From Haloquadratum walsbyi J07HQW1 (GTDB lineage Archaea > Halobacteriota > Halobacteria > Halobacteriales > Haloferacaceae): 64,000 bases of DNA. The position numbers were made by a program, and so were the translations under genes. Where the stretch lies: positions 2,739,436 to 2,803,435 of the forward strand of contig KE356560.1 in the NCBI GenBank assembly GCA_000415965.1, in the 5' to 3' direction. The notes under the pieces are model-generated. The model worked only from the letters and a program-made list of their open reading frames with translations. It was not told the DNA's origin and searched no databases. This document shows, in pieces, positions 1 to 64,000 of the stretch. Numbering within the stretch: position 1 is the stretch's first letter; the number at the start of each line of letters is the position of its first letter.

Positions 1-984
1 CGGTAGGGTTGCTTGTGTCGAACTCATCCAGTTCGTATTGTGTCTTCAACTCGCGGAACAACGTCTCTACCTCCCAGCGACACCGATACAGCGTTGCTAG
101 ATCCGCCGGGAGAAACTCCTCTCTCGGGAGATTCGTGATATAGAGATGGTAGTCGTCGGCGTCCGTGACGAGGACGACGACGACGCGGAACCGCTTCGTG
201 TCCAGCGACCGCGTTCCCTCGTACTGCCCTCGCTTGAATTCTGCTTCGACTTCGACATCGATGTACTTTCGTGAGAGATCATCGACCACATCGTGGATCT
301 GCTTGCCCTCCAAGGGAATGGCGCGGTCGTGCCATTCCCGTAATTCCGCCGTTATCACCGGATTCGCGTTCTGCTTCAGCCGACTTACGAAGTAGCCGTC
401 GTTCTCGTCGATTAACGCGAAACGGCGGTACTTGAAGTACGCTCGATCGAGCAGAACCAGTCGTCCATGCAGCCATGAACCCGTCTTGAACAGCGTGCTG
501 TCGTGCGTTTTCTCGTTAGCTATGTCAAGCCGTTCAATCGTCTGACCGGTGGCGTTGTGGAGCAGATGGGGCTTCGCTCCAGCCTGCTCCTCGTGTCGGG
601 CCTGGAACTCATCAGAGAGGAACTCGTGTAACCGCAACACCGTCCCATCAGCGATCATTACGTCCCTGAATCGGTCGATATCAGCGTCAACAGCGTCGGG
701 TACCGCGACCTCGTCGAGCGCGGCCTCGACGAGGTCGCGGAGGTATTCTGCGAGAGTTGGCGTCAACCGCTGATAGAAGCCGCCGGGAGAGATCGTCTCG
801 TCAGCTGTCGCGTTGTAACTGCGTCTGAACCCAGCGAGTGTTCGGCTTCGCCGCAGGCGAAAGCCGAACACGAACGCCCACACGAGGACTGGAATCTGAA
901 GCTTGCTATCCCGTTCGACCACGCCGAGTTCCTCGGCGTGCTCTTCGAGGAATTCAGATGGAAAAGCGTAGTGAGCCGACGCAT
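1..984 (-). pseudogene. ISH8-like IS4-family transposase, frameshifted and cut by the window edge
   Basis: DDE transposase of an insertion sequence. One minus-strand frame is open from about 960 to position 1 and reads as a typical ISH8-group protein: the first catalytic Asp lies in MIADGT, the second in LVLLDRAYFKY, and the IS4 signature Y-x2-R-x3-E-x6-K is exact near the left edge (YRCRWEVETLFRELK). The expected start, MRRLTTLF (984-961), is in another frame from the next codons (PSEFLEEH), so about one base is missing near 960. No ATG or GTG precedes the conserved N-terminus in the main frame. The C-terminus lies outside the window. The reading frame is high in G+C, unlike most of the window. 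The element end is probably near 1098, by inference only. Certain as a transposase; loss of function rests on the frameshift. Confidence 0.85.
841..868. repeat. Palindrome inside the transposase gene with an apparently inverted loop
   Basis: Perfect 8-bp arms TTCGGCTT (841-848) and AAGCCGAA (861-868) flank a 12-bp loop. On the coding (minus) strand the segment reads FGFRLRRSR. On the opposite strand the same bases read FGFAAGESR, which is what I remember of intact ISH8-type proteins. This would be an inversion of the loop between the arms, with length and frame unchanged. Confidence 0.6.
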
Positions 985-1234
985 AATTCGAGGTGAGGAG
1001 GTGTCGTTGTACACACTCGCCGCCTCCTCATTCCTCTCGAAAAGAAGCCTCGATAGGTCGCCGCTGTCACGTGGTTCTTCTCTTAGCTAAAGACGAATGC
1101 TTGTTGAAATTTACACTACGGGATCACAGTTCAGAACTGGCCAACCGACTCGGTCACGAAAACTGTTAGTGGCGCCTGAACCCCCGGTGCCGTGGGTCGA
1201 TAGAGAGATGCACAAACAGAGGGGTGTGTACGCT

Positions 1235-2527
1235 TCAGGTGTTCTGTAACGTCACATTGAGCGCCTCCGCCGTCGACGCGTCGGCCCTGACCCTGTTTTC
1301 GGACTCGGTGGGGTCGTCACACAGGTTGTAGAGCTCTGCGTCCCTATCGCCGGTCGCCTCGATGTACTTCCACTCACCTTTTCTGAGAGCACGCTGTCCG
1401 CTTCCATCTTCAGAGATAATCGCTCCGGGCGAGTATTCTCGCCCCTTCAGAAGCGGTGTGAACGACCGCCCATCGAGATTATCCACATCCCGGCCGACGA
1501 TGTCGGCGATCGTCGGGAAGATGTCGATGAGCGAGACCGGCGTGTTGACTTGATCAGTAACCGTGTTCTCTGGCCAGCGAACGATCAGCGGGACGCGGAT
1601 CCCGCCCTCGTACAGCGTCGCTTTCTGACCACGGAGGCCGTTCGTCGGATCGTGATCGGTTTCTTCGGCCGCCGGCCTCGGTCCGTGGTCACTTGCCACA
1701 ATCAAGATGGTCTCGTCCCGAACACCGAGCGCTGCCAGCTGTTGATCGATCTGTCTGATCACCCAATCGAACTGTACTATCATGTCTCCTCGGTCTCCAG
1801 CAGTACTCCGCCCCTGCAGTTGTGGCGGAGGCAGGCACGGACGATGTGGTGCCGATGTGGGGAAGTACAGAAAGAAGGGATCCTCAGACTGGGCGGCCTC
1901 CGTAATGTACGAAAGGGCCCGGTTAGTGAACTGTCTGTCGACCTGCCTGTCGTCCCAGGTACTAGAGGCGGGTCCGGGTCGTTGTTGGGTGTAGTACGTG
2001 TCCTTCTCCTCTAGAGGGTATCCAACTACGTGGCCGTCCTCGAGGAAACAGTACGGTGGGTGGTCTAACGACGCCCGGATGCCGTAGTAGTGATCGAACC
2101 CCTGCGCCGTTGGCCCCGCAAATGTCGCGCCGAAGTCTATGGCCTCGTTTCGGAACTGACCACTCCCTGTCCCCTGCTCTATCCAGTCTATCCCGAGGTG
2201 CCATTTGCCCGAACAGTACGTCCTGTAGCCGAGGCTGCCCAACACATCCTGTATCGTGGGTTCGCTACCGATTATCGGGTCCGTGTAGTCGAATACGACC
2301 CCTTCTCCTCGCCGGTCCGTCCTGAAGTGGTACCTACCGGTCAACAGACCGTAACGAGTCTGTGTGCAGACGTTGCCCGGCGCGTAAGCCTGGGTGAACT
2401 GTACGCCCGACTGCGCAACCGAATCAATGTTTGGCGTTGGAATCCGGCAGCTCTGACTGTAACATCTGATATCGCCGACGCCCGCGTCGTCGGCAAGAAT
2501 AACTACTATGTTCGGGGTCTCAGCCAC
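1235..2527 (-). CDS. Sulfatase (alkaline phosphatase superfamily)
   Basis: Predicted sulfate-ester hydrolase of 430 aa. The metal-binding start ILADDAGVGD is at residues 10-19. Further family blocks are SGKWHLG, SAPHRP, ASDHG (metal ligands) and LYEGGIRVPLIVRWP. The formylglycine site is C54-T-Q-T-R followed by YGLLTGRY; the usual rule is C-x-P/A-x-R, so Gln sits where Pro or Ala is expected. No signal peptide is visible, suggesting a cytoplasmic enzyme. The start is GTG at 2525-2527; a TATA-like GTTTAAAAA (2552-2561, minus strand) lies about 30 bp upstream, which fits a leaderless transcript beginning at this codon. Codon use is richer in G+C than in the core genes, and the gene sits beside a transposase remnant, so transfer is likely. 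The substrate cannot be told. Confidence 0.88.
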   Translation of the reverse strand: MAETPNIVVILADDAGVGDIRCYSQSCRIPTPNIDSVAQSGVQFTQAYAPGNVCTQTRYGLLTGRYHFRTDRRGEGVVFDYTDPIIGSEPTIQDVLGSLGYRTYCSGKWHLGIDWIEQGTGSGQFRNEAIDFGATFAGPTAQGFDHYYGIRASLDHPPYCFLEDGHVVGYPLEEKDTYYTQQRPGPASSTWDDRQVDRQFTNRALSYITEAAQSEDPFFLYFPTSAPHRPCLPPPQLQGRSTAGDRGDMIVQFDWVIRQIDQQLAALGVRDETILIVASDHGPRPAAEETDHDPTNGLRGQKATLYEGGIRVPLIVRWPENTVTDQVNTPVSLIDIFPTIADIVGRDVDNLDGRSFTPLLKGREYSPGAIISEDGSGQRALRKGEWKYIEATGDRDAELYNLCDDPTESENRVRADASTAEALNVTLQNT

Positions 2528-2815
2528 GGTATTGACCGCTGAACGGCTAGTGTTTTTAAACTTGTGAAACCAAGACGACAGGACCTCGTCGACGGCCGAG
2601 CGCCGTGGATCACCACGGTAGCATTGGAAGCTGTTGCCAGGAGGCAGCCGGTAACCAGTGTCTCGCGTTAGCTCTCAACGACTCGTAGAGGGATGTGAGC
2701 AGACACAGCTGGAGATCACCAGTGCATCGTCCATCTGCGCAAAGACTGGTAACGGCTGTCGAACCAGGACGCCTACCGGGGGCGTGGCGGACGTACTGAA
2801 CACGCAGCGAATCGG
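2528..2815. other. Spacer without a recognised gene
   Basis: About 290 bp between two minus-strand genes. It holds the sulfatase promoter at its left end. I see no further gene or repeat. Confidence 0.5.
2552..2561 (-). promoter_or_regulatory. TATA-like box of the sulfatase gene
   Basis: GTTTAAAAA on the minus strand is centred about 30 bp before the GTG start, the normal distance for a leaderless haloarchaeal promoter. It supports the GTG start choice. Confidence 0.5.
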
Positions 2816-4666
2816 CTACCTGTAGACGGTCCGTGTCAGGGTGAACACGAACACTGCCACCAAGAACGCCCCGGTGAACCCCTGCAGAACAGAGAGGAGT
2901 TCAACTCCAAATCCAGTAGCTTCGGGTCCTCCTCCGACGATAAACGTGACAAAGCTCTGAGCGCTGAACAGCAGTGACTCCGCGGCACTGGCGTCGCCAG
3001 TATACACCCCGAGCGCGGTGTAAGCTCCCGCAAACAACAGGATCGAAACAACAGAGCTGACGACCGTCCAAGAGGGACGCTCACCGTATCCGGCAGTTAC
3101 GTACAGAGCGGCGTTCGAGATCCAGCGGAACCCGGCCGTAAGACGGCGAGTACCCGATGCTTCCGGATCGTGAACTGTCTCCAAGTGGCCTTTTCGACGG
3201 TATTTCATCTCCTTTCGAAATAGATACGACGAGGCTTTTGATTCACCGACACGATCCGCGCCGTTCTTCGCTTTCCTGTATGTGCGTACGAGCATCGAGT
3301 TTTCGAGGTCATCATTACCATCAGACTTTGACTGGAGTTGGCGTCGCCTACCTGGCAGAATTGAGAGGGCCGACTGCCACCAGCCGCGGTGTCCCCCGCT
3401 CTCGACGAGTTCAAGCCGGCCGCCACTATCCGGCAACTCCTGCTCCAACCCGTCGAAACTGAAACCTTCATATCGAACGTCTTCCAGCCCGAACGAGTCG
3501 AGCACGAGCTCCGTCTTGCTTGAGTGTAACTTGACATCACCAAGCGTCGCGTTCCTCAACTGGACTTCGGATGCGCCGGAGTCGGGGACCTGTAGAACAC
3601 CGCCTCCGATGTGTGCTCCGCTGAATCTGACCGGGCTCGCGGCGGGCTTAACGACCAATGGTTTGAATCTGAGTTGCGAAATCGACGCCTTTCGCAGGTC
3701 GACTCCCTTGTGGAACTTGGCACCATTGAACGTCGCAACGGACTCGAATTTAATACCTGGAAAGAGTGCTGCGTCACCGAACTTCGCGTTCTGAAAGCTG
3801 CCACGCCCTACGACCAGACAGTTCCGGAATGACACCGGTCCGTTAAATTCCGCATTCCGGAAAACCCCTACCTGGTGGAACTTCGTCGTCTCGAAGAATG
3901 CAGGCCCGTAAAAAACACTTTGATCAAACCTTGCGTCGAGAAAGAACTCTGGCCCGTCGAAGTCCGCGCGCTCGACAAACGTGGCTCCGCGGAAGTTGGT
4001 CAGTTGCTCGAAATTCGTGTTCACGAACTCGCTGTGGCCTCTGAAGTGCACCCCTGCGGCGTCTATTCCTCGTGACAACACGGCGCCGTTGAACGTCGCC
4101 TCTTTAAACCGAGTGTCACTGACCGTACACCAGTTATCAAATCGTGCGAATTCGAAGGTTGCGTCCCGATCAATGACTGCACCGTGTATGTCAAACTCTT
4201 GCTCGAATACTGCTTGCTTACAGTTGAGCGGTCCTCGTATCGTCGCCCCGGCGAGTGTGATCGGCCGTCGGATCCGACTTTTTTTCATACTCACGCCACC
4301 GAAAATGGCGTCGCGGAAGTCGACCGGGAACAAGCTGCTGTCGTCGAGAACTGTATGCCCCAGTTCGAGCGCGCTACACTCAGCACCGAAAAACTGGGTC
4401 TCCGCTCTCCCCGCATCGTCTCGTTCACACGCGTTGGTGATGAACGAGCGCACTTCCTGTGCGCTGGCCGAGGACCGGTGAACCGGACAGTAGTCGCTAC
4501 TATCGGTGTACTCGTGTGGGCACGACCACGTTTCGCCGGCAATATCGTCGAACAGTTCACCACTGATATCGTGGCTGTATGAACACTCTCGACCGCTCGA
4601 ACCCGCTGTCACCACAGTTACTTTCCTGAGCGGGGGGTTTTTTATCTTTCTGTCCGACAGATCCAC
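2816..4666 (-). CDS. Pentapeptide-repeat protein with C-terminal ion-channel domain
   Basis: Membrane protein of up to 616 aa. The N-terminus has Cys/His pairs that could bind metal (WSCPHE, YCPVH, about residues 48-64). Residues 115-360 hold degenerate pentapeptide repeats of the A(D/N)LxF type, seen as FRGATF, FNGAVL, FDGPEF and FRNAEF, which normally fold as a right-handed beta-helix. The C-terminus has two membrane helices (about 530-552 and 590-616) around a pore-like TFIVGGGP, resembling a two-helix ion-channel domain, though the filter is not the canonical TVGYG. The longest ORF starts at GTG 4664-4666, directly abutting the divergent gene at 4667. A TATA-like TATATTTTA at 4671-4679 would place the transcript start near 4650, so GTG codons at 4613-4615 or 4610-4612 are better starts. 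G+C-rich codons suggest acquired DNA. The role is unknown; signal-gated ion flux is a guess from architecture. Confidence 0.82.
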   Translation of the reverse strand: MDLSDRKIKNPPLRKVTVVTAGSSGRECSYSHDISGELFDDIAGETWSCPHEYTDSSDYCPVHRSSASAQEVRSFITNACERDDAGRAETQFFGAECSALELGHTVLDDSSLFPVDFRDAIFGGVSMKKSRIRRPITLAGATIRGPLNCKQAVFEQEFDIHGAVIDRDATFEFARFDNWCTVSDTRFKEATFNGAVLSRGIDAAGVHFRGHSEFVNTNFEQLTNFRGATFVERADFDGPEFFLDARFDQSVFYGPAFFETTKFHQVGVFRNAEFNGPVSFRNCLVVGRGSFQNAKFGDAALFPGIKFESVATFNGAKFHKGVDLRKASISQLRFKPLVVKPAASPVRFSGAHIGGGVLQVPDSGASEVQLRNATLGDVKLHSSKTELVLDSFGLEDVRYEGFSFDGLEQELPDSGGRLELVESGGHRGWWQSALSILPGRRRQLQSKSDGNDDLENSMLVRTYRKAKNGADRVGESKASSYLFRKEMKYRRKGHLETVHDPEASGTRRLTAGFRWISNAALYVTAGYGERPSWTVVSSVVSILLFAGAYTALGVYTGDASAAESLLFSAQSFVTFIVGGGPEATGFGVELLSVLQGFTGAFLVAVFVFTLTRTVYR

Positions 4667-4679
4667 ATGGTAAAATATA
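4637..4679. promoter_or_regulatory. Overlapping divergent promoters
   Basis: On the plus strand TTTTTTATC (4638-4646) lies about 26 bp before ATG 4667. On the minus strand TATATTTTA (4671-4679) would start transcription near 4650. The two promoter regions overlap, so only one polymerase could use the site at a time. Confidence 0.45.
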
Positions 4680-4849
4680 CACTTCGTCCCCGGTGTGAAG
4701 ACTGGCGCGTCAGTTCGGAGTCATCTGAGAAGAAATACAGTTATCGGAAAAAATCGGCCGCGATCTCTATGGCAAAATCGCTTGTATCCGCTGAGGATAC
4801 GATTGCAGTATATCGGTTCGACGGTGAGTTCCAGCGGCACATTGAGTGA
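4667..4849 (+). CDS. Small DUF2188-like protein
   Basis: 60-aa basic/acidic protein, divergent from the pentapeptide-channel gene. The pattern of an initial beta-strand (VKYTLRP), W13-RVSS, a middle basic helix ending in AISMAKSLV and a final strand with DGEFQRHIE resembles DUF2188 small proteins (W-x-V, then A-x3-AKxLA, then a strand ending in DG). A TATA-like box about 26 bp upstream fits a leaderless start at ATG 4667. Function unknown. The resemblance is by eye and the family members are short, so this call is moderate. Confidence 0.5.
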   Translation: MVKYTLRPRCEDWRVSSESSEKKYSYRKKSAAISMAKSLVSAEDTIAVYRFDGEFQRHIE

Positions 4850-5860
4850 TTGAGACAGGATAGCCAGTCGTACCTCCAAACCACAGTAAGCAGGGCGTCA
4901 TCTATCTTTGTGCTAGATACGAGCCGCGTGACAGCGGCGACTTGGCGAGATCACCTTTCAGAGGGGTTCCTGACCTAAGATATAACAACGACCTATCAGT
5001 ATCGGTGAGCGGTAGCGATCTGTTCCGTGACCTGCAGAGGCAGTATGACTGTGCGGGGTCCGACGCGAGCAACTCTGCTGTCGGAAAACTCCGGAGCGGT
5101 TCGAAAAGAATGGTATGAGACGCCCATTACGTATAGAACTGTCATTCCAGAACATGATCGGCGGACTCTCTTCGTCGAACGAGCGACTCTCCTGCGTTCG
5201 TCTACTTTCCCTCGCAAATAGATGGATAGAAGCGTGGTCTCGGCACTCATAGGGTTCATCACTGATGGATGCCACTCCAGCTCAGAACGGTGCCATCGTC
5301 ATCGACCGGTCACATTATTCATTACCAGCAAAAGAACATTCCGCCAATATTGAGGGTCGGATGATTAGTGCTGAGTAGTTATTTCTCTCATATCTGATGT
5401 CAACAACCAGAGAGATCAGACAGTATATAATACTATGACCATTCTTAACCTTCCACTCTCGGGGCTGTCCATCTCTCACCCGTTCTCATTGAAAAAGAAT
5501 TGTTGTTTCTGTGTCGAATAAGCACTATGAGGGACTCCAGACTTCACGGGTGAGCTCTCTTGATATCAATACTCAAATGGATCAGAATGTGAATATCTCA
5601 TTCTTCACATGAGTGCCCGGTCACAACCGACGAGACACGGTGGATTTCACGGTTACGTCAAGACGTGATCATGGTCATGGGGAGCGGCGTATGATCGAAT
5701 TTGTCGCGAGAGTGTGAGGGTGGATGCGAAACGAATACTGACACTACAAGTGTAAACTAACTGGAAGTGACTCCAGCGGATGACAACTCTCTGCTCAGAG
5801 AGTGAAAAAAGCAATTGAATGTGAATGCAACAGAAAGAAACTGATTGCCTTCGGTGATAA
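4850..5860. other. 1-kb region without a recognised gene
   Basis: Marks the fall from the G+C-rich block to the typical A+T-richer core. Short overlapping frames exist on both strands (for example around 4958-5275) but none resembles a protein family or shows consistent codon use. No tRNA-like or long repeated structure was seen. Confidence 0.5.
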
Positions 5861-6472
5861 TTAGACGACCTGGGCGAATGCAAGCGTCCCACTTGTTCGT
5901 TCGATCTGCACGCGAACGGTTTGTCCTTCTTCTGCACCAGAGACAAAAATAGTGAATTTGCCTTTTTCGGCAACACCATCACCTTTGCGTCCGGTTCCGG
6001 TGATCTCGACTTCGTAGGTCGCTCCTTCCTCGACGGCTGGACCGGACTGTGATTGTTGCTGCGTTGTTGTTTGTTTTTGAACTGGACGGAACGCACCACA
6101 AGCCTCACACCGAAGCATAGCAACGCCATCTTCTGTGGTGAGTCGGGTATCAGGGAGTCCACATTCTGTACACGTGACATATTCAATGATATATTCATCA
6201 ATTGCTGCCTCGAAGTCTGCAACCGAAAATGATCCGTTATACCGGGCGCGTTCATCCTCAAGTTGTCCATTCGTCCCTAACTCACCCTGGACGTTCCGGT
6301 GAACGTGTTCAACCGGACGACCAAGCGCGTCAGCAATTTCCCCGATGTTTGTCAATCGGGTGAATGCACCGTCAGTCTCACCCACTGGATCTGGAATCGA
6401 AAGTCGCGACTGCTCATCGCGACGCTCTGGTAGTTCATCAAGTGCTCGATTAAGAGATTCCGTATAGTCCAT
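5861..6472 (-). CDS. Translation initiation factor aIF2 subunit beta with TRAM domain
   Basis: Beta subunit of the heterotrimer that brings initiator Met-tRNA to the small ribosomal subunit. The conserved start MDYTESLNRALDELP defines ATG 6470-6472; the longer frame to 6607 has no homologous residues. The core ends in the zinc ribbon CTECGLPDTRL ... CEACGAFRP. After a Gln/Thr linker, the last 60 residues form a TRAM domain (GATYEVEIT ... GKFTIFVSG ... VRVQIER), an RNA-binding module; this fusion is usual in haloarchaea. The stand-alone gene is 203 aa. A TATA-like TATTTATA on the minus strand (6512-6519) gives a short leader of roughly 15 nt. Confidence 0.93.
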   Translation of the reverse strand: MDYTESLNRALDELPERRDEQSRLSIPDPVGETDGAFTRLTNIGEIADALGRPVEHVHRNVQGELGTNGQLEDERARYNGSFSVADFEAAIDEYIIEYVTCTECGLPDTRLTTEDGVAMLRCEACGAFRPVQKQTTTQQQSQSGPAVEEGATYEVEITGTGRKGDGVAEKGKFTIFVSGAEEGQTVRVQIERTSGTLAFAQVV

Positions 6473-6606
6473 ACAAAATTGAGCAGATGCGCGCGTATAT
6501 CCGTTCCGTGTTATAAATATCGACGGGCAGATGAATGAATTTCCACACACTGCGACTGGATTAATACACCACTTGTCTGTATCATATATCATATATTGTG
6601 AACTCA

Positions 6607-6665
6607 CCCTGGGGTCACATCAACATCAAATCTCCAGGGCAGTCGCCCTGTATCGCCTGTACATT
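6607..6665. repeat. Dispersed fragment sharing GGGTCACATCAA / GGGCAGTCGCC
   Basis: The left half resembles 56896-56915 (GGGTCACATCAA-ATCAAA). The right half resembles 38382-38411 (GGGCAGTCGCC then CGCCTGTACA). The central CAGGGC-AGTC-GCCCTG is an inverted repeat. This looks like a decayed dispersed element; family unknown. Confidence 0.4.
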
Positions 6666-7494
6666 GAAATTCATTCGCTTAATCGTGGAATGTGCCCAAC
6701 GACTGAGAGGGGTTGAGAAAACGTCTGTCTGACATGGGTATTCCTACTGTGTGATGGTAAACTCATCAACGTATTACCGACACACTGGTCGCAGGGGTGA
6801 ACGAGACATATTAGTTCTCAACGTATTATTCGTTCATGCGCTGAGGTATCATAATCACCAGGAATCATTCCATTACAGTCACATTCGCAGTCGGGATCAA
6901 ACTTGAATTGGAATCAGACTAAGGATGTCACGTTGAGTTAGGGATACACACGGTTGTGAGGCGTCCCACGTGGTCAACGGGGAGATGCCAGTCTATTCTG
7001 TCACTTGCGGAGACGTGGACATGGGCACACACCAACCTCGATGTCTCGCGGACATCCCTCAGTCACCGGCTAATAAAGCGAGGAGTCCGATCAGTGGCAC
7101 AATCTGACTTAGATGGGTCAAGTGTTGTGTGAAACTGCTACACTTCCGACGATGAAGAGTCCCGATGACGCACAGACCAGAGTGCTGGCGAAATGAAAGT
7201 GACGCCTCTGAGTACAGTATGTCTCATCCCCCAGAGGTCCTTTTGAACGGTGAGAGAATATCAAATATGAGGATTCTCAAATTGGAAATAAAGATGGGTC
7301 TATCAAGACGTACCGTAGAGTTCTAGGAAACTGTACTCGTGTCAACGACCGCATCCGTAACCGAAAAATCACTCAACTCCACAGCATATACGGCACGCTG
7401 TCTGTGGGCTATCTCATCATTATCAGACAAACGAGGCAAGTGCTTCAGAACTCGAATATGGATTAAGATGGAGATGTGACCTCAGCACACTCAT

Positions 7495-7616
7495 GACGGA
7501 GCCCCCGACCGCAAGGAGCGAGCCGCTTTGTGGGGTGAGCGCGATAGGGTGATGTCATTTATAGAAGAATCGAGGAAAGAGCCTCGCGCTTCAGCGCGGG
7601 AGGATATCAATTGGAG
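7495..7616 (+). mobile_element. Decayed right end of an IS1341-type (IS200/IS605) tnpB element
   Basis: The stretch at 7495-7527 (GGAGCCCCCGACCGCAAGGA) reads in one frame as ..RSPRPQGASR.., like the C-terminal tail of many haloarchaeal TnpB proteins. It is followed by a hairpin, CCTCGCGCT-TC-AGCGCGGGAGG (7582-7603), of the kind found at the right end of these elements. No tnpB body is present upstream. A sister copy of the tail lies at 10244-10266. Confidence 0.5.
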
Positions 7617-7744
7617 CCCACTTGCTCACATATAAGAATGACTCATTTTACCCGAAGTACAAATGATGATCAACCAGAATTCGAGAGGATTCCGATATCA
7701 GAGTTGTGTTGTGAGACTGTTTGAACCGATATTATAAGGATGTA

Positions 7745-7978
7745 TCAGTGGTTCTCGTCGGGTGAAACAATAACAAGATTTGATTTATCAACGAGATTAT
7801 TAAGTCGATCTGTTGAGTGCCGGTCAAATTGTCGTTGGCAGCGCTGTGTCCATGGCGTGTCTGTCGTTGGGCGTTTTGTAAGCGACTGAGGATGTGTTGT
7901 AGATGATGAAGTTTCAGCGGGAGCGTATGTCGATGATTCAGTTTGATTCTGTGTTGTTGTGCGTGGATTTGTGCTCAT
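7745..7978 (-). CDS. Small hydrophilic protein, unknown function
   Basis: 77 aa with no family I recognise. The first 45 residues are Ser/Thr/Gln-rich and look disordered. The second half (TPWTQRCQRQFDRHSTDRLNN, then LVIVSPDENH) has ordinary complexity. It is oriented like the deoxyhypusine synthase gene upstream, 186 bp away. It may be real, or a chance open frame in a long spacer; there is no homology to decide. Confidence 0.35.
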   Translation of the reverse strand: MSTNPRTTTQNQTESSTYAPAETSSSTTHPQSLTKRPTTDTPWTQRCQRQFDRHSTDRLNNLVDKSNLVIVSPDENH

Positions 7979-8163
7979 TATTTGATTTGGATCTGGATAT
8001 GGTTGTGTTTGTGTAATCTGAACTGACGTCGGTGAAGAGTAACTGCAAAGCGGTGCATACTATGGAGAATTGATTATGAATGCACGCGTACGATCTTCAT
8101 ATATCACATCATGACGGGGTGTATAATAAACCTTAATGATTTATTGTGTAATGTGTCGAGATA

Positions 8164-9321
8164 TCATGTATCAACACGAGATTCAGCACTGCGCTCACGA
8201 GCGGCAGCAACGAGTAATGGAAGTGTGATTGTTGCATCTCCCAATACAGTTGCGTTTGTTGCTGATGGCTCTAATTTTCCCCAGGATCGCGCTTCATCGA
8301 GTGTTGCCCCTGAGAGTCCACCGGTCGCGTCCGGATCCATCGTTAACTGAACGCCATAATCATACGCGCCAGGAATTGTGAGCATTGTCTGGAGGACATA
8401 ATTCTTTGGAACACCCCCGCCGACGACCACAGCACCAGCATGCTCGGCATCGAATGCACGGTCAGAAAGATGTGTCATATCCTGCAGTGCGTCAAGACCG
8501 AATGAAGAGGTTTGTGAGTATACCCATGCTTGGATTCCCAGAACTGAGTCCTGAATTGCGGGACAATATATCGGAACGTCATGATTGTACGCTGCTGCAG
8601 CGATACCTGGATCTTCATCGATGTCATTTTCGGCATTTTCTTCAGCGTTCGCCCGCCCAAGTGCAGCGGTAAACTCCTGAATCGAAATCTGGCGCTCCAC
8701 GGTGGGGAAGACATTCTCCCGGAGGTGTGTCTCTAAGAGTGCGAAATGTTCCTGCGGGAGGTATACATTATAAATCCGATCAACACCCTCCTCTCGGAGT
8801 TGCTCATCGTGTGCACGCGTTCTGTCGGTCGCAGTGTGGGAGTGTGTCTGTGTCTGCTCAGACCCATTGTCAATCTCATCATGTGAGCCGGCATCACCTG
8901 ATGAGTGAGCGTGCCCATGATGATGCTTTCCACCAATTGCCTCGATCGCATCATGTGTGAGATTCGCCCCTGTTGTGACGAGTGCGTCGATATGCCCATC
9001 GCGGATGAGATCAACAATAATCTGTCTCATTCCAGCCGGGACCATCGCCCCTGCAAGTCCAAAGAAAATATCAACATCATTGCGAGCAAGCATTTCTGCA
9101 TAAATATCAACCGCATTATCCATCGAAGCGGCACCAATCCCTGCATGTGCGTATTCGCGTGCCAGTTCATCAACCGTCATCTCTCCCGTTACCTGGGCAT
9201 GTTGGATTGGATCTGATTGAAATTCATCACGAGTGTGTGTTGTCTCCTCTGTCTCGTCGGTATTGGATTCATCCTCTTCTGAGACAGTGTCTGTTGACCG
9301 GTCATCCTGTGGGTCACTCAT
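8164..9321 (-). CDS. dys: Deoxyhypusine synthase
   Basis: First enzyme of hypusine formation: transfers an aminobutyl group from a polyamine (in archaea possibly agmatine-derived) via NAD to a lysine of aIF5A. 385 aa. Family blocks are GLAGAMVPAGMRQII, VTTGANLTHD, CPAIQDSVLG, VVGGGVPKNY (the Lys is in the catalytic position) and LTMDPDATGGLSGA. There is a 50-residue acidic N-terminal extension, probably disordered. Between the GGKHHHGHAH block and the next conserved helix an extra His/Asp/Ser-rich insert of about 35 residues is present, longer than in other haloarchaea as I recall. It lies 60 bp after NIF3, likely one transcript. The aIF5A gene is not in the window. Confidence 0.93.
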   Translation of the reverse strand: MSDPQDDRSTDTVSEEDESNTDETEETTHTRDEFQSDPIQHAQVTGEMTVDELAREYAHAGIGAASMDNAVDIYAEMLARNDVDIFFGLAGAMVPAGMRQIIVDLIRDGHIDALVTTGANLTHDAIEAIGGKHHHGHAHSSGDAGSHDEIDNGSEQTQTHSHTATDRTRAHDEQLREEGVDRIYNVYLPQEHFALLETHLRENVFPTVERQISIQEFTAALGRANAEENAENDIDEDPGIAAAAYNHDVPIYCPAIQDSVLGIQAWVYSQTSSFGLDALQDMTHLSDRAFDAEHAGAVVVGGGVPKNYVLQTMLTIPGAYDYGVQLTMDPDATGGLSGATLDEARSWGKLEPSATNATVLGDATITLPLLVAAARERSAESRVDT

Positions 9322-9381
9322 ATCTTCGAGTGGGCGACCTGAGGGGTTAGCTTCAGCGATTTCGCGACTCGGAGAGACAAC

Positions 9382-10152
9382 TCACAATCCTGTTGGGTGA
9401 TCGATAAACGTCGTCTCGACCCCCCACGATTCAATTGTTTCGGCGACACGCTTGATGCCAAATGTCTCAGTCGCGTAGTGTCCAGCAAGAAATACATTAA
9501 CGCCTCGCTCTCGCGCTTCATGATATATTTGCTGTTTCCCTTCACCCGTAACGAATGCGTCCACACCAGCTGCTGCAGCCTCATCAAGCCAGTCAGCCCC
9601 CGAACCAGTTACAATAGCAATGCTCTCAATTGAATCGGGACCAAACGGGAGAACCTGTACTGGTTGGTCATCGGTATGAATCGTTTCCAGTCGGGTTTGC
9701 AACGTCTCAACGCTCACCGGATCCTCAAGAGACCCGTGACATCCGATTGTCACTGACCCCAGTTCGCCGAAAGCGGTTCGTGAATCAGGATTCACGTTGA
9801 TGTGATCGCCGAGACCAACTGCATTTCCGAGTTGCTGATGCCCATCAAGTGGAAGATGTGAAACATATAACTCAATATCAGCGCTGATGAGCGACTCGAT
9901 CTGTGCATACTCACGTCCAGTGACACGGTCGATTCCACCCCAACTGATGCCATGGTGAGTAAGAAGTAGATCAACCTCACGCTCTCTGGCGGTGTCAATC
10001 GTTGCCATCGCAGCATCAACAGCAACAGCAACAGTATCAACGTGACCGTCCGTGGAACCGACCTGAAGCCCGTTCATACTGGCATCGACATCAGCGTATG
10101 CTGCTGTATTAAGCCGATCATCAAGACGGGTGATGAGTGTTTGTTCCTTCAT
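9382..10152 (-). CDS. NIF3 / GTP cyclohydrolase I type 2-like dinuclear metal protein
   Basis: 256 aa, the usual length of the single-domain NIF3 family. Metal-ligand blocks are LLTHHGISWGG (about 61-71) and SHLPLDGH (about 94-101), with the C-terminal pair FVTGEGK and FLAGHYATETFG. The protein binds two metal ions in a toroidal hexamer; its physiological substrate is not settled, and the database name GTP cyclohydrolase should not be taken literally. It is co-directional with dys downstream. The start ATG 10150-10152 matches the usual N-terminus. Confidence 0.9.
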   Translation of the reverse strand: MKEQTLITRLDDRLNTAAYADVDASMNGLQVGSTDGHVDTVAVAVDAAMATIDTAREREVDLLLTHHGISWGGIDRVTGREYAQIESLISADIELYVSHLPLDGHQQLGNAVGLGDHINVNPDSRTAFGELGSVTIGCHGSLEDPVSVETLQTRLETIHTDDQPVQVLPFGPDSIESIAIVTGSGADWLDEAAAAGVDAFVTGEGKQQIYHEARERGVNVFLAGHYATETFGIKRVAETIESWGVETTFIDHPTGL

Positions 10153-10243
10153 AACTGGTTATTCAATGGGTGCTAATTTGTATATTCGGATGTCCGTATA
10201 ACTATCAAATAGTTTAATTTAATTACAATCCAACGCTATTAAT

Positions 10244-10300
10244 TGGAGTCCCCGTCCGCAAGAAGCAATACAACGAGCAAAGCGAGGAGGAAACGACAAC
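10244..10300 (+). mobile_element. tnpB 3'-end fragment, sister of 7495-7527
   Basis: GGAGTCCCCGTCCGCAAGAA matches GGAGCCCCCGACCGCAAGGA at 7498-7517 with only three substitutions, in the same orientation. It is followed by degenerate GAGCAAAGCGAGG. No right-end hairpin is preserved here. Confidence 0.4.
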
Positions 10301-10401
10301 CCTAATAGATAATTTCGCTACTACATTGGGTATAGTATTAGCTAACGACTCCCACCGCTAAACTACCATCACGCGACTGAATATATCTCCCGACCGATGA
10401 A

Positions 10402-10590
10402 TCACTCCTCCGAGATACCATTGAGTGATAGAAATAGGGCTGTGACTTCCTCCGGCGGTTTCAGCCGTGGTTCCCGCGTCGGTGATTCAGACCGTTCCTT
10501 GGGAGCAATTTTCTCTGTTCGGGTCCTTTCTGATTGAGTGACCCTGCTGTCGCTAGCAATGGTCGTCCCACTCAAGACGAGACACCTCAT
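10402..10590 (-). pseudogene. Possible TnpB (IS1341-type) C-terminal relic
   Basis: The minus frame reads RTRTEKIAPKE then SPTREPRLK, reminiscent of the variable tail of haloarchaeal TnpB proteins (R-x-EKIAPVE ... GSPTLKE). No catalytic part remains. Weak, by memory only. Confidence 0.3.
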
Positions 10591-10830
10591 GATGTCCGCT
10601 CAGGTCTGTTCTGACCGGAGACAACGGGCTGAGTCATCAGCCCTGCAACATCAAAACCATCATTGACCACCGTATCAAGGAACGTCCTACTTCCGACAAT
10701 ATCGCTGTACGACATACGCGGGAACACTCGACACGAGCGATTCTGTCCAAAGCCATCTCTCATGACACACAATTAGCAGTGATAGATTTATGACAAATTA
10801 CAGTGATATTGCATTGGTACGTATTTGTAA

Positions 10831-12420
10831 TTATCCAACAAACGGTGGTGTGGCTGTTGGAAGTGAAATAAGCCAGAGACTGACGATTGTATAGCCCATC
10901 ATCACGAAAATGAAAGGATACTGACTGCGGATTGCCTGTAATCGACTTGGAAAGAGCTGATATGCCGTTGAATGTGCAACCCAGATTGCAATGAGATGTC
11001 CGCCGAGAATAAAGATAATATTGAGGGCTGAAATCCAAGCCGGCAGCGTCAGTACGATTGGATTTGACGGTGGTGAAAACGGGGACATGACGGCATCAAA
11101 TAGCGATGGCGACAGTGACAACAGGAATCCAGCGTAGTGTGCAAGGTGATAGCCAACGGCGATAGCGATGAGTGATGGAGCAAATGCAACAGTCAGATCA
11201 CCGGCTGACCATGTTGTGCGTAGTCGGTCCGCTGCGATGCGACCAGCAAACAAAAACGCAGCGTAGAATATCATAAATCCGCCAACGAATAGACCGAGAT
11301 ATGTAATCACCGGTGAGAGACCGCCCGCGACGATAGTTCGAATGATTGCACCACCTTGTGTTGTTGTGACAAATCCACTAAATGTGAGTTCCCAGACGAG
11401 CATAACAGCAATCGCAACATCCGAGCGATCCTCGATGAGCGCGAAGGATTGCTCTCTGAGAGATTTCGTCGGTGACGACGCTGTATTATCGGTATATCCT
11501 GATTGTGACTGCGGATGTGCTGTTGTTTCAGTCGCATCCACCTGATTAGCCCCACCGTCGGCGACTCTCTCCGATGATGATTCTTGGGTTTCATTCTCAT
11601 ATGTTGGGTCAACACGACTGTTACCGACGAGACCCATCGCAGGAATCCTTACTTCGACGTGCCCATCGGTCCATCTGAGTGGTGCTGCGCGGGAGTAGAA
11701 CCTGAAAAAAACCGATATCGGGTCGATATGCCGAAACCACGCCTCTTGGAAAATGAGAGCCCCGATGATACTCACAAGAAGATATCCGCAAACGACCAGC
11801 GCTAATAACGTTGGACGAGCAGTAATGCCGGTTGTTGTCTCAAGCCAGATCAATCCGAAGAGTCCGCAAAGCGCGGGCCATCGAGCAAAACGTGAGGGGT
11901 ATGGAATTTGAATTGAACTCGGTGCAATTGGCATCGCTGTGACAATGCTGCGTGCTGGATTAATTACCGTCCAGAGATTTCCGAATACGTATGATACAAT
12001 CGTGATTCCTGCACGGAACCCAGCAAAGATAATGATAATGGCAACATTTACTGTTGGAATCTGTGGTCCAGTCAGTCCACGGATAATGATAATCGCTGCG
12101 AGAAAGACACCAATCACCGCTCCAAGGTGACGTCCCCACTTATTAAGAGGACGCCATACCGAGAGCGTGCTATTCCATGTATGGATTCGATTTAGTAACC
12201 GTCGATCCGTAATAAATCCGGCAAGAAGCGCGGAGGCACCAATTGCAGCCCCACCGGTAGCAACATAGAGCCATCGCGGAACCGAAAGTGCATTTTCAGA
12301 CGCCTCCGATAATCCGACTGCTGCATTACTCGCTGCTGTCCCTCCGGTGAATATACCGATAACCGAGAGTATAATCGTGAAAGCAGCAATGACACAGGTT
12401 CGAAAGCGTATAGTTCTCAA
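10831..12420 (-). CDS. Polytopic membrane protein, last gene of the P19-like operon
   Basis: 529 aa with about 10-12 hydrophobic helices: an N-terminal segment from residue 8, then 50-70, 98-120, 125-150, 180-215, and after a long acidic loop (about 260-330) a second membrane block to the C-terminus. His residues recur in the C-terminal helices (GYHLAHY, GGHLIAIWVAHS), which could bind metal or heme. No family recognised. The start is TTG (12418-12420), overlapping the TGA of the small ORF upstream as TTGA; no ATG or GTG occurs before the first helix. As the membrane partner encoded with a P19-like lipoprotein it may be a metal transporter or reductase, by context only. Confidence 0.75.
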   Translation of the reverse strand: MRTIRFRTCVIAAFTIILSVIGIFTGGTAASNAAVGLSEASENALSVPRWLYVATGGAAIGASALLAGFITDRRLLNRIHTWNSTLSVWRPLNKWGRHLGAVIGVFLAAIIIIRGLTGPQIPTVNVAIIIIFAGFRAGITIVSYVFGNLWTVINPARSIVTAMPIAPSSIQIPYPSRFARWPALCGLFGLIWLETTTGITARPTLLALVVCGYLLVSIIGALIFQEAWFRHIDPISVFFRFYSRAAPLRWTDGHVEVRIPAMGLVGNSRVDPTYENETQESSSERVADGGANQVDATETTAHPQSQSGYTDNTASSPTKSLREQSFALIEDRSDVAIAVMLVWELTFSGFVTTTQGGAIIRTIVAGGLSPVITYLGLFVGGFMIFYAAFLFAGRIAADRLRTTWSAGDLTVAFAPSLIAIAVGYHLAHYAGFLLSLSPSLFDAVMSPFSPPSNPIVLTLPAWISALNIIFILGGHLIAIWVAHSTAYQLFPSRLQAIRSQYPFIFVMMGYTIVSLWLISLPTATPPFVG

Positions 12421-12704
12421 ATGTTTGACCCTGGAGACACCAATATACTGTTTCTGCGCCGTCCTGTGAGTTGTGGTTTGTTACCCTGAGTCTGATATGT
12501 ATTGATATCAGACTGATTCACACCGACTGTGGGATTATTGAGACACGATACCGAAGAGTCGGTATCATTCGATGAGGGACACCCGAACACATAGCGGTAA
12601 TCGAACGCCTCAGTAACAGGAGATGTCGATTGACGTCCTGGTGTGTTCTTTGATATAGATGAACCGGGTGTACCAGTCTTGGTTTGATCGTTATTAGGAC
12701 GCAT
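12417..12704 (-). CDS. Small hydrophilic ORF inside the P19-like operon
   Basis: 95 aa from ATG 12702-12704, rich in Ser, Thr, Asn and Gln, with two Cys (FGCPSS, VSCLNN). No known family. It begins within the last codons of the zinc-finger gene (ends 12694) and its TGA overlaps the TTG start of the membrane protein. This gap-free packing argues for a translated, coupled ORF; the low complexity argues against. It could instead be an unread linker. Confidence 0.4.
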   Translation of the reverse strand: MRPNNDQTKTGTPGSSISKNTPGRQSTSPVTEAFDYRYVFGCPSSNDTDSSVSCLNNPTVGVNQSDINTYQTQGNKPQLTGRRRNSILVSPGSNI

Positions 12705-12945
12705 AAATAACGTACAAAAACAGAAATCCGAAATATAATACCACGAGAACACCTAATGCGCGAATGCGGAATGATCGGATCGCGGCTGCCTCAGCGCGAT
12801 AGGCTTCGCGGTATGCATCCTGTTCGTCTTTTGTCATCGTCTCGGGGTGTCGAACACCACGATGGAGGATATGGTGGTCCGCTGCGTAGAAACGTCGCCC
12901 ACAGATATCACAGCGATATGTTGAGTCTGGCGTATTCTGTGACAT
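12694..12945 (-). CDS. Small zinc-finger protein with one membrane helix (DUF7410-like)
   Basis: 83 aa. The N-terminus has a C2H2-type finger, C13-DIC with HILHRGVRH (C-x2-C-x11-H-x3-H-like spacing), then a charged helix (TKDEQDAYREAYRAEAAAI) and a C-terminal hydrophobic helix (ALGVLVVLYFGFLFLYVIY). It is probably anchored with the finger in the cytoplasm. The start is 2 nt after the stop of the P19-like gene, so translation is coupled. This small family is found in haloarchaea; its role is unknown. Context suggests a regulator or assembly factor of the operon's metal-handling proteins. Confidence 0.75.
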   Translation of the reverse strand: MSQNTPDSTYRCDICGRRFYAADHHILHRGVRHPETMTKDEQDAYREAYRAEAAAIRSFRIRALGVLVVLYFGFLFLYVIYAS

Positions 12946-12947
12946 AA

Positions 12948-14117
12948 TTAGCGTATCTGAAACGTGAGTGAAACAGGATCCATGTTCATAAACGCAGTTT
13001 CATACCCATCGTGTCGAGCAATCTGAGGTGGGATTATCGTCGTAATTTCAAGCGTGAATTTATCTGACATGGGATCCGATAGGTGCGTCAAAGCAGGGAT
13101 TGATGTCCCATAATGATATCCAAGTGTTGGGTCAAGCGTCCGTGTCAGCCTTTTTGCTGTAATCACCTCATCATGCTGTGATATCGTTGCCTCCAATTGC
13201 ATCATTGGAAGTATGATGTTATTATATGGGGTCCGAGCAGAGACAACGAGATATGGACTGTCAGCCTTGCTTTCAGGTCCTCTCTCGATATCGGCATCAG
13301 TGTCGGTGTCTGCGTCTGTGTCGGTGTCAGCGTCAGTGATCACAAACACTTCGAGATGTGCATCATCAACAACGAGTGTTCCTGCATGATGATTTGCAAT
13401 CGAACTGACCGGGAAGGCCTGTCCAGTGGGGAGATCATTCATTGATACTGGATCGATTGCACCGGATGTTCCTCCATCAGTAGGCTGTCCAATCGAGATA
13501 TCATATATTTCGTCAGTCCTGAATGTAAACGGTATTGTTGCTGTTTTAACTGATTCGAACGCATTTGCGAACGAACCAGTCCGACGAAGTGACATCCCTC
13601 CGATAGTTATATCTGCAGTATAGTTACCTTCTCCACGTAGGCTGTAATTTGACCCGTAGTGAAGCCCCATCTGCTGTGAGATCATAGGATAGGCGACTTC
13701 TTGGGTAATTAACTCACCATCACGTTGAATAGTAATTGTGACACCAGAATCGAGTGGGAGTGGTTGGTTCGTTTGTGTATCCCATAGAACAGCCATCAGA
13801 TGGATATCGTCATTTGACTCAACTGGTGTTTTTTGTGTGTTCGAACCCGCGAGCGTCCAAAATCGATGAGGGTATGAATACATCAGCGCAACACCATAGC
13901 GTCCGGTCGTCGTTTGACCGTACATCTTCATCCCCTCTGTAATTGCTGGGATATATACGCCATCTGGGCGGTCTGACGCTAAGGGAGGGTCCCGCCATGC
14001 TGACTTCCGTTCAAACCCAATCTGACGGAGACATCCAGCAGAGCCTGCCAACGCCAGTGATGTAGCACCTCCGAGTAACCCACGTCGGGTGAGTAATAAT
14101 GGTGATGATGACGGCAT
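12948..14117 (-). CDS. Tat-exported lipoprotein with P19/Tp34-like domain
   Basis: 389 aa. Signal: RRGLLGGATSLALAGSAGC, a twin-arginine motif plus lipobox, so the protein is folded before export and anchored outside by lipid on Cys29. The first domain (about 45-190) matches the P19/Tp34 iron-transport-associated family: an early Met-rich EGMKMYGQ, a central DIHLMAVLWD, and QMGLHYGSNYSL with EGNYTADITIGG, equivalent to the HYG-N and G-Y strands of P19. These proteins bind Cu/Fe outside the cell and work with FTR1-type permeases. The second half (about 200-389) is a further beta-rich region with an Asp/Thr repeat (about 262-280, hexanucleotide-coded) and conserved His (NHHAG, GYHYGTS). It heads a four-ORF operon. 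Substrate unproven. Confidence 0.8.
   Translation of the reverse strand: MPSSSPLLLTRRGLLGGATSLALAGSAGCLRQIGFERKSAWRDPPLASDRPDGVYIPAITEGMKMYGQTTTGRYGVALMYSYPHRFWTLAGSNTQKTPVESNDDIHLMAVLWDTQTNQPLPLDSGVTITIQRDGELITQEVAYPMISQQMGLHYGSNYSLRGEGNYTADITIGGMSLRRTGSFANAFESVKTATIPFTFRTDEIYDISIGQPTDGGTSGAIDPVSMNDLPTGQAFPVSSIANHHAGTLVVDDAHLEVFVITDADTDTDADTDTDADIERGPESKADSPYLVVSARTPYNNIILPMMQLEATISQHDEVITAKRLTRTLDPTLGYHYGTSIPALTHLSDPMSDKFTLEITTIIPPQIARHDGYETAFMNMDPVSLTFQIR
13288..13336. repeat. Hexanucleotide microsatellite coding (DADTDT)n
   Basis: Degenerate 6-bp units (GTGTCG/GCATCA type) inside the P19-like gene encode an alternating Asp-Ala/Asp-Thr stretch. Confidence 0.7.
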
Positions 14118-14751
14118 TGTTCTCTGATTGCATTACTACGGGAAGCCGAATTATCTTTCCGAAAATGAAATTGTCAGATACATACTCGATCTGTGCCTCA
14201 GTCCGTTTGTGCTGACATTTTCTTCGTTTTCCGTGGTAAAACGGTTGTTCGCAGTGTGAGTTTCGTGATTCGAAACGGAACGGAAATGGAACGAAACACC
14301 GAAATCGGTGTCTGCGTCCGGTGAATTCGGCTTCATGTATAAATACTGGTCACACTATTCATCACTGATGGAACAAATGCGAGTTCATTAGATCCCCGAT
14401 TATAATACTGAGATTCGTCGTTTCTGTATACTTTCGATGATGTGTGTCTACAATCGTATCTTCTGAGCTATCCTCGACGAAGTGTTGGTTTCATCCGATC
14501 GAATACCTGCTTCGGTCGGAGACACGTCTAAAACATTGTCTCGACACCGTCGTTGATACGCGATTAGGCGATATGTGTCGAGAGAGTATCTGAAGAGGAA
14601 CCGTCCGATTATTACAATGAACAATGAATGACCAAGACGTGTCCATGTGAAGCATATAAAACCACATAGTGTGAATGAGTCAGTTATCGTCTACAGAGAA
14701 AGCAAGGCGACTGCCTTGTGGGATTGAATGGAGGTGTGACCCCGAGGCGGT
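14118..14751. other. 630-bp spacer
   Basis: Contains a weak member of the GAAC-hairpin repeat family at about 14262-14330 (GATTCGAAACGGAACGG) and, against the sucD stop, GGTGTGACCCCGAGG (14737-14751), the reverse complement of the CCTCGGGGTCACA fragment at 56896. No gene seen. Confidence 0.45.
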
Positions 14752-15621
14752 TTATAAGAATGACTCGATATGTTCTGCGACTTCTTTCGGAGTATTGCCG
14801 ACTGGAACATCGGCGTCGGTGAGTGCATCGATTTTTGATTCAGCTGTGCCGGTCCCCGACCCCGAGACAATGGCTCCTGCATGACCCATGCGCTTTCCTG
14901 GTGGGGCAGTCCGTCCAGCAATAAATCCCGCAACTGGTGTGTCCATTTCGTCTCGGATGAATGCAGCAGCCTGTTCTTCATCTTCACCACCGATTTCACC
15001 ACACATGACAACAGCCTCCGTGTGAGGGTCCGACTCAAATGCATCGAGTGTGTCAATAAACGATGTCCCGACAATCGGGTCACCGCCAATACCAATTGCC
15101 GTTGTCTGTCCGATGTCTCGGTCGGTGAGATTCGAGACAACCTGATAGGTTAATGTTCCCGAGCGAGAGACCAATCCGACATTTCCTGGCTCGAAGATAT
15201 TTCCAGGGAGAATCCCGAGTTTTGCTTCACCAGGAGTGATAATTCCAGGACAGTTTGGTCCAATAAGTCGTGTATCAACCTCTGAGAGTCGTTTATATAC
15301 CTTCGTCATGTCTTGGGTTGGGATTCCCTCTGTGATTGCAACGACAAGATCAAGATTCGCATCAAGTGCTTCAAAAATGGCATCACCAGCGAATCTTGGA
15401 GGGACAAACACAACCGCCGCATCCGCATCTTCAGTTCTGACCGCTGCATCAACTGTATCGTAGACTGGGACGCCATTGATCTCATCGCCACCTCTTCCCG
15501 GGACTGCACCAGCAACGATGTTTGTCCCATACGTCATCATCTCATTGGTGTGAAAGTTTCCTTCCCCACCGGTTATTCCTTGGACAACAACTCGTGTCTC
15601 ATTGTCAACAAAAATGCTCAT
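14752..15621 (-). CDS. sucD: Succinyl-CoA ligase (ADP-forming), alpha subunit
   Basis: 289 aa, normal length. Catalyses succinyl-CoA + ADP + Pi to succinate + CoA + ATP in the TCA cycle with SucC. CoA-binding Rossmann start: [14 protein letters not shown]. The loop [16 protein letters not shown] is present. The phospho-histidine is H247 in [12 protein letters not shown]. The start overlaps the sucC stop by 4 nt (15618-15621), giving coupled, equimolar translation. Nothing unusual. Confidence 0.96.
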
Positions 15622-16763
15622 TGATGAACCTCCTGTGCATTTATAACTGCTTGTTCAACCGCATCTTCGAGTGTCGGTTCAACCTCAACACGGTCAGTGT
15701 TCAAAATCTCCATGCCTGCTTCAGCGTTTGTTCCAGCGAGTCGGACAACGACATCCTTTGGAATCGTCTCGAAGTTTTCAAGCGCCTCATTGATACCCGC
15801 TGCAACTTCATCACCCCGCGTGATTCCGCCAAAAATGTTGAACACAATGGCATCCACATTCTCATCGCTGAACACCATATCAAGCGCATTCGCAACACGG
15901 TCGGCTTTTGCACCACCACCGATATCAAGGAAATTTGCTGGAGAGCCGCCGTAATAATCGACCAAATCAAGCGTCGTCATCACAAGTCCAGCCCCATTTC
16001 CAATGATTCCAACGTTCCCCTCAAGTCTGACATAATCAAATCCATACTTGTCTGCTTTTGCTTCGAGATCATCACCGGCAGTGGTATCCTCCATATCGGC
16101 AAGCTCCGGTTGTCGGAAAAGCGCATCTTCATCGATATTCATGACCGCGTCAACCGCGATGACATCTCGATCAGCCGTAATCATGACTGGGTTAATCTCG
16201 ATTTCGGACGCATCTGCGGACTCATACTGTGTATACAATGTTGCAAGAATGTGAGCGACATCTGAGGCAACATCACTGGGGACACCGGCGTTATAGACTG
16301 CACGTCGAGCCTGATATGGGTGAAGACCAAAGACGGGGTCGATATGTTCACGGGCGATTGCATCTGGCGTCTCTGTCGCAACCGATTCAATGTCTACTCC
16401 CCCCTCAGTTGAGACCATCGCAACGGGTTTCCCACTGCTGCGATCCATGGTGATTCCGAGATAGAGTTCATTCTCAAAATCAACGCCAGCTTCGACAAGG
16501 ACGCTATCAACCGTATAACCCTTAATTTCCATCCCGAGAATCTCTTCGGCGTACGTTTTCGCCTCCTGCGTATCGGTTGCAATCTTGATTCCGCCGGCTT
16601 TTCCACGACCGCCAACGTGTACCTGTGCTTTAATGACTGCTGGGTATCCAATGTCCTCGACCGCTGTCAAAACCTCATCGGGTGACGTCGCACGTCGTGA
16701 GTCAGGCACCGGAATCCCGGCATCGGCAAAGAGTTCTTTTGCCTGGTATTCGTGTAAGCGCAT
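15618..16763 (-). CDS. sucC: Succinyl-CoA ligase (ADP-forming), beta subunit
   Basis: 381 aa. ATP-grasp subunit that binds nucleotide and succinate. The family start [20 protein letters not shown] is complete, with GGRGKAGG in the ATP-grasp lid and [23 protein letters not shown] and [13 protein letters not shown] in the ligase domain. First gene of the sucCD operon. A TATA box TTTATA (16789-16794) is centred 28 bp before the ATG, so the mRNA should be leaderless. Confidence 0.96.
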
Positions 16764-17194
16764 CGTCTCCGTGACTAGGCGGAGTGTGTATAAATCCCGC
16801 TCATCTCCGATGGATCCTGAGCGAATATGAGCTCATCCAGTTCTCACCAACTCAACCGCTGTCTCGAACTGTTCCCCCCTTGCTTCGATTGGATAAATGG
16901 GTGATGGCGTCGGGGTTGTGTGAATTCCGGACCACTTTCACTCCGCTCTCAACAGATTCATATTCACCTCTCACATTCCATTGAATGCTTCGTTGCGAGC
17001 AGTTAGGGTCCTGTTGGATTACGTTGACTGCTCCAAGAATAAGGGGGAAATCTTCATTCCAAGGTATAGTTCGGAGACAGAACTGTTATCCCTCAGGCCC
17101 ACCGCAACTATCATCGACACAAATGATCCGAATTAACTCATGCAATCGAATCGTATCTGCCCGGCACGTTGGTGCTGAGCAGGAGGAATCGTAG
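16764..17194. other. 430-bp divergent spacer between sucC and nrdJ
   Basis: Carries the sucCD promoter and the nrdJ leader. nrdJ has a Shine-Dalgarno-like GGAGG (17182-17186) 8 nt before its ATG. No gene or repeat noted. Confidence 0.5.
16789..16794 (-). promoter_or_regulatory. TATA box of sucCD
   Basis: TTTATA on the minus strand, about 28 bp upstream of the sucC ATG, matches a leaderless haloarchaeal promoter. Confidence 0.6.
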
Positions 17195-20100
17195 ATGGAC
17201 ACACCCGATGTTGGTGCAGACGAGCTCGAATTGCCGATCAAACGCACCACTGGGGAGACGATTGAACAGCGATTAACGAATAACGCCTATCATAATATCC
17301 TTCCAGCTCGATATCTCCGGAAGGATGCCGATGGGAACCTTGCTGAGAGCCAAGAGGAGATCTTTGAGCGCGTCGCTCAAAATGTCGCTCTGGCGGAAGC
17401 TGTCTTTGAGGCTGACAAACAGGATACTGAGATTACAGTCACACCAGACCAACTCAAGCCAGATCACCCGCGTCGCGATGAACTCGCCGAGGATGTTTTC
17501 GGTACCGGTACGGGTGTAAATGACGATGCGGAAACGACGCTATCAGTGTATAATGTCAATAAGTTCGCATATGAGACAATTGTCCCCGAACTCCCTGATG
17601 AGATTCGACATCATGTGGAAGATGTCGCCGATGAGTTCGAGGATCTAATGAGCCGACTCTCGTTTATGCCGAACTCGCCAACGCTGATGAATGCTGGCGA
17701 TGAACTTCAACAGCTATCAGCCTGTTTCGTTGACTCACCGAGTGATGATATCTCAGATATTCACCAGACGGCAAAAGAAGCTGCTGAGGTCTTCCAGTGT
17801 CTGACCGCAGATTCGACTGTGATGGTGAAAAATAAAGGGATAATCAGCGTCTCAGAGGTCGAGGCTGGGGATCAAATCGCGCAGCGATCCGACACAGGAT
17901 TTCGATATCAATCGGTCGAGGAAACTCACGCATATGAGGACGCAGAGACACTGACTGTTACTCTCGATAATGGATTTACCATTCGTGGAACACCGAATCA
18001 CCGTCTTATGATTGACGGCGAGTGGACCCGAATCGACGAAATTCAACCCAATCAGGAGGTCCACTACGCACTTGGTTGGTTACGAGAGACGAATCAGGAA
18101 GCACCTGAGCTTCATCATCACTCAGACGGTGCCCACAATCAGACGGCAGATTCGACACCATCTGATAACACAGTACTGTCAAAACCGTCTGCAGGTAAAA
18201 AAGCCGACGCAGAGATGGCTACTGCAGGTAGTCTCCACGAATCGGCTGGTGCTGTGAGGCAATTCCACACTCAAGAGCAACTCATATCAGATGAGACTGC
18301 GTCTGCATCAGCATCTGGATCCATTCAGTATCCAGCGCAATTGAGTGAGGGGCTTGCTGAACTGCTCGGATTATGGGTTGATACCGGATTATATCATCAT
18401 AATGAGGTTCGATTCCGTGTTGAGCGTGAGAATGTTGCTGAATATATTGACCGACTCTCACAGCAACTGTTCGGGACACCGGCAGCAATTTCAGCTACTG
18501 ACGGAACGTATACCGTCGGTATCAGCGGTCAGACACTCACAGAATGGTGGAAGACAAACTTCGGGAGTAAGCCGGAGACAACTCAATCGACGTATGTTCC
18601 GCAGATAATCAAGCAGGCACCCGCAGGGATGATTGAATCGTTCCTCCGCGGATGCTTTACTACTGAAGGGACACTCTGTGAGGACGGGAAACCTACGGCT
18701 ACGGCTAAGCTTTGTCTCTCCTCGGAAGACGGCATCAACGACATTGCGAGCTTACTGATGGGTCTTGGCTATCCGGTCGAAAAATCCGTCGTTCATAATA
18801 CAGGCGGTGAATCACGTTACAGCGTGATGCCGGTGACTGATGAAGGATCTCGAGCGTTCCTTCGTGATGTTGGATTCATCGATGAACGACGAGAGATTGG
18901 TCTTGCAGATGTTGAATCACCGGACTCTTATGACTCATCTGTCGGTAATGACACATATGCGGTGAACGTTGCGTCCGTGGTTCACTCTCCACCCGCGACC
19001 GTCTATGACGTTACTGTTGCAGACAATCATGAGTACATTACAGACGGGATTGTCTCTCACAACAGCGGCGGTGGAATGGGGTATGCTTTCTGGAAGCTTC
19101 GCCCATATGGTGATTCGGTCGGATCAACGGGTGGCATTGCCTCTGGACCGATTACATTCATGCGCACATACGATCAGATGTGTGAGACAATCGCTCAAGG
19201 TGGTGCCAGACGTGGTGCACAAATGGGAGTCATGCGTATCTCGCACCCTGATGTCATCCAGTTCATTCATGCGAAGAATAAGGATGTGTCACTCGCACAC
19301 TCATTACGGCTGAATGACCCCGATGACTTCACTCATAATTCATTTGCCGAAGCGCTTGAAGAAGCCCGTGAACTGATTGATGAAGAAGGGCGTGTTCCTG
19401 AACACCTCCGCAATGCTGTCGAAGGGCATCTCTCGAATTTCAATATCTCAGTCGGCGTCACTGATGAGTTCATGGAGGCGCTATTTGCGGATGAAGAGTT
19501 CACGTTCACGAATCCGCGCACCGAAGAGCCACATATCGCTACATCAGAAACAAAAGAATTGTACGAGCTCCATAATCTCGGCGAGCACGTCGAAGTCGGA
19601 GAAGAACTTTCAGTCCCCGCAGAGGAACTGTGGGATCATATCGTCAGCGGGGCCCATGAGAATGGTGAACCCGGCGTAATTTATCTTGAGCGTGTCAACA
19701 AAGAGCACTCATTCGACGTAGAGAAATATTCCGAGCATGAAATATTGGCAACGAATCCATGTGGTGAACAGCCGCTTGAGGAGTATGAGGCATGTAATCT
19801 TGGGCACATTAACCTCTCAACATTAGCTGATAAAGACGCCCCAGACTGGCGAGTCTGGTATGATAATAACGGCGACGCATATGATAATCTCGATGACGCC
19901 GCTGAGGCGTTCATGCACGAGGCAATCGATATGGATGCGTTTGACCGTCGAATCGAGTCGGGTACCCGCTTCCTTGAAAATGTGGTCACGATGTCAGACT
20001 TCCCGGTTGATGAAATTGAAGCAACTGTTCGTGATATGCGAAAGATCGGTCTCGGAATTATGGGGCTCGCTCAATTGTATATTCAAATTGGCGTTCGATA

Positions 20101-23002
20101 CGGGTCCGAGGAGGCTAATGCTATTGCCGAACAGTTGATGACGCATATCAATCACGAGTCAAAGTGGGCATCTCATGAGCTTGCAACGGAGCGTGGAACA
20201 TTCAACGATTGGACAGAGTCAAAATACGCGAATCCAACGGAGTATCGTGAATGGTTCGAACACCACACCGGGCTTGATGCAAGCGACTGGGAAGATGGAT
20301 TCTTAATTCGTAATCATAACACGACGACAATCGCACCGACAGGATGTGTCGAGGAGAACGCACTCATCTCAACTGATGAGGGTCTCCAACCAATCAAAGA
20401 TCTCGATGAGACAACAGCGGAGTTCGAACAGTGGGACGAGATTGAAGTCGGCGTCACCACCGATGGCGGGACAAAAACAGCGACTGCCGTCTATGACAAC
20501 GGGTTTGCTGACGTTCGACAAATCCAGACCGAGGGCGGATTCAGTATTGCTGCAACGCCTAATCACCGCTTCCGAACACTCTCCAATGATGGCAAATACA
20601 CATGGAAGGAAGCAGGTGATTTCGAAGCTGGTGATCGAATTATGCTTCAACGAGACAGCTTTGACGATGGTTCTCGTGTCCCGCTCAAGACGAGCGGGCG
20701 GGTAAATGAGACACAAGACACGACTGAAGATCCTGACTTGGCATTACCGGATAAGATGACATCCGAGCTTGCCGAATTCCTTGGCTACTTTATGGGCAAT
20801 GGGCACGTTTCTGATGAGATCAACGTCGGTGTCGAGTGTGTTGTTGACTCGGATGCGACAGAACTCCGCAGCTATCTCAGTGATCTTGGAGAACGACTGT
20901 TCGGTGTCACGCCTACCACCGAGAGTCAAGCAGTGGATCAAGTGTTGTCGTTCCGTGGCTCTCAGCTCTTACAGTACTTTGAGGACAACGGTTGGACGAA
21001 AGCCGACACGGGTCACAGCAGAAATGCAGCAGCTGCAGCTGCAGCTGCATTTATTCCTGAACAAGTTCTCAAAGCCGACAAGCAGATTATTAAAGCGTTC
21101 CTTCGAGGAGTATTTGAGGCTACTGGGACCGTCGAAGAACGTGTAGAAATGCTTACGCCATCGACGGATTTCGCTGACCAACTTCAGAGTCTACTGTTGT
21201 CACTTGGGTACGTTTTCACCAGAGACACGACGGAAGTGATCAATACAGACGGTTCTTATAGTGGTCACCCACAACAGAGCCTTCGTGGGGCAACTCGGCG
21301 CGAGGATAAGCGATTCATGAATGAGGTTGGCTTTTTGACAGAGTCAGAATCAGGGTCAAATGAATTCGACCTGACCACACAATCATCGAACAACGACACA
21401 TATCCGTCGTCTGTTATCGACTACGTGCAGGCACTCGATGGGTATGACTCAGTCAGTCAGTCTCTCAAGAGCCGTCTAAATCAATCACAGATTGATGGGG
21501 TTATCTCTCGAAGACTTATCAAGGATATCGAGGCAGAAACCGCTAAGACGGTGAGCATTGAGGGTCGCGAACTAACCGAATTCTACGCTGCAACTGTCGA
21601 ATCAGTCACGAAAGAGACAGCATACACCAAGGACATCAGCGTCCCGTCAAATAACACATACATTGCAGACGGGTTTGTCACCCACAACACTACTTCGATG
21701 ATCGGCAACACGACTGGTGGGTGTGAGCCGATATATAATGTGGCGTATTATAAGAACGTCTCTGATGATGTGCAAGGTGATGAGATGCTGGTAGAGTTTG
21801 ATGATTATTTCCTTCGTGTGCTAGAGCAAAACGACATTGATGTCGAAGCGGTCAAACAAGAAGCCCAAGAGCAGATGGCTCAGAACGAGTTTGATGGCGT
21901 TGACGGGCTTGAGACCGTTCCAAAAGCGATTGGAGAGTTATTCGTCGTTACATCCGATCTCTCCGGGAAAGAGCACGCTGGTGTCCAGTGTGCCTGTCAA
22001 GAAGGCATTGACTCTGCAATTTCGAAGACCTGCAACTTCCCAAGTTCTGCGACAAAAGAAGATATGGACGAAGTGTATCGGTATATCTACGAGAACGGCG
22101 GCAAGGGAGTAACCGTCTATCGCGATGGAACACGCTCGAAGCAGGTATTAACAACCCGAGCACAAAACACTGAGTTCGCAGATGAAAATGAAGCCGCAGC
22201 AACGCTCGTTGAGCAAATCGAAGAGGTGTTCGGCGGTGTTGAGAGCTTCTTAGAGAATGACACCGTTCGCGACACCGTAGATGATGAGATTGATCGCGTT
22301 CTCGCGGCTGCAGATGGAGAGGTTGCATTAGGCAAAAAGCGTCCACGACCAGATGTCCTTCATGGAGTCACACAGCGGATTGACACCGGATATGGAAAGC
22401 TGTATGTGAATATCAATGAGGACGATGCTGGACGTCCATTTGAGCTCTTTGCGAACATTGGAAATTCGGGTGGTTTCACTGCGTCATTCACTGAGGCGCT
22501 TGCAAAGACTGTTTCGACAGCACTGCGATCAGGTGTTGATCCGCGTGAGATTGCAAGTGAACTGCAAGGTATCCGTAGTCCAAAAGTTGCCTGGGATAAA
22601 GGTGAGCAGATCAACTCCATTCCGGATGCGGTTGGAACTGCAATGCGTCGATATCTTGATGGTGAAATTGAGAAAGGATATCCACAGCAGCAGAATCTTA
22701 CCGAGGTAGGAACTGATGCAGGGGCTGAACCGCGCGCTGACTCAGAGCCAGAGCCAGAATCAAATGCGAGAGCACCTGGTCACGAAACGGATGGTGGTGC
22801 AGCAGTGACGGACGATGCCGTATCAACAAACCGTAATAACGGATCTCTACCATCCGCGAGCGATGAGAATAATGATACTGACGATGTTGATACTCTCGTC
22901 GCTGCCGGTGAGAGCCCCGAATGTCCTGAGTGTGGAAGTATGTCGTTGTATTACTCTGAAGGGTGTAAGACGTGTGAGTCATGTGGATGGTCTGAGTGTT
23001 GA
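17195..23002 (+). CDS. nrdJ: Adenosylcobalamin-dependent ribonucleotide reductase with two inteins
   Basis: Class II reductase making deoxyribonucleotides by a B12-generated thiyl radical. The precursor is 1935 aa. Removing inteins (residues 202-623 and 1051-1498) leaves 1065 aa, about normal. Extein landmarks: MPNSPTLMNAG and QLSACFVDS (first redox Cys), SGGGMGYAFWKLRP, NPCGEQPLEEYEACNLG (radical Cys, Glu and second redox Cys), TTTIAPTG joined to TTSMIGNTTGG, then a TSCPD domain (KLYVNINEDDAGRPFELFANIG) and a C-terminal zinc ribbon with active Cys (CPECGSMS, CKTCESCGWSEC). An acidic low-complexity linker (about 1840-1910) precedes the ribbon. An SD-like GGAGG lies 8 nt before the ATG, less common here than leaderless starts. 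It is the only reductase in the window. Confidence 0.95.
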   Translation: MDTPDVGADELELPIKRTTGETIEQRLTNNAYHNILPARYLRKDADGNLAESQEEIFERVAQNVALAEAVFEADKQDTEITVTPDQLKPDHPRRDELAEDVFGTGTGVNDDAETTLSVYNVNKFAYETIVPELPDEIRHHVEDVADEFEDLMSRLSFMPNSPTLMNAGDELQQLSACFVDSPSDDISDIHQTAKEAAEVFQCLTADSTVMVKNKGIISVSEVEAGDQIAQRSDTGFRYQSVEETHAYEDAETLTVTLDNGFTIRGTPNHRLMIDGEWTRIDEIQPNQEVHYALGWLRETNQEAPELHHHSDGAHNQTADSTPSDNTVLSKPSAGKKADAEMATAGSLHESAGAVRQFHTQEQLISDETASASASGSIQYPAQLSEGLAELLGLWVDTGLYHHNEVRFRVERENVAEYIDRLSQQLFGTPAAISATDGTYTVGISGQTLTEWWKTNFGSKPETTQSTYVPQIIKQAPAGMIESFLRGCFTTEGTLCEDGKPTATAKLCLSSEDGINDIASLLMGLGYPVEKSVVHNTGGESRYSVMPVTDEGSRAFLRDVGFIDERREIGLADVESPDSYDSSVGNDTYAVNVASVVHSPPATVYDVTVADNHEYITDGIVSHNSGGGMGYAFWKLRPYGDSVGSTGGIASGPITFMRTYDQMCETIAQGGARRGAQMGVMRISHPDVIQFIHAKNKDVSLAHSLRLNDPDDFTHNSFAEALEEARELIDEEGRVPEHLRNAVEGHLSNFNISVGVTDEFMEALFADEEFTFTNPRTEEPHIATSETKELYELHNLGEHVEVGEELSVPAEELWDHIVSGAHENGEPGVIYLERVNKEHSFDVEKYSEHEILATNPCGEQPLEEYEACNLGHINLSTLADKDAPDWRVWYDNNGDAYDNLDDAAEAFMHEAIDMDAFDRRIESGTRFLENVVTMSDFPVDEIEATVRDMRKIGLGIMGLAQLYIQIGVRYGSEEANAIAEQLMTHINHESKWASHELATERGTFNDWTESKYANPTEYREWFEHHTGLDASDWEDGFLIRNHNTTTIAPTGCVEENALISTDEGLQPIKDLDETTAEFEQWDEIEVGVTTDGGTKTATAVYDNGFADVRQIQTEGGFSIAATPNHRFRTLSNDGKYTWKEAGDFEAGDRIMLQRDSFDDGSRVPLKTSGRVNETQDTTEDPDLALPDKMTSELAEFLGYFMGNGHVSDEINVGVECVVDSDATELRSYLSDLGERLFGVTPTTESQAVDQVLSFRGSQLLQYFEDNGWTKADTGHSRNAAAAAAAAFIPEQVLKADKQIIKAFLRGVFEATGTVEERVEMLTPSTDFADQLQSLLLSLGYVFTRDTTEVINTDGSYSGHPQQSLRGATRREDKRFMNEVGFLTESESGSNEFDLTTQSSNNDTYPSSVIDYVQALDGYDSVSQSLKSRLNQSQIDGVISRRLIKDIEAETAKTVSIEGRELTEFYAATVESVTKETAYTKDISVPSNNTYIADGFVTHNTTSMIGNTTGGCEPIYNVAYYKNVSDDVQGDEMLVEFDDYFLRVLEQNDIDVEAVKQEAQEQMAQNEFDGVDGLETVPKAIGELFVVTSDLSGKEHAGVQCACQEGIDSAISKTCNFPSSATKEDMDEVYRYIYENGGKGVTVYRDGTRSKQVLTTRAQNTEFADENEAAATLVEQIEEVFGGVESFLENDTVRDTVDDEIDRVLAAADGEVALGKKRPRPDVLHGVTQRIDTGYGKLYVNINEDDAGRPFELFANIGNSGGFTASFTEALAKTVSTALRSGVDPREIASELQGIRSPKVAWDKGEQINSIPDAVGTAMRRYLDGEIEKGYPQQQNLTEVGTDAGAEPRADSEPEPESNARAPGHETDGGAAVTDDAVSTNRNNGSLPSASDENNDTDDVDTLVAAGESPECPECGSMSLYYSEGCKTCESCGWSEC
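17798..19063 (+). other. Intein 1 in NrdJ (422 aa)
   Basis: In-frame protein intron. It begins with Cys202 (CLTADSTVMVKNKG, block A), has block B GFTIRGTPNHRLMI, and ends VADNHEYITDGIVSHN with Ser as +1 residue; all splicing residues (C1, TxxH, H-N, +1 Ser) are present. It interrupts the substrate-site loop ..VFQ/SGGGMG.., a known insertion point in ribonucleotide reductases. The endonuclease region shows two degraded LAGLIDADG blocks, LAELLGLWVDTG and FLRGCFTTEG, where catalytic Asp positions are changed. A low-complexity insert (about residues 295-375 of the precursor) separates splicing and endonuclease parts. Confidence 0.95.
20345..21688 (+). other. Intein 2 in NrdJ (448 aa)
   Basis: Begins with Cys1051 (CVEENALISTDEG), block B GFSIAATPNHRFRT, ends SVPSNNTYIADGFVTHN with +1 Thr. 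It interrupts the conserved ..TIAPTG/TTSMIG.. loop. Endonuclease blocks read LAEFLGYFMGNGHV and FLRGVFEATGTV: Asn and Thr stand where the metal-binding Asp is normally found, so DNA cutting is doubtful while splicing residues are intact. It carries a run of eight Ala (1278-1285). Confidence 0.95.
21026..21049 (+). repeat. (GCAGCT)n tract coding eight alanines in intein 2
   Basis: Alternating GCA/GCT codons form a near-perfect hexanucleotide repeat inside the intein endonuclease region. Confidence 0.8.
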
Positions 23003-23712
23003 ACTCGACTGCACGCCTTGATATCCTCCGTGTATGGAACACAAGCAAATCCAATGGTACCGCACCGCTGGATTGGGATAATAGTCTCAGGAAGTAAGCT
23101 CCCTATCTCACCGTATTGAGGATCTGAACTACCACTTTTATTCTGCTTGTTAACGAAGAAGTATTGACACACGATTGAGAATTCAACTTGCGTCTGTCTG
23201 GGTCTGGGTCTGAGTCCCTATCGCCAGTGAATCTAGGACCGGCAAAGGGCATCATAGCGACTGAGAACAGACCATCTGTGTCGATATCTTCTTCAGGTAT
23301 ACTCTCAAAATGGGTGTATGTCCTCTAGTAATAGAGAGCACACATCTTCACAGCGAGGACGACCATGTCCGTTCTGTGAGACAGCAATGGTTCATCGCCA
23401 CTGTAAGTACGTTTGTCCCGAACATGGTGTTGTTTATGATTGTAGTGACACGTTTTGGCAGTAACTGTGTCCATGCCCGTGCGTCTTATGACTGAATATA
23501 TGTTCAAGCAACAATTATCGCATCATTGAAATATATTACAGCGAATACAGACTTATTAGGTAATAAATTTATGTTCGACAACGTATTTTCATAGTTATAT
23601 ATAATTTGATTTTGACTCGGCACTAACTGTTATATCGCTCGGGTACCTAGGTGCAACGACGAATGAGTGGTCGGATGACCTGTCGAGATATTCAATTGCG
23701 TGACCCGTAATA
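23003..23712. other. 710-bp spacer without a recognised gene
   Basis: Contains a short microsatellite, TCTGGGTCTGGGTCTGAG (around 23196-23214), and an A+T-rich stretch at 23510-23640 before crtB. Small open frames on both strands have no protein-like features. Confidence 0.5.
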
Positions 23713-24768
23713 ATGGTCAGAGATGAACAAATCGAACGGAGCAAGGCGATTCAAAAGCGCACGGGAAAGACATTTCACCTCGCGACACGGGTACTCCCGG
23801 AGCGGGTTCGACATGCAACGTACGTTCTGTACGCATTCTTTCGCGTTGCAGACGAGGTAGTCGATGCTACAGATGCTGCTCCCCCACCACAGCAGCGTGA
23901 ACGCCTGGCAGAACTTCGACGACAGGCACTTGGTAAAGAGCCGACAGACGATCCAGTGCTTTCAGCATTCGCCGAACTATGTGAGAGTTATGATATTCCA
24001 GATGATGATGTGAACGTCTTTATCGATGCGATGCTGGCAGATGTCGACACTGACCAGTATGAGACATATGACGATCTTGAGACCTACATGGATGGGTCTG
24101 CTGCCGCCGTTGGGCGGATGATGACAGCAATTATGGATACTGAGAACGCTGAGACGGCACTGCCACACGCAACAGCGCTTGGTGAGGCATTCCAAATGTC
24201 GAATTTTCTTCGAGATGTTGGTGAGGATGTCAAAGAGCGCGATCGAGTTTACTTACCACAGGAAACATTACAACAATATGACGTCTCGACATCACAGATC
24301 CTCAATCTTGAATTTGATGAGAACGTTCGAGCAGTAATACAGCATGAACAACAACGGACAGAGGCACTCTATCGCGAGGGGGTAAGAGGAATCCAATATC
24401 TTCCCGAAGATTGTCAATTCGCTGTCTTACTGGCGGCAATTTTATACGCAGATCATCATCGTGCGATTGAGCGCGTCGATTATGATGTCCTCTCGACAAC
24501 ACCATCATTATCAACACCGCGCAAACTCTGGTTACTCATAAAGACGCGAATGTATTGGGCGCTAACGCCTGATCCTGTGACCGTTTTTCGACGGGTGAGC
24601 GTGGTGCCGTATCCTGACGGAGATGAAGATATTGATGAGACAGACCCAGATGCGCCCGCGACCTGCGCGAGCGCAGTCGTGGGTGGTCAATCGGGACTGA
24701 ATTTGTCACTCAGCGGTTCTCAAATCTTGTCCGGCACTTTACACGCGGTGAGTGACGAGAAGATCTGA
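23713..24768 (+). CDS. crtB: Phytoene synthase
   Basis: Condenses two geranylgeranyl-PP to phytoene, the first committed carotenoid step. 351 aa. Trans-prenyl synthase motifs: YAFFRVADEVVD (first Asp-rich, about 41-52), YMDGSAAAVGRMM, and AFQMSNFLRDVGEDVKERDRVYLP (second Asp-rich). The final 30 residues (acidic, then CASAVVGGQSG...) are an extension outside the fold. It converges on the cruF-lyeJ-crtD operon across a 346-bp gap, so the C50 carotenoid genes are clustered but not co-transcribed. The product of idsA (52689-53735) is its substrate. Confidence 0.93.
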   Translation: MVRDEQIERSKAIQKRTGKTFHLATRVLPERVRHATYVLYAFFRVADEVVDATDAAPPPQQRERLAELRRQALGKEPTDDPVLSAFAELCESYDIPDDDVNVFIDAMLADVDTDQYETYDDLETYMDGSAAAVGRMMTAIMDTENAETALPHATALGEAFQMSNFLRDVGEDVKERDRVYLPQETLQQYDVSTSQILNLEFDENVRAVIQHEQQRTEALYREGVRGIQYLPEDCQFAVLLAAILYADHHRAIERVDYDVLSTTPSLSTPRKLWLLIKTRMYWALTPDPVTVFRRVSVVPYPDGDEDIDETDPDAPATCASAVVGGQSGLNLSLSGSQILSGTLHAVSDEKI

Positions 24769-25114
24769 TGAATGATAGTGCTTGGAGATCACAGCGGGTC
24801 GGTCGCGAGCAGAAACTACATTCTCACACGCCTGATAAGTAAATTGTTGCAGCCTCATTGATGCAAGAATGTATCGAATACCATGACCATGACCGTGTAA
24901 AAAACGAGATACTTGTTGAGGTTAGGATTATCCGACCACGACTTTGATTTTAACTCGGAATGTAAATATCACCGTTACTACCACTCGACTGCGACTGCGA
25001 CTGTACAATGATCAGGAAAGCTCACGCTGAGCACATATCTATCGCCATCGGACATTCATAGCCTTTGAGATCAAGTATGATGTCCGACTCAACTTACAGG
25101 TTGAGCTGGAATCA
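24769..25114. other. 346-bp convergent spacer
   Basis: Between crtB and cruF, both ending here. Nothing beyond a small palindromic A+T-rich stretch was seen. Confidence 0.45.
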
Positions 25115-25966
25115 TTATGATGGACGCAAGAGTTTGGTGTCAAATCGCTCTGCTCTGAGAAGACCAATGGCAAAGGCAACTGCAAATGCAGTGGGAATAT
25201 AGTTGCCAAACCACGCGTTGATACCACCCCAGAGGATGATGAATGAGACAAGATCATCGAGCATAAACGCACACTCATCAACACGTTGGAGTAGAGCATG
25301 GCGGTCATACCCAAAATCGAGTGCGAGCACAGCAATCGTCGCAGAGAGAACCCATCCAGCGTAGTTTGACACTGGGACATCATAGAAAATCCCGCCATCT
25401 GGATATACCCAAAATCCAAGTGCAACAGCACCTGGGTCAAGAATAATATCCATCAGTAAGACGGTCGTAATAACGGTCAGAAGTCGAGTAAGGGTATGTT
25501 CAGCTCGTGTGCCAAGAAGGAGAATACAAAGCAGATATGCATTCATTACGAGGGGAACAAAAAACACGGGAAGCCCGAGTGGAACACCAGCAATAATCGG
25601 ACCGAGATCAACACCATAGAAGAACTCACCATATGGGAATCCCGTATGCACGCCAGTGTACTCGATTGCGTATGCATAGATTGTCAATGCGCCGACGGAT
25701 GCTGCTGCACGTCGGTCTGTCAGTGGAAGTGCTGCAATCAGGAGCGGTGATCGCATAACAATCGTTCCAAACAGAATCAACAGCCCATTGAATGCCAATG
25801 GTTCTGGAAGCAATCCTTCAGCACTCCCAAGAAGGAGAACAATACCGTTGAGCGGGAAGAAGACAGAGATCGTGAATCGATTGTCTCGAATGAGTTGATC
25901 GAGTCGCGCTTCCCAATCAAGTCGATTACGCGGTATCTGATCAAGGAGTTGAGAGCGCTCACCCAT
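25115..25966 (-). CDS. cruF: Bisanhydrobacterioruberin hydratase (CruF-type)
   Basis: Adds water to the terminal C2'' positions of bisanhydrobacterioruberin to give bacterioruberin. Membrane protein of 283 aa from ATG 25964-25966 (MGERSQ), about seven helices, carrying the family blocks AYAIEYTGVHTGFPYGEFFYG and DIILDPGAVALGFWVY. The longer frame to 26011 adds no conserved residues. The start overlaps the lyeJ stop by 8 nt. Third gene of crtD-lyeJ-cruF, an order seen in other haloarchaea such as Haloarcula japonica. Confidence 0.9.
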   Translation of the reverse strand: MGERSQLLDQIPRNRLDWEARLDQLIRDNRFTISVFFPLNGIVLLLGSAEGLLPEPLAFNGLLILFGTIVMRSPLLIAALPLTDRRAAASVGALTIYAYAIEYTGVHTGFPYGEFFYGVDLGPIIAGVPLGLPVFFVPLVMNAYLLCILLLGTRAEHTLTRLLTVITTVLLMDIILDPGAVALGFWVYPDGGIFYDVPVSNYAGWVLSATIAVLALDFGYDRHALLQRVDECAFMLDDLVSFIILWGGINAWFGNYIPTAFAVAFAIGLLRAERFDTKLLRPS

Positions 25967-26840
25967 AGAGGAGCCTCCAAAGCGCACCCATCGTAAGAAG
26001 CATGCCAACAAGCGTATTCACCGCGGGATACCACCAGTATGCTCGATCAACAGCAATGTCAGACCAGTAGATTGCGAACACAATCACTGGATATGCGAGT
26101 AAGAGCAGCGCAATGCGGTTATCTATGAATGCAAAAGAGACCGCAGCCGCAAGCCAGCAACAAAGACAGTATGCATAAACCCGGGGTTCGCCGAGAAATG
26201 TCGCTGTTGTTTGAATCCCAGCTTCACGATCGGGCTCAATATCTGGAATCGCTGAAAAGGTATGCATACCCATCGTCCAAAGCCATCCACCGGCAACAGC
26301 CGCAAGTGGGGGTTGAGTCCCAGTCACAGTCGCATATGCGGCCGCACCCGGAAGGATATAAAGTCCATTTGAGAGTGAGTCAAAAATTGGCGTTGTTTTA
26401 AATCGTAATGGCGGCGCTGAGTATTGGAATCCAAGGAGAAAGAATCCAATCAGATATGGCCATGCCACTCGGGGAGCAATAATAAATATCACCAGACCGA
26501 GCGCAGTTGTCACAACAACACTCGCTGCTACGACTGGATCACCTTGCCAGCGAGTCTCCCTGCCTTCTTTTTTTGGATTGACAACATCAATATCGGCGTC
26601 AAATACGTCATTAACCCCATATAAGAACACGTTCGCAGGAAACAGAAAGTATGCAAAGAACACGATATTTGCTGGTAAAAATAGTTCCGAGACAGATGTT
26701 GCTCCAAAAGCGACAGCAACGACGATTGGTCCAGCAAGATAAAGCCAGAATCGAGGTCGCGAAAGGGTTAGTAAGTACCAGACGCGTCCAAGCACGTCGC
26801 GATTGGGTGTGTCTGTGTCAATATCTGTCTGCACGGTCAA
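25959..26840 (-). CDS. lyeJ: Lycopene elongase / UbiA-type prenyltransferase
   Basis: Adds C5 units from dimethylallyl-PP to both ends of lycopene, the step that makes C50 carotenoids. 293 aa with about nine helices. The first Asp-rich motif is NDVFDADIDVVNPKKEGRE and the second is DIEPDREAGIQTTA, both typical of UbiA enzymes. In the same operon as crtD upstream (9-nt gap) and cruF downstream (8-nt overlap). In Halobacterium the equivalent protein also inhibits bacterio-opsin formation; not testable here. Confidence 0.92.
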   Translation of the reverse strand: MTVQTDIDTDTPNRDVLGRVWYLLTLSRPRFWLYLAGPIVVAVAFGATSVSELFLPANIVFFAYFLFPANVFLYGVNDVFDADIDVVNPKKEGRETRWQGDPVVAASVVVTTALGLVIFIIAPRVAWPYLIGFFLLGFQYSAPPLRFKTTPIFDSLSNGLYILPGAAAYATVTGTQPPLAAVAGGWLWTMGMHTFSAIPDIEPDREAGIQTTATFLGEPRVYAYCLCCWLAAAVSFAFIDNRIALLLLAYPVIVFAIYWSDIAVDRAYWWYPAVNTLVGMLLTMGALWRLLYG

Positions 26841-26849
26841 CTCAGTCCA

Positions 26850-28352
26850 TCAAGCTACCTGGTCCGCCATTTTTTCAGCAGTCAGTTGCCCACTGATGAG
26901 ACACATTGGAACGCCAATTCCTGGCGTGGTGAATGAACCAGTAAAGTACAGTCCATCAACAGCCGAGGAATGATGCCCAGGGCGAAGGAGTGCTGTTTGT
27001 TGAAGTGTATGAGCGAGTCCAAGCGCTGTTCCAGCGGTGCTATTATATCGGTCTGCGAAGTCATCAACGCAGAATGACCGCTCAACGACAATCCGATCAC
27101 GGAGGTCGACATCTGTATGTTCAGCAATATCATCTAAGATGAGATTACGATAGCGCTGACGTTGTTCTTCAGAGTCCTCAAGTCCGGCTGCAATTGGGAC
27201 AAGCGCAAACAGATTTGAGTGACCATCAGGTGCAACATCATCATCAGTTTGTGACGGAACGCAAAGATAATATGCCGGATCCGCAGGCCAAGCTGGGTCA
27301 TCAAAGATCTGTTCGAAGTGATCATCCCAGTCTGTTGGAAGTACAAGCGAGTGATGAGCAAGGTCGCCAACATCGCCTTCAACACCAAGATAGAGTAGAA
27401 ATGCCGATGGTGCATATGTCCGTGAATCCCAATAATCAGCGTCATACTGTCGTTTTTCTGGCGGAAGAAGCTCCATTTCAGTATGTCGGTAATCAGCATT
27501 GCTCACAACATACTCAGAGTAGAACTCTGCGTCAGTTTTTGTTCGAGTGACGAATGCTCCCTCTCGACCGCGAATTTCTGAGACAGGTGCATTTGTGTGG
27601 AATGTCACACCCAACTCATCTGCAAGGTCAACAATTCCGTCTACAACACCGCCAACCCCATTCTCGGGATAATAAACGCCCATATTGAAATCAACATGGC
27701 TCATGAGATTGTACAGTGCTGGCGTGTTTGTTGGGGCACCGCCAAGAAACACAAGCGTGTACTGCATAATCTGTTGGAGTTTTGGATGATCAAAGTATTG
27801 CTCAACATGATCTTGCATCGACCCAATCAATGAGAGCCCACGAGCGTTTTTAATGACATCCCAATCGGCATAATCAGACAGTTCAGTCCGATCCTCATAT
27901 ACGAAGTGTTCCATGCCAACCTCGTAATTCTTTTTCGACTTTGCAAGATATTCATCAAATCGGTCACCAGCGCCGGGTTCATACGATTCGAAGACTTCTC
28001 GATTCTGCTCACGGTCAGGAACCATCTCAACACGGTCGCCATCTTTGAAGAAGATTCGATAGTGAGGATCAAGCCGTGTGAGCTCATAATACTCACTTGG
28101 TTCACGATCGAAATAGTTGAAAAATCGCTCAAAGACATCAGGCATCAGATACCAGGATGGACCCATATCAAATTTGAATCCATCCACCTCAAGTCGGCTT
28201 GCGCGTCCACCAAGTTGTTCGTTTTTCTCAAGAACCGTGACATCCGCACCCGCATCGGCAAGATAGCAAGCCGTCGAAAGTCCGCCAAACCCGCCACCAA
28301 TGACGACGACGGATGACCCATCGATGTCACTGAGATCCGAGACTGTGTTCAT
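26850..28352 (-). CDS. crtD: Carotenoid 3,4-desaturase (CrtI/CrtD family)
   Basis: FAD-dependent desaturase of 500 aa. Dinucleotide-binding start: VVVIGGGFGGLSTACYLADAGADVTVLEKNEQLGGRAS; C-terminal FAD block TGSFTTPGIGVPMCLISGQ. ATG 28350-28352 is chosen because the Rossmann strand follows at the usual distance; the frame continues upstream to 28436 without conservation. Phytoene desaturase (crtI) and 3,4-desaturase (crtD) cannot be told apart by eye; position with lyeJ and cruF favours crtD. Confidence 0.88.
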   Translation of the reverse strand: MNTVSDLSDIDGSSVVVIGGGFGGLSTACYLADAGADVTVLEKNEQLGGRASRLEVDGFKFDMGPSWYLMPDVFERFFNYFDREPSEYYELTRLDPHYRIFFKDGDRVEMVPDREQNREVFESYEPGAGDRFDEYLAKSKKNYEVGMEHFVYEDRTELSDYADWDVIKNARGLSLIGSMQDHVEQYFDHPKLQQIMQYTLVFLGGAPTNTPALYNLMSHVDFNMGVYYPENGVGGVVDGIVDLADELGVTFHTNAPVSEIRGREGAFVTRTKTDAEFYSEYVVSNADYRHTEMELLPPEKRQYDADYWDSRTYAPSAFLLYLGVEGDVGDLAHHSLVLPTDWDDHFEQIFDDPAWPADPAYYLCVPSQTDDDVAPDGHSNLFALVPIAAGLEDSEEQRQRYRNLILDDIAEHTDVDLRDRIVVERSFCVDDFADRYNSTAGTALGLAHTLQQTALLRPGHHSSAVDGLYFTGSFTTPGIGVPMCLISGQLTAEKMADQVA

Positions 28353-28787
28353 ATAGAATCTTAAGACCGTCAGAGCAATAAAACGACTGACTATCAAATA
28401 TGTCTGCAGATGATGGATATGAACTGAGACTGACATGCACTACTCAGTTCACTCTAATGCAGTGTGCTTTCTCGGTAAGTATCATTATGGATTAATTCGT
28501 TACAAAACAAGAACATAACCACGTCAGCGTCAATGTCCATGTCCACGTCTCCATCTCCTCTCCGTCTCCGACACTCAACCTGTCTTGACCGTCGAATGAA
28601 GATAAGATGAAACGAAGACTGTGAGTGGAACCGGAAGTGGAACTGGAAGTGAAGTTGTGTTTCTCACTGATTCGTTTGGTGGGATATCTGATGACTGCAT
28701 TGGCTCTTATCGTCGCGAAGAGATATCAATTATCAGTATAGTTGAGGTATGAAGTATTTTTTATGATTAGAAGCATTATCAAATGAG
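28353..28787. other. 435-bp divergent spacer
   Basis: Between crtD and the UspA gene. Contains a hexamer-like tract (GTCAGCGTCAATGTCCATGT, about 28522-28565) and a GGAA-rich stretch (28625-28655). No gene seen. Confidence 0.45.
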
Positions 28788-29195
28788 ATGACAGTATACG
28801 TTCTTGCAACAGACCACGTCGATACGAGTGCGCGGCTATGTGATTATCTCATCACTCGAGTTGAAGACTCTGATACAGTCCATGCAATTAATTCACTCTA
28901 TGGGAGTGATAAAACGGGGTCTCAAGAGATACGAGATGGTAAGGAGGCACTGTCGGTGATCAGATCACGACTTGGTGCAATAGCAACGATTGAAACCCAT
29001 CAGTTTGTCAGAGGCAATGACCCCGACGTAGATATTCTAACACACGCTGAGGATGTCAATGCCGATGAACTTATTATCGGGGTGCAAAAACGAACGCCGA
29101 CGGCAAAGGTTGTTTTCGGGTCAACTGCACAATCTATCTTATTACAAACGGATCGGCCAACTGCTGTTGTGCCACTTACAGATGCTGAATCGTAA
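28788..29195 (+). CDS. Universal stress protein (UspA family)
   Basis: 135 aa. The ATP-binding signature G-x2-R/K..G-S-x-A is seen in GVQKRTPTAKVVFGSTAQSILLQTDRPTAVVP, typical of nucleotide-binding UspA proteins. The N-terminal strand YVLATDHVDTS replaces the common LVPVDGS. Single gene, no operon partner. Likely role in stress or nucleotide sensing; target unknown. Confidence 0.85.
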   Translation: MTVYVLATDHVDTSARLCDYLITRVEDSDTVHAINSLYGSDKTGSQEIRDGKEALSVIRSRLGAIATIETHQFVRGNDPDVDILTHAEDVNADELIIGVQKRTPTAKVVFGSTAQSILLQTDRPTAVVPLTDAES

Positions 29196-29216
29196 CGACT
29201 GAAGTCTCATTATATT

Positions 29217-29262
29217 GATAGAGTATGATATAACAGAATATGATATCATATGATATGATAGG
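29217..29262. repeat. TATGATAT-type A+T repeat
   Basis: Irregular TATGATA/ATGATATC units forming nested palindromes. The end ATATGATATGATAG recurs at 55656-55670. Confidence 0.55.
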
Positions 29263-29484
29263 CGACAGTCAGGAGAATTCCTCCATTTGTCTATTCCCCC
29301 GGGTCAACTGACCTGTGGCTTTTTGTTTTACTGACGCGCTTTGGAAGGAGATTCGATATCAAGGGATTGTTCGGCTCTCCGAATTAACTCGGAATAATTC
29401 AACTATCAGTACCGACACTGATTCTGATTAACCTGCCGATTGTCGGATTTGCCGCTGGCACAAACACGATGATCTGTGGAAATA

Positions 29485-29580
29485 TGCTTATGATTCGGTA
29501 TTCGAAGCGGAATCGAGTAGGTGCAAAAACTGGCGTCTTGAGTCTGATGAGTACAGATTTGTGGACAAGCAGCTGTCAAA
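29485..29580 (+). repeat. Dispersed GAAC-hairpin repeat, copy h (truncated)
   Basis: Shares ATTCGAAGCGGAAT and CTTGAGTCTGATGAGTACAG with copy f (56765-56885). The second half of the core hairpin is missing. Confidence 0.5.
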
Positions 29581-29593
29581 GTTCAAACGACTG

Positions 29594-30556
29594 CTAAACG
29601 CTGGAGGATGATGACTCAACTGTTGATGACAAAAATGCATCAATATGTGCAACAACAGTATCGGCAGCAGGCTGATCAGCCAACTCAACATGAGTAAACG
29701 GGAGTTCGATGACGGTTGCATTAGCCATCTCAGCAGCCATTGATGAAGCTGAGTCCGGTGCGCTAATCGTGTCGTTTGTATTTGTATTACATATAATGAC
29801 GGTTGGAGTGGTGACGTGTGATCTAACAGTATCACGTGAGAGGGTGAAAAACGAGCGTGCGGGGAGTGAGATGTTCTTTGTGTTTGTTTCTGCTTGAGTT
29901 ACCGAATTAGATAGATATGATGTCGATACGTCGATCAATGAAAACGCATCAGTATCATACACAGGGATCGTATGTGGGTCGGTGAACACCGACTGGAATT
30001 TATCACGAATTCCCTGAATAAATCCACGAAGTCGATATCGTCGGGACTGCGAATCAAGAAACGAACGACCAGATTTGATTGGCATCATTCCAATCACGGC
30101 GTCGATATCAGTATCACTCGCAGCAACAGATACTGCAACACCACAGCCAAGATCAATCCCACATAAGATTAACTGAGACGTATCGATATCCGCTCGGGCG
30201 CGAAGTCCAGCAAGAGCCGCTTTCCAATCATCACGTTGCGCTGCAGGGTCAATGTGGTTTCGTGGGGTGCCGTCGCTGTTACCCATATATCGAACATCGA
30301 AATCAAACACTGCATATCCAGCACTAGCGAGGCGTTTCGGATATACATTAGAGATAATATGTCTTCCACCAGGGAGACCGCTCGCAGTAACGATTAACGC
30401 TGGATCATTCGGGCGGTCGGGTCGATAAAGTGTACCACGACAAGCAATGTCATCGCTCATAAATGTCATCGTGACTGTCGAGAATACATATCGAGATGGA
30501 ACCGTCTCTGAAGCGACATCGGCGATATAGTGATGTGCTGAGTCAGACGATGTCAC
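29594..30556 (-). CDS. Alpha/beta hydrolase with Asp in the nucleophile elbow
   Basis: 320 aa. The beta-strand TLYRPDRPNDPALIVTASGLPGGR leads to an oxyanion-type loop. The region YAVFDFDVRYMGNSDGTPR matches the G-x-S-x-G peptidase/dienelactone-hydrolase superfamily. The elbow reads LCGIDLGCGVAV: Asp replaces Ser in G-x-S-x-G. Asp nucleophiles occur in haloalkane dehalogenases and epoxide hydrolases; otherwise the protein may be inactive. The last residues are Ser-rich. It overlaps the DUF8159-like gene upstream by 4 nt. Substrate unknown. Confidence 0.8.
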   Translation of the reverse strand: MTSSDSAHHYIADVASETVPSRYVFSTVTMTFMSDDIACRGTLYRPDRPNDPALIVTASGLPGGRHIISNVYPKRLASAGYAVFDFDVRYMGNSDGTPRNHIDPAAQRDDWKAALAGLRARADIDTSQLILCGIDLGCGVAVSVAASDTDIDAVIGMMPIKSGRSFLDSQSRRYRLRGFIQGIRDKFQSVFTDPHTIPVYDTDAFSLIDVSTSYLSNSVTQAETNTKNISLPARSFFTLSRDTVRSHVTTPTVIICNTNTNDTISAPDSASSMAAEMANATVIELPFTHVELADQPAADTVVAHIDAFLSSTVESSSSSV

Positions 30557-30987
30557 TTGCTCTCCTCATCGTTTGATTTTGCTGGAGTGTCAGTCGTTGT
30601 CTGTGAGTCATCACTCGCGAGTAAATCAACTGCAGGTTCGGGTTCAGTTGCATCAAGCGTATTGATAACGCATGTAGAGAATTCAGTCCCATCGATGTTG
30701 TAATTCTGATACTGATTAAACCACTCAGCATTGACATACCATGTTCCTTGTACATCGTCTGCATGTCGCAATACGGTTGCCTCAACACGCGCCGGATCCC
30801 ACTCATCAATCTCAATTGCATCAATGAATGTTTGTAAGGCGCGACCCATCTCTTGATGATTGACTGATTTGCCAGGAAATGCAGTAAGATAGACGACACT
30901 GACAAGCGTATCAGTAATCTCAATCGCTTCCACATTGATTCCATTCGATCGAAGGTCGCCCTCAAGACCCGAAATCACATCGCTCAT
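30553..30987 (-). CDS. Conserved haloarchaeal protein (DUF8159-like)
   Basis: 144 aa from ATG 30985-30987. Alternating strands and helices (VEAIEITDTLVSVVYLTAFPG, EMGRALQTFIDAIEID, VEATVLRHADDVQGTWYVNAEW) followed by a disordered acidic tail. Known only as a conserved haloarchaeal family; function unknown. First gene of a two-gene unit with the hydrolase. The frame extends to 31035 but those residues look non-conserved. Confidence 0.7.
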   Translation of the reverse strand: MSDVISGLEGDLRSNGINVEAIEITDTLVSVVYLTAFPGKSVNHQEMGRALQTFIDAIEIDEWDPARVEATVLRHADDVQGTWYVNAEWFNQYQNYNIDGTEFSTCVINTLDATEPEPAVDLLASDDSQTTTDTPAKSNDEESK

Positions 30988-31186
30988 ATGACTAACTGAG
31001 GATACGGTAGCATTATTTAATTTCCTTAGGCTCACTCCCCGTCCACACCAAGCACCGCAGCCGAAGGCGAATAGAGTGTGGTAGGTTACGTTTCACAGTG
31101 CGATATCCTCAGATGAAAGTGTATGAGTGCCATGTTCGATATTACACACCAGCGATATTATGCAACTACCGATATAAGTAGCTTGC

Positions 31187-31864
31187 ATGAGCATCCTCAG
31201 GCGGCTTTATGATCCATTAAATCGGTCTGTTGCTTTGTTTGTCGATGGACCAAACGTGCTTCGTGAGGAATTCGATGTTGATCTCGACGATGTGCGAATA
31301 GCAGGAGAGCAGTTTGGGCACCCTGCAATGAGACGACTGTATCTTGATGAGCATGCACCGTCAGGGCTGATTCAGGCAGCAGAAGCACGAGGGTTTGAAG
31401 TTATTGTCACAAGTAGCGATGTTGACGTCAGATTAAGCGTTGATCTCACAAGAGCCGCCGTAACAGACAAGGCTGATATCATCGCAATTGTCTCCCGAGA
31501 CGCCGATTTTAAGCCTGCGATTGAAGTTGCAAACGATCATGGTCAACAAACAGTCGTCGTTGCGCCAGGGGTGGATGGACGTTCTGATGCCCTCCGGAAC
31601 GCAGCAACAACTCAGATAACTCTCGGCGAGCACAGGGAGGGAGACACTGCCGCATACTCACAAGGTCAGTATCAGGGTGAGACCGCACACGACGCGAAGA
31701 CAGGGAATATAACGCATCAAGCAAATCAGAGTCAGGACCAGAGTGTCGCTGAACAAGCGGAATCACACACCAACATGAGCGAAGATGCAGATTCGAAGGT
31801 GGACTCAGAGTCGAATGCAGAGACAACAGATGATACCCCGACATTCGTTGGATATGATAATTAA
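31187..31864 (+). CDS. NYN-domain (LabA/DUF88-like) putative nuclease
   Basis: 225 aa. PIN-like NYN fold: strand VALFVDGPNVLREEF with the first catalytic Asp (about 20), ADIIAIVSRDADFKPAIEVANDHGQQTVVVAPG with further acidic residues (about 99-112). The last 70 residues are Gln/Glu/Ser-rich and disordered. NYN proteins are metal-dependent RNases in known cases. It is followed 24 bp later by a TatD-like gene on the same strand; both suggest nucleic-acid processing. Confidence 0.85.
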   Translation: MSILRRLYDPLNRSVALFVDGPNVLREEFDVDLDDVRIAGEQFGHPAMRRLYLDEHAPSGLIQAAEARGFEVIVTSSDVDVRLSVDLTRAAVTDKADIIAIVSRDADFKPAIEVANDHGQQTVVVAPGVDGRSDALRNAATTQITLGEHREGDTAAYSQGQYQGETAHDAKTGNITHQANQSQDQSVAEQAESHTNMSEDADSKVDSESNAETTDDTPTFVGYDN

Positions 31865-31888
31865 GTAGACGCATAGACATTACTAAAT

Positions 31889-32734
31889 ATGGATTCATTG
31901 GAAACACCGGTACTTGATAATCACCTTCATCTTGACCCAGAGCATGGTCAGGGGTTCGACGCCGTCAAAGACTTTACCCGAGTTGGTGGGACTCATCTTC
32001 TTGTTGTGAATAAACCGTCCTGGCACCTTGGTGTTGACCCGACGTGTGGGTCGGATTTCGACACTGTCTTTCAGACGACAATTGATATCGTTGAGACCGC
32101 ATCAGAGATGCTTCCAGGACAGGCATGGCCGGTCTTGGGCGTTCATCCCGGGTTGATTTCTCGGTTGGTTGATGAACGATCATACGAGCCCGAGACAGCA
32201 GCAGAGTTAATGTGTGCTGGACTTGACCGCGCAGCGTCATATGTTCGTGATGACACCGCACTGGCATTGAAATCCGGACGACCACATTATGATGTCTCTG
32301 AGGCAGTATGGACAGCCTCAAATCGTGTCATGAAGCACGCTTTTCATCTCGGTGGTGAGCTTGATTGTGCTGTGCAATTACACACAGAAGCGACAAATGA
32401 TCTTACTGATGTTGCCGCGTGGGCCGAGGACCGCGGGGTTCCGGCACAGCGGGTTGTCAAACATTATGCGGGTGGAACGCTTGCCGGACCGACGCCAAGC
32501 GTCATGTCAGAGAAAGACCGATTGGAGACTGCGGCAATTGAGGAGAAGCCATTTTTAATGGAGACAGATTTTATTGATGATCCTGATCGACCGGGGGCAG
32601 TCCTCGGACCGAAGACTGTGCCTCGGCGTGTTAGGTGGTTACAGCAAAACGGATATGATACCGCGATTGAGCAAGCACATATTGAGACGCCAAAGATGAT
32701 CTACGGAATTGATACAGAGTCAGCGGTCTCGTAA
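31889..32734 (+). CDS. TatD-related metal-dependent hydrolase
   Basis: 281 aa, TIM-barrel amidohydrolase of the archaeal TatD branch. Metal motif DNHLHLD (9-15), VLGVHPGL, HTEATNDLTD, VKHYAGG and METDFIDDP (C-terminal Asp ligand). At the site where bacterial TatD has GEIGLD, this protein has ALKSGRPHYDVS; I believe that is usual for this branch. Likely hydrolase, substrate unproven. Shares a transcript with the NYN gene. A TnpB relic abuts its stop codon. Confidence 0.85.
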   Translation: MDSLETPVLDNHLHLDPEHGQGFDAVKDFTRVGGTHLLVVNKPSWHLGVDPTCGSDFDTVFQTTIDIVETASEMLPGQAWPVLGVHPGLISRLVDERSYEPETAAELMCAGLDRAASYVRDDTALALKSGRPHYDVSEAVWTASNRVMKHAFHLGGELDCAVQLHTEATNDLTDVAAWAEDRGVPAQRVVKHYAGGTLAGPTPSVMSEKDRLETAAIEEKPFLMETDFIDDPDRPGAVLGPKTVPRRVRWLQQNGYDTAIEQAHIETPKMIYGIDTESAVS

Positions 32735-32822
32735 CGTTCCTGAACCACCCCACCGACTCAGCCACTGGCGTGGCTCCGGTGAGAGTAGGGCTTCCTGTTT
32801 CGACGACGTGCTCTCCATCCAC
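32735..32822 (-). pseudogene. TnpB C-terminal relic
   Basis: The minus frame reads GEHVVETGSPTL then TPVAESVGWF; VVETGSPTL is a signature of haloarchaeal IS1341-type TnpB tails. It begins at the base after the TatD-like stop. No body of the gene remains. Confidence 0.45.
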
Positions 32823-32889
32823 GACATCAGACGCACCCGATTATCTAAACGATTTTATCAATAACAGTCGGTGGTAATATGATCACTGT

Positions 32890-32990
32890 GTATATCTGAA
32901 TCCACACTCAGACGGTTCATCTGGAACGCCTGTATGCGCGTTCCGCTTCGGAGACAGAAATCACAGTCCCAACAACTGATAAATCATCAG
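32890..32990 (-). repeat. Dispersed GAAC-hairpin repeat, copy c
   Basis: Minus-strand core GAAGCGGAACGCGCATACAG continues GGCGTTCC; arms GGAACGC and GCGTTCC pair. The downstream AGTGTGGATTCAGA matches copy a. Confidence 0.7.
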
Positions 32991-33176
32991 ACACAGTGTG
33001 CGGATTCACTCAGATTCTGACACGCAGAGAGGGTGGTGTCGTTCAGTTTCTGATGGGATGACCGCGATACCTCTTTCAGTCTGTGAAAGATTGCGGTGAT
33101 TCAGTTCATCGAATGTGATGCTAGTGTCTGCATACGACAAGAAAGGTCTTTGAGTACCGACCGGAATTATGAAGAT

Positions 33177-33764
33177 ATGACTGAGGCTGAGGAGACATAT
33201 TATACCGAAGAACGGTGGCAGAACTGGCTTTCACGTGTTGAGGAAGAGGACTTAGACCCAGAGAATGAGGACTCTGCACGATTGCTGTTGAATTTACAAG
33301 ATGATGCTGCAATTGCCATTGCAAAAATCGTTTCAGCATTTGAAGAGGACGAGCTTGATCAATCAGCAGCACTTGATGAACTTGAGCGAGTTCGCGAAAT
33401 CGTATTAGCAGAGCCAGAATTTAACGCAGAAGAAACCTCTGAGGATAAGATCATGCTTGTTGATGGTGTGCAAACGAGTCTGGTCTGTGTTTTCTATGCT
33501 GCTGAGGAGTATATTCTCGGAGGAACTGCGGAGTCAGCACCATTAACTGAGTATGTCGAGGCTGCTGCAGACGCTGAGGCGGATGAAGATGTCGATGCCG
33601 CCCTTGGATACCTCGTTCAAGCGGGAACGCGAATTATCGCAGGCGATGAGCTTGATGTGACTGTTGTTGATGAAATCGAATATGGGCTTGTCTCTGAATG
33701 GGTTAACGGGCTTGATAGTCTTCAAAGTGCAATGAGTGATCCCGAGGTTGTTGAAGAAGACTAA
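33177..33764 (+). CDS. DUF2150 family protein
   Basis: 195 aa, very acidic, mostly helical. MTEAEETYYTEERWQNWLSRV is the family start, so ATG 33177 is preferred over the upstream frame to 33096. It has the conserved middle SARLLLNLQDDAAIAIAKIV and C-terminus GTRIIAGDELDVTVVDEIEYGLVSEWV. Euryarchaeal family with no known function; single gene. Confidence 0.88.
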   Translation: MTEAEETYYTEERWQNWLSRVEEEDLDPENEDSARLLLNLQDDAAIAIAKIVSAFEEDELDQSAALDELERVREIVLAEPEFNAEETSEDKIMLVDGVQTSLVCVFYAAEEYILGGTAESAPLTEYVEAAADAEADEDVDAALGYLVQAGTRIIAGDELDVTVVDEIEYGLVSEWVNGLDSLQSAMSDPEVVEED

Positions 33765-34095
33765 CGAGGAGTGTTACACTCAGCCTCGGTTGGTCAAATA
33801 TTCTCTGTTTCCAAGTATGCTCGGTAGTTGTCCTGTATATCCGTTGGATAATCTGTGTGAGTGATGCTGTTCAGACGTAACGTGAGTATAGATAGTTCAT
33901 GTTTTATTCGAAGATAACGAGATAATGGTGACTTACTTGGAGATTATCTGCGTACTGTGGTTGATTCTGATAGAGGCAGTCTCGGGACTGAACTTCAGAT
34001 TTGTATAATCGTTACGGATTTGTATCGACTTGTTTTCGACAGACAACGTATCTATTATCGACAAATCCAAATACCGAGCCAGTGATATTAGGGAT
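33765..34095. other. 330-bp spacer
   Basis: Leader region of the HMG-CoA synthase gene. No repeat or gene seen. Confidence 0.4.
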
Positions 34096-35439
34096 ATGTC
34101 ACAGACACCTGTTGGTATTGATGGAATTGAATTATGGAGTGGCAAGTTACGACTTGACCTTCCAAATACGTTCGCACCTGTGAAAGACGAGGATCCAGCG
34201 AAATATACCAAGGGACTGGGCGTTGAGCATTCCTCACTTCCTGATGTGTATGAGGATATCGTCACGATGGGAGCAAATGCTGCTAAACAGCTATTAGACC
34301 GGAAAGGGCTCACACCGAATGATATCGGTCGGATCGATGTGGCGACGGAGTCAGCGTTTGATAACTCTAAGCCAGTATCAACATACATCGCAGGCTGTCT
34401 CGAAGAGGTGTATGAAGAGGACTTTCATCATGCCAATAAGGGAGAACGGAAGTTTGCGTGTGTTTCCGGTACCCAGAGTATCGATGATGCATACAACTGG
34501 ATTCGTGCCGGACGTAATCGCGGTCGCGCTGCATTAGTCATCGCAACAGATACCGCATTATACGAGCGAGGTGACCCTGGTGAAGCAACGCAGGGCGCAG
34601 GCGCAGTTGCAATGCTCATTGATGCAGATCCAGACATTGTCGCGCTTTCGGCTGAGCAAGGGTTCGGGAGTGCTGATGAGACAGATTTCCTCAAGCCGAA
34701 TCAACAGTTCCCAAGTGTTGATGGGAAACGATCGATGCAGGTGTATCTTGCACGGATGCGGGAAGCGCTCGAAGATTATGAATCAATCACCGACGATACT
34801 CATCCTGATGATTTCGCCTACGTCCCATTCCACACACCGTTCCCAGGGATGGTACGAAAAGCGGCACTTCTTGGATTTCGACATATCTCACGAGGAACCG
34901 ACGTCGAGTCAGCACTTGCAAGTGAAATCGGAACCCAACCACGAGAATCAGAATTTGTCTCAAGAGAGGCGTATGAGGAGGCGATTCGTGGGTATATGGA
35001 TAAACTCAAAGAAACAGACACATATCAACAGTGGTATGAAGCGGCAATTGATCCAACAGTCGACATTGCCCGGATGGTCGGAAACTGGTATACAGGTTCA
35101 GTACATGTCGCACGTCTTTCGACACTAATTGCAGCCGCAGACGCAAATCGTGATCTCACCGGCGAAAAGCTCCTTGTTGCATCGTATGGGTCAGGTGCGC
35201 AGGCAGAAATTCACGCTGAGACTGTACAACCGGAGTGGCGTGAGGCAATTACACCGGTAAGTGTTGAAAGTCAACTTGAGGCTCGATATGATCTTTCATT
35301 TGAGGAGTATGAACGCGTTCATGATGTGCATAATCATGAAAAAGATACTGAGATTGAGGCATTCACCACGCCCGAATCAGAGTTCGTGTTTACCGGATGG
35401 GGACGGATGAGCGAGCGACGGTATGAGTATATCGAGTGA
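34096..35439 (+). CDS. hmgB: Hydroxymethylglutaryl-CoA synthase
   Basis: Condenses acetyl-CoA with acetoacetyl-CoA to HMG-CoA, start of the mevalonate route to archaeal lipids and carotenoids. 447 aa from ATG 34096 (MSQTPVGIDG). Catalytic Glu85 in ATESAFDNSKP, Cys122 in FACVSGTQS, His in YVPFHTPFPGMV, then a C-terminal GSGA loop (LLVASYGSGAQAEI). The frame is open 22 codons further upstream without homology. A convergent regulator follows at 35815. Confidence 0.94.
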   Translation: MSQTPVGIDGIELWSGKLRLDLPNTFAPVKDEDPAKYTKGLGVEHSSLPDVYEDIVTMGANAAKQLLDRKGLTPNDIGRIDVATESAFDNSKPVSTYIAGCLEEVYEEDFHHANKGERKFACVSGTQSIDDAYNWIRAGRNRGRAALVIATDTALYERGDPGEATQGAGAVAMLIDADPDIVALSAEQGFGSADETDFLKPNQQFPSVDGKRSMQVYLARMREALEDYESITDDTHPDDFAYVPFHTPFPGMVRKAALLGFRHISRGTDVESALASEIGTQPRESEFVSREAYEEAIRGYMDKLKETDTYQQWYEAAIDPTVDIARMVGNWYTGSVHVARLSTLIAAADANRDLTGEKLLVASYGSGAQAEIHAETVQPEWREAITPVSVESQLEARYDLSFEEYERVHDVHNHEKDTEIEAFTTPESEFVFTGWGRMSERRYEYIE

Positions 35440-35814
35440 GCACATAGTTAGAGGGACGACCATTGTCCCCCAGCAGTCGTTGGCAATATAATCAGTGTTT
35501 ATATTCGAAACCACACTAACTTCGACTAGAACGCTCGGTGGCGCGTTCCACTTCGGATACAGAAATCAAATTACCAACAACTGCTAACACCCTGTCACAG
35601 CAGCTAACACGGGGTTGGGATTATTATGCTTGGAATGGAGCAATCCTGACTCTCACTCCGACTCCGACCCTCACGGACATATCGGTATGAATCCCAAGCC
35701 TTCCAATTGGCTAGCCGGCTAGTTAATCAATAAATCAGCTTTTATTTTTTAGGTAATTAATCGTTAACCAGCATCAGCATCAGGATTGTGACTTTCGGTC
35801 GTTTTGGTCGGGAT
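35440..35814. other. 375-bp convergent spacer
   Basis: Holds a copy of the GAAC-hairpin repeat (35500-35590) and a short CTCACTCCGACTCCGACC tract (about 35652-35672). Confidence 0.5.
35500..35590 (-). repeat. Dispersed GAAC-hairpin repeat, copy d
   Basis: Minus strand: GGTAATTTGATTTCTG, GAAGTGGAACGCGCCACC, GAGCGTTCT, then AGTGTGGTTTCGAA. Same order of blocks as copies a and b. Confidence 0.65.
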
Positions 35815-36525
35815 TCAGAGTAACTGACGGATATCATCAATCATCGTCTCTAGATCGCGATTTGAAAATGCAAGCGAGAACCCATCAATCGTCGCCAGCG
35901 CTGGGGCATGTTCCCAAAGTTCCTCCTCAGTAACTCCATGAAGCACAACTGCATTCGGGGTTGGATTAACGACACGCATTGCGACGAGGGGAGATTCACC
36001 ACGCGTGATGCCTGTAAAGACGAGTGCACGCGAGGTGGACTGTCCATACAGTCTGTAAAATTCCTCAGACGAAAGACGAGTGATTGCTTCGATACTATTA
36101 ATGATTGTATGTCCACTGATGCGGTCATGATCGCCACGGACAATTTCGGTCGCACCCATCGCCTCATATAATGTCTCAAGTGGGATTGCTGTTGGATATT
36201 CTCGGAGATCTTGAACAATATCGCTTTCAAATCCAGCGGAGATAACACGCGCATACTGTCGGATACGACCACCACCACGTGCCTCATCAATATCTAATAG
36301 TGCTTCAACCATCCGTCGAACGACACCGATTCCTGGGCTTTCCCGACGTCCACTTTCATAATCTGAGATTACTGATGAGGACACATCGAGTTGATCAGCA
36401 AGCGTCGTCTGTGAAATATCGAAATCCGTGCGCCATTTGCGGAGTGTCGCGCCAGGGTCATTGCTGAGTGTGACCTCACCGGCGATTCGCCGAGCCAGAT
36501 CGTCCCGCGGAGTCGCAGTTGTCAT
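35815..36525 (-). CDS. Helix-turn-helix regulator (archaeal COG1709 type)
   Basis: 236 aa. Cro/C1-type helix-turn-helix at about 38-66 (ISQTTLADQLDVSSSVISDYESGRRESPG). The C-terminal domain (about 90-236) has the archaeal family blocks TAIPLETLYEAMGATEIV, SSEEFYRLYGQSTSRALVFTGITRGESPLVAMR and GFSLAFSNRDLE, likely ligand-sensing. It is next to and convergent with HMG-CoA synthase, an association I recall from other haloarchaea, so a role in lipid-precursor control is possible. Single gene. Confidence 0.85.
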   Translation of the reverse strand: MTTATPRDDLARRIAGEVTLSNDPGATLRKWRTDFDISQTTLADQLDVSSSVISDYESGRRESPGIGVVRRMVEALLDIDEARGGGRIRQYARVISAGFESDIVQDLREYPTAIPLETLYEAMGATEIVRGDHDRISGHTIINSIEAITRLSSEEFYRLYGQSTSRALVFTGITRGESPLVAMRVVNPTPNAVVLHGVTEEELWEHAPALATIDGFSLAFSNRDLETMIDDIRQLL

Positions 36526-36661
36526 CCGGGTGACCTCTCTTGTGAGTTGTTCACGTGCATCTGCTAATCATTGCTGTTGAGTACTGAAAAAGGGTATCGA
36601 CCATTCGATTCGGTATCTCATAACTCATTTCAGATCATATACTGGACTCAACGGCGGACGA

Positions 36662-37399
36662 ATGCTCAAGCCTGTGTACATCAGAAAAATAGGTGTGCCA
36701 TCAACACTCGTTCATATTTCCCTTGGATTATTGCTTGCAGCCGGGGTTCTTGGAGACCAATTTACTGGACGACGCGTATTGATCATTGCTGGGGCAACAG
36801 CACTGCCGGATCTTGATGTTGCACTTGAAGTGGTGTTCTCTGGCGCCCATCGCGCCGTTGGACACACATTTGTCCTCCCAGCCCTGCTCATAATTGGATT
36901 AATCTGGGAAACACGGTGGCGGCAATCATCAATACTTCGGCAGCGATATAATGACACTGGAGTGAGAATGTCGTTTCTTGCCGTCGGTTGTATGTTTGCA
37001 GCCGGAATTGTTCCTGATCTGGTCGTAGGAGGAGTAAATGTATTTTATCCGTTCCATGACGCATTTATGACAGTCGATGGACGATTACTATATTCGACAG
37101 ACCGTGGGTGGGTACAGACGTTTATTGAGTCATCAACGTCATCGGATGCGACACAGTCGCGGACAACGCAGAACTTTGAGTTTCGGACTGTGATCGATGC
37201 AGAACCGACACTTGGGGCAGACACTGACTCAGGGAATGCCGAATCGGAGCAACCACAAGTTGAGCGGATTTTTCCAGTTGCAATGACGGGATTTCGAGGA
37301 TGGCTCCTTCCGCTCGCGACAGCCGTGACGTCACTTCGATTGTACCGTGCCCGACATGAGCGCGCAGAGCGTGAGACAGTCCAAAATATGACGAAGTAA
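36662..37399 (+). CDS. YdjM-like membrane-bound metal-dependent hydrolase
   Basis: 245 aa. N-terminal membrane segments (about 14-32, 36-52, 68-85) with conserved VHISLGLLLAAG, TALPDLDVALE and HRAVGHTFVLPAL; the His/Asp residues are the putative metal ligands of the YdjM/DUF457 family. A lumenal or extracellular variable region (about 150-205) precedes a final hydrophobic stretch. Role unknown; family members are often linked to membrane maintenance. Single gene. Confidence 0.78.
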   Translation: MLKPVYIRKIGVPSTLVHISLGLLLAAGVLGDQFTGRRVLIIAGATALPDLDVALEVVFSGAHRAVGHTFVLPALLIIGLIWETRWRQSSILRQRYNDTGVRMSFLAVGCMFAAGIVPDLVVGGVNVFYPFHDAFMTVDGRLLYSTDRGWVQTFIESSTSSDATQSRTTQNFEFRTVIDAEPTLGADTDSGNAESEQPQVERIFPVAMTGFRGWLLPLATAVTSLRLYRARHERAERETVQNMTK

Positions 37400-37501
37400 C
37401 AGTGTCTGCAAATTTTATTATCACCTGTTGATACATCACGATGGTTCTTCAGTCAATCACATCGTATTCATAAATCCAACTCAAATGACTAACTGGTACT
37501 G

Positions 37502-38095
37502 ATGAACTGCCCACCGGAGATCTCGATTTGTCCATACGAACAACTTGCTGATGAACAGCCACTGTGGGAGTGCAAGCAGGCCTTTGAACGTGAACTCGGC
37601 GCTAAGACTGGAGACTCTGAAAAAGCCGATATATACGACTCAAAATTAACAACAATATATCATGATCGATGGGTGGCGTGGGTCAATTACTGCGTCAGGA
37701 TCGATCCGGGATGTATCGCTGTTGCTGTGATCGATGACCACACAGAGATGCATGATGGCACTGAGATTGAGAAGACTGATGAACCGAGTGGTAATCAGAG
37801 CCACACAAGGACGGCTGAGACACAGACACTCGCCGGGTACGCGTTTTTACTGCCAGAATTATTCGGATTTATCTGGGATGCAGCCGTACTCAACGAATTA
37901 TACGTCAGTCCATCCTATCGTGGCGAGGGGGTCGCCGATGCACTGTTTGAGGCGATACTGACGACTGCACGTAAACAGACCTTACCAGTGAATCGGCTTG
38001 TATTAGATGTTGATCCGAAAAATGATCGTGCTCGTGCGTTCTACGACCGCCATGGATGTAATCAGTGGGGTAAGATGCTTACGCGATCACTGTAG
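37502..38095 (+). CDS. GNAT-family N-acetyltransferase
   Basis: 197 aa. The acetyl-CoA loop is in VSPSYRGEGVADALFEAIL (Q/R-x-x-G-x-G/A), followed by NRLVLDVDPKNDRARAFYDRHGC, the classic C-terminal GNAT strand-helix. The middle (about 75-115) is a polar insert of low complexity. Substrate not predictable. Confidence 0.85.
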   Translation: MNCPPEISICPYEQLADEQPLWECKQAFERELGAKTGDSEKADIYDSKLTTIYHDRWVAWVNYCVRIDPGCIAVAVIDDHTEMHDGTEIEKTDEPSGNQSHTRTAETQTLAGYAFLLPELFGFIWDAAVLNELYVSPSYRGEGVADALFEAILTTARKQTLPVNRLVLDVDPKNDRARAFYDRHGCNQWGKMLTRSL

Positions 38096-39026
38096 CCGTC
38101 ATTGATGACTTGATTGCTTTATTATATACGTAACTGAGTGTTCAACTCCCGTGAGTGTAGTCTCGTGCACAAACGGTGGTCATAATATTGGCTGCTGATA
38201 CCCGAAATGTCTCAATCAGAGATTGAATTCAACGTTTTCAAGCCAGGGTCGCCTTCTTCAAGCAGCGAGCCACTACTGTCGCGAACGACGTATGATGCGG
38301 GGGAAGCGACAATCTTGCGAAAAAACAGAGTAACATTTAGCAATATTAACCGTCCAGTGCCCACAGTGAACGCACCCCGGGGGCAGTCGCCTCGACCGCC
38401 TGTACACAGATACATATGACAGTATTCTCTCTCGATCCTGAGATATACTATCTGGATTCCCTTACCCGGCTCGCTCGCCGCTGAGGCGGTCGCTCCATGT
38501 ATCTGAGATATGTCCTCAGGTTCTACCCTCACGGCGGTGTCAGATGTCATCTAACAGTCCGTCAAATGATATCTCACGATCCCATTTCAATCTTGACCCC
38601 ACACCCACATCCACAATAGAACATCAAATACGCCTGATAAGCCAGCTGTGACCGTGACAGTGAGCACAGTGAGTCTGAATGCGGGCATAATGTAATCCTC
38701 ACAGGCGTGTATTTGGACCGTTTTTCCTCTTCATTGTCCTCGTCGGTGCTGATGTGATGGCATACCCCGCCATGTCTATCCTTTCTTTCAGACTCGAAGT
38801 TGTGATAACGAATCGAATCCACTATGAGAGCGTAGGGGTTTGATAAAAAATCCGTCTAGTGTCATCTCCGACGCCATCAACGGTAGTATATCCTTTGTTT
38901 ACTCCCTTCGGTCACTCTTTGAGAAGGGGAGTTACCGCCTGCAGTCAGCTAAACGATTCATCACCGATCATCGATCTGACCGAGTAGAGATGAAGATTCT
39001 TGCAACTGCCCTGTGTGGTATCAATC
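38096..39026. other. 930-bp spacer without a gene
   Basis: Contains the fragment CCGGGGGCAGTCGCCTCGAC plus CGCCTGTACA (38378-38408), shared in part with 6640-6665. The GCTCGCTCGCCGCTGAGGCG stretch at 38469 is G+C-rich and may be element debris. The open frames here do not look coding. Confidence 0.45.
38378..38408. repeat. Dispersed fragment related to 6640-6665
   Basis: GGGCAGTCGCC and CGCCTGTACA blocks in the same order and spacing within a few bases. Confidence 0.45.
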
Positions 39027-39536
39027 ATGTTTCAGCGTGTCCGTGCGAATGGTCCAGCACTTTTTGTTCCGCTCGCATGGGTTGTTGTTGGTGCTGCACA
39101 CGCGGAGTATGTATCTTTCCAAGCACTGACAATCGCTCATGGTGTGATGGCTATTATATTAGCTGGCTTTGTCGTGTTTTCTTGGAGTGATATGCGCTCC
39201 GGCGCCCTTCGGACATGGTGGATTATCGTCGCAATCGGATTTATTGTGACAGTTATTGGGTTATTCGGATTGCTTTCGACGCCACCCAATCGTGGTCTCC
39301 TTAGTATTTCACTCGGCGGATGGATGCTTCTTCCCGCAATCGGATTTATTGATACAGGTCGCCGGTCAGGTGCAGTGCCGATAACGACATTTGGTGCCGC
39401 CGTAAGTTCGATTGCCGGGATGGTGCTCTACTTCATCGGGAATGGCGAATTAACTTTCACATTCGCTGGGCTTGCACTTGTCGGCGTTGGTCAGACGATC
39501 GGCATTGTTGATGCAGTTATTCGATATCAAATATGA
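39027..39536 (+). CDS. Small polytopic membrane protein
   Basis: 169 aa, five or six hydrophobic helices with few charged residues (FVPLAWVVVGAAH, ALTIAHGVMAIILAGFVVFSW, WWIIVAIGFIVTVIGLFGLL, SLGGWMLLPAIGFIDTG, FTFAGLALVGVGQTIGIVDAV). ATG 39027 (MFQRVRANG) is preferred to the upstream frame from 39000. No family recognised; haloarchaea encode many such proteins. Convergent with alaX. Confidence 0.7.
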   Translation: MFQRVRANGPALFVPLAWVVVGAAHAEYVSFQALTIAHGVMAIILAGFVVFSWSDMRSGALRTWWIIVAIGFIVTVIGLFGLLSTPPNRGLLSISLGGWMLLPAIGFIDTGRRSGAVPITTFGAAVSSIAGMVLYFIGNGELTFTFAGLALVGVGQTIGIVDAVIRYQI

Positions 39537-39582
39537 TAGAATTATTAGCTCCTGAAAATCTGATCAAGACGTGATATCATCA

Positions 39583-40839
39583 TCACGGTGATGATTGGTC
39601 CCACTCACGAAGCGTCGATCGAACCGTCGAAGCTGACGTATCGAGTCCACCACCCTGCGCAAACGATGGTCCACCACCGCCCCCACCACCATATCTATCT
39701 GTGAGCTCATCAATCACTGCACCAGCATTGACGTCACTCGCATCATCAGCAGCAACGACGACAAATGGACGCTCACTGGTGCCAACAATGGCAATAACTG
39801 AACCATGAGGTGGTTTTTTATCATCGATACCGGGTGACGACTCAAGAGCCCGCTTTGCTGCCTCTCCAGCGTCGTTTGCAGCAACGGATATCTCTGTAAT
39901 TGATCCAACACGCCAGACCGCTGTATCGGTCTGGATGGAGTCGAAATCAGCAATTGCTGAATCAATTATTTTTGCTTCTAAGTCGTTTACTTGTGACTCA
40001 AGTTCATCACGTTCATTGCGAAGCGCAATCGCCCGGTCGCTCAGATCAGTGATACTCGTTTCTAAGGCTATTGCTGTTTCACGAAGTGCACGATGTTGTG
40101 TCGCTCGCCGATCAATTCCTGTTGGTCCGACAGCAAATTCAACACGTGTCATCCCCTCACCTGGATTTGATCGATCAAGAATTGTTACAGGTCCAACTGC
40201 ATTGGTGTTCGCAACATGTGTCCCACCACATGCAGCGACATCCCATCCATCAATCTCAACAATTCGAATAGAGTCGGCATCACTCATCACGCCCTCCTCG
40301 GTTTTTGTATTAAATGCAACATCCTCACGTGCTGTTGCCTCAGTCGTCGGAACTGTCTCCCACGTTACATTGCGACTTTCCCAGATAGCACGGTTCGTCA
40401 ATCGTTCTAATTCAATGAGTGTTTCATCGTTAATAGATGTGGTTGTCGTGAAATCAACACGAATTTTTTCAGAATCAATGCCAAATCCCCCATAGCCAAG
40501 ATCAGTGAGAATCCGACGACCAGCACCATAGATGAGATGACTCGCAGTGTGTGCGCGCATACAATAGGTGCGGAACTCATCATCAATGACACCGGTTACG
40601 TCCTCACCGACCTCAAACGTGGGTGTCGATGCGAGTGTGTGTTCAACAACATCACCTGTTGATTGGACATCAGTCACTGAGATGTCATCAAGCGTCCCGA
40701 TATCCGGTGGCTGCCCACCACTTTCAGCATAGAAGTATGTATGATCTAACGTCACTGTCTGCCCGTCAATCCCTGTGACAGTCGCAGTAAACTCACGCAC
40801 AGTTGGATCATCTGGAGCGCGGGTTTGCATATGTGACAA
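39583..40839 (-). CDS. alaX: Alanyl-tRNA editing protein (AlaX, long form with DHHA1)
   Basis: Trans-editing enzyme that removes Ser or Gly from mischarged tRNA-Ala. 418 aa. It has the AlaRS second-domain blocks FYAESGGQPPDIG, HTASHLIYGAG (HxxxH metal ligands) and CGGTHVANT (Cys/His ligands), a coiled-coil (about 240-290, RALRETAIALETSITDL...), and a DHHA1 tail ending RYGGGGGGGPSFAQGGG. No aminoacylation domain is present, so it is an editing factor and not a synthetase. Confidence 0.93.
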   Translation of the reverse strand: MSHMQTRAPDDPTVREFTATVTGIDGQTVTLDHTYFYAESGGQPPDIGTLDDISVTDVQSTGDVVEHTLASTPTFEVGEDVTGVIDDEFRTYCMRAHTASHLIYGAGRRILTDLGYGGFGIDSEKIRVDFTTTTSINDETLIELERLTNRAIWESRNVTWETVPTTEATAREDVAFNTKTEEGVMSDADSIRIVEIDGWDVAACGGTHVANTNAVGPVTILDRSNPGEGMTRVEFAVGPTGIDRRATQHRALRETAIALETSITDLSDRAIALRNERDELESQVNDLEAKIIDSAIADFDSIQTDTAVWRVGSITEISVAANDAGEAAKRALESSPGIDDKKPPHGSVIAIVGTSERPFVVVAADDASDVNAGAVIDELTDRYGGGGGGGPSFAQGGGLDTSASTVRSTLREWDQSSP

Positions 40840-41002
40840 TTTAGCCAGGATTAAATCAACTTCGCGATATCAAAATATTAAATCAAAAGAGGTGGTTTCG
40901 ACACATATAATCAGCAGGTTGGTTTCGCTGTCCCGACAGAATATTCATCAGTTATAGATATTTACTCCTCGCCGACGTGTTATTGTAATATAAAATACAT
41001 AC

Positions 41003-41518
41003 TTACTCATCAACAAGTGTGACATCAAGTGTTGATTCGAGTTTGCGAATGAGTGATCCCCCAATACCTGCTCTTGTTGCTCGACCTTGCTCGACTGCGA
41101 GTATCTCTCCTGATTCGACGTCCAATTCAGTTGCTAACTCATCAATCGTAAACCCGGCAGCTTGGCGGGCTGACGCCGCAATCTCACCATACTCGGAAAC
41201 AAGATATGGAAGTTGGTCTTGTTCGTAATTCGTTCCCTCGCGCTCCCAGTGACGTGAATCACCAGTTGCTTGATCATGCATGCGTGCATGCTGTTGCACA
41301 GCCCGTTTCTCTCGTGATGGCTCATCATCACTTCGCTCCTCATTATTGTTGCTACCAGGACCGGCTCCCGCATCATCGTGTGGTGCACACTCTTGACAAA
41401 CGAGCAACTCGGCACCAGCAACGTTTGCTTGCGTGAGCGTCGTTGTTGATTGTCCACAGAGTTCACAACTGTCACCGTCACCGCTACCACCTCCGCTCCC
41501 GGTGGAGTATTTTGGCAT
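41003..41518 (-). CDS. mbf1: Multiprotein bridging factor 1 (aMBF1)
   Basis: 171 aa. N-terminal zinc ribbon CELCGQS ... CQECAPH (18-45), a disordered middle (about 50-95), and a C-terminal Cro-type HTH (about 108-165, IAASARQAAGFTIDELATELDVESGEILAVEQGR). In archaea the protein binds the small ribosomal subunit and affects translation, unlike the eukaryotic transcription coactivator. A palindromic TATA box TTTATATAAA (41539-41548) is centred about 26 bp before the ATG, giving a leaderless mRNA. Confidence 0.93.
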   Translation of the reverse strand: MPKYSTGSGGGSGDGDSCELCGQSTTTLTQANVAGAELLVCQECAPHDDAGAGPGSNNNEERSDDEPSREKRAVQQHARMHDQATGDSRHWEREGTNYEQDQLPYLVSEYGEIAASARQAAGFTIDELATELDVESGEILAVEQGRATRAGIGGSLIRKLESTLDVTLVDE

Positions 41519-41538
41519 AACAAGGTATACTCACTCTG

Positions 41539-41548
41539 TTTATATAAA
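41539..41548 (-). promoter_or_regulatory. TATA box of mbf1
   Basis: TTTATATAAA, self-complementary, about 26 bp before ATG 41518. Confidence 0.65.
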
Positions 41549-41724
41549 CCTCAGTTGCACTCAGAGACGCAATATCAAATATCAGTTATCAGTTGTATTG
41601 TGTCAATGACAATCTGAAGAGTCACCAGACGGCGGCTGCATTCACAGTCACTTGCTCGTCGTCGTGGTAACTATGATTTCTCTTCTCAAGTGTAAAAAAT
41701 TGAGGAAAGGTAATATCACAAGTA

Positions 41725-41809
41725 TGCGTGGGACCGGATTTGAACCGGCGGACCTCTACAGGACAGCGCCCTCAACGCTGCGCCGTTGGCCTGGCTTGGC
41801 TACCCACGC
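41725..41809 (-). tRNA. tRNA-Leu (GAG)
   Basis: 85-nt class II tRNA. Acceptor arms GCGTGGG / CCCACGC pair perfectly with discriminator A. Anticodon stem CAGCG/CGCTG around the loop TTGAGGG gives anticodon GAG, reading CUC/CUU. The variable arm GTCCTGTAGAGGTCCG is long, as in Leu tRNAs, and the T arm CCGGTTCAAATCCGG is intact. No intron and no encoded CCA. Confidence 0.96.
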
Positions 41810-41929
41810 TTGTTATATCGCGACTTACGCAAGCAAAATTTATTTATGGTAATTTATAGTAGTTTCCTTTCGGTCGAGCAGCGTCAGAGAGTCACAGCCA
41901 GTATTGTTTAATCGCGGAGGACCATCTCA

Positions 41930-42496
41930 TTGGATATGGATTTGCGTATTCGCAATCATATACCGGGACTCACTGCAGTGTTGACGATTCTCTCACTTGC
42001 TGCTGTTTTTGCTGCCGTTCTTGGGATAATTCCACAGTCTTCACTCCCAAGAGCTCCAGAAACACTCATCGAATTAATTCCGCATGTAAATGCAGTCATC
42101 AGCACAGTGGCAGTCATAACGATTCTACTGGGTGTCCGATTTATTCGTCGCGGGGATGTGCGTCGCCATCGTGCAATGATGCTGACTTCAGTTGGATTGT
42201 TTATTATGTTTCTTGTATTATATTTATACAAAGTGATTCTCAAGGGTCCAGCGGAGTTCCTCGGTCCTGACGTCATTTATCAATATATGTATCTGCCAAC
42301 GCTTGCAGTCCATATTCTTCTCGCAGTAATTTGTATTCCGTTATTATACTATGTGGCATTGATTGCACTTTCACGACCCATTGAGGCAATCTATGAATCT
42401 CGACATAAACTCGTGGGACGAGTTGCCGCTTCACTATGGCTCATTTCATTCGTGTTGGGAAATGTTGTTTACGTAATGCTGTATGTTGTGTATTGA
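41930..42496 (+). CDS. DUF420 membrane protein
   Basis: 188 aa, five helices. It shows the family pattern of conserved His in a second segment (LIPHVNAVISTVAVITILLGVRFIRRGDVRRHRAMMLTS), a third helix (LFIMFLVLYLYKVIL) and LPTLAVHILLAVICIPLL. DUF420 proteins are linked to cytochrome oxidase assembly in bacteria (CtaM) and may bind heme/copper via these His; the role here is by family. Start ATG 41936 (MDLRIRN) is an equally good choice. It stands alone downstream of the tRNA, on the opposite strand. Confidence 0.85.
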   Translation: MDMDLRIRNHIPGLTAVLTILSLAAVFAAVLGIIPQSSLPRAPETLIELIPHVNAVISTVAVITILLGVRFIRRGDVRRHRAMMLTSVGLFIMFLVLYLYKVILKGPAEFLGPDVIYQYMYLPTLAVHILLAVICIPLLYYVALIALSRPIEAIYESRHKLVGRVAASLWLISFVLGNVVYVMLYVVY

Positions 42497-42594
42497 TGAG
42501 TGACACTGACAGCGAGGAAAGCACTGGTATGCGTATTGCATCGAATTAAGAGGGAACGAGAAGGTTTAGCATCTTCAGCAGGGAATGATGTGCA

Positions 42595-43509
42595 ATGACA
42601 GATGCGACCTCTGGGTCTGGGGCTGACTCCAACTCCAACTCCAATTCCGATTCAATTACCCCTGTTGATTTAGATGGAGAGGATTTTCGAGATCCCGATG
42701 CTCTTCGTCGCCGGGCTGGCGTATCAGGCGATCCAGAGTTTGATCAGCATTTCCTGATTGATGACCGAGTATTAGATCGTATCCCGACATATATATCAGA
42801 GAATACGGATACAACACACATTCTCGAAATCGGAGCCGGAACAGGTGCGCTGACAGATCGACTATTAGCTGTTGGTGACACTGTTACCGTTGTGGAACGT
42901 GACTCGACACTCGCTGCATTTCTTCGTGAGGAGTTCACCGCTATGATCGATGACGATCGACTCACCGTTATCGAAGGCGATGCGCTTGAGGTGACGCTTC
43001 CAGGATTTACAACGTGTATTTCGAACCTGCCGTACGGCATCTCCTCAGAGATTTTATTTAAACTGCTTCCATCTGGGTGCCCACTCATCGTGATGGTTCA
43101 ACGCGAGTTTGGTGAGCGAATGGCTGCTGATCCTGGGACAGACACATATGGTCGACTATCAGTAAGCGCACAGCATTATGCAGCTGTTGAGGTAATTGAA
43201 ACAGTCCCACCGACCGCGTTTGCACCTGAACCAGCGGTTGAAAGTGCGCTTATCCGTGCGGAACCACGAGAGCCGGAATACACGGTGACAGATGAGACAT
43301 TCTTTCTTCGGTTTGTAAAAGCAATATTTACACAGCGGCGAAAAACGGTCCGAAACGCAATCCGGAATACAGCACATATTTCGATGCTTGACACTCCTGA
43401 CGCAGTTGTCAATGCCGCCGATGAGACGTTACTGTCTCAGCGAGCTGGTGATTTAACCCCGAGCGAGTTCGCTGAATTAGCAACAATTGCTGCTGAAAAA
43501 GGGAAATGA
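42595..43509 (+). CDS. ksgA: 16S rRNA adenine dimethyltransferase KsgA
   Basis: Dimethylates two adjacent adenines near the 3' end of 16S rRNA during small-subunit assembly. 304 aa. AdoMet motif LEIGAGTGALT (77-87), acidic ERDSTLAAFL, GDALEV, catalytic ISNLPYGISSEI, and the C-terminal FLRFVKAIFTQRRKTVRNAI. The first 25 residues contain a (Ser-Asn)n stretch coded by a CTCCAA hexanucleotide repeat, a non-conserved extension. The stop overlaps the next gene by 4 nt. Confidence 0.95.
   Translation: MTDATSGSGADSNSNSNSDSITPVDLDGEDFRDPDALRRRAGVSGDPEFDQHFLIDDRVLDRIPTYISENTDTTHILEIGAGTGALTDRLLAVGDTVTVVERDSTLAAFLREEFTAMIDDDRLTVIEGDALEVTLPGFTTCISNLPYGISSEILFKLLPSGCPLIVMVQREFGERMAADPGTDTYGRLSVSAQHYAAVEVIETVPPTAFAPEPAVESALIRAEPREPEYTVTDETFFLRFVKAIFTQRRKTVRNAIRNTAHISMLDTPDAVVNAADETLLSQRAGDLTPSEFAELATIAAEKGK
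42626..42654. repeat. (CTCCAA)n microsatellite in the ksgA 5' end
   Basis: Four units of 6 bp encode Ser-Asn repeats in the N-terminal extension. Confidence 0.75.
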
Positions 43510-44144
43510 CCGATAAAGAGGCTTATACCGATGCAATTGATTCGACACTCGCCGAGCGGCGTGAAATTGAGACAACAGTGTATCAACCAGCCGAGGACTC
43601 AGCGCTACTCGCCAACGCAATCCATGAGCAGGGTCGTGGGCGTTTGCTTGAAGTTGGGACCGGCTCTGGGTGGGTCGCAGTCACGACCGCAGAGGACGTT
43701 GATGCGGTCACGGAGGTCGTTGCAAGTGATATAAACCCACATGCATGTCGTGCCGCTGCGCAGCGGGCAGTATCATCTGATGATACGACAACGCCGATCT
43801 CTGTTGTCCAAGGAGATCTCCTCACCGCATTCGATACAAACAGTTTCGAGACAGTTGCGTTTAATCCACCGTATCTTCCGACAGACCCAGATGCCGAGTG
43901 GGATGACTGGATGGAGCGTGCGCTCTCCGGTGGACCATCTGGACGAGAGGTAATTGAGTCATTTATTGACTCTCTTTCACGCGTTCTTGTCCCTGATGGC
44001 ATTGGATTGGTGATCATAAGCTCGTTAACTGGATACGAAACAGTGACGAGATATATTGAAACAGCTGGATTTAGCTATTCGGTCGTAATTGAGGAGTCAT
44101 ATCCGTTTGAAACACTCTCGGTGCTTGCACTGAGACACCAATGA
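43506..44144 (+). CDS. HemK2/Mtq2-type protein methyltransferase
   Basis: 212 aa. AdoMet motif LLEVGTGSGWVAV (47-59), acidic VASDINPHACRAA, and catalytic NPPY in VAFNPPYLPTDPDAEWDDW, followed by GGPSGREVIESFIDSL. The short form without PrmC's N-terminal domain methylates the Gln of the GGQ motif in archaeal/eukaryotic release factors and may act with Trm112. Start overlaps ksgA by 4 nt, so both are translated together: ribosome modification and termination. Confidence 0.9.
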   Translation: MTDKEAYTDAIDSTLAERREIETTVYQPAEDSALLANAIHEQGRGRLLEVGTGSGWVAVTTAEDVDAVTEVVASDINPHACRAAAQRAVSSDDTTTPISVVQGDLLTAFDTNSFETVAFNPPYLPTDPDAEWDDWMERALSGGPSGREVIESFIDSLSRVLVPDGIGLVIISSLTGYETVTRYIETAGFSYSVVIEESYPFETLSVLALRHQ

Positions 44145-44205
44145 TATAACCTGCGGATATATATTGCTTTAGCAAATATTAAGCGCTGTCATTACATATC
44201 GTGGA

Positions 44206-45267
44206 ATGATGAGCGAATACGTAGCGACATCGCCTGGACTGTTTCCACTTCCTGACTGGGCGAAGTCGGAGTTATCAGACCTGAAGGGTCATCAAAAAGA
44301 GGACTTAATCACAGGCAATGAGTCAGCGGAAATCGGTGATGTGTATAACACATCCCGGACGGAGGCGATTGAAACGCAATGTGAGATGGGACTTGACCGT
44401 ATTGTCGGCGGTCAGCATAGGTGGGATGATATGCTTGCACATCCACTGACGATTCATGAGAACGTCGAAACTGGTGGTATTATTCGATATTATGATAACA
44501 ATAACTTCTATCGCGATCCGCAGGTAACCGGTGAACTTACTCCGACAGGAGATATTGCAGATGAATTAACAGCAACTGCGGAGACGCTGAGTGAGATAAA
44601 AGCCGGGTCTGACGTTTCTGGGGGTGACGCTGCCCTTCAGGCGGTTCTTCCTGGTCCATATTCACTCGCAGACCTTGCTACGAACAACTATTATGAAGAT
44701 GACGCAACGTTCCTTTCAGCAATCGGGGAATTACTCACCGAGGAGGCTGCAGCACTGCCGTCGCATGAAACGCTGTTTTTGCTTGAGCCATCCCTCGTCA
44801 CCGCTGCCCCGGACGATGAAATTGCACCACTTGTCTCAGAGACAATCTCGGATGTTGCAGACGCAACTGACTCGGAGGTTGTTGTTCACACGTACTTCGG
44901 CGCGTTAGATGAGAAAACATACGCTTATTTGATGGATGCATCAGTCTCGGCTCTCGGATTTGATATCGTCGGAAGTGACCGAGAACAGACGCTCTATAAC
45001 GTGACTGAATATGGCGTTACCACGGATATTGCCCTTGGTGTCGCCGATGGACAAAATACACTTGTTCAGTCCTCAGAAACGCTTGCTGAACGTGCAAATT
45101 GGTTCCAGAATCAGGTCCCATCGGCTGAGTTTGACACTGTCTATCTCACGACGAGTGCTGAACCGTTTTATTTACCTGTAAATAAACATCGTGAAAAACT
45201 TACCGCGTTAGCAGGCGCAGCAACAAACAATCCCGCTGTCACAACAGAAACGGAGGTCGAAGCATAA
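44206..45267 (+). CDS. MetE N-terminal-like / methionine synthase-related protein
   Basis: 353 aa, TIM-barrel of the UROD/MetE superfamily. MSEYVATSPGLFPLPDWAKSEL resembles the start of split MetE proteins; later blocks are QAVLPGPYSLADLATNNYYED and VVHTYFGALDEKTYAYLM. The zinc ligands of catalytic MetE (HxC..C) are not seen, so it may lack catalysis or serve the partner encoded 1 nt downstream. A second in-frame ATG (44209) gives an equally good start. Confidence 0.85.
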   Translation: MMSEYVATSPGLFPLPDWAKSELSDLKGHQKEDLITGNESAEIGDVYNTSRTEAIETQCEMGLDRIVGGQHRWDDMLAHPLTIHENVETGGIIRYYDNNNFYRDPQVTGELTPTGDIADELTATAETLSEIKAGSDVSGGDAALQAVLPGPYSLADLATNNYYEDDATFLSAIGELLTEEAAALPSHETLFLLEPSLVTAAPDDEIAPLVSETISDVADATDSEVVVHTYFGALDEKTYAYLMDASVSALGFDIVGSDREQTLYNVTEYGVTTDIALGVADGQNTLVQSSETLAERANWFQNQVPSAEFDTVYLTTSAEPFYLPVNKHREKLTALAGAATNNPAVTTETEVEA

Positions 45268-46361
45268 TGTCACGTAACGCCGATAACCGCGCACAGTTCC
45301 GTCCGGATAGTCATGATGCAGATCACTTCCTGTTGACAACCGTTGTCGGAAGTTATCCAAAGCCAAAATGGCTCAACCGCGCGAACGATCTTGTCGATGA
45401 TGAAGAATCAACGTTCGATGAGGATAATCTGACCGAGGCACACGATGATGCAGCGCGCCTTATCACGGAAGAACACGAGCGTGCTGGACTTGATACGGTT
45501 GTTGATGGAGAGATGCGACGTGAGGAGATGGTTGAGTACTTTGCACACCGAATCCCAGGGTATGAATTCAACGGACCAGTGAAGGTGTGGGGACATAATT
45601 ATTTCAATAAGCCATCGGTTACCTCTGCGGTTGAATACGACAAGCCATGGCTGGTTGATGAGTTCAATTTTACCACAGACGTAGCAAACCGACCGGTGAA
45701 GGTACCCATTACAGGACCATACACACTCGCTCGATGGTCGTTTAATGAGGCATATGATACTGAAGCGGATCTTGCGTATGATCTAGCCGAACTCGTCAAC
45801 GAGGAGGTGAGCCGGCTTGTCGATGCTGGTGCGAGATATATCCAAATTGATGAGCCTGCGCTTGCAACAACACCAGGCGATTATGCAATCGTTGGTGAAT
45901 CACTCGAGCGGATTGTTGATAATATCAGTAGTGACGTTCGGATCGGTCTTCACGTCTGCTATGGAGATTACTCGCGGATCTATCCTGAGATCAATGACTT
46001 CCCGATTGATGAGTTTGATGTCGAACTCTGTAATGACGGATATGAGCAGATTGAGGTGTTTACTGAACCTGCGTTCGAACCAGATCTCGCACTCGGAGTT
46101 GTTGATGCACATGATGCGACTGTCGAAACTGTGACAGAGATTAAACAGAATATTAAGCGTGGGCTTGAGGTCGTCCCGCCCGAGCGACTCACAATCTCAC
46201 CGGACTGTGGGCTTAAACTGTTGCCGCGGGAGATGGCTCGGAAGAAAATGACAAATATGGTGCAGGCCACCCGTGAAATTGAAGCTGAACTTGATGCGGG
46301 CGAGATCGCGGTCCCGGCTGTTGAGGACCCGCCGATTGCATCACAGGTTGACTCAGCATAA
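45267..46361 (+). CDS. metE: Methionine synthase, core MetE-type
   Basis: Zinc-dependent transfer of a methyl group to homocysteine; in archaea the donor is a corrinoid or pterin carrier and not folate triglutamate. 364 aa, the C-terminal catalytic domain only. TTVVGSYPKPKWL start, EHERAGLDTVVDGEMRREEM, ITGPYTLARWSF, IQIDEPAL, zinc ligands in GLHVCYGDY (His, Cys) and SPDCGLKLLPREMA (Cys). Shares TAATG with the preceding gene, so the two are coupled. Confidence 0.92.
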   Translation: MSRNADNRAQFRPDSHDADHFLLTTVVGSYPKPKWLNRANDLVDDEESTFDEDNLTEAHDDAARLITEEHERAGLDTVVDGEMRREEMVEYFAHRIPGYEFNGPVKVWGHNYFNKPSVTSAVEYDKPWLVDEFNFTTDVANRPVKVPITGPYTLARWSFNEAYDTEADLAYDLAELVNEEVSRLVDAGARYIQIDEPALATTPGDYAIVGESLERIVDNISSDVRIGLHVCYGDYSRIYPEINDFPIDEFDVELCNDGYEQIEVFTEPAFEPDLALGVVDAHDATVETVTEIKQNIKRGLEVVPPERLTISPDCGLKLLPREMARKKMTNMVQATREIEAELDAGEIAVPAVEDPPIASQVDSA

Positions 46362-46370
46362 TAGTTGCTG

Positions 46371-46485
46371 GTAATTTGATTTTCGTTCTTCGTAATTGAA
46401 GCGGAACGCGCACACAGGCGTTCCAGGTGCAATGAATATCAGTGTGGATTCAGAGAGAACCGGTACTCAGAGTGCCAACGACTCA
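46371..46485 (+). repeat. Dispersed GAAC-hairpin repeat, copy a (best preserved)
   Basis: Order of blocks: GGTAATTTGATTTTCG, TTCTTCGTAATTGAAGC, hairpin GGAACGC-GCACACAG-GCGTTCC, AGTGTGGATTCAGAGAGAAC, CGGTACTCAGAGTGCCAACG. All are shared with copy b at 48386. Confidence 0.75.
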
Positions 46486-46544
46486 GACAAAATCACCGTG
46501 GCATTGAGTCGTGGGTCTCGCCAACTGTTGTCGATACTCTGAGT

Positions 46545-46615
46545 ATTGATGTTTGAGACGAAACAGAGCAAAATAAAAAAACTGGTGTCTCAAATCGAAT
46601 GAGAATAGGTTTGAA
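46545..46615 (+). repeat. Dispersed GAAC-hairpin repeat family, partial copy m
   Basis: GAGACGAAACAGAGCAAAAT and CTGGTGTCTCAAATCGAATG resemble the matching part of copy f (56775-56832). Confidence 0.4.
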
Positions 46616-46861
46616 AGAACACCGGTCTATAGTGTCAACTCATAATAATTTCATCTGAGTCGAGAAACGGTTCGGGAAGTTATCATGAAGATCTTTTATT
46701 TGCACCCAATTTCGTGGTATCGATGTTATACCGTCTGTTGGTTCAAATGAACTGCCTCATCTTACTTGCTAGCTAATACTGGCTGCTTGAGGATTGGGAA
46801 GCTTCTGTTTCTATGACGCGCTTTCGGTTCATACCATTGAACGAGCTCAATGAGCTAATAC

Positions 46862-47344
46862 TCACTCATACAACCACGGATCATCAATCCGCTCGTAGGC
46901 GTAGAGCTCTGAGTCATCAAAGAAGAGTTCGATTTCGCGTTCATTTGCACCCTCATCCTCATGATCGGATGCATGGATTACATTTCGACCGAGATCAAGT
47001 CCATAATCGCCACGGATTGTTCCTGGAGCAGATTCAGCGGGATCTGTTTCACCAACCATTGACCGGACCTGTCGGGTTGCGTCCGCACCCTCCCAGACCA
47101 TCGCAAACACTGGACCAGCGGTAATAAACGACACAAGATCATCAAAGAATGGCTTATCCTCGTGTTCACCGTAGTGGCTGCGTGCGATTTCGGTGTCAAG
47201 ACGCACAAACTTTGCACCAACAAGAGTGAGTCCCCGGTCTTCGAAGCGACTCATGATTTCACCGATGAGTCCGCGCTGGACACCATCAGGCTTGACCATT
47301 ACAAAGGTTCGTTCATGCGCTGGTGTTTCCTTTTCCTCACTCAT
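46862..47344 (-). CDS. ndk: Nucleoside diphosphate kinase
   Basis: Transfers gamma-phosphate from ATP to NDPs through a phospho-histidine. 160 aa. Family start [20 protein letters not shown] (11-30), the catalytic H124 in GRNVIHASD, and SYG-like GTIRGDYG before it. Start overlaps rpl24e by 4 nt, last gene of the rpl7ae-rps28e-rpl24e-ndk operon, the usual haloarchaeal order. Confidence 0.96.
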
Positions 47345-47532
47345 TCGTTTGCGTCCCCAGTCGACCCAGCCTCAGTCCACTCTAGATCACGGGGCTCGCG
47401 ACCAAGACGATAGTTCTTTTCGGCTTTTGAATCTTTGAAATGAAGAATTGTCCCGTCAGTTTTGACGAGCATCGTCCCAGTTCCGGGTTCGATTTCCTCT
47501 CCAGTAAAATCACATGTTCGTGTTTCAACCAT
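47341..47532 (-). CDS. rpl24e: Ribosomal protein L24e
   Basis: 63 aa, large-subunit zinc protein. [21 protein letters not shown] and [22 protein letters not shown] match the family; one Cys (C7) of the usual zinc site is visible and the pattern is reduced, as in other haloarchaea to my memory. Fits between rps28e (3-nt gap) and ndk (4-nt overlap). Confidence 0.93.
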
Positions 47533-47535
47533 TAG

Positions 47536-47760
47536 TTATTGACCTCCAATTGAGTCAGCATCTCGTTGTGTTTCACGAAGTTGTAATACATCTCCTTCGC
47601 GAACGGGTCCGAGTACATTTCGTGTAATGATACGACCTTGATTAGAACCCTCACGAATGCGGCATTTGACCTGCATTGCTTCGCCATGCATTCCAGTTTT
47701 GCCAACGATCTCGATTACCTCCGCAGAAGTTGAGTCACTCGCGGTCTCTTCAGCGCTCAT
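47536..47760 (-). CDS. rps28e: Ribosomal protein S28e
   Basis: 74 aa, small-subunit protein. [43 protein letters not shown]: the OB-fold core of S28e. Short acidic N-terminal extension. Operon partner of rpl7ae (6-nt gap). Confidence 0.95.
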
Positions 47761-47766
47761 TGTCGC

Positions 47767-48129
47767 TTATCGAAGTTCCTCAACCTTTGCTGTGATATCA
47801 TCGACATCACTGTCTGCCTCACCAGCATCGATAATAGCAGCAGCAGCGGAGCCTACTTCAAGCCCTGCTGCTTGTCCAATTTCGTCCTGTGTTTCAACAA
47901 ACACAAGCGTAATTCCTTTCTCATCTGCGAGTTCTGGCAGATGCATCACAATCTCCTCAGGGGAGACATCTTCAGCGACGAGGACAAGTTCAGCAGTGCC
48001 GCGTTCGATAGCTTTGGTTGTTTCGTTCGTTCCTTTCTTTACGGTTCCTGTGTCCCGGGCGACCTCAAGTGCTTCAAGAGCATCATCTGCAAGGTCAGCC
48101 GGCACATCAAATTCTACATAAACTGGCAT
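47767..48129 (-). CDS. rpl7ae: Ribosomal protein L7Ae
   Basis: 120 aa from ATG 48127-48129 ([28 protein letters not shown]). L7Ae binds kink-turn RNA in the ribosome, in box C/D and H/ACA guide particles and in RNase P. RNA-contact block [27 protein letters not shown] and the loop [23 protein letters not shown] are intact. The frame is open for 39 more codons but those residues are basic and non-homologous. First gene of the operon. A TATA-like TTTTTATG about 115 bp upstream predicts a leader of roughly 90 nt, unusual here, with a stable hairpin (48164-48195). Confidence 0.95.
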
Positions 48130-48222
48130 TGGTATTCTCCATCCCTGCTCGCGGGCTCGACTGCCTCGCCGGCGCATCGGTCCCTGACGGCGAGGAGTAT
48201 CATCAACCCCGTGCAGGTTGTA
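48130..48222 (-). promoter_or_regulatory. Structured 5' leader of rpl7ae, possible L7Ae binding site
   Basis: The minus strand has GTTGATGAT immediately before a perfect 8-bp hairpin, CCTCGCCG (48188-48195) with CGGCGAGG (48164-48171). TTGATGA resembles box C of kink-turns, but I cannot place a clear CUGA partner. L7Ae autoregulation through a leader kink-turn is known from other archaea. Confidence 0.4.
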
Positions 48223-48243
48223 GACAGTGTTAATCTTGGATTG

Positions 48244-48253
48244 CATAAAAACG
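48244..48253 (-). promoter_or_regulatory. TATA-like box of the rpl7ae operon
   Basis: CGTTTTTATG on the minus strand, about 118 bp before the rpl7ae ATG; implies a leadered transcript starting near 48222. Confidence 0.4.
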
Positions 48254-48385
48254 CTTTCAATGCCGGTGTCGCGTGCGAAACCGACACACGCCCTATGAGG
48301 ATATCATGGAGGGCACTCAGTTATGAAATCATGATTTCTCACAATAACTGACTGAGGGAAAGTCCAAAACCCGCTTATCCGTTAG

Positions 48386-48489
48386 TGGTAATTTGATTGT
48401 CTTTCTTCGTAATTGAAGCCGAACGCGAACACAGGCGTTCGAGATGAGTGTGGTTTCAAATCCAAATATCGGTCATATTGCCAACGACT
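48386..48489 (+). repeat. Dispersed GAAC-hairpin repeat, copy b (compensatory change)
   Basis: Same block order as copy a. Core arms are CGAACGC and GCGTTCG, against GGAACGC and GCGTTCC in copies a and c: the outer pair changed on both sides and still pairs. Confidence 0.75.
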
Positions 48490-48797
48490 GTCATAAACAT
48501 ATTTGATGCGTGGTTGAGGTATCCGATCTCTTCGTACCCTCAAACAGTGAACATTCGCCTTGCTTTGGTGTAACGTGCCCGTCGTCGCCCTATTCGCGAC
48601 CAAACGGAGTACTCATACTAACTGAAAAAATTAATCAGGACCCCTGGTTATCGCGTCTAAGGGCTGTTTGCCCGGAACTGGAGTCGGAGTTGGTCGATGT
48701 ATTGACCTATGATCTGTCTTTTCAATGTATGGAGAAAGTCACTATCAAATCAAATTGTTTACATGTGGGGAGTTCAAAACGGCATTTAGATAGAGTT

Positions 48798-49283
48798 GTG
48801 ACAGTCTCACTGTGGGGATGGATTGCACTTGCTCTCGCCGCGGTAGGCGTGATCGGAAGCGTGATACCACTTATTCCTGGTGCAGTCGTCTCACTAAGTG
48901 GCGTTTTGACGTATTGGTGGGCGAGCGGATTTACCGACCCGCAAGTAGGTATTGTTGCGGTGCTATTACTGGTTGGGATTAGTACTGCTGTCGTTGACTT
49001 TGCTGGTGGAGCACTCGCCGCCCACATAGGTGGTGCATCAACAATAACGACTGGCGTGGCGGTCGTCGTCGGGATTGGTCTGTTATTCATTACAGGTCCC
49101 GCCGGATTTCTTATCGGACTTGCAGGCACTGTCTTTGTTGTTGAGTTTGCACAATCTGCCGATAGTGAAGCGAGTATCCGGGCTGCTCTTGCTGCAACAG
49201 GTGGGGTTCTCGCCTCAACAGTTATTCAGGTCATGATGACCAGTGGTATGTTTCTCACCCTTGTAATAATCATAGTCATATGA
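48798..49283 (+). CDS. DUF456 membrane protein
   Basis: 161 aa from GTG 48798 (VTVSLWGWIALALAAVGVIG). Four or five glycine-rich helices; family blocks GSVIPLIPGAVVSLSGVL, AVVDFAGGALAAHIGGAST and GPAGFLIGLAGTVFVVEF. Function of DUF456 unknown. The frame is open to 48510, but the hydrophobic family start begins at this GTG. Confidence 0.82.
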   Translation: MTVSLWGWIALALAAVGVIGSVIPLIPGAVVSLSGVLTYWWASGFTDPQVGIVAVLLLVGISTAVVDFAGGALAAHIGGASTITTGVAVVVGIGLLFITGPAGFLIGLAGTVFVVEFAQSADSEASIRAALAATGGVLASTVIQVMMTSGMFLTLVIIIVI

Positions 49284-49440
49284 ATCGATCAACCGATCTA
49301 CCCCACACTGATCCGAACTGCTATCGTTCGGGTATCATCTCTCTCATCTTCATTCGAATTTCAATGGAGTGTTGTTCATTCGAGCGCAGTTCACGACTGA
49401 GTCAATTACATCAGAAATATAATCCCAAAGCAGGAGACGA

Positions 49441-49690
49441 GTGACTCCAGTGAACTACCCTGCCCTACTGCGCTCGGGGCTGCTCGCCCCTCGCTTGGTG
49501 AGGACAGCGCTTCCTGTTTCTGCGTCAGAATTTATACCCACCGTGGGCACAGGGATTCCAGACTCCGCAGGCGATTTCCCTCTACGGGCGGTTCGGAGTG
49601 AACCACCCCTACCTGTGCCTAGAATTGACAGTGCGCGCTTTTTGATGCGCTTGAACACCGTCAGAAGCATGGGAAATCGTCCCATTGATT
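49441..49690 (-). pseudogene. TnpB C-terminal relic (largest)
   Basis: The minus frame ends ..IPVPTVGINSDAETGSAVLTK-RGASSPERSRAG and a stop: the AETGS-(P/A)-L tail typical of haloarchaeal IS1341-type TnpB, preceded by about 35 residues of related sequence. GGTGAGGACAGCGCTTCCTG (49497-49516) is shared in part with 32779-32795 and with 52430-52438. The catalytic RuvC and zinc-finger parts are absent. Confidence 0.5.
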
Positions 49691-49744
49691 ACGACAAGCA
49701 GGATAATAGCTGTATCGATTGAACTATCTGAACAACTGATGATG

Positions 49745-49830
49745 GTGCTGTATCCCCGCCCTACTCACTCGCTTCGCTCGTTCCTTGAGGACGGGGCATT
49801 AGCACCCGTATTCAGCTAAAGTGTATTTTC
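49745..49830 (-). pseudogene. TnpB tail relic (short)
   Basis: CCGTCCTCAAGGAACGAGCG on the minus strand resembles the common VLKERT tail region. Low confidence. Confidence 0.3.
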
Positions 49831-49844
49831 ATTTTCGATGGAAC

Positions 49845-50489
49845 TCATGACCACGCAATCACACGCGCTGGTGCCCCATCAGCGTCGATGCGAAGAGGAC
49901 AAACAAGCACCTCAACCGTTTCAGAAGGGAGTGCTGTGAGATTACAGACATTTTCAATGATTGGAAGACCAGCACCCAATAATGCATGATGAGCAGGGAC
50001 CGCACCTTCGCCAGTCAAATCAGGACTCATCGCGTCGGTTGCAACAGCAACATCAGCCGCAGCACATTGTTTGGCTGTTTGAGGGGCGAGTGCTGGATGA
50101 TCAGTCATGTCTGAAGTTCCCCACGCGTCTGCCCATCCGGTGTGGAAAATAATGAGTTCAATAGCCGTTGCAGGGTCGGTGAGCGGTGGAAGGACAGATG
50201 GGTCGATTAATGTATTTGCCTCAAATGAGCGACAATCAACGACGTGAGCATGAAATCGGAGCTCACGTAGGCTAAATGTCTCCATTGATTCCCCCTCAGG
50301 CTCGGTATGTGATGGTGCATCGATATGTGTCCCCGTGTGTGTCCCAAGACTGAGTGTCGAGACGCGATACCCATCGGTCTCAATATCTGTCTGTGTGGTG
50401 ATATCAACCGGTGGATCCGCGGGATAAACCGGCATCGAGGATTCAATCGGTCGTGTTAAATCAATTACTGTGGACTCATCAGGAACCAT
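49845..50489 (-). CDS. Cyclase-family hydrolase (kynurenine-formamidase-like)
   Basis: 214 aa. Metal motif H-x-G-T-H-x-D-A-P-x-H is exact in GTHTGTHIDAPSH (about 49-61), with a second His/Glu pair in VPAHHALLGAGLPIIENVCNL. Start MVPDESTVIDLTRPIESSMPVYP is typical. These enzymes hydrolyse formamide or cyclic amide bonds; no tryptophan-catabolic genes are nearby, so the substrate is open. It follows gltS by 27 bp, where a 20-bp direct repeat lies. Confidence 0.88.
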   Translation of the reverse strand: MVPDESTVIDLTRPIESSMPVYPADPPVDITTQTDIETDGYRVSTLSLGTHTGTHIDAPSHTEPEGESMETFSLRELRFHAHVVDCRSFEANTLIDPSVLPPLTDPATAIELIIFHTGWADAWGTSDMTDHPALAPQTAKQCAAADVAVATDAMSPDLTGEGAVPAHHALLGAGLPIIENVCNLTALPSETVEVLVCPLRIDADGAPARVIAWS

Positions 50490-50520
50490 TGAAACTGTAT
50501 ATCAATTACTGTGGACTCAT
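50460..50520. repeat. Partial tandem duplication between gltS and the cyclase gene
   Basis: ATCAATTACTGTGGACTCAT occurs perfectly at 50460-50479 and 50501-50520 (41-bp period). One copy lies in the cyclase N-terminal codons, the other spans the gltS stop codon. Confidence 0.9.
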
Positions 50521-52277
50521 GGGTGTGTCCAGTAGACGGTCATGTCTGCATTCATTGTCTGCTCATGTCTAGAATCAATACGGGCGAATCCAACGCGTTC
50601 GAACTGGACAATATCGTCGACAGCGGTATCACTCAAATCAGGCTCAGCAATCCCGGTGATATCACCGTCTGGTGTTCGCATCCGAACTGAAATCACTGAT
50701 GGTGACTCAGGCGCAGGTGCCCAATGGATCACATCGACATCGCCATTTCGTACCACCTCAATACTATCATTGGTTGTTCGAAGACGATTGCCATCGCGTC
50801 GGACACAGGCATAACCTTTCAGCCAGACGCGATTGCCATCCGCGGGGACATCTGTGGGCTCAATTGTGATTCCATCAGCAACTGGGACCGTCCGTTCGCC
50901 GCGTTCAGGGGTGTCCGGATGGAGTGGAGGATGTCCGGCAGTTGCGTCCTCTGATGCTGTCTCAATTGTGAACGTTTCGCCATTGCGAACGAAGAAATAC
51001 CGGTTTGCCTCGGCATCGATGCGCTTGCGATTGTTCGAATATATGGAACTCATCGATAACTCGACATTCGATGTCGATGTGCCAAGATTTGTCATTGCTT
51101 CAACAATCGCTTCTCCCTTGATTCCGCGACGGCGAAGGCTTTGCAGTGTCGGTGCACGCGGATCATCCCACCCATCCAACTCGCCTGCCTCGATTTTCTC
51201 AGTAAGTGTTGATGTTGACAGTGAAACATCATACGCATCAACATTAATATGTCCCCAATGGACGACTTCAGGATACTCCCAGTCGAAATAGTCATACACG
51301 AACCGCTGTCGTTTTGCGGAATCCTGTAAGTCGATTCCACGAACGATATGTGTCACACCCGTTTCGTGATCGTCAATCCCAGATTGGAAATCAAGCATCG
51401 GCCAACAGCGATAATCGGCTGCTTGCGGTCGAGGATGAGGTGTATCGATCAGTCGAAATGCCACCCAATCGCGAAGTGCAGGATTTTTATGTTCGATATC
51501 AGTTCGGACACGTAATACCATTTCGCCGGCAGAATACTCACCGTGAATCATCGCCTCAAATTCAGCCTGCGTCTGATCGATAGGTTTCTCACGATGTGGA
51601 CATGCCTCTCCAGCGTTTTTCAGTTCTGAAAAGTGCTCACCTGAGCACGAACACGTGTATGCCCCGCCAGCATCAATAAGATTTCGTGCGTGCTCATAAT
51701 ATAATTCAAGCCGGTCAGATGCACGGATAACATCATCCGGCTCGAATCCAAGATAGGCGACATCATCAAGGATATCATCGTATGCGTCAAGATCCGGACG
51801 TTTCGTCTCGGGATCAGTATCGTCAAAACGAATAATAAATGATCCATCGTATCGATTGCTGTAGGTTCCAATGACCGCTGGCATCCGGGCATGACCAATA
51901 TGCCATGGACCATTTGGATTTGGAGCCGCTCGCATCCGAACCGATTGAGTGGGTTCATTATCGCTCACTCCCGGAAGTGATGGAAGGTCATATGAGTCAG
52001 CGTCATCGTCAGACTCGATATCTGTGAGGGCTTCTGGAGCAAGCGTCTCAAGTCGGTTGCGACGTTCGTCCGCAGGGAGGTCATTGATTTGAGAGACAAC
52101 ACCGCTAACAATTCCAGGAACCGCATCGCCATGTGGACGGAATTCTGGATTCTCGCCCATGAGCGGACCCATTATTGCTCCGACTTCGGCGTCGCTCTCG
52201 TGTTTGACTGCATTGAGAAGTGCATGTTTTTCTGCAGACCGCTCAATACGGTCACGTAACTCATCGTCAATAGTCAT
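50517..52277 (-). CDS. gltS: Glutamyl-tRNA synthetase (archaeal, non-discriminating type)
   Basis: 586 aa. Class I synthetase: HIGH motif in NPNGPWHIGHARM (about 117-129), zinc-like CSCSGEHF..CPH, and the archaeal GlnRS-like C-terminal beta-barrel. The KMSKS site is replaced by LSTSTLTEKIEAG, as usual in this group. An acidic N-terminal domain (1-105) is haloarchaeal. It charges tRNA-Glu and, for GatDE/GatCAB amidation, tRNA-Gln. Symbol gltS follows haloarchaeal use (gltX elsewhere). Confidence 0.94.
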   Translation of the reverse strand: MTIDDELRDRIERSAEKHALLNAVKHESDAEVGAIMGPLMGENPEFRPHGDAVPGIVSGVVSQINDLPADERRNRLETLAPEALTDIESDDDADSYDLPSLPGVSDNEPTQSVRMRAAPNPNGPWHIGHARMPAVIGTYSNRYDGSFIIRFDDTDPETKRPDLDAYDDILDDVAYLGFEPDDVIRASDRLELYYEHARNLIDAGGAYTCSCSGEHFSELKNAGEACPHREKPIDQTQAEFEAMIHGEYSAGEMVLRVRTDIEHKNPALRDWVAFRLIDTPHPRPQAADYRCWPMLDFQSGIDDHETGVTHIVRGIDLQDSAKRQRFVYDYFDWEYPEVVHWGHINVDAYDVSLSTSTLTEKIEAGELDGWDDPRAPTLQSLRRRGIKGEAIVEAMTNLGTSTSNVELSMSSIYSNNRKRIDAEANRYFFVRNGETFTIETASEDATAGHPPLHPDTPERGERTVPVADGITIEPTDVPADGNRVWLKGYACVRRDGNRLRTTNDSIEVVRNGDVDVIHWAPAPESPSVISVRMRTPDGDITGIAEPDLSDTAVDDIVQFERVGFARIDSRHEQTMNADMTVYWTHP

Positions 52278-52377
52278 TATATTTCACTCGAATCTCCCGA
52301 GTAAAAACAAACGCGGATTGTCTGACAGACGACAGTATCAGTATGAATGTGTGAGCCGAACTGGACACAAACGGAGT

Positions 52378-52436
52378 GAGTACCGTGTGTCAACTCCCCC
52401 TGCCCTCCCCGCTCGTGCTGCTCGCTTGGTGAGGAC
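52378..52436 (-). pseudogene. TnpB tail relic
   Basis: The region GCTCGCTTGGTGAGGACG is shared with 49487-49503. On the minus strand a frame gives a short ..LTKRA-like tail. Weak. Confidence 0.3.
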
Positions 52437-52438
52437 GC

Positions 52439-52474
52439 AAAGTCAAAGTCAAAGTCAAAGTCAAAATCAAAGCG
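52439..52474. repeat. (AAAGTC)n microsatellite
   Basis: About six 6-bp units, the last two imperfect (AAAATC). Confidence 0.9.
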
Positions 52475-52688
52475 AAGACCGGTCAGGAGAGGGAAGGATT
52501 ACAGAAGTCCGAGGAGTTTAAGATGGCGAAGACGGTAAGCCCGCAGACTGTCAGAAGTCGTGTTCGATAATATCACGTTGTGTCTTACAATCCGGATATC
52601 ACTCATGATATCTAATGACGGTCATAGCCGCAATCAAGAGCAGATTCGAAAAGATGAGAAACAAAAAACCCGAGTGAGCGGTTTGATT

Positions 52689-53735
52689 TCAGTATCCTCG
52701 TGTGATTAAATAATCAGCAATATCGCACAAAAGCGAGCGCGCATCATTATCCGGAAGTACCTCAAGATGGTTTTTTGCCCGTTCAATAAGATCAGTTGCG
52801 GTTTCGCTCGCATATTCAATCGAACCAGCCTCATCAAGTGTTGCAACGGCATTATCAACTGCTGCCTCCGAGACAGCATCGACATCTGTCGAATCAAGTA
52901 ACGATTCAACATCAACGCCTTGCTGACGTGCATGAAGTGTAATCAGTGTCTCTTTATTTTCGATGAGATCCGACCCACGTTGCTTCCCTAACTGCTCAGA
53001 GGGGACCGTCAGGTCTAAGACGTCGTCTTGGATCTGAAAGGCTCGCCCAGCGTCAATACCGTATTGATATAATGCGTCGACAACATCTGAGTCTGCATCT
53101 AATAACAATGCTGTTGTTGAGGTTGCGGCGCCATACAGCACAGCCGTCTTGAGTTCAACCATTTCAAGATATTCCTCAGGAAGAACCGCATCACGGTGTT
53201 CAAATTCGACATCAAGTGCCTGCCCCTCACAGATTTGTGTACATGTCGTTGCAAGGCGACTCACAGCCGCAACACCGTTTGCTGGATCCGCACCGGTGTT
53301 TGAAAGTAGTTCAAATGCTTTTGCATACAGGGTATCACCAGCAAGAATAGCCGTCTCGGTATCGTATTCGCGATGGACTGCAGGAACACCGCGACGGAGG
53401 TCATCATCGTCCATAATATCATCATGAATCAGTGTAAATGACTGGATGACCTCAATGCTCGTCGCTGCAGACATGACGTCAACTTCACTCCCATCAAGTG
53501 CAGGAAATGACCGATAATCAGCTGTCAGTGGGTCAACATCAGCGAGCGATTCGGCGGTCAATAATGCCACAGTCGGACGAAGACGCTTCCCGCCAGCCTC
53601 AAGCAAGTATCGCGTTGCTTCATAGAGTCGTTCAGGTGATTGCATCGGGACATCCGCGTCCAAGGCATCATTGACGAGCGTCCGGCGTGCACGCACAGCC
53701 TCGAGCACCCGTTCCTCCGTCGCGTCCGAGCTCAT
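52689..53735 (-). CDS. idsA: Geranylgeranyl/geranyl-farnesyl diphosphate synthase
   Basis: Makes the C20 (or C25) prenyl diphosphate for archaeal ether lipids and carotenoids. 348 aa from ATG 53733-53735 (MSSDATEERV). FARM DDIMDDDDLRRG and SARM FQIQDDVLD are complete, with GGKRLRP for pyrophosphate binding. It starts 1 nt after the RNase J stop, so the genes share an mRNA, an arrangement common in haloarchaea. The 7-residue longer frame (MFSWWGK) overlaps rnj and is unlikely. Confidence 0.94.
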   Translation of the reverse strand: MSSDATEERVLEAVRARRTLVNDALDADVPMQSPERLYEATRYLLEAGGKRLRPTVALLTAESLADVDPLTADYRSFPALDGSEVDVMSAATSIEVIQSFTLIHDDIMDDDDLRRGVPAVHREYDTETAILAGDTLYAKAFELLSNTGADPANGVAAVSRLATTCTQICEGQALDVEFEHRDAVLPEEYLEMVELKTAVLYGAATSTTALLLDADSDVVDALYQYGIDAGRAFQIQDDVLDLTVPSEQLGKQRGSDLIENKETLITLHARQQGVDVESLLDSTDVDAVSEAAVDNAVATLDEAGSIEYASETATDLIERAKNHLEVLPDNDARSLLCDIADYLITRGY

Positions 53736-53736
53736 T

Positions 53737-55089
53737 TTACCCCACCAGCTGAACAATATTACCGTTACGTGTCACATGGAGGTCGCGACCGAGTGCATAT
53801 CCCTGTGATTCAGCGAGATCGACATATGGTGAAAGACCCTCAAGATTCTGGTGGGCTGGGATGATATGCTGTGGTTGAAGCGCATCGATCATCTGATAAT
53901 GTCCCTCTTCGCGGAGATGACCCGAGACATGAATTTCGTCATAAATTCGTGCACCTTGCATCTTCAAGAGACGCTCAGATTGATAGCGCTGACCTTCATT
54001 CGTTGGCTCGGGAATGACTCGCGCCGAGAAGATGACCTTATCACCATTTTCAAGCTCGAATGGCGTTTCACCACGCCCCATTCGTGTGAGCATTGCTCGA
54101 GGCTCACCCTGATGACCGGTCACAATCGGGAGATACTTCTCCTTGCCCTCTTTCATGATGCGTTTAAATGTTCGATCAACGGATTTTCGATGACCATACA
54201 TTCCGACATCATCCGGGAAGTCAACAAATCCAAGTCGCTCTGCGGCTCCGGAGTATTTCTCCATCGATCGACCGAGAAGCACGGGCTGTCGGTCGATTTC
54301 TTTTGCAAACTCGACAAGCGATGAGACACGAGAAACATGTGATGAGAACGTTGTTGCGACAATGCCACCATCATAATCCTCGATTGACCTAATTGTGTCC
54401 TTCAGATGAGACCGAGCGTGTGACTCAGAGGGAGTGCGTCCCTTCCGACCTGCATTCGTACAGTCTTCGATGTAACAAAGAACACCATTGTCCTCACGCC
54501 CAATCTCGCGGAATCGCTTCATATCCACGGGATCCTCCAATACTGGTGAGTGATCGATGCGTTTGTCAAGCCCGTAGATAATAGCTCCCTCAGGCGTATG
54601 GACGACTGGATTGATTGCATCAATAATTGAGTGTGTGACGTGAACAAATTCGAGTTCAACATTCCCACTCTCACCAATCGACATTGTCTCACCTGCGGAC
54701 ATCTTCAACAGGTCATTTTTGACGTTGAATTTGCTCTCACTGTCAATTTGTTGTTTTACTAACTCGATCGTGAATGGCGTGGCGACAATTGGAGCATCAT
54801 ATCGATGAGCAAGCTTTGAGAGCGCGCCTATATGATCAAGATGACCATGAGTCGGGACAATCGCTTGCACATCACCTTCAAGATCGGACATGATCCGGTC
54901 ATCTGGAATTGCGCCCATATCGATTAGATCGAGGCTATGCATCGTTTCGGTCTCCACGTTATCGTGGATGAGGACCTGACTGAGATTCAGACCCATATCA
55001 AAGATGACGATATCGTCGCCTGTTCGGACGGCCGTCATCTGTCGACCGACTTCTTCGTATCCGCCAATTGTTGCAATTTCGATTTCCAT
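53737..55089 (-). CDS. rnj: Ribonuclease J (beta-CASP metallo-beta-lactamase)
   Basis: 5'-to-3' exoribonuclease of archaeal mRNA decay. 450 aa. [21 protein letters not shown] start, metal motif THGHLDHIG (about 79-87), VTHSI, beta-CASP block [13 protein letters not shown], and C-terminal [31 protein letters not shown]. The usual YGLDFKxD reads YGLDKRID. First gene of rnj-idsA. Confidence 0.94.
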
Positions 55090-55185
55090 AATTGAATCCG
55101 AGCATCGAAAGCCACTGTTGTGGCGAAAGTGCTCACTGAAATGCTCCCGTCTTAGTTGTCGTGTAAATATTCGTTTGTATTTCTG

Positions 55186-55250
55186 TTCATGTTCGTGTTC
55201 GTGTTCATACGCATACTCGTAGTTGTAATCGTCGTCGTAATCATAACCAT
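55186..55250. repeat. Imperfect hexamer tract (GTTCGT / GTCGTA)
   Basis: Runs of GTTCRTGTTCGTGTTCGTG then GTAATCGTCGTCGTAATC; non-coding. Confidence 0.7.
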
Positions 55251-55697
55251 GACCTGCAGTATCACATTCGCTACACCATCTGTTATATCTCGATCACAAT
55301 CGGAGATAACCCAATGGTTCGCTGTCTTAGTATCAACGATGGACATGGAATGATCTGGACTCATCCGAAACATACTCCTGCGTTTGATAACCGATGATTC
55401 ACTTCGACACGACACGCCGCGCGATACTGTGGTACTATCCATGTTATATTATGATACGATACGATATGGGATCGATCGGCCCCGGCATCTTACAGCACGT
55501 TGGTCGTCGGTCCCGCGTGCACTAGACTGTTCGAGCGCACTTACCCGCGGGAGCGTTGGTAATTGTATGTATTCGACCATATGGTAAAAACTACGTGGGT
55601 CAACTCCGCTGGTGAAGCTGTATATTATGTTGTCTCATATGATATAATGTACTCCGATATGATATGATAGATGAAAATCGCAGGTTCCTTCGGCACA

Positions 55698-55705
55698 TTT
55701 ATAAT
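55698..55705 (+). promoter_or_regulatory. TATA box of lsm-rpl37e
   Basis: TTTATAAT, about 26 bp before the lsm ATG; predicts a leaderless transcript. Confidence 0.65.
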
Positions 55706-55726
55706 CGATACTGAACGGCATCAGGT

Positions 55727-55978
55727 ATGAGCGGACGACCTCTTGACGTTCTTGAAGCTGCGCTCAACGACACCGTCACTATCACTCTTAAGGATGGGAG
55801 TGCTTACTATGGGACACTTGCGGGATATGATCAGCATATGAACGCTGTGCTTGATCCCGCCACGACCTCTGCGTCTGCATCTGAGTCTGAAAGCACAGAT
55901 CCCGGTGCCTTAGATGTCACAACAGTTGAAGACACAACGATTATACGCGGCGATAACATTGTCACAATCAACGTATGA
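55727..55978 (+). CDS. lsm: Sm-like protein (Lsm)
   Basis: 83 aa. Sm1 block [37 protein letters not shown] and Sm2 block [14 protein letters not shown]. Forms a heptameric RNA-binding ring. A Ser/Ala-rich insert lies in the Sm1-Sm2 loop (50-63). Its TGA overlaps the rpl37e ATG (ATGA), an arrangement conserved in haloarchaea. Confidence 0.95.
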
Positions 55979-56151
55979 CCGGTGCTGGTACTCCAAGTCA
56001 AGGAAAGAAAAACACGACAACGCATGTGAAGTGTCGTCGGTGTGGAGAGAAGTCATACCATACCAAAAAGAAGGTTTGCTCATCCTGTGGCTTTGGGAAA
56101 TCCGCAAAACGACGTGATTATGAGTGGAGTTCGAAAGCTGGCGACAACTGA
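55975..56151 (+). CDS. rpl37e: Ribosomal protein L37e
   Basis: 58 aa, too short for many gene finders. Zinc ribbon [10 protein letters not shown] (20-29) and [17 protein letters not shown] (35-51), start [18 protein letters not shown]. Large-subunit protein, basic as expected. Translationally coupled to lsm by ATGA. Confidence 0.96.
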
Positions 56152-56287
56152 GTAGACGGCTTTTCTGTGATCTCCCTGGTCTGAGGATTGCTTTAGTAAT
56201 GCAATTGAAAGACTAATTAGTGGATATCATCGCAACAACCCGAAACAGACCACTGATTACGGCGATACCAAGGTGAAAGTCCACGGC

Positions 56288-56500
56288 TTATGCTATGGGA
56301 TTCCGCTCACGTGGATAATCCGACACGGTATGTTGGTGTCCGACGGCAAGGTTCCCTGTCGCCGAGTTCTCTGGGTTGCAGGTTCTACTTTGACCCCTCG
56401 GGGGTCGTGATATGGCTTGCCCCCTGCGAGAATATCCGCCCACGGCATCCCATGTGTCGCCACGGTGGGTTCGCTGTCGTGTTCTCTCAGGCGACCAGCA
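56288..56500 (-). pseudogene. Possible TnpB C-terminal relic
   Basis: The minus frame ends ..SRTCNPENSATGNLAVGHQ- and -TVSDYPRERNPIA-stop. C-x-PEN-(T/S)-A-x-x-x-AV is a pattern of haloarchaeal TnpB tails. Upstream about 80 residues of the same frame have no clear match. Probably a decayed element; an unknown small gene cannot be excluded. Confidence 0.4.
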
Positions 56501-56764
56501 GGTTGAGCCACCGACCCTGACGGAGAGGGTGAGCAACTGTGGGGCAGGTTCGCTTTTTATTCGTAGAGACACCCATCCAACTCCAGGTTTCCCCAGGTCG
56601 TCTCGAAACCCTACGCTTCTACCAGTAACTGTTTTGAGAGTGCAATTGAGTGCAAGACGATGATGTCGCGTCGTGGTGTCGCTCGCATCCACGAGTGAAC
56701 TCATGGCTTCCGCTCACTCCGTGTCAGAAGGAAGGAAAGCTCTGGGTAAGTTATTATCAATTGT

Positions 56765-56885
56765 TAGTTGTGATTTCGATATCCGAAACAGAATGGAGTA
56801 AAACAAAACACAGAAACTGCCGTTTCGAGTCTGATGAGCACAGATTTAGAGAGAAACATCGGTTAGAGTGCCATCCACTGCGTGC
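56765..56885 (+). repeat. Dispersed GAAC-hairpin repeat, copy f
   Basis: TTGTGATTTCGATATCCGAA, CGTTTCGAGTCTGATGAGCA, TTTAGAGAGAAACATCGGTT, AGAGTGCCATC. Middle part resembles copy h; ends resemble copies a and e. Confidence 0.5.
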
Positions 56886-56895
56886 CCGGCGATGA

Positions 56896-56935
56896 CGCAC
56901 CTCGGGGTCACATCAAGATCAAAGCCCCGAAGCGC
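56896..56935. repeat. CCTCGGGGTCACATCAA fragment
   Basis: Shared with 6610-6630 (GGGGTCACATCAA-ATCAAA). GGTGTGACCCCGAGG at 14737-14751 is the inverse of its first part. Unknown dispersed element. Confidence 0.45.
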
Positions 56936-57019
56936 TCATCTGTAGCTGAACGCCTCGTCGATTTTTTTCTTTGCGGAGGAGTTCAGATTACGTCCGATTA
57001 CAGTCGTTAGGACTATGAG

Positions 57020-57125
57020 TTTCTGTATGATATTCGAGACGAAGCGCGTGAATGAGTATTCTAACTCAGCGTCATCGAGTGTGGTTTCAGGGAGAAACAG
57101 TGGTCAGATTGTCATCCACGATGAG
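57020..57125 (+). repeat. Dispersed GAAC-hairpin repeat, copy g (degenerate)
   Basis: ATTCGAGACGAAGCGCGTGA, AGTGTGGTTTCAGGGAGAAA, CAGTGGTCAGATTGTCATCC follow the order of copy a. Confidence 0.45.
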
Positions 57126-57329
57126 ACACTCGATACATCTGTGAGGATCACTGTCACTCAAGCAGAGAACTTATTTACGCTCTGAGATACCTGCCTTGTC
57201 TGTCTGTGGGGTCTATGTGATAACTATTGATTATCTTATATATGCATGATCGTGCATACATAATACGCTTTGATACTCGAAAACAGCATATGAACGGGTT
57301 TTTAGCCCCTAGCAATTGTATAAATATGT

Positions 57330-57623
57330 ATGTCTGACGGGCGGGACGTGACCCCCACACCCGGACGTGCGAGAGAGTCAGGAGCGGAATCGAAATCCGA
57401 AACAAAACCGGACGCTAACCCAGACGCGGACACAGACGCAGACGCAGACGCAGACGCAAGCGCAGATACAAACAGGGAACTCTATTCTGAAGTCACGTCT
57501 CAATCATCAACAGATGACGATGATTTCAGTACGAAGATGCAAACTGAGACGAGACTGAGACCGAGACCGATCGAAAGAACACCAATAAGCAGACTCATGC
57601 CGGCGGTCACCCGATTGATTTGA
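57330..57623 (+). CDS. Low-complexity ORF overlapping the purF start
   Basis: 97 aa, Asp/Ala/Thr/Ser-rich; residues 27-48 are an (Asp-Ala)n run coded by a GACGCA hexanucleotide repeat. No known family. Its TGA overlaps the presumed purF TTG start as TTGA. It may be a translated leader, or the true N-terminus of PurF now separated by a frame change in this repeat-rich DNA. Confidence 0.35.
   Translation: MSDGRDVTPTPGRARESGAESKSETKPDANPDADTDADADADASADTNRELYSEVTSQSSTDDDDFSTKMQTETRLRPRPIERTPISRLMPAVTRLI
57419..57468. repeat. (GACGCA)n microsatellite
   Basis: About eight hexamer units (GACGCG/GACACA/GACGCA), the longest such tract in the window. Confidence 0.85.
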
Positions 57624-59320
57624 AATCAACATCACATACAGAGACATCAGTCCCTGTTTCACACCCGCCGAAGCTTGATTCTTCAAAAAATACTCAACAA
57701 GAACACAAACAAGATCAACATCAGAATCAGGGACAGACGCGAAGACAAAAACAAACGGATTCAGGATCTGGACCAACTGAGAAATGTGGCGTTGTTGGTG
57801 TTGCACTCGCGGATCGTCGTGCTGCACGCCCGCTATATTACTCATTATATGCGTTACAACACCGCGGACAGGAGTCTGCAGGGATTGTCACGCACGATGG
57901 GTTCCAACAACACAGTCACGTCGAGATGGGACTTGTCGGTGATGCATTTGAAGAATCAGATCTCAATACGCTTGCAGGCGGAACAGGGATTGGACATGTC
58001 CGGTATCCGACGTCCGGGGGTATTAACGCCTGTTGTGCACAGCCATTCTCCGTATCATTTAAATCTGGTTCACTTGGGCTTTCACATAACGGGAATCTCG
58101 TGAATGCAGATGAGATTCGTGACGAACTTGAGTCACTCGGTCACGCATTTACCTCGGATGGTGATACCGAGGTGATCGCGCATGAACTTGCTCGAAATCT
58201 ACTTGAGGCAGACCTTGTTCGGGCTGTCAAACGAACCATGGAGCGAATCCACGGTTCATACGCGCTGACTATCATGCATGATGAGACCGTACTTGCTGTC
58301 CGTGATCCTGAAGGAAACCGCCCACTCTGTATTGGTGCGGTTGAGGATGGATATGTCGTTGCCTCAGAGTCTGCCGCAATTGACACACTCGACGGTGAAC
58401 TTGTCAGGGATGTTCGACCAGGTGAGCTCGTTGTTCTTGATGCCGACGGGTCTGGATTCGAGTCATATCAACTCACCGAACGACAAAATACTGCACATTG
58501 TTTCTTCGAACATGTTTATTTTGCCCGCCCAGACTCAGTGATCAATGAGACACTCGTGTATGAAGCGCGGCGAAATCTTGGTCGAAAACTCTGGGCTGAA
58601 CAAGGGGTCGAAACGGACGTCGTCATGCCCGTCCCCGATTCAGGTCGCGCATTCGCCTCAGGATACGCTGATGCGGCGAATGAAACGACCGCTAATGGTG
58701 ACACCCGAGAGACAGCCAGTACAAATACCGATGCAATCGAGTTCGCTGAGGGATTAATGAAAAACCGGTATGTTGGTCGAACATTTATTATGCCAACACA
58801 GGACGAGCGCGAACGTGCTGTTCGACTCAAACTTAATCCAATCAAAAGCACTGTCGAAGGGCGGTCGGTGACGATTATCGATGACAGTATCGTCCGAGGA
58901 ACGACATCACGACAACTCGTTCAACTTCTCCGCGATGCTGGTGCGTCTGAGGTCCATGTTCGAATCGGTGCTCCACAGATTATTGCTCCCTGCTATATGG
59001 GCATTGACATGGCCTCGCGTGATGAACTCATTGCTGCTGATAAATCAACTGAGGAAATTCGATCAGAGATTGACGCCGATAGCTTAGGATATCTTTCTGT
59101 TGATGCGGTCGCAGACGTCCTTGGTGAGCATCGCTCAGACCTCTGTCTTGGATGTGTTACGGGCTCATACCCATACGATATCGATGATGAGGATTGTGAT
59201 CGTGATGTTACACGACCAGTGATCAATGGACCCGCTAAAGGAACAAACACAAGAGATCAAGAAAGTGAATCAAAACAGGAAGCTGCATCCGATGGTGAGC
59301 CAGCGCATGCCGATGATTAA
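57620..59320 (+). CDS. purF: Amidophosphoribosyltransferase
   Basis: First enzyme of purine synthesis: PRPP + glutamine to phosphoribosylamine. The glutaminase begins at Cys56 (CGVVGVALADRRAARPLYYSLYALQHRGQES), which must become the N-terminus for catalysis. RYPTSGG, LSHNGNLVN and the PRPP loop VTIIDDSIVRGTTSRQLVQLL follow; C-terminal Cys in DLCLGCVTGSYP. 566 aa in this frame. The 55 residues before Cys56 are Gln/Lys/His/Ser-rich and contain no ATG or GTG; the only start-like codon is TTG 57620, and a stop lies at 57545. So either a long propeptide is cleaved, or the start is disrupted. An insert (about 355-373) is low-complexity. Confidence 0.92.
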   Translation: MKSTSHTETSVPVSHPPKLDSSKNTQQEHKQDQHQNQGQTRRQKQTDSGSGPTEKCGVVGVALADRRAARPLYYSLYALQHRGQESAGIVTHDGFQQHSHVEMGLVGDAFEESDLNTLAGGTGIGHVRYPTSGGINACCAQPFSVSFKSGSLGLSHNGNLVNADEIRDELESLGHAFTSDGDTEVIAHELARNLLEADLVRAVKRTMERIHGSYALTIMHDETVLAVRDPEGNRPLCIGAVEDGYVVASESAAIDTLDGELVRDVRPGELVVLDADGSGFESYQLTERQNTAHCFFEHVYFARPDSVINETLVYEARRNLGRKLWAEQGVETDVVMPVPDSGRAFASGYADAANETTANGDTRETASTNTDAIEFAEGLMKNRYVGRTFIMPTQDERERAVRLKLNPIKSTVEGRSVTIIDDSIVRGTTSRQLVQLLRDAGASEVHVRIGAPQIIAPCYMGIDMASRDELIAADKSTEEIRSEIDADSLGYLSVDAVADVLGEHRSDLCLGCVTGSYPYDIDDEDCDRDVTRPVINGPAKGTNTRDQESESKQEAASDGEPAHADD

Positions 59321-59337
59321 ATTAGTTCACTCACGGT

Positions 59338-59985
59338 TCACTCGCTCGGTGCAACGAAGACATTATATTTCAGATCGTCCTCGTGTAGCTCCTCAAGAAT
59401 TCGATCTTTGAGCACGGAAGAGGGATGATGAAGCCCCGCTACTCGTTCTTCGATTTCATCAAAGCTCTCAAACGGTCCACGCTTTCGCTGATCGAGGATA
59501 TTATTCCGGAGTTTCTTTCCAATTCCTGGCAGTAAATTCAGCTGATGCAATCGGAGCGTAATTGGTTGAGCATCATTATAGAAGTCGACAAATCGACGCT
59601 CGTTTGCTGTGATAATCTCCTCAACTGCGTACTCAACCTCGGTCTGTGCGGTATTCGATAAGTCTGTATAGCTAATTTGTCGAAATTCATCAACTAACTG
59701 GCGAGCTTCAGTCGGACCAACAACAACACGATCGCCAATTGCAATATCGCTATCCTCGTCCGCATCAAGCGTCAACTCGTATAACCGGAAATCACGTTCC
59801 CCCAGTCCATACGCCAGCGGGTCACGCTGATGTCGTGGGCGGTTATCATCGGCATGCCCATGTGGAAGGTGATCAAGAATAACCGCACGTCGGACATCCG
59901 TCTCGGTGTCCGCACTATTATTGCGACCGTCGCTCTGATCCGACTTGTTTGTGGGATTGGTGTCGGCGTCCTCGCTTTCGGTCAT
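59338..59985 (-). CDS. DUF655 putative RNA-binding protein
   Basis: 215 aa. After a disordered N-terminus (1-30), AVILDHLPHGHADDNRP starts the conserved S1-like beta-barrel (..YGLGERDFRLYELTL, IGDRVVVGP), then a helix-hairpin-helix region LNLLPGIGKKLRNNILDQRKRGPFESFDEI. Found in archaea next to rpoF and ksgA; function unknown, nucleic-acid binding likely. Last gene of rpl21e-rpoF-DUF655. Confidence 0.9.
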   Translation of the reverse strand: MTESEDADTNPTNKSDQSDGRNNSADTETDVRRAVILDHLPHGHADDNRPRHQRDPLAYGLGERDFRLYELTLDADEDSDIAIGDRVVVGPTEARQLVDEFRQISYTDLSNTAQTEVEYAVEEIITANERRFVDFYNDAQPITLRLHQLNLLPGIGKKLRNNILDQRKRGPFESFDEIEERVAGLHHPSSVLKDRILEELHEDDLKYNVFVAPSE

Positions 59986-60194
59986 GGTTATGACAATATA
60001 TACGCCGAGTGTACACTTAAATAATGAGGCAGAAAGCAGACGAAGTTCATTGTATTATCTAATAACGTTATGATTTATAAGGCGTTGATCGGCAGATCTA
60101 AGATTACCATGCGCGTATCGGATAGGTGAGTATTTATAAAAAATTGCATATTTTTGATCGATGCACCGCTCAGTAGTGCATTATCTCGGCAGTC

Positions 60195-60551
60195 TCAGGC
60201 GTACTTTTTGACAATATTGAGGATCGCATCCAGTTCGTCACCACTGAGCGCATACCGTTCTTGTGCGAAGACGGCGCGAAGTTCATCGCGATCTTGTGGG
60301 AGAAGATCAGCGATTTTGATTGCCGTCTGCTCATCGACCTTCTCCTCGGTAAGTAACTCATCAACAAGTGCCCGTGAGTCAGACGGATCAAGATCAGCGA
60401 ATCTATTTACATGTTCGATGGCACGCGCAAGTTCATACCGAAGGTCACGGTCAGCCTCAGCGGCACGTTCGGCCTCAACATTCTGAAGCAACAGTTTGAT
60501 TTCTGAGACGGTCTGATACTCATCATCAAGTTTTTCTTTAAAAATCGTCAT
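60195..60551 (-). CDS. rpoF: RNA polymerase subunit F (Rpb4-like)
   Basis: 118 aa, all-helical partner of subunit E' in the polymerase stalk. MTIFKEKLDDEYQTVSEIKLLL and LPQDRDELRAVFAQERYALSGDELDAILNIV match archaeal Rpb4. Between rpl21e (142 bp upstream) and DUF655. Confidence 0.94.
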   Translation of the reverse strand: MTIFKEKLDDEYQTVSEIKLLLQNVEAERAAEADRDLRYELARAIEHVNRFADLDPSDSRALVDELLTEEKVDEQTAIKIADLLPQDRDELRAVFAQERYALSGDELDAILNIVKKYA

Positions 60552-60693
60552 GTGTATTGAGAGTGGCTGTGATGTCGACGGTAGTGGGTGATGGTGACGG
60601 GGACAGGGACGGGGCTGTGGTCGAAGCGTACGGGATTAACGTGATATTTTGATATATACTTGTGTCGCCGCAGGTTCATATGTACGTTATGAC

Positions 60694-60984
60694 TTATTCC
60701 TGAGCACGAAGGTGTGCTGGGCGTGCGATAATCGTTTTTTCTTTTCCACCATCAACGATCCTCACTGTGAACGCTCGGCCTTGTTTCCCGGTGACCTCTC
60801 CTGTATGACCATTAAATCGAGGATGAAAGCGACCTTCACGAACACTTGGATCGATTCGAAGATGGACTTTTTGTCCCTCATCATATTCTTGAATTGCTCG
60901 CTGCGGTGGCGACATCCCTCGCTCACGCGGGGAGTTTGAAAGTTTGTCACGAGTTCCAGTCATTGGACCGTTCGAACTTGGCAT
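60694..60984 (-). CDS. rpl21e: Ribosomal protein L21e
   Basis: 96 aa from ATG 60982-60984 ([23 protein letters not shown]). Core [38 protein letters not shown] complete. The longer frame (to 61047) includes the TATA box and is not used. TATA TTTTATAC (61011-61018) is about 30 bp upstream. Confidence 0.95.
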
Positions 60985-61010
60985 TATTGTTGGGTCTACC
61001 TGCGACAAAT

Positions 61011-61018
61011 GTATAAAA
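61011..61018 (-). promoter_or_regulatory. TATA box of rpl21e
   Basis: TTTTATAC on the minus strand about 30 bp before the rpl21e ATG; rules out the longer ORF start. Confidence 0.6.
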
Positions 61019-61106
61019 CGCACGTTCCGCGTCTGACACACCATCATGTGAACTGTGGGGAAACCGCAAGCAAAAATTAAGCCACCCGCTGTAATATGAA
61101 GTAATT

Positions 61107-61382
61107 ATGGCGCAAGACTACGCAGGTGGGACCGAGCAACTCCCCGGCGAGACCGTTGTCCATGCTGAAAACACTGGAGAAGCACTGCACGACGATTCAA
61201 GTTCGAAAGTTGAAACATTCGGGCTTGGCGTCTCAGCAGCACTCTTGATTGGCGCAGTCGGTGGTGTCATAGGAATGTGGATGTTCCCGGTTGACGGAGC
61301 CGTGCCGTTGTTCGTGGGACTCGGTGTCGGATTCATTCTGTCACCAGTCGTTGGTTTAGGAATGTTGTGGCGTCGGAGCTGA
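61107..61382 (+). CDS. Small membrane protein with two helices
   Basis: 91 aa. Acidic soluble N-terminus (1-35), then two hydrophobic helices (GLGVSAALLIGAVGGVIGMWMF and VPLFVGLGVGFILSPVVGLGML) and WRRS at the end (positive-inside). I recognise a conserved haloarchaeal pattern but no function. Divergent from rpl21e. Confidence 0.7.
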   Translation: MAQDYAGGTEQLPGETVVHAENTGEALHDDSSSKVETFGLGVSAALLIGAVGGVIGMWMFPVDGAVPLFVGLGVGFILSPVVGLGMLWRRS

Positions 61383-61589
61383 TCAAATGTCAAAATGAAC
61401 GAAATAATGTAACATCGAGATACAGGGGGATATATGAATAAGAAGATAATCAAACGCAGACTGCAGGTTGCAGGCTTGCAAACCGTAGACTTCAGACACT
61501 TATTGTCAGTTGATTCTGTGTAAACATCAAGAAAGTGAGGAGTGGGTAGATTTCGGTATGTATTAGAGTGCTGTGAGCAGCTAATTGTA

Positions 61590-61856
61590 TCAGATTCGAC
61601 CGACATTCTCGACAGCAACGCTTTCGACACCGGTGACATCGCCAAATGACTCCTCAACAGCCTCCGTTCCACCGGCATCATCCGGAACGATAACCGTTGG
61701 GAGGAGTGCAACAAGTCCGAAAGCCACGTCGTCTCGCTCAAACCCGTTTATTTTGGCCCCTTCTGGTAGCGATTGTTCAAGCCGTTCTTGGAGTTCATCA
61801 AGATCAATATCAGGACTGTCTGGCATGACCTTGATTTTTGCAGCTACCTTTCCCAT
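61590..61856 (-). CDS. ef1b: Elongation factor 1-beta
   Basis: 88 aa from ATG 61854-61856 ([26 protein letters not shown]). Nucleotide-exchange factor for aEF1A; the ferredoxin-like domain with [25 protein letters not shown] is complete. It starts 2 nt after the stop of the zinc-finger micro-protein, so they are co-translated. Confidence 0.94.
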
Positions 61857-61858
61857 CG

Positions 61859-62038
61859 TCAGGGTCCTCTGAATCCACAATCAGGGCATTCATACAGATT
61901 ACTCTGCTTTCGACACTTCGCACACCGTGAAATATCACAGCCACACTCTGGACAATCAAAAGTGGCAGCACTCATTCCAGAGATGTTGATACCGCAGGAC
62001 ACACACTGTCTGGCGTGTCGCTGGTCGGTCTGACTCAT
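61859..62038 (-). CDS. Zinc-finger micro-protein (HVO_2753-like)
   Basis: 59 aa: [20 protein letters not shown] start, four C-P/V-x-C motifs (CVSCG, CPECG, CAKC, CPDCG) giving two zinc sites. Same length, motif count and ef1b neighbour as Haloferax volcanii HVO_2753, a solved zinc micro-protein needed for swarming and biofilm. Too short for common gene finders. Head of the ef1b transcript. Confidence 0.92.
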
Positions 62039-62340
62039 ACTTCACAGACCAGCCTGTGAGGTTTAACCGTTTCTTTTTATCATTCCTGAAACACTCACAG
62101 CGAATTGATTATCAACAGATATTTTAGAATAATCGAGAGACATATCAAAGATTCTCGATTTTACTTGACAGTAATTACGATTGTGATTTTTGTGATTCGA
62201 ACTTAGAGCGGAGCACGCACACAGACATCTCAGATGAACTGAGTCTGAGTCTGAGTGTGAGTGTGCTTAGAGAAAATCAGTACTCAGAGTGCCACTGAGT
62301 GATAGGTGTTCATAGGATAATCAGTCAGTGTCAGCGATAC
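62039..62340. other. 300-bp spacer with repeat copy e
   Basis: Upstream region of the micro-protein (TTTAACC-like box near 62063) and a GAAC-hairpin family member. Confidence 0.45.
62170..62305 (+). repeat. Dispersed GAAC-hairpin repeat, copy e
   Basis: GATTGTGATTTTTGTGATTC, AGAGCGGAGCACGCACACAG, CTGAGTCTGAGTCTGAGTGT, AGTACTCAGAGTGCCACTGA match copy a in order; hairpin arms decayed. A GAGTCT hexamer tract sits in the middle. Confidence 0.6.
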
Positions 62341-63696
62341 TCACATGAGTGCAACAGGTCCTAATAGAACACCCATGAGGTGGACACGACGGACGCCGAT
62401 GCGTGGTGGGATGAGCCCGATGAGCGTTGAAAGAGAAAACACAGCACCACCAAGAAGACCGCCAAACCCGACTGCAAGTCCAGTAATAAACACTAATACA
62501 CAGCCAACGAGCGGTTGACGTGGTAAACATCGAACAACGGTGAGATACCACTCACCAATCGTCACTAACAGCACAATCCCGAGTGATGCAGCAAATACGA
62601 CGATTAATAAGAGTGTGAGGAGACCTGCTGGTGCTTCACCGTTTACTTCTCCAAGCGTTGAAAGTGCGACTGTGACGCCACTACGTGGTGACCCCAAGAC
62701 AACAAGTGATGCAACAGCGAAAACAGCCGTCGCAGTATCAGCCCCGCTCGTTGCGACAACATATGGTCGATCCGTCTCATCTGCATCAGTTTCACCCCCT
62801 GCTCCCCCGAGCGCAAGTGTCGCTGCAACTCCGGCTGAGACCCCTGGCAGATACCCAACGAGTGCCCCACCGCCAGCGCCAGCAAGCGCTGCTCGCACTG
62901 TGTCTATTCCTGAGAGTCCGACAGTGCTGCGCTGTTGTGGAGGGATCTCTCCATCGCTCCCGAGTGCATCTAATAATACTGGTGTGCCAAATAATCCCGC
63001 AAAGATAGGCCCGAGCATCGACTCAGCTCCAGGTGGGGCAATTGGTCCTCCAGCAGGGAGGTCAAGTGTGAGAATCCCGAATCCTGTTGCGAGAATAGCA
63101 CAACAAAGACCACCAACGCGAGCTTTCCATGTCGATTCAGTCCCAGCGAGTGCAAGCGCAACACCAATCAAAAGTATCGGAAGGATCGATCGCAGATGTT
63201 GCTCTCCAGCGGCAATTATCCATGAGAGTGGAAGTGCAAGGATGACTGCAACAACAAGAGCAATGGCACTTCCAAGCGCTGATAATCGGATTGCCTCGCG
63301 ACCACATCCATTGAGCACAAGTCGATGTCCAGGGAGAACACCGGGTGCAGTCGCCGCCTCAGGAACACCGAGGACGAGTCCGGGGACAACAGAGAGAAAC
63401 GTATGCACAATCCCGCCTGCAAGGACGGCTGCACCGACAGCGACGGGTGACCCCGGAAGCGTTGGTGCAATTCCAACAAGTAAAAATGCAACACTGTTTA
63501 CGTGAAATCCTGGGACAAGTCCTGTGCAGGTTCCAAGCGCTGCACCAAGACATGCATATCCAAGAATCGCCGCTGCTGCGGTAATGTGATGACCATCAAT
63601 TGCGAGTGAAAAAAATGCGGTCAGCGCTGACGTTGGCGGTGGTGTTGACGCCAATATTAAGATGAGTAATGGTTCGATAGCCGGTATAATCGTCAC
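62341..63696 (-). CDS. TctA-like tripartite transporter permease (DUF112/COG1784)
   Basis: 451 aa, about 12 helices. ALGTCTGLVPGFHVNSVAFLL and AGGGALVGYLPGVSAGVAATLALGG are the duplicated G-x-x-x-G-x-(L/I)PG signature of the TctA/COG1784 family (P-G loops bind substrate). The archaeal branch has no known TctB/TctC partners nearby, so the substrate and energy source are unknown. Start MTIIPAIEPLL with ATG 63694-63696. Confidence 0.85.
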   Translation of the reverse strand: MTIIPAIEPLLILILASTPPPTSALTAFFSLAIDGHHITAAAAILGYACLGAALGTCTGLVPGFHVNSVAFLLVGIAPTLPGSPVAVGAAVLAGGIVHTFLSVVPGLVLGVPEAATAPGVLPGHRLVLNGCGREAIRLSALGSAIALVVAVILALPLSWIIAAGEQHLRSILPILLIGVALALAGTESTWKARVGGLCCAILATGFGILTLDLPAGGPIAPPGAESMLGPIFAGLFGTPVLLDALGSDGEIPPQQRSTVGLSGIDTVRAALAGAGGGALVGYLPGVSAGVAATLALGGAGGETDADETDRPYVVATSGADTATAVFAVASLVVLGSPRSGVTVALSTLGEVNGEAPAGLLTLLLIVVFAASLGIVLLVTIGEWYLTVVRCLPRQPLVGCVLVFITGLAVGFGGLLGGAVFSLSTLIGLIPPRIGVRRVHLMGVLLGPVALM

Positions 63697-63935
63697 GATA
63701 ACGTAGACTGCTGACGGATTCCTACATCAACCTATTCGACCGCTATGCCTGATGTGTCACGTATCGGGATCTATGACAATCTGCTTTCTACTGGTATCTG
63801 AAAAATAGTGAGTATCAGTAGCTCAGGATTATCCTCTGAGATATCTGTTATCTGTCATAAATCGCATTATCAGTGTACGCAGTGGACGGGGGTTCCCTCA
63901 GTTGAGAGCCGGGAACGACAGTTATCAGATCGTCG
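63697..63935. other. 240-bp spacer
   Basis: Upstream of the permease gene and downstream of rpl12. Nothing specific seen. Confidence 0.4.
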
Positions 63936-64000
63936 TTAGCCGAAGAGGTTACCGAGCCCTTCGCCAGAGGCTTCATCGTCTTCATCATCCGCTTCGTCGG
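63936..64000 (-). CDS. rpl12: Ribosomal protein L12 (P1), C-terminal end only
   Basis: Last 20 codons, reading ..DEDDEASGEGLGNLFG-stop. This acidic tail ending in GLGxLFG is the conserved C-terminus of archaeal stalk protein P1/L12 that recruits translational GTPases. P0/L10 has a similar tail, but ASGEGLG-LFG fits L12 better. The rest lies beyond the right edge. Confidence 0.85.
   Translation of the reverse strand, partial: DEADDEDDEASGEGLGNLFG

Follow-up and report, generated by a model that had tools for sequence, protein, structure and literature searches.

What does a P19-like lipoprotein do in a haloarchaeon that has no FTR1 permease, and what are the membrane proteins encoded beside it for? 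The question is raised by a gene cluster in a 64,000-nucleotide stretch of the Haloquadratum walsbyi J07HQW1 genome (hereafter the window), a genome assembled as one contig of 3.48 Mb. FTR1 (PF03239) has no match anywhere in this genome, as had been claimed in the original prediction, while four control genomes do match. That prediction, made from the window alone, offered two options for the cluster, metal uptake and copper handling. Below, we describe the genes and the residues that constrain them, and then weigh what the cluster may carry.

Layout of the cluster

The supported cluster consists of three genes, P1, P2 and P4, all on the minus strand of the window (Table 1), with an intergenic gap of 2 nt between P1 and P2. 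A four-gene operon had been claimed, and it is the third member, a small hydrophilic ORF, that is not supported as a gene. In the window its frame differs from that of P4. In H. walsbyi J07HQW2 (L031), the nearest named relative among the contigs searched (78% identity in P4), and in another near relative (L034), both of which keep the P1-P2-P4 order, the corresponding stretch lies in the P4 frame, giving a single ORF of about 621-624 aa from a conserved ATG that overlaps the P2 stop. Relative to these two genomes, the window carries a net 5-nt frameshift near 12473-12482, which is either real or a sequencing error. Substitutions between the two relatives are flat across the three codon positions of the stretch (42/39/41), as opposed to 86/56/203 in the body of P4. 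The continuity of frame and the flat codon-position pattern together indicate that no separate conserved protein is encoded here: the stretch is either a spacer or part of P4, namely an N-terminal tail that evolves fast and without constraint. The TTGA coupling noted earlier exists, in that the TTG start of P4 in the window overlaps the upstream TGA, but it is a by-product; in related genomes the P4 start overlaps the P2 stop by 11 nt. A candidate upstream ATG of P4, at 12704, is out of frame in the window genome.

Table 1. Positions in the window of the genes of the cluster, of the rejected third ORF and of the parts of P1
Feature	Position	Strand	Length	Description
P1	12948..14117	-	389 aa	Tat lipoprotein with tandem P19-like domains (Iron_transport PF10634 + DUF7350 PF24041)
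P1 Tat signal and lipobox	14031..14117	-		RRGLL...SAGC29; R11, R12 and C29 kept in 49/49 homologues
P1 N-terminal P19-like domain	13482..13976	-		Residues 48-212; H106, M108, M145, M150, H153
P1 C-terminal domain, DUF7350	12951..13481	-		Residues 213-389; apparent degenerate second P19-like repeat with RH369DGYE373T motif
P2	12694..12945	-	83 aa	C2H2 zinc finger and one C-terminal TM anchor
Small hydrophilic ORF of the original prediction	12417..12752	-		Not backed as a gene of its own; spacer or 5' extension of P4 whose frame is broken in the window
P4	10831..12420	-	529 aa counted from TTG	Polytopic membrane protein of an unannotated family

P1 and its putative metal site

The P19 relationship and the Tat lipobox claimed for P1 both stand. 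P1 contains the DIHLM and HYGSN blocks and matches the Pfam Iron_transport/P19 model at 25.5 bits (cut-off 21) and DUF7350 at 143 bits, and both domains are present in all 21 aligned homologues. A PDB search with the single P1 sequence gave no match, while a P1 profile found FtrA and P19 (E 3.6e-6 to 2e-3). In hhalign comparisons, the N-terminal half aligns with FTR1-associated bacterial P19s (E=2.4e-9) and with the C-terminal half of P1 itself (E=7e-9), and the C-terminal half (DUF7350) aligns with the P19 C-terminus (E=0.0045), placing RHxDKETG against RH369DGYET. Because the two halves are homologous to each other and both match P19, P1 reads as a tandem P19 protein whose second copy is degenerate. 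A seemingly recurrent in-frame TGA in P1 homologues proved, in the four that were checked, to be the ordinary C-terminal stop codon.

The copper ligands of P19 we take to be H42, M88, H95 and H132. By alignment, the first three correspond to H106, M145 and H153 of P1, each invariant in 49 of 49 sequences; H132 lacks a counterpart in the N-terminal domain of P1, and the equivalent position occurs only in the second domain, at H369. For iron or manganese, an acidic patch of Glu44, Asp46 and Asp92 has been proposed as the P19 site (PMC9174327). In all 49 P1 sequences, E44 is replaced by a methionine (M108), and none of the 49 has an acidic residue at the positions of D46 and D92, the latter of which adjoins the invariant M150. 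E61, M63 and H84 are also invariant and may be extra ligands.

With the iron-site carboxylates gone and three of the four copper-site residues kept in the N-terminal domain, P1 would most naturally be a copper protein and not a carrier of iron, although the missing H132 counterpart weighs against this reading. Metal uptake as such, one option of the original prediction, is unsupported, the carboxylates of the P19 iron site having been lost from P1. By the same token, many of the haloarchaeal proteins annotated as iron transporters probably do not carry iron, the P1 residues in question being those named here. Compared with P19/FetP/FtrA proteins (PF10634), P1 is alike in its domain (by Pfam and hhalign), in the three copper-site residues matched by H106, M145 and H153 and in its exported, surface-side location. 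It differs in carrying tandem domains in one chain and in being a Tat lipoprotein, in the E44-to-Met and non-acidic D46/D92 positions, and in having P2 and P4 for partners in a genome devoid of FTR1.

The membrane proteins P2 and P4

P2 is a zinc-finger membrane protein, as had been predicted. Its C-x2-C-x12-H-x4-H finger is invariant in 24 homologues (C12, C15, H28 and H33), with a Pfam zf-C2H2 match of only E=0.12, under the cut-off. The protein has one hydrophobic segment, at residues 63-81, which is C-terminal and flanked by arginines, suggesting that the finger faces the cytosol and that the protein is tail-anchored. The regulatory role that the original prediction gave to P2 is neither supported nor contradicted by the conserved finger and the tail anchor.

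P4 has about 11-12 predicted hydrophobic segments, including a likely extra helix around residues 410-430. The view that it belongs to no known family holds: P4 matches no model in Pfam or NCBIfam, individual Pfam models hit at most two of its 41 relatives, without any credible match, and a P4 profile searched against the PDB finds no relative. A comparison with viral contigs yielded 73 pattern matches, none of them a relative. Near-invariant residues are E194, Y213, D233, Y424, H428, H475 and T511. To call its helices His-rich was an overstatement, since few histidines are conserved: H428 and H475 are invariant, H483 occurs in 37 of 41 sequences, and H425 is mostly present. Actinobacterial homologues align with P4 over 406 columns (hhalign E=2e-40) and retain E194, H428, H475 and H483. 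The P4 family is thus common to haloarchaea and actinobacteria. The portion considered here of a copper-machinery survey of Haloferax mediterranei makes no mention of P4. AlphaFold2 models of P4 and P1, built from two-sequence alignments (window and L031), reached pLDDT values of only 34 and 39 and were not used.

Several candidate kinships of P4 were rejected. An FTR1 relationship gave an hhalign E of 0.35. The copper permease domain CopD (PF05425) is multi-TM like P4 and is thought to move copper; P4 differs from it in lacking a profile match, and the hhalign comparison gave E=0.83, with 2-3 of the 7 CopD translations probably misframed. A separate CopD gene is present elsewhere in the window genome (G000:C1:774495). 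Caa3_CtaG (PF09678) and CopD-CtaG fusions have been put forward as the membrane factors that insert CuB in caa3 oxidase (PMC9145763). Drawing the parallel from that account, P4 resembles Caa3_CtaG in being polytopic, in its conserved histidines and acidic residue and in its oxidase-linked genes. It differs in showing no sequence or profile similarity (no PF09678 or PF04442 match in 41 P4 sequences; hhalign E=0.63). An internal duplication of P4 is not claimed, as its N-terminal and C-terminal halves align at E=0.06.

Genomic company and a candidate route for copper

The co-occurrence expected of the cluster holds in part: P2 and P4 are tightly conserved as neighbors, adjoining in 31 of 42 loci across haloarchaea, but P1 accompanies the pair in only some haloarchaea. 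P1 is present in 65 of 78 near-complete genomes, and in only 10 of the best 30 P1 loci is it no more than 1.5 kb from P4. In 16 of 42 loci, where about 2-4% would be expected, genes for oxidase subunits (cox1, 2, 3 or 4) or heme A synthase lie near P4, at a distance of up to about 6 kb in the same locus of roughly 12-15 kb; these loci come from several GTDB families. In one of them (L069), P4, P2, cox2, cox1, cox3 and cox4 form one apparent operon, and a heme-synthase-like gene has the same orientation. Among 60 genomes, P4 occurs in 34 of 35 that have an aa3-like COX1 versus 11 of 25 that do not (Fisher p=3e-6), and outside the window's own genus in 19 of 20 versus 9 of 23 (p=1e-4); the COX1 cut-off behind these figures (E<=1e-140) was set after seeing the data, and the Fisher statistics ignore relatedness. 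In the window genome itself the module is far from the cox genes (COX1 at 910910, P4 at 2750269), and it is likewise not near them in the nearest relatives. COX1 homologues, mostly of a different, fused type, are also found in 6 of 8 near-complete genomes without P4 (7 of 9 overall), which means that not every oxidase depends on P4.

Copper enzymes occur among other neighbors of P4 as well. In Mycolicibacterium chubuense, P4 follows genes for a copper hydrocarbon monooxygenase (CuMMO), and in M. gallinarum it adjoins a multicopper oxidase. A lipoprotein beside mycobacterial P4 looked like a cupredoxin by eye only; it matches nothing in Pfam, NCBIfam or the PDB, and the assignment is not claimed. 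Copies on Halobacterium plasmids neighbor NosD, a multicopper oxidase, plastocyanin and CtaA. Three paralogous loci (L033, L059 and L062) hold a P4-like gene, a P1-like gene and a beta-propeller gene, without cox genes. These neighborhoods implicate copper enzymes, chiefly cytochrome oxidase, and so favor copper handling, the other option of the original prediction.

Homology, gene pairing, residue replacement and genomic association, all of them observed directly, are the basis on which we propose, with about even confidence, that P1-P2-P4 is a haloarchaeal copper-trafficking module whose P4-P2 core probably matures membrane cuproenzymes, mainly the aa3-type oxidase. Because the iron site of P1 has given way to methionine and P4 and P2 recur beside copper enzymes, the module probably handles copper for respiration rather than importing iron. 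P1 would be a lipoprotein anchored to the outer face of the membrane and binding copper, probably Cu(I), at the His/Met site remaining after the loss of the P19 iron site. P4, with conserved Glu, Tyr and His residues predicted to lie within the membrane among its 11-12 helices, would take part in moving or inserting the copper held by P1, and P2 would be its constant small, tail-anchored partner on the cytosolic side. Copper as the ligand, the direction of its transport, the oxidase as target and this role of P2 are what we infer from the genes and their company.

The P4-P2 core would then serve oxidase maturation in organisms that lack both Cox11 and Caa3_CtaG. Neither is found in any of 14 haloarchaea tested, all of which have COX1, while control genomes match, so that some other factor could insert the copper. 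How copper reaches CuB without Cox11 or CtaG is an open problem, and no CuB factor is known even for the Bacillus aa3 oxidase (PMC9145763). P4 is a concrete candidate, belonging to a family that neither Pfam nor NCBIfam covers and that is linked to copper enzymes. The stronger version of the proposal is doubtful, though it deserves to be spelled out: P4, with P2, would be the missing factor delivering copper to CuB of archaeal aa3 oxidases in place of Cox11 and CtaG, its family would also serve the actinobacterial CuMMO, and P1 would be a P19 turned from iron to copper.

The same oxidase linkage could be read without copper. P4-P2 might be an oxidase assembly or stability factor acting in heme insertion or as a subunit chaperone, with P1 as an incidental neighbor, a reading that draws on the tight cox linkage, the co-occurrence with aa3-like COX1, the small share of P1 loci that lie close to P4 and the conceivable ligation of heme by the conserved transmembrane Tyr and His residues of P4. 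We consider it unlikely, since actinobacterial P4 stands beside CuMMO and multicopper oxidase, which are enzymes without heme, and since the paralogous P1-P4 loci have no cox genes.

Iron uptake, in which P1 would be an iron-binding P19, P4 would stand in for FTR1 and a DyP-type DUF7405 protein at related loci would act as EfeB, is quite unlikely too. The P19 fold and the iron transporter annotation of P1 speak for it, as does the missing FTR1, and in three loci (L041, L053 and L073) P1 homologues are coupled directly to a DUF7405/DyP-like Tat protein. Moreover, the P19 of FTR1 systems itself requires a copper site, according to the title of a Metallomics 2020 paper cited in PMC10783030. The resemblance to EfeUOB/FetMP-type uptake ends with the P19-like protein and the DUF7405 protein at related loci: the window locus has no DUF7405 gene and its genome no EfeU/FTR1, P4 is unrelated to FTR1, the iron-site carboxylates are missing throughout P1, and the company of P4-P2 is oxidase and other copper-enzyme genes, not iron genes.

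With the copper-trafficking module as the preferred reading, one association speaks against a module devoted to copper alone. In Haloferax, a plasmid array runs P1-P2-P4 and then a P1B ATPase, and the adjacent P-type ATPase in both Haloferax and Haloarcula looks Zn/Cd-type. A Cu-type ATPase as partner of the module was accordingly rejected: the Haloarcula enzyme scores 525 bits with Zn/Cd models versus 437 bits with the Cu subfamily, and the last TM region of the P4-adjacent ATPase contains a DAGM motif. General heavy-metal (Zn/Cd) homeostasis, with the module joined by this ATPase and a CDF exporter and with P2 and its finger as zinc sensor, is nevertheless the least probable of the alternatives, as the ATPase and the CDF genes near P4 copies belong to a mostly plasmid-borne context, plasmids gather metal-resistance genes, the chromosomal pattern is oxidase linkage, and Cu(I) is a better match than Zn(II) for the invariant Met ligands of P1.

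Neighbours of P1 and P4 homologues

A second locus of the same genome (L033:6015-10995; G000:C1:2436017-2440994) encodes homologues of P4, the polytopic membrane protein, and of P1, the Tat lipoprotein with two P19-like domains, together with a PQQ_2-like beta-propeller protein; P2, the membrane-anchored C2H2 zinc finger protein, is absent there. The pairing of DUF7405 Tat proteins with P1 homologues is EfeB-like, without FTR1, and the similarity of these DUF7405 proteins to DyP peroxidases is weak. Of the two small lipoproteins beside mycobacterial P4 homologues, the one fully tested had neither a family nor a structure match.

Genes adjoining P1 and P4 homologues
Feature	Relation	Coordinates
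DUF7405 Tat protein	overlaps P1-homologue start	L041:9701-12056
DUF7405 Tat protein	overlaps P1-homologue start	L053:11813-14246
DUF7405 Tat protein	overlaps P1-homologue start	L073:14747-17102
Small His-containing lipoprotein	translationally coupled to mycobacterial P4 homologue	L076:9351-9788
Small His-containing lipoprotein	translationally coupled to mycobacterial P4 homologue	L080:7210-7659

Frameshift and insertions in the window

Within 12417-12752, a net frameshift relative to two relatives (L031, Haloquadratum walsbyi J07HQW2, and L034) lies near 12473-12482. Because the single-contig genome scores only 89.6% for completeness, its assembly may contain indel errors. In P1, an Asp/Thr microsatellite-like insertion (DADTDTDADTDTDAD; 13277-13330), much shorter in relatives, separates the two domains. 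A 1935-aa ORF (17195-23002) carries GGGMGYAFWKLRP, further sequence blocks and two long insertions, each with HN at its end; it looks like a ribonucleotide reductase with two inteins.
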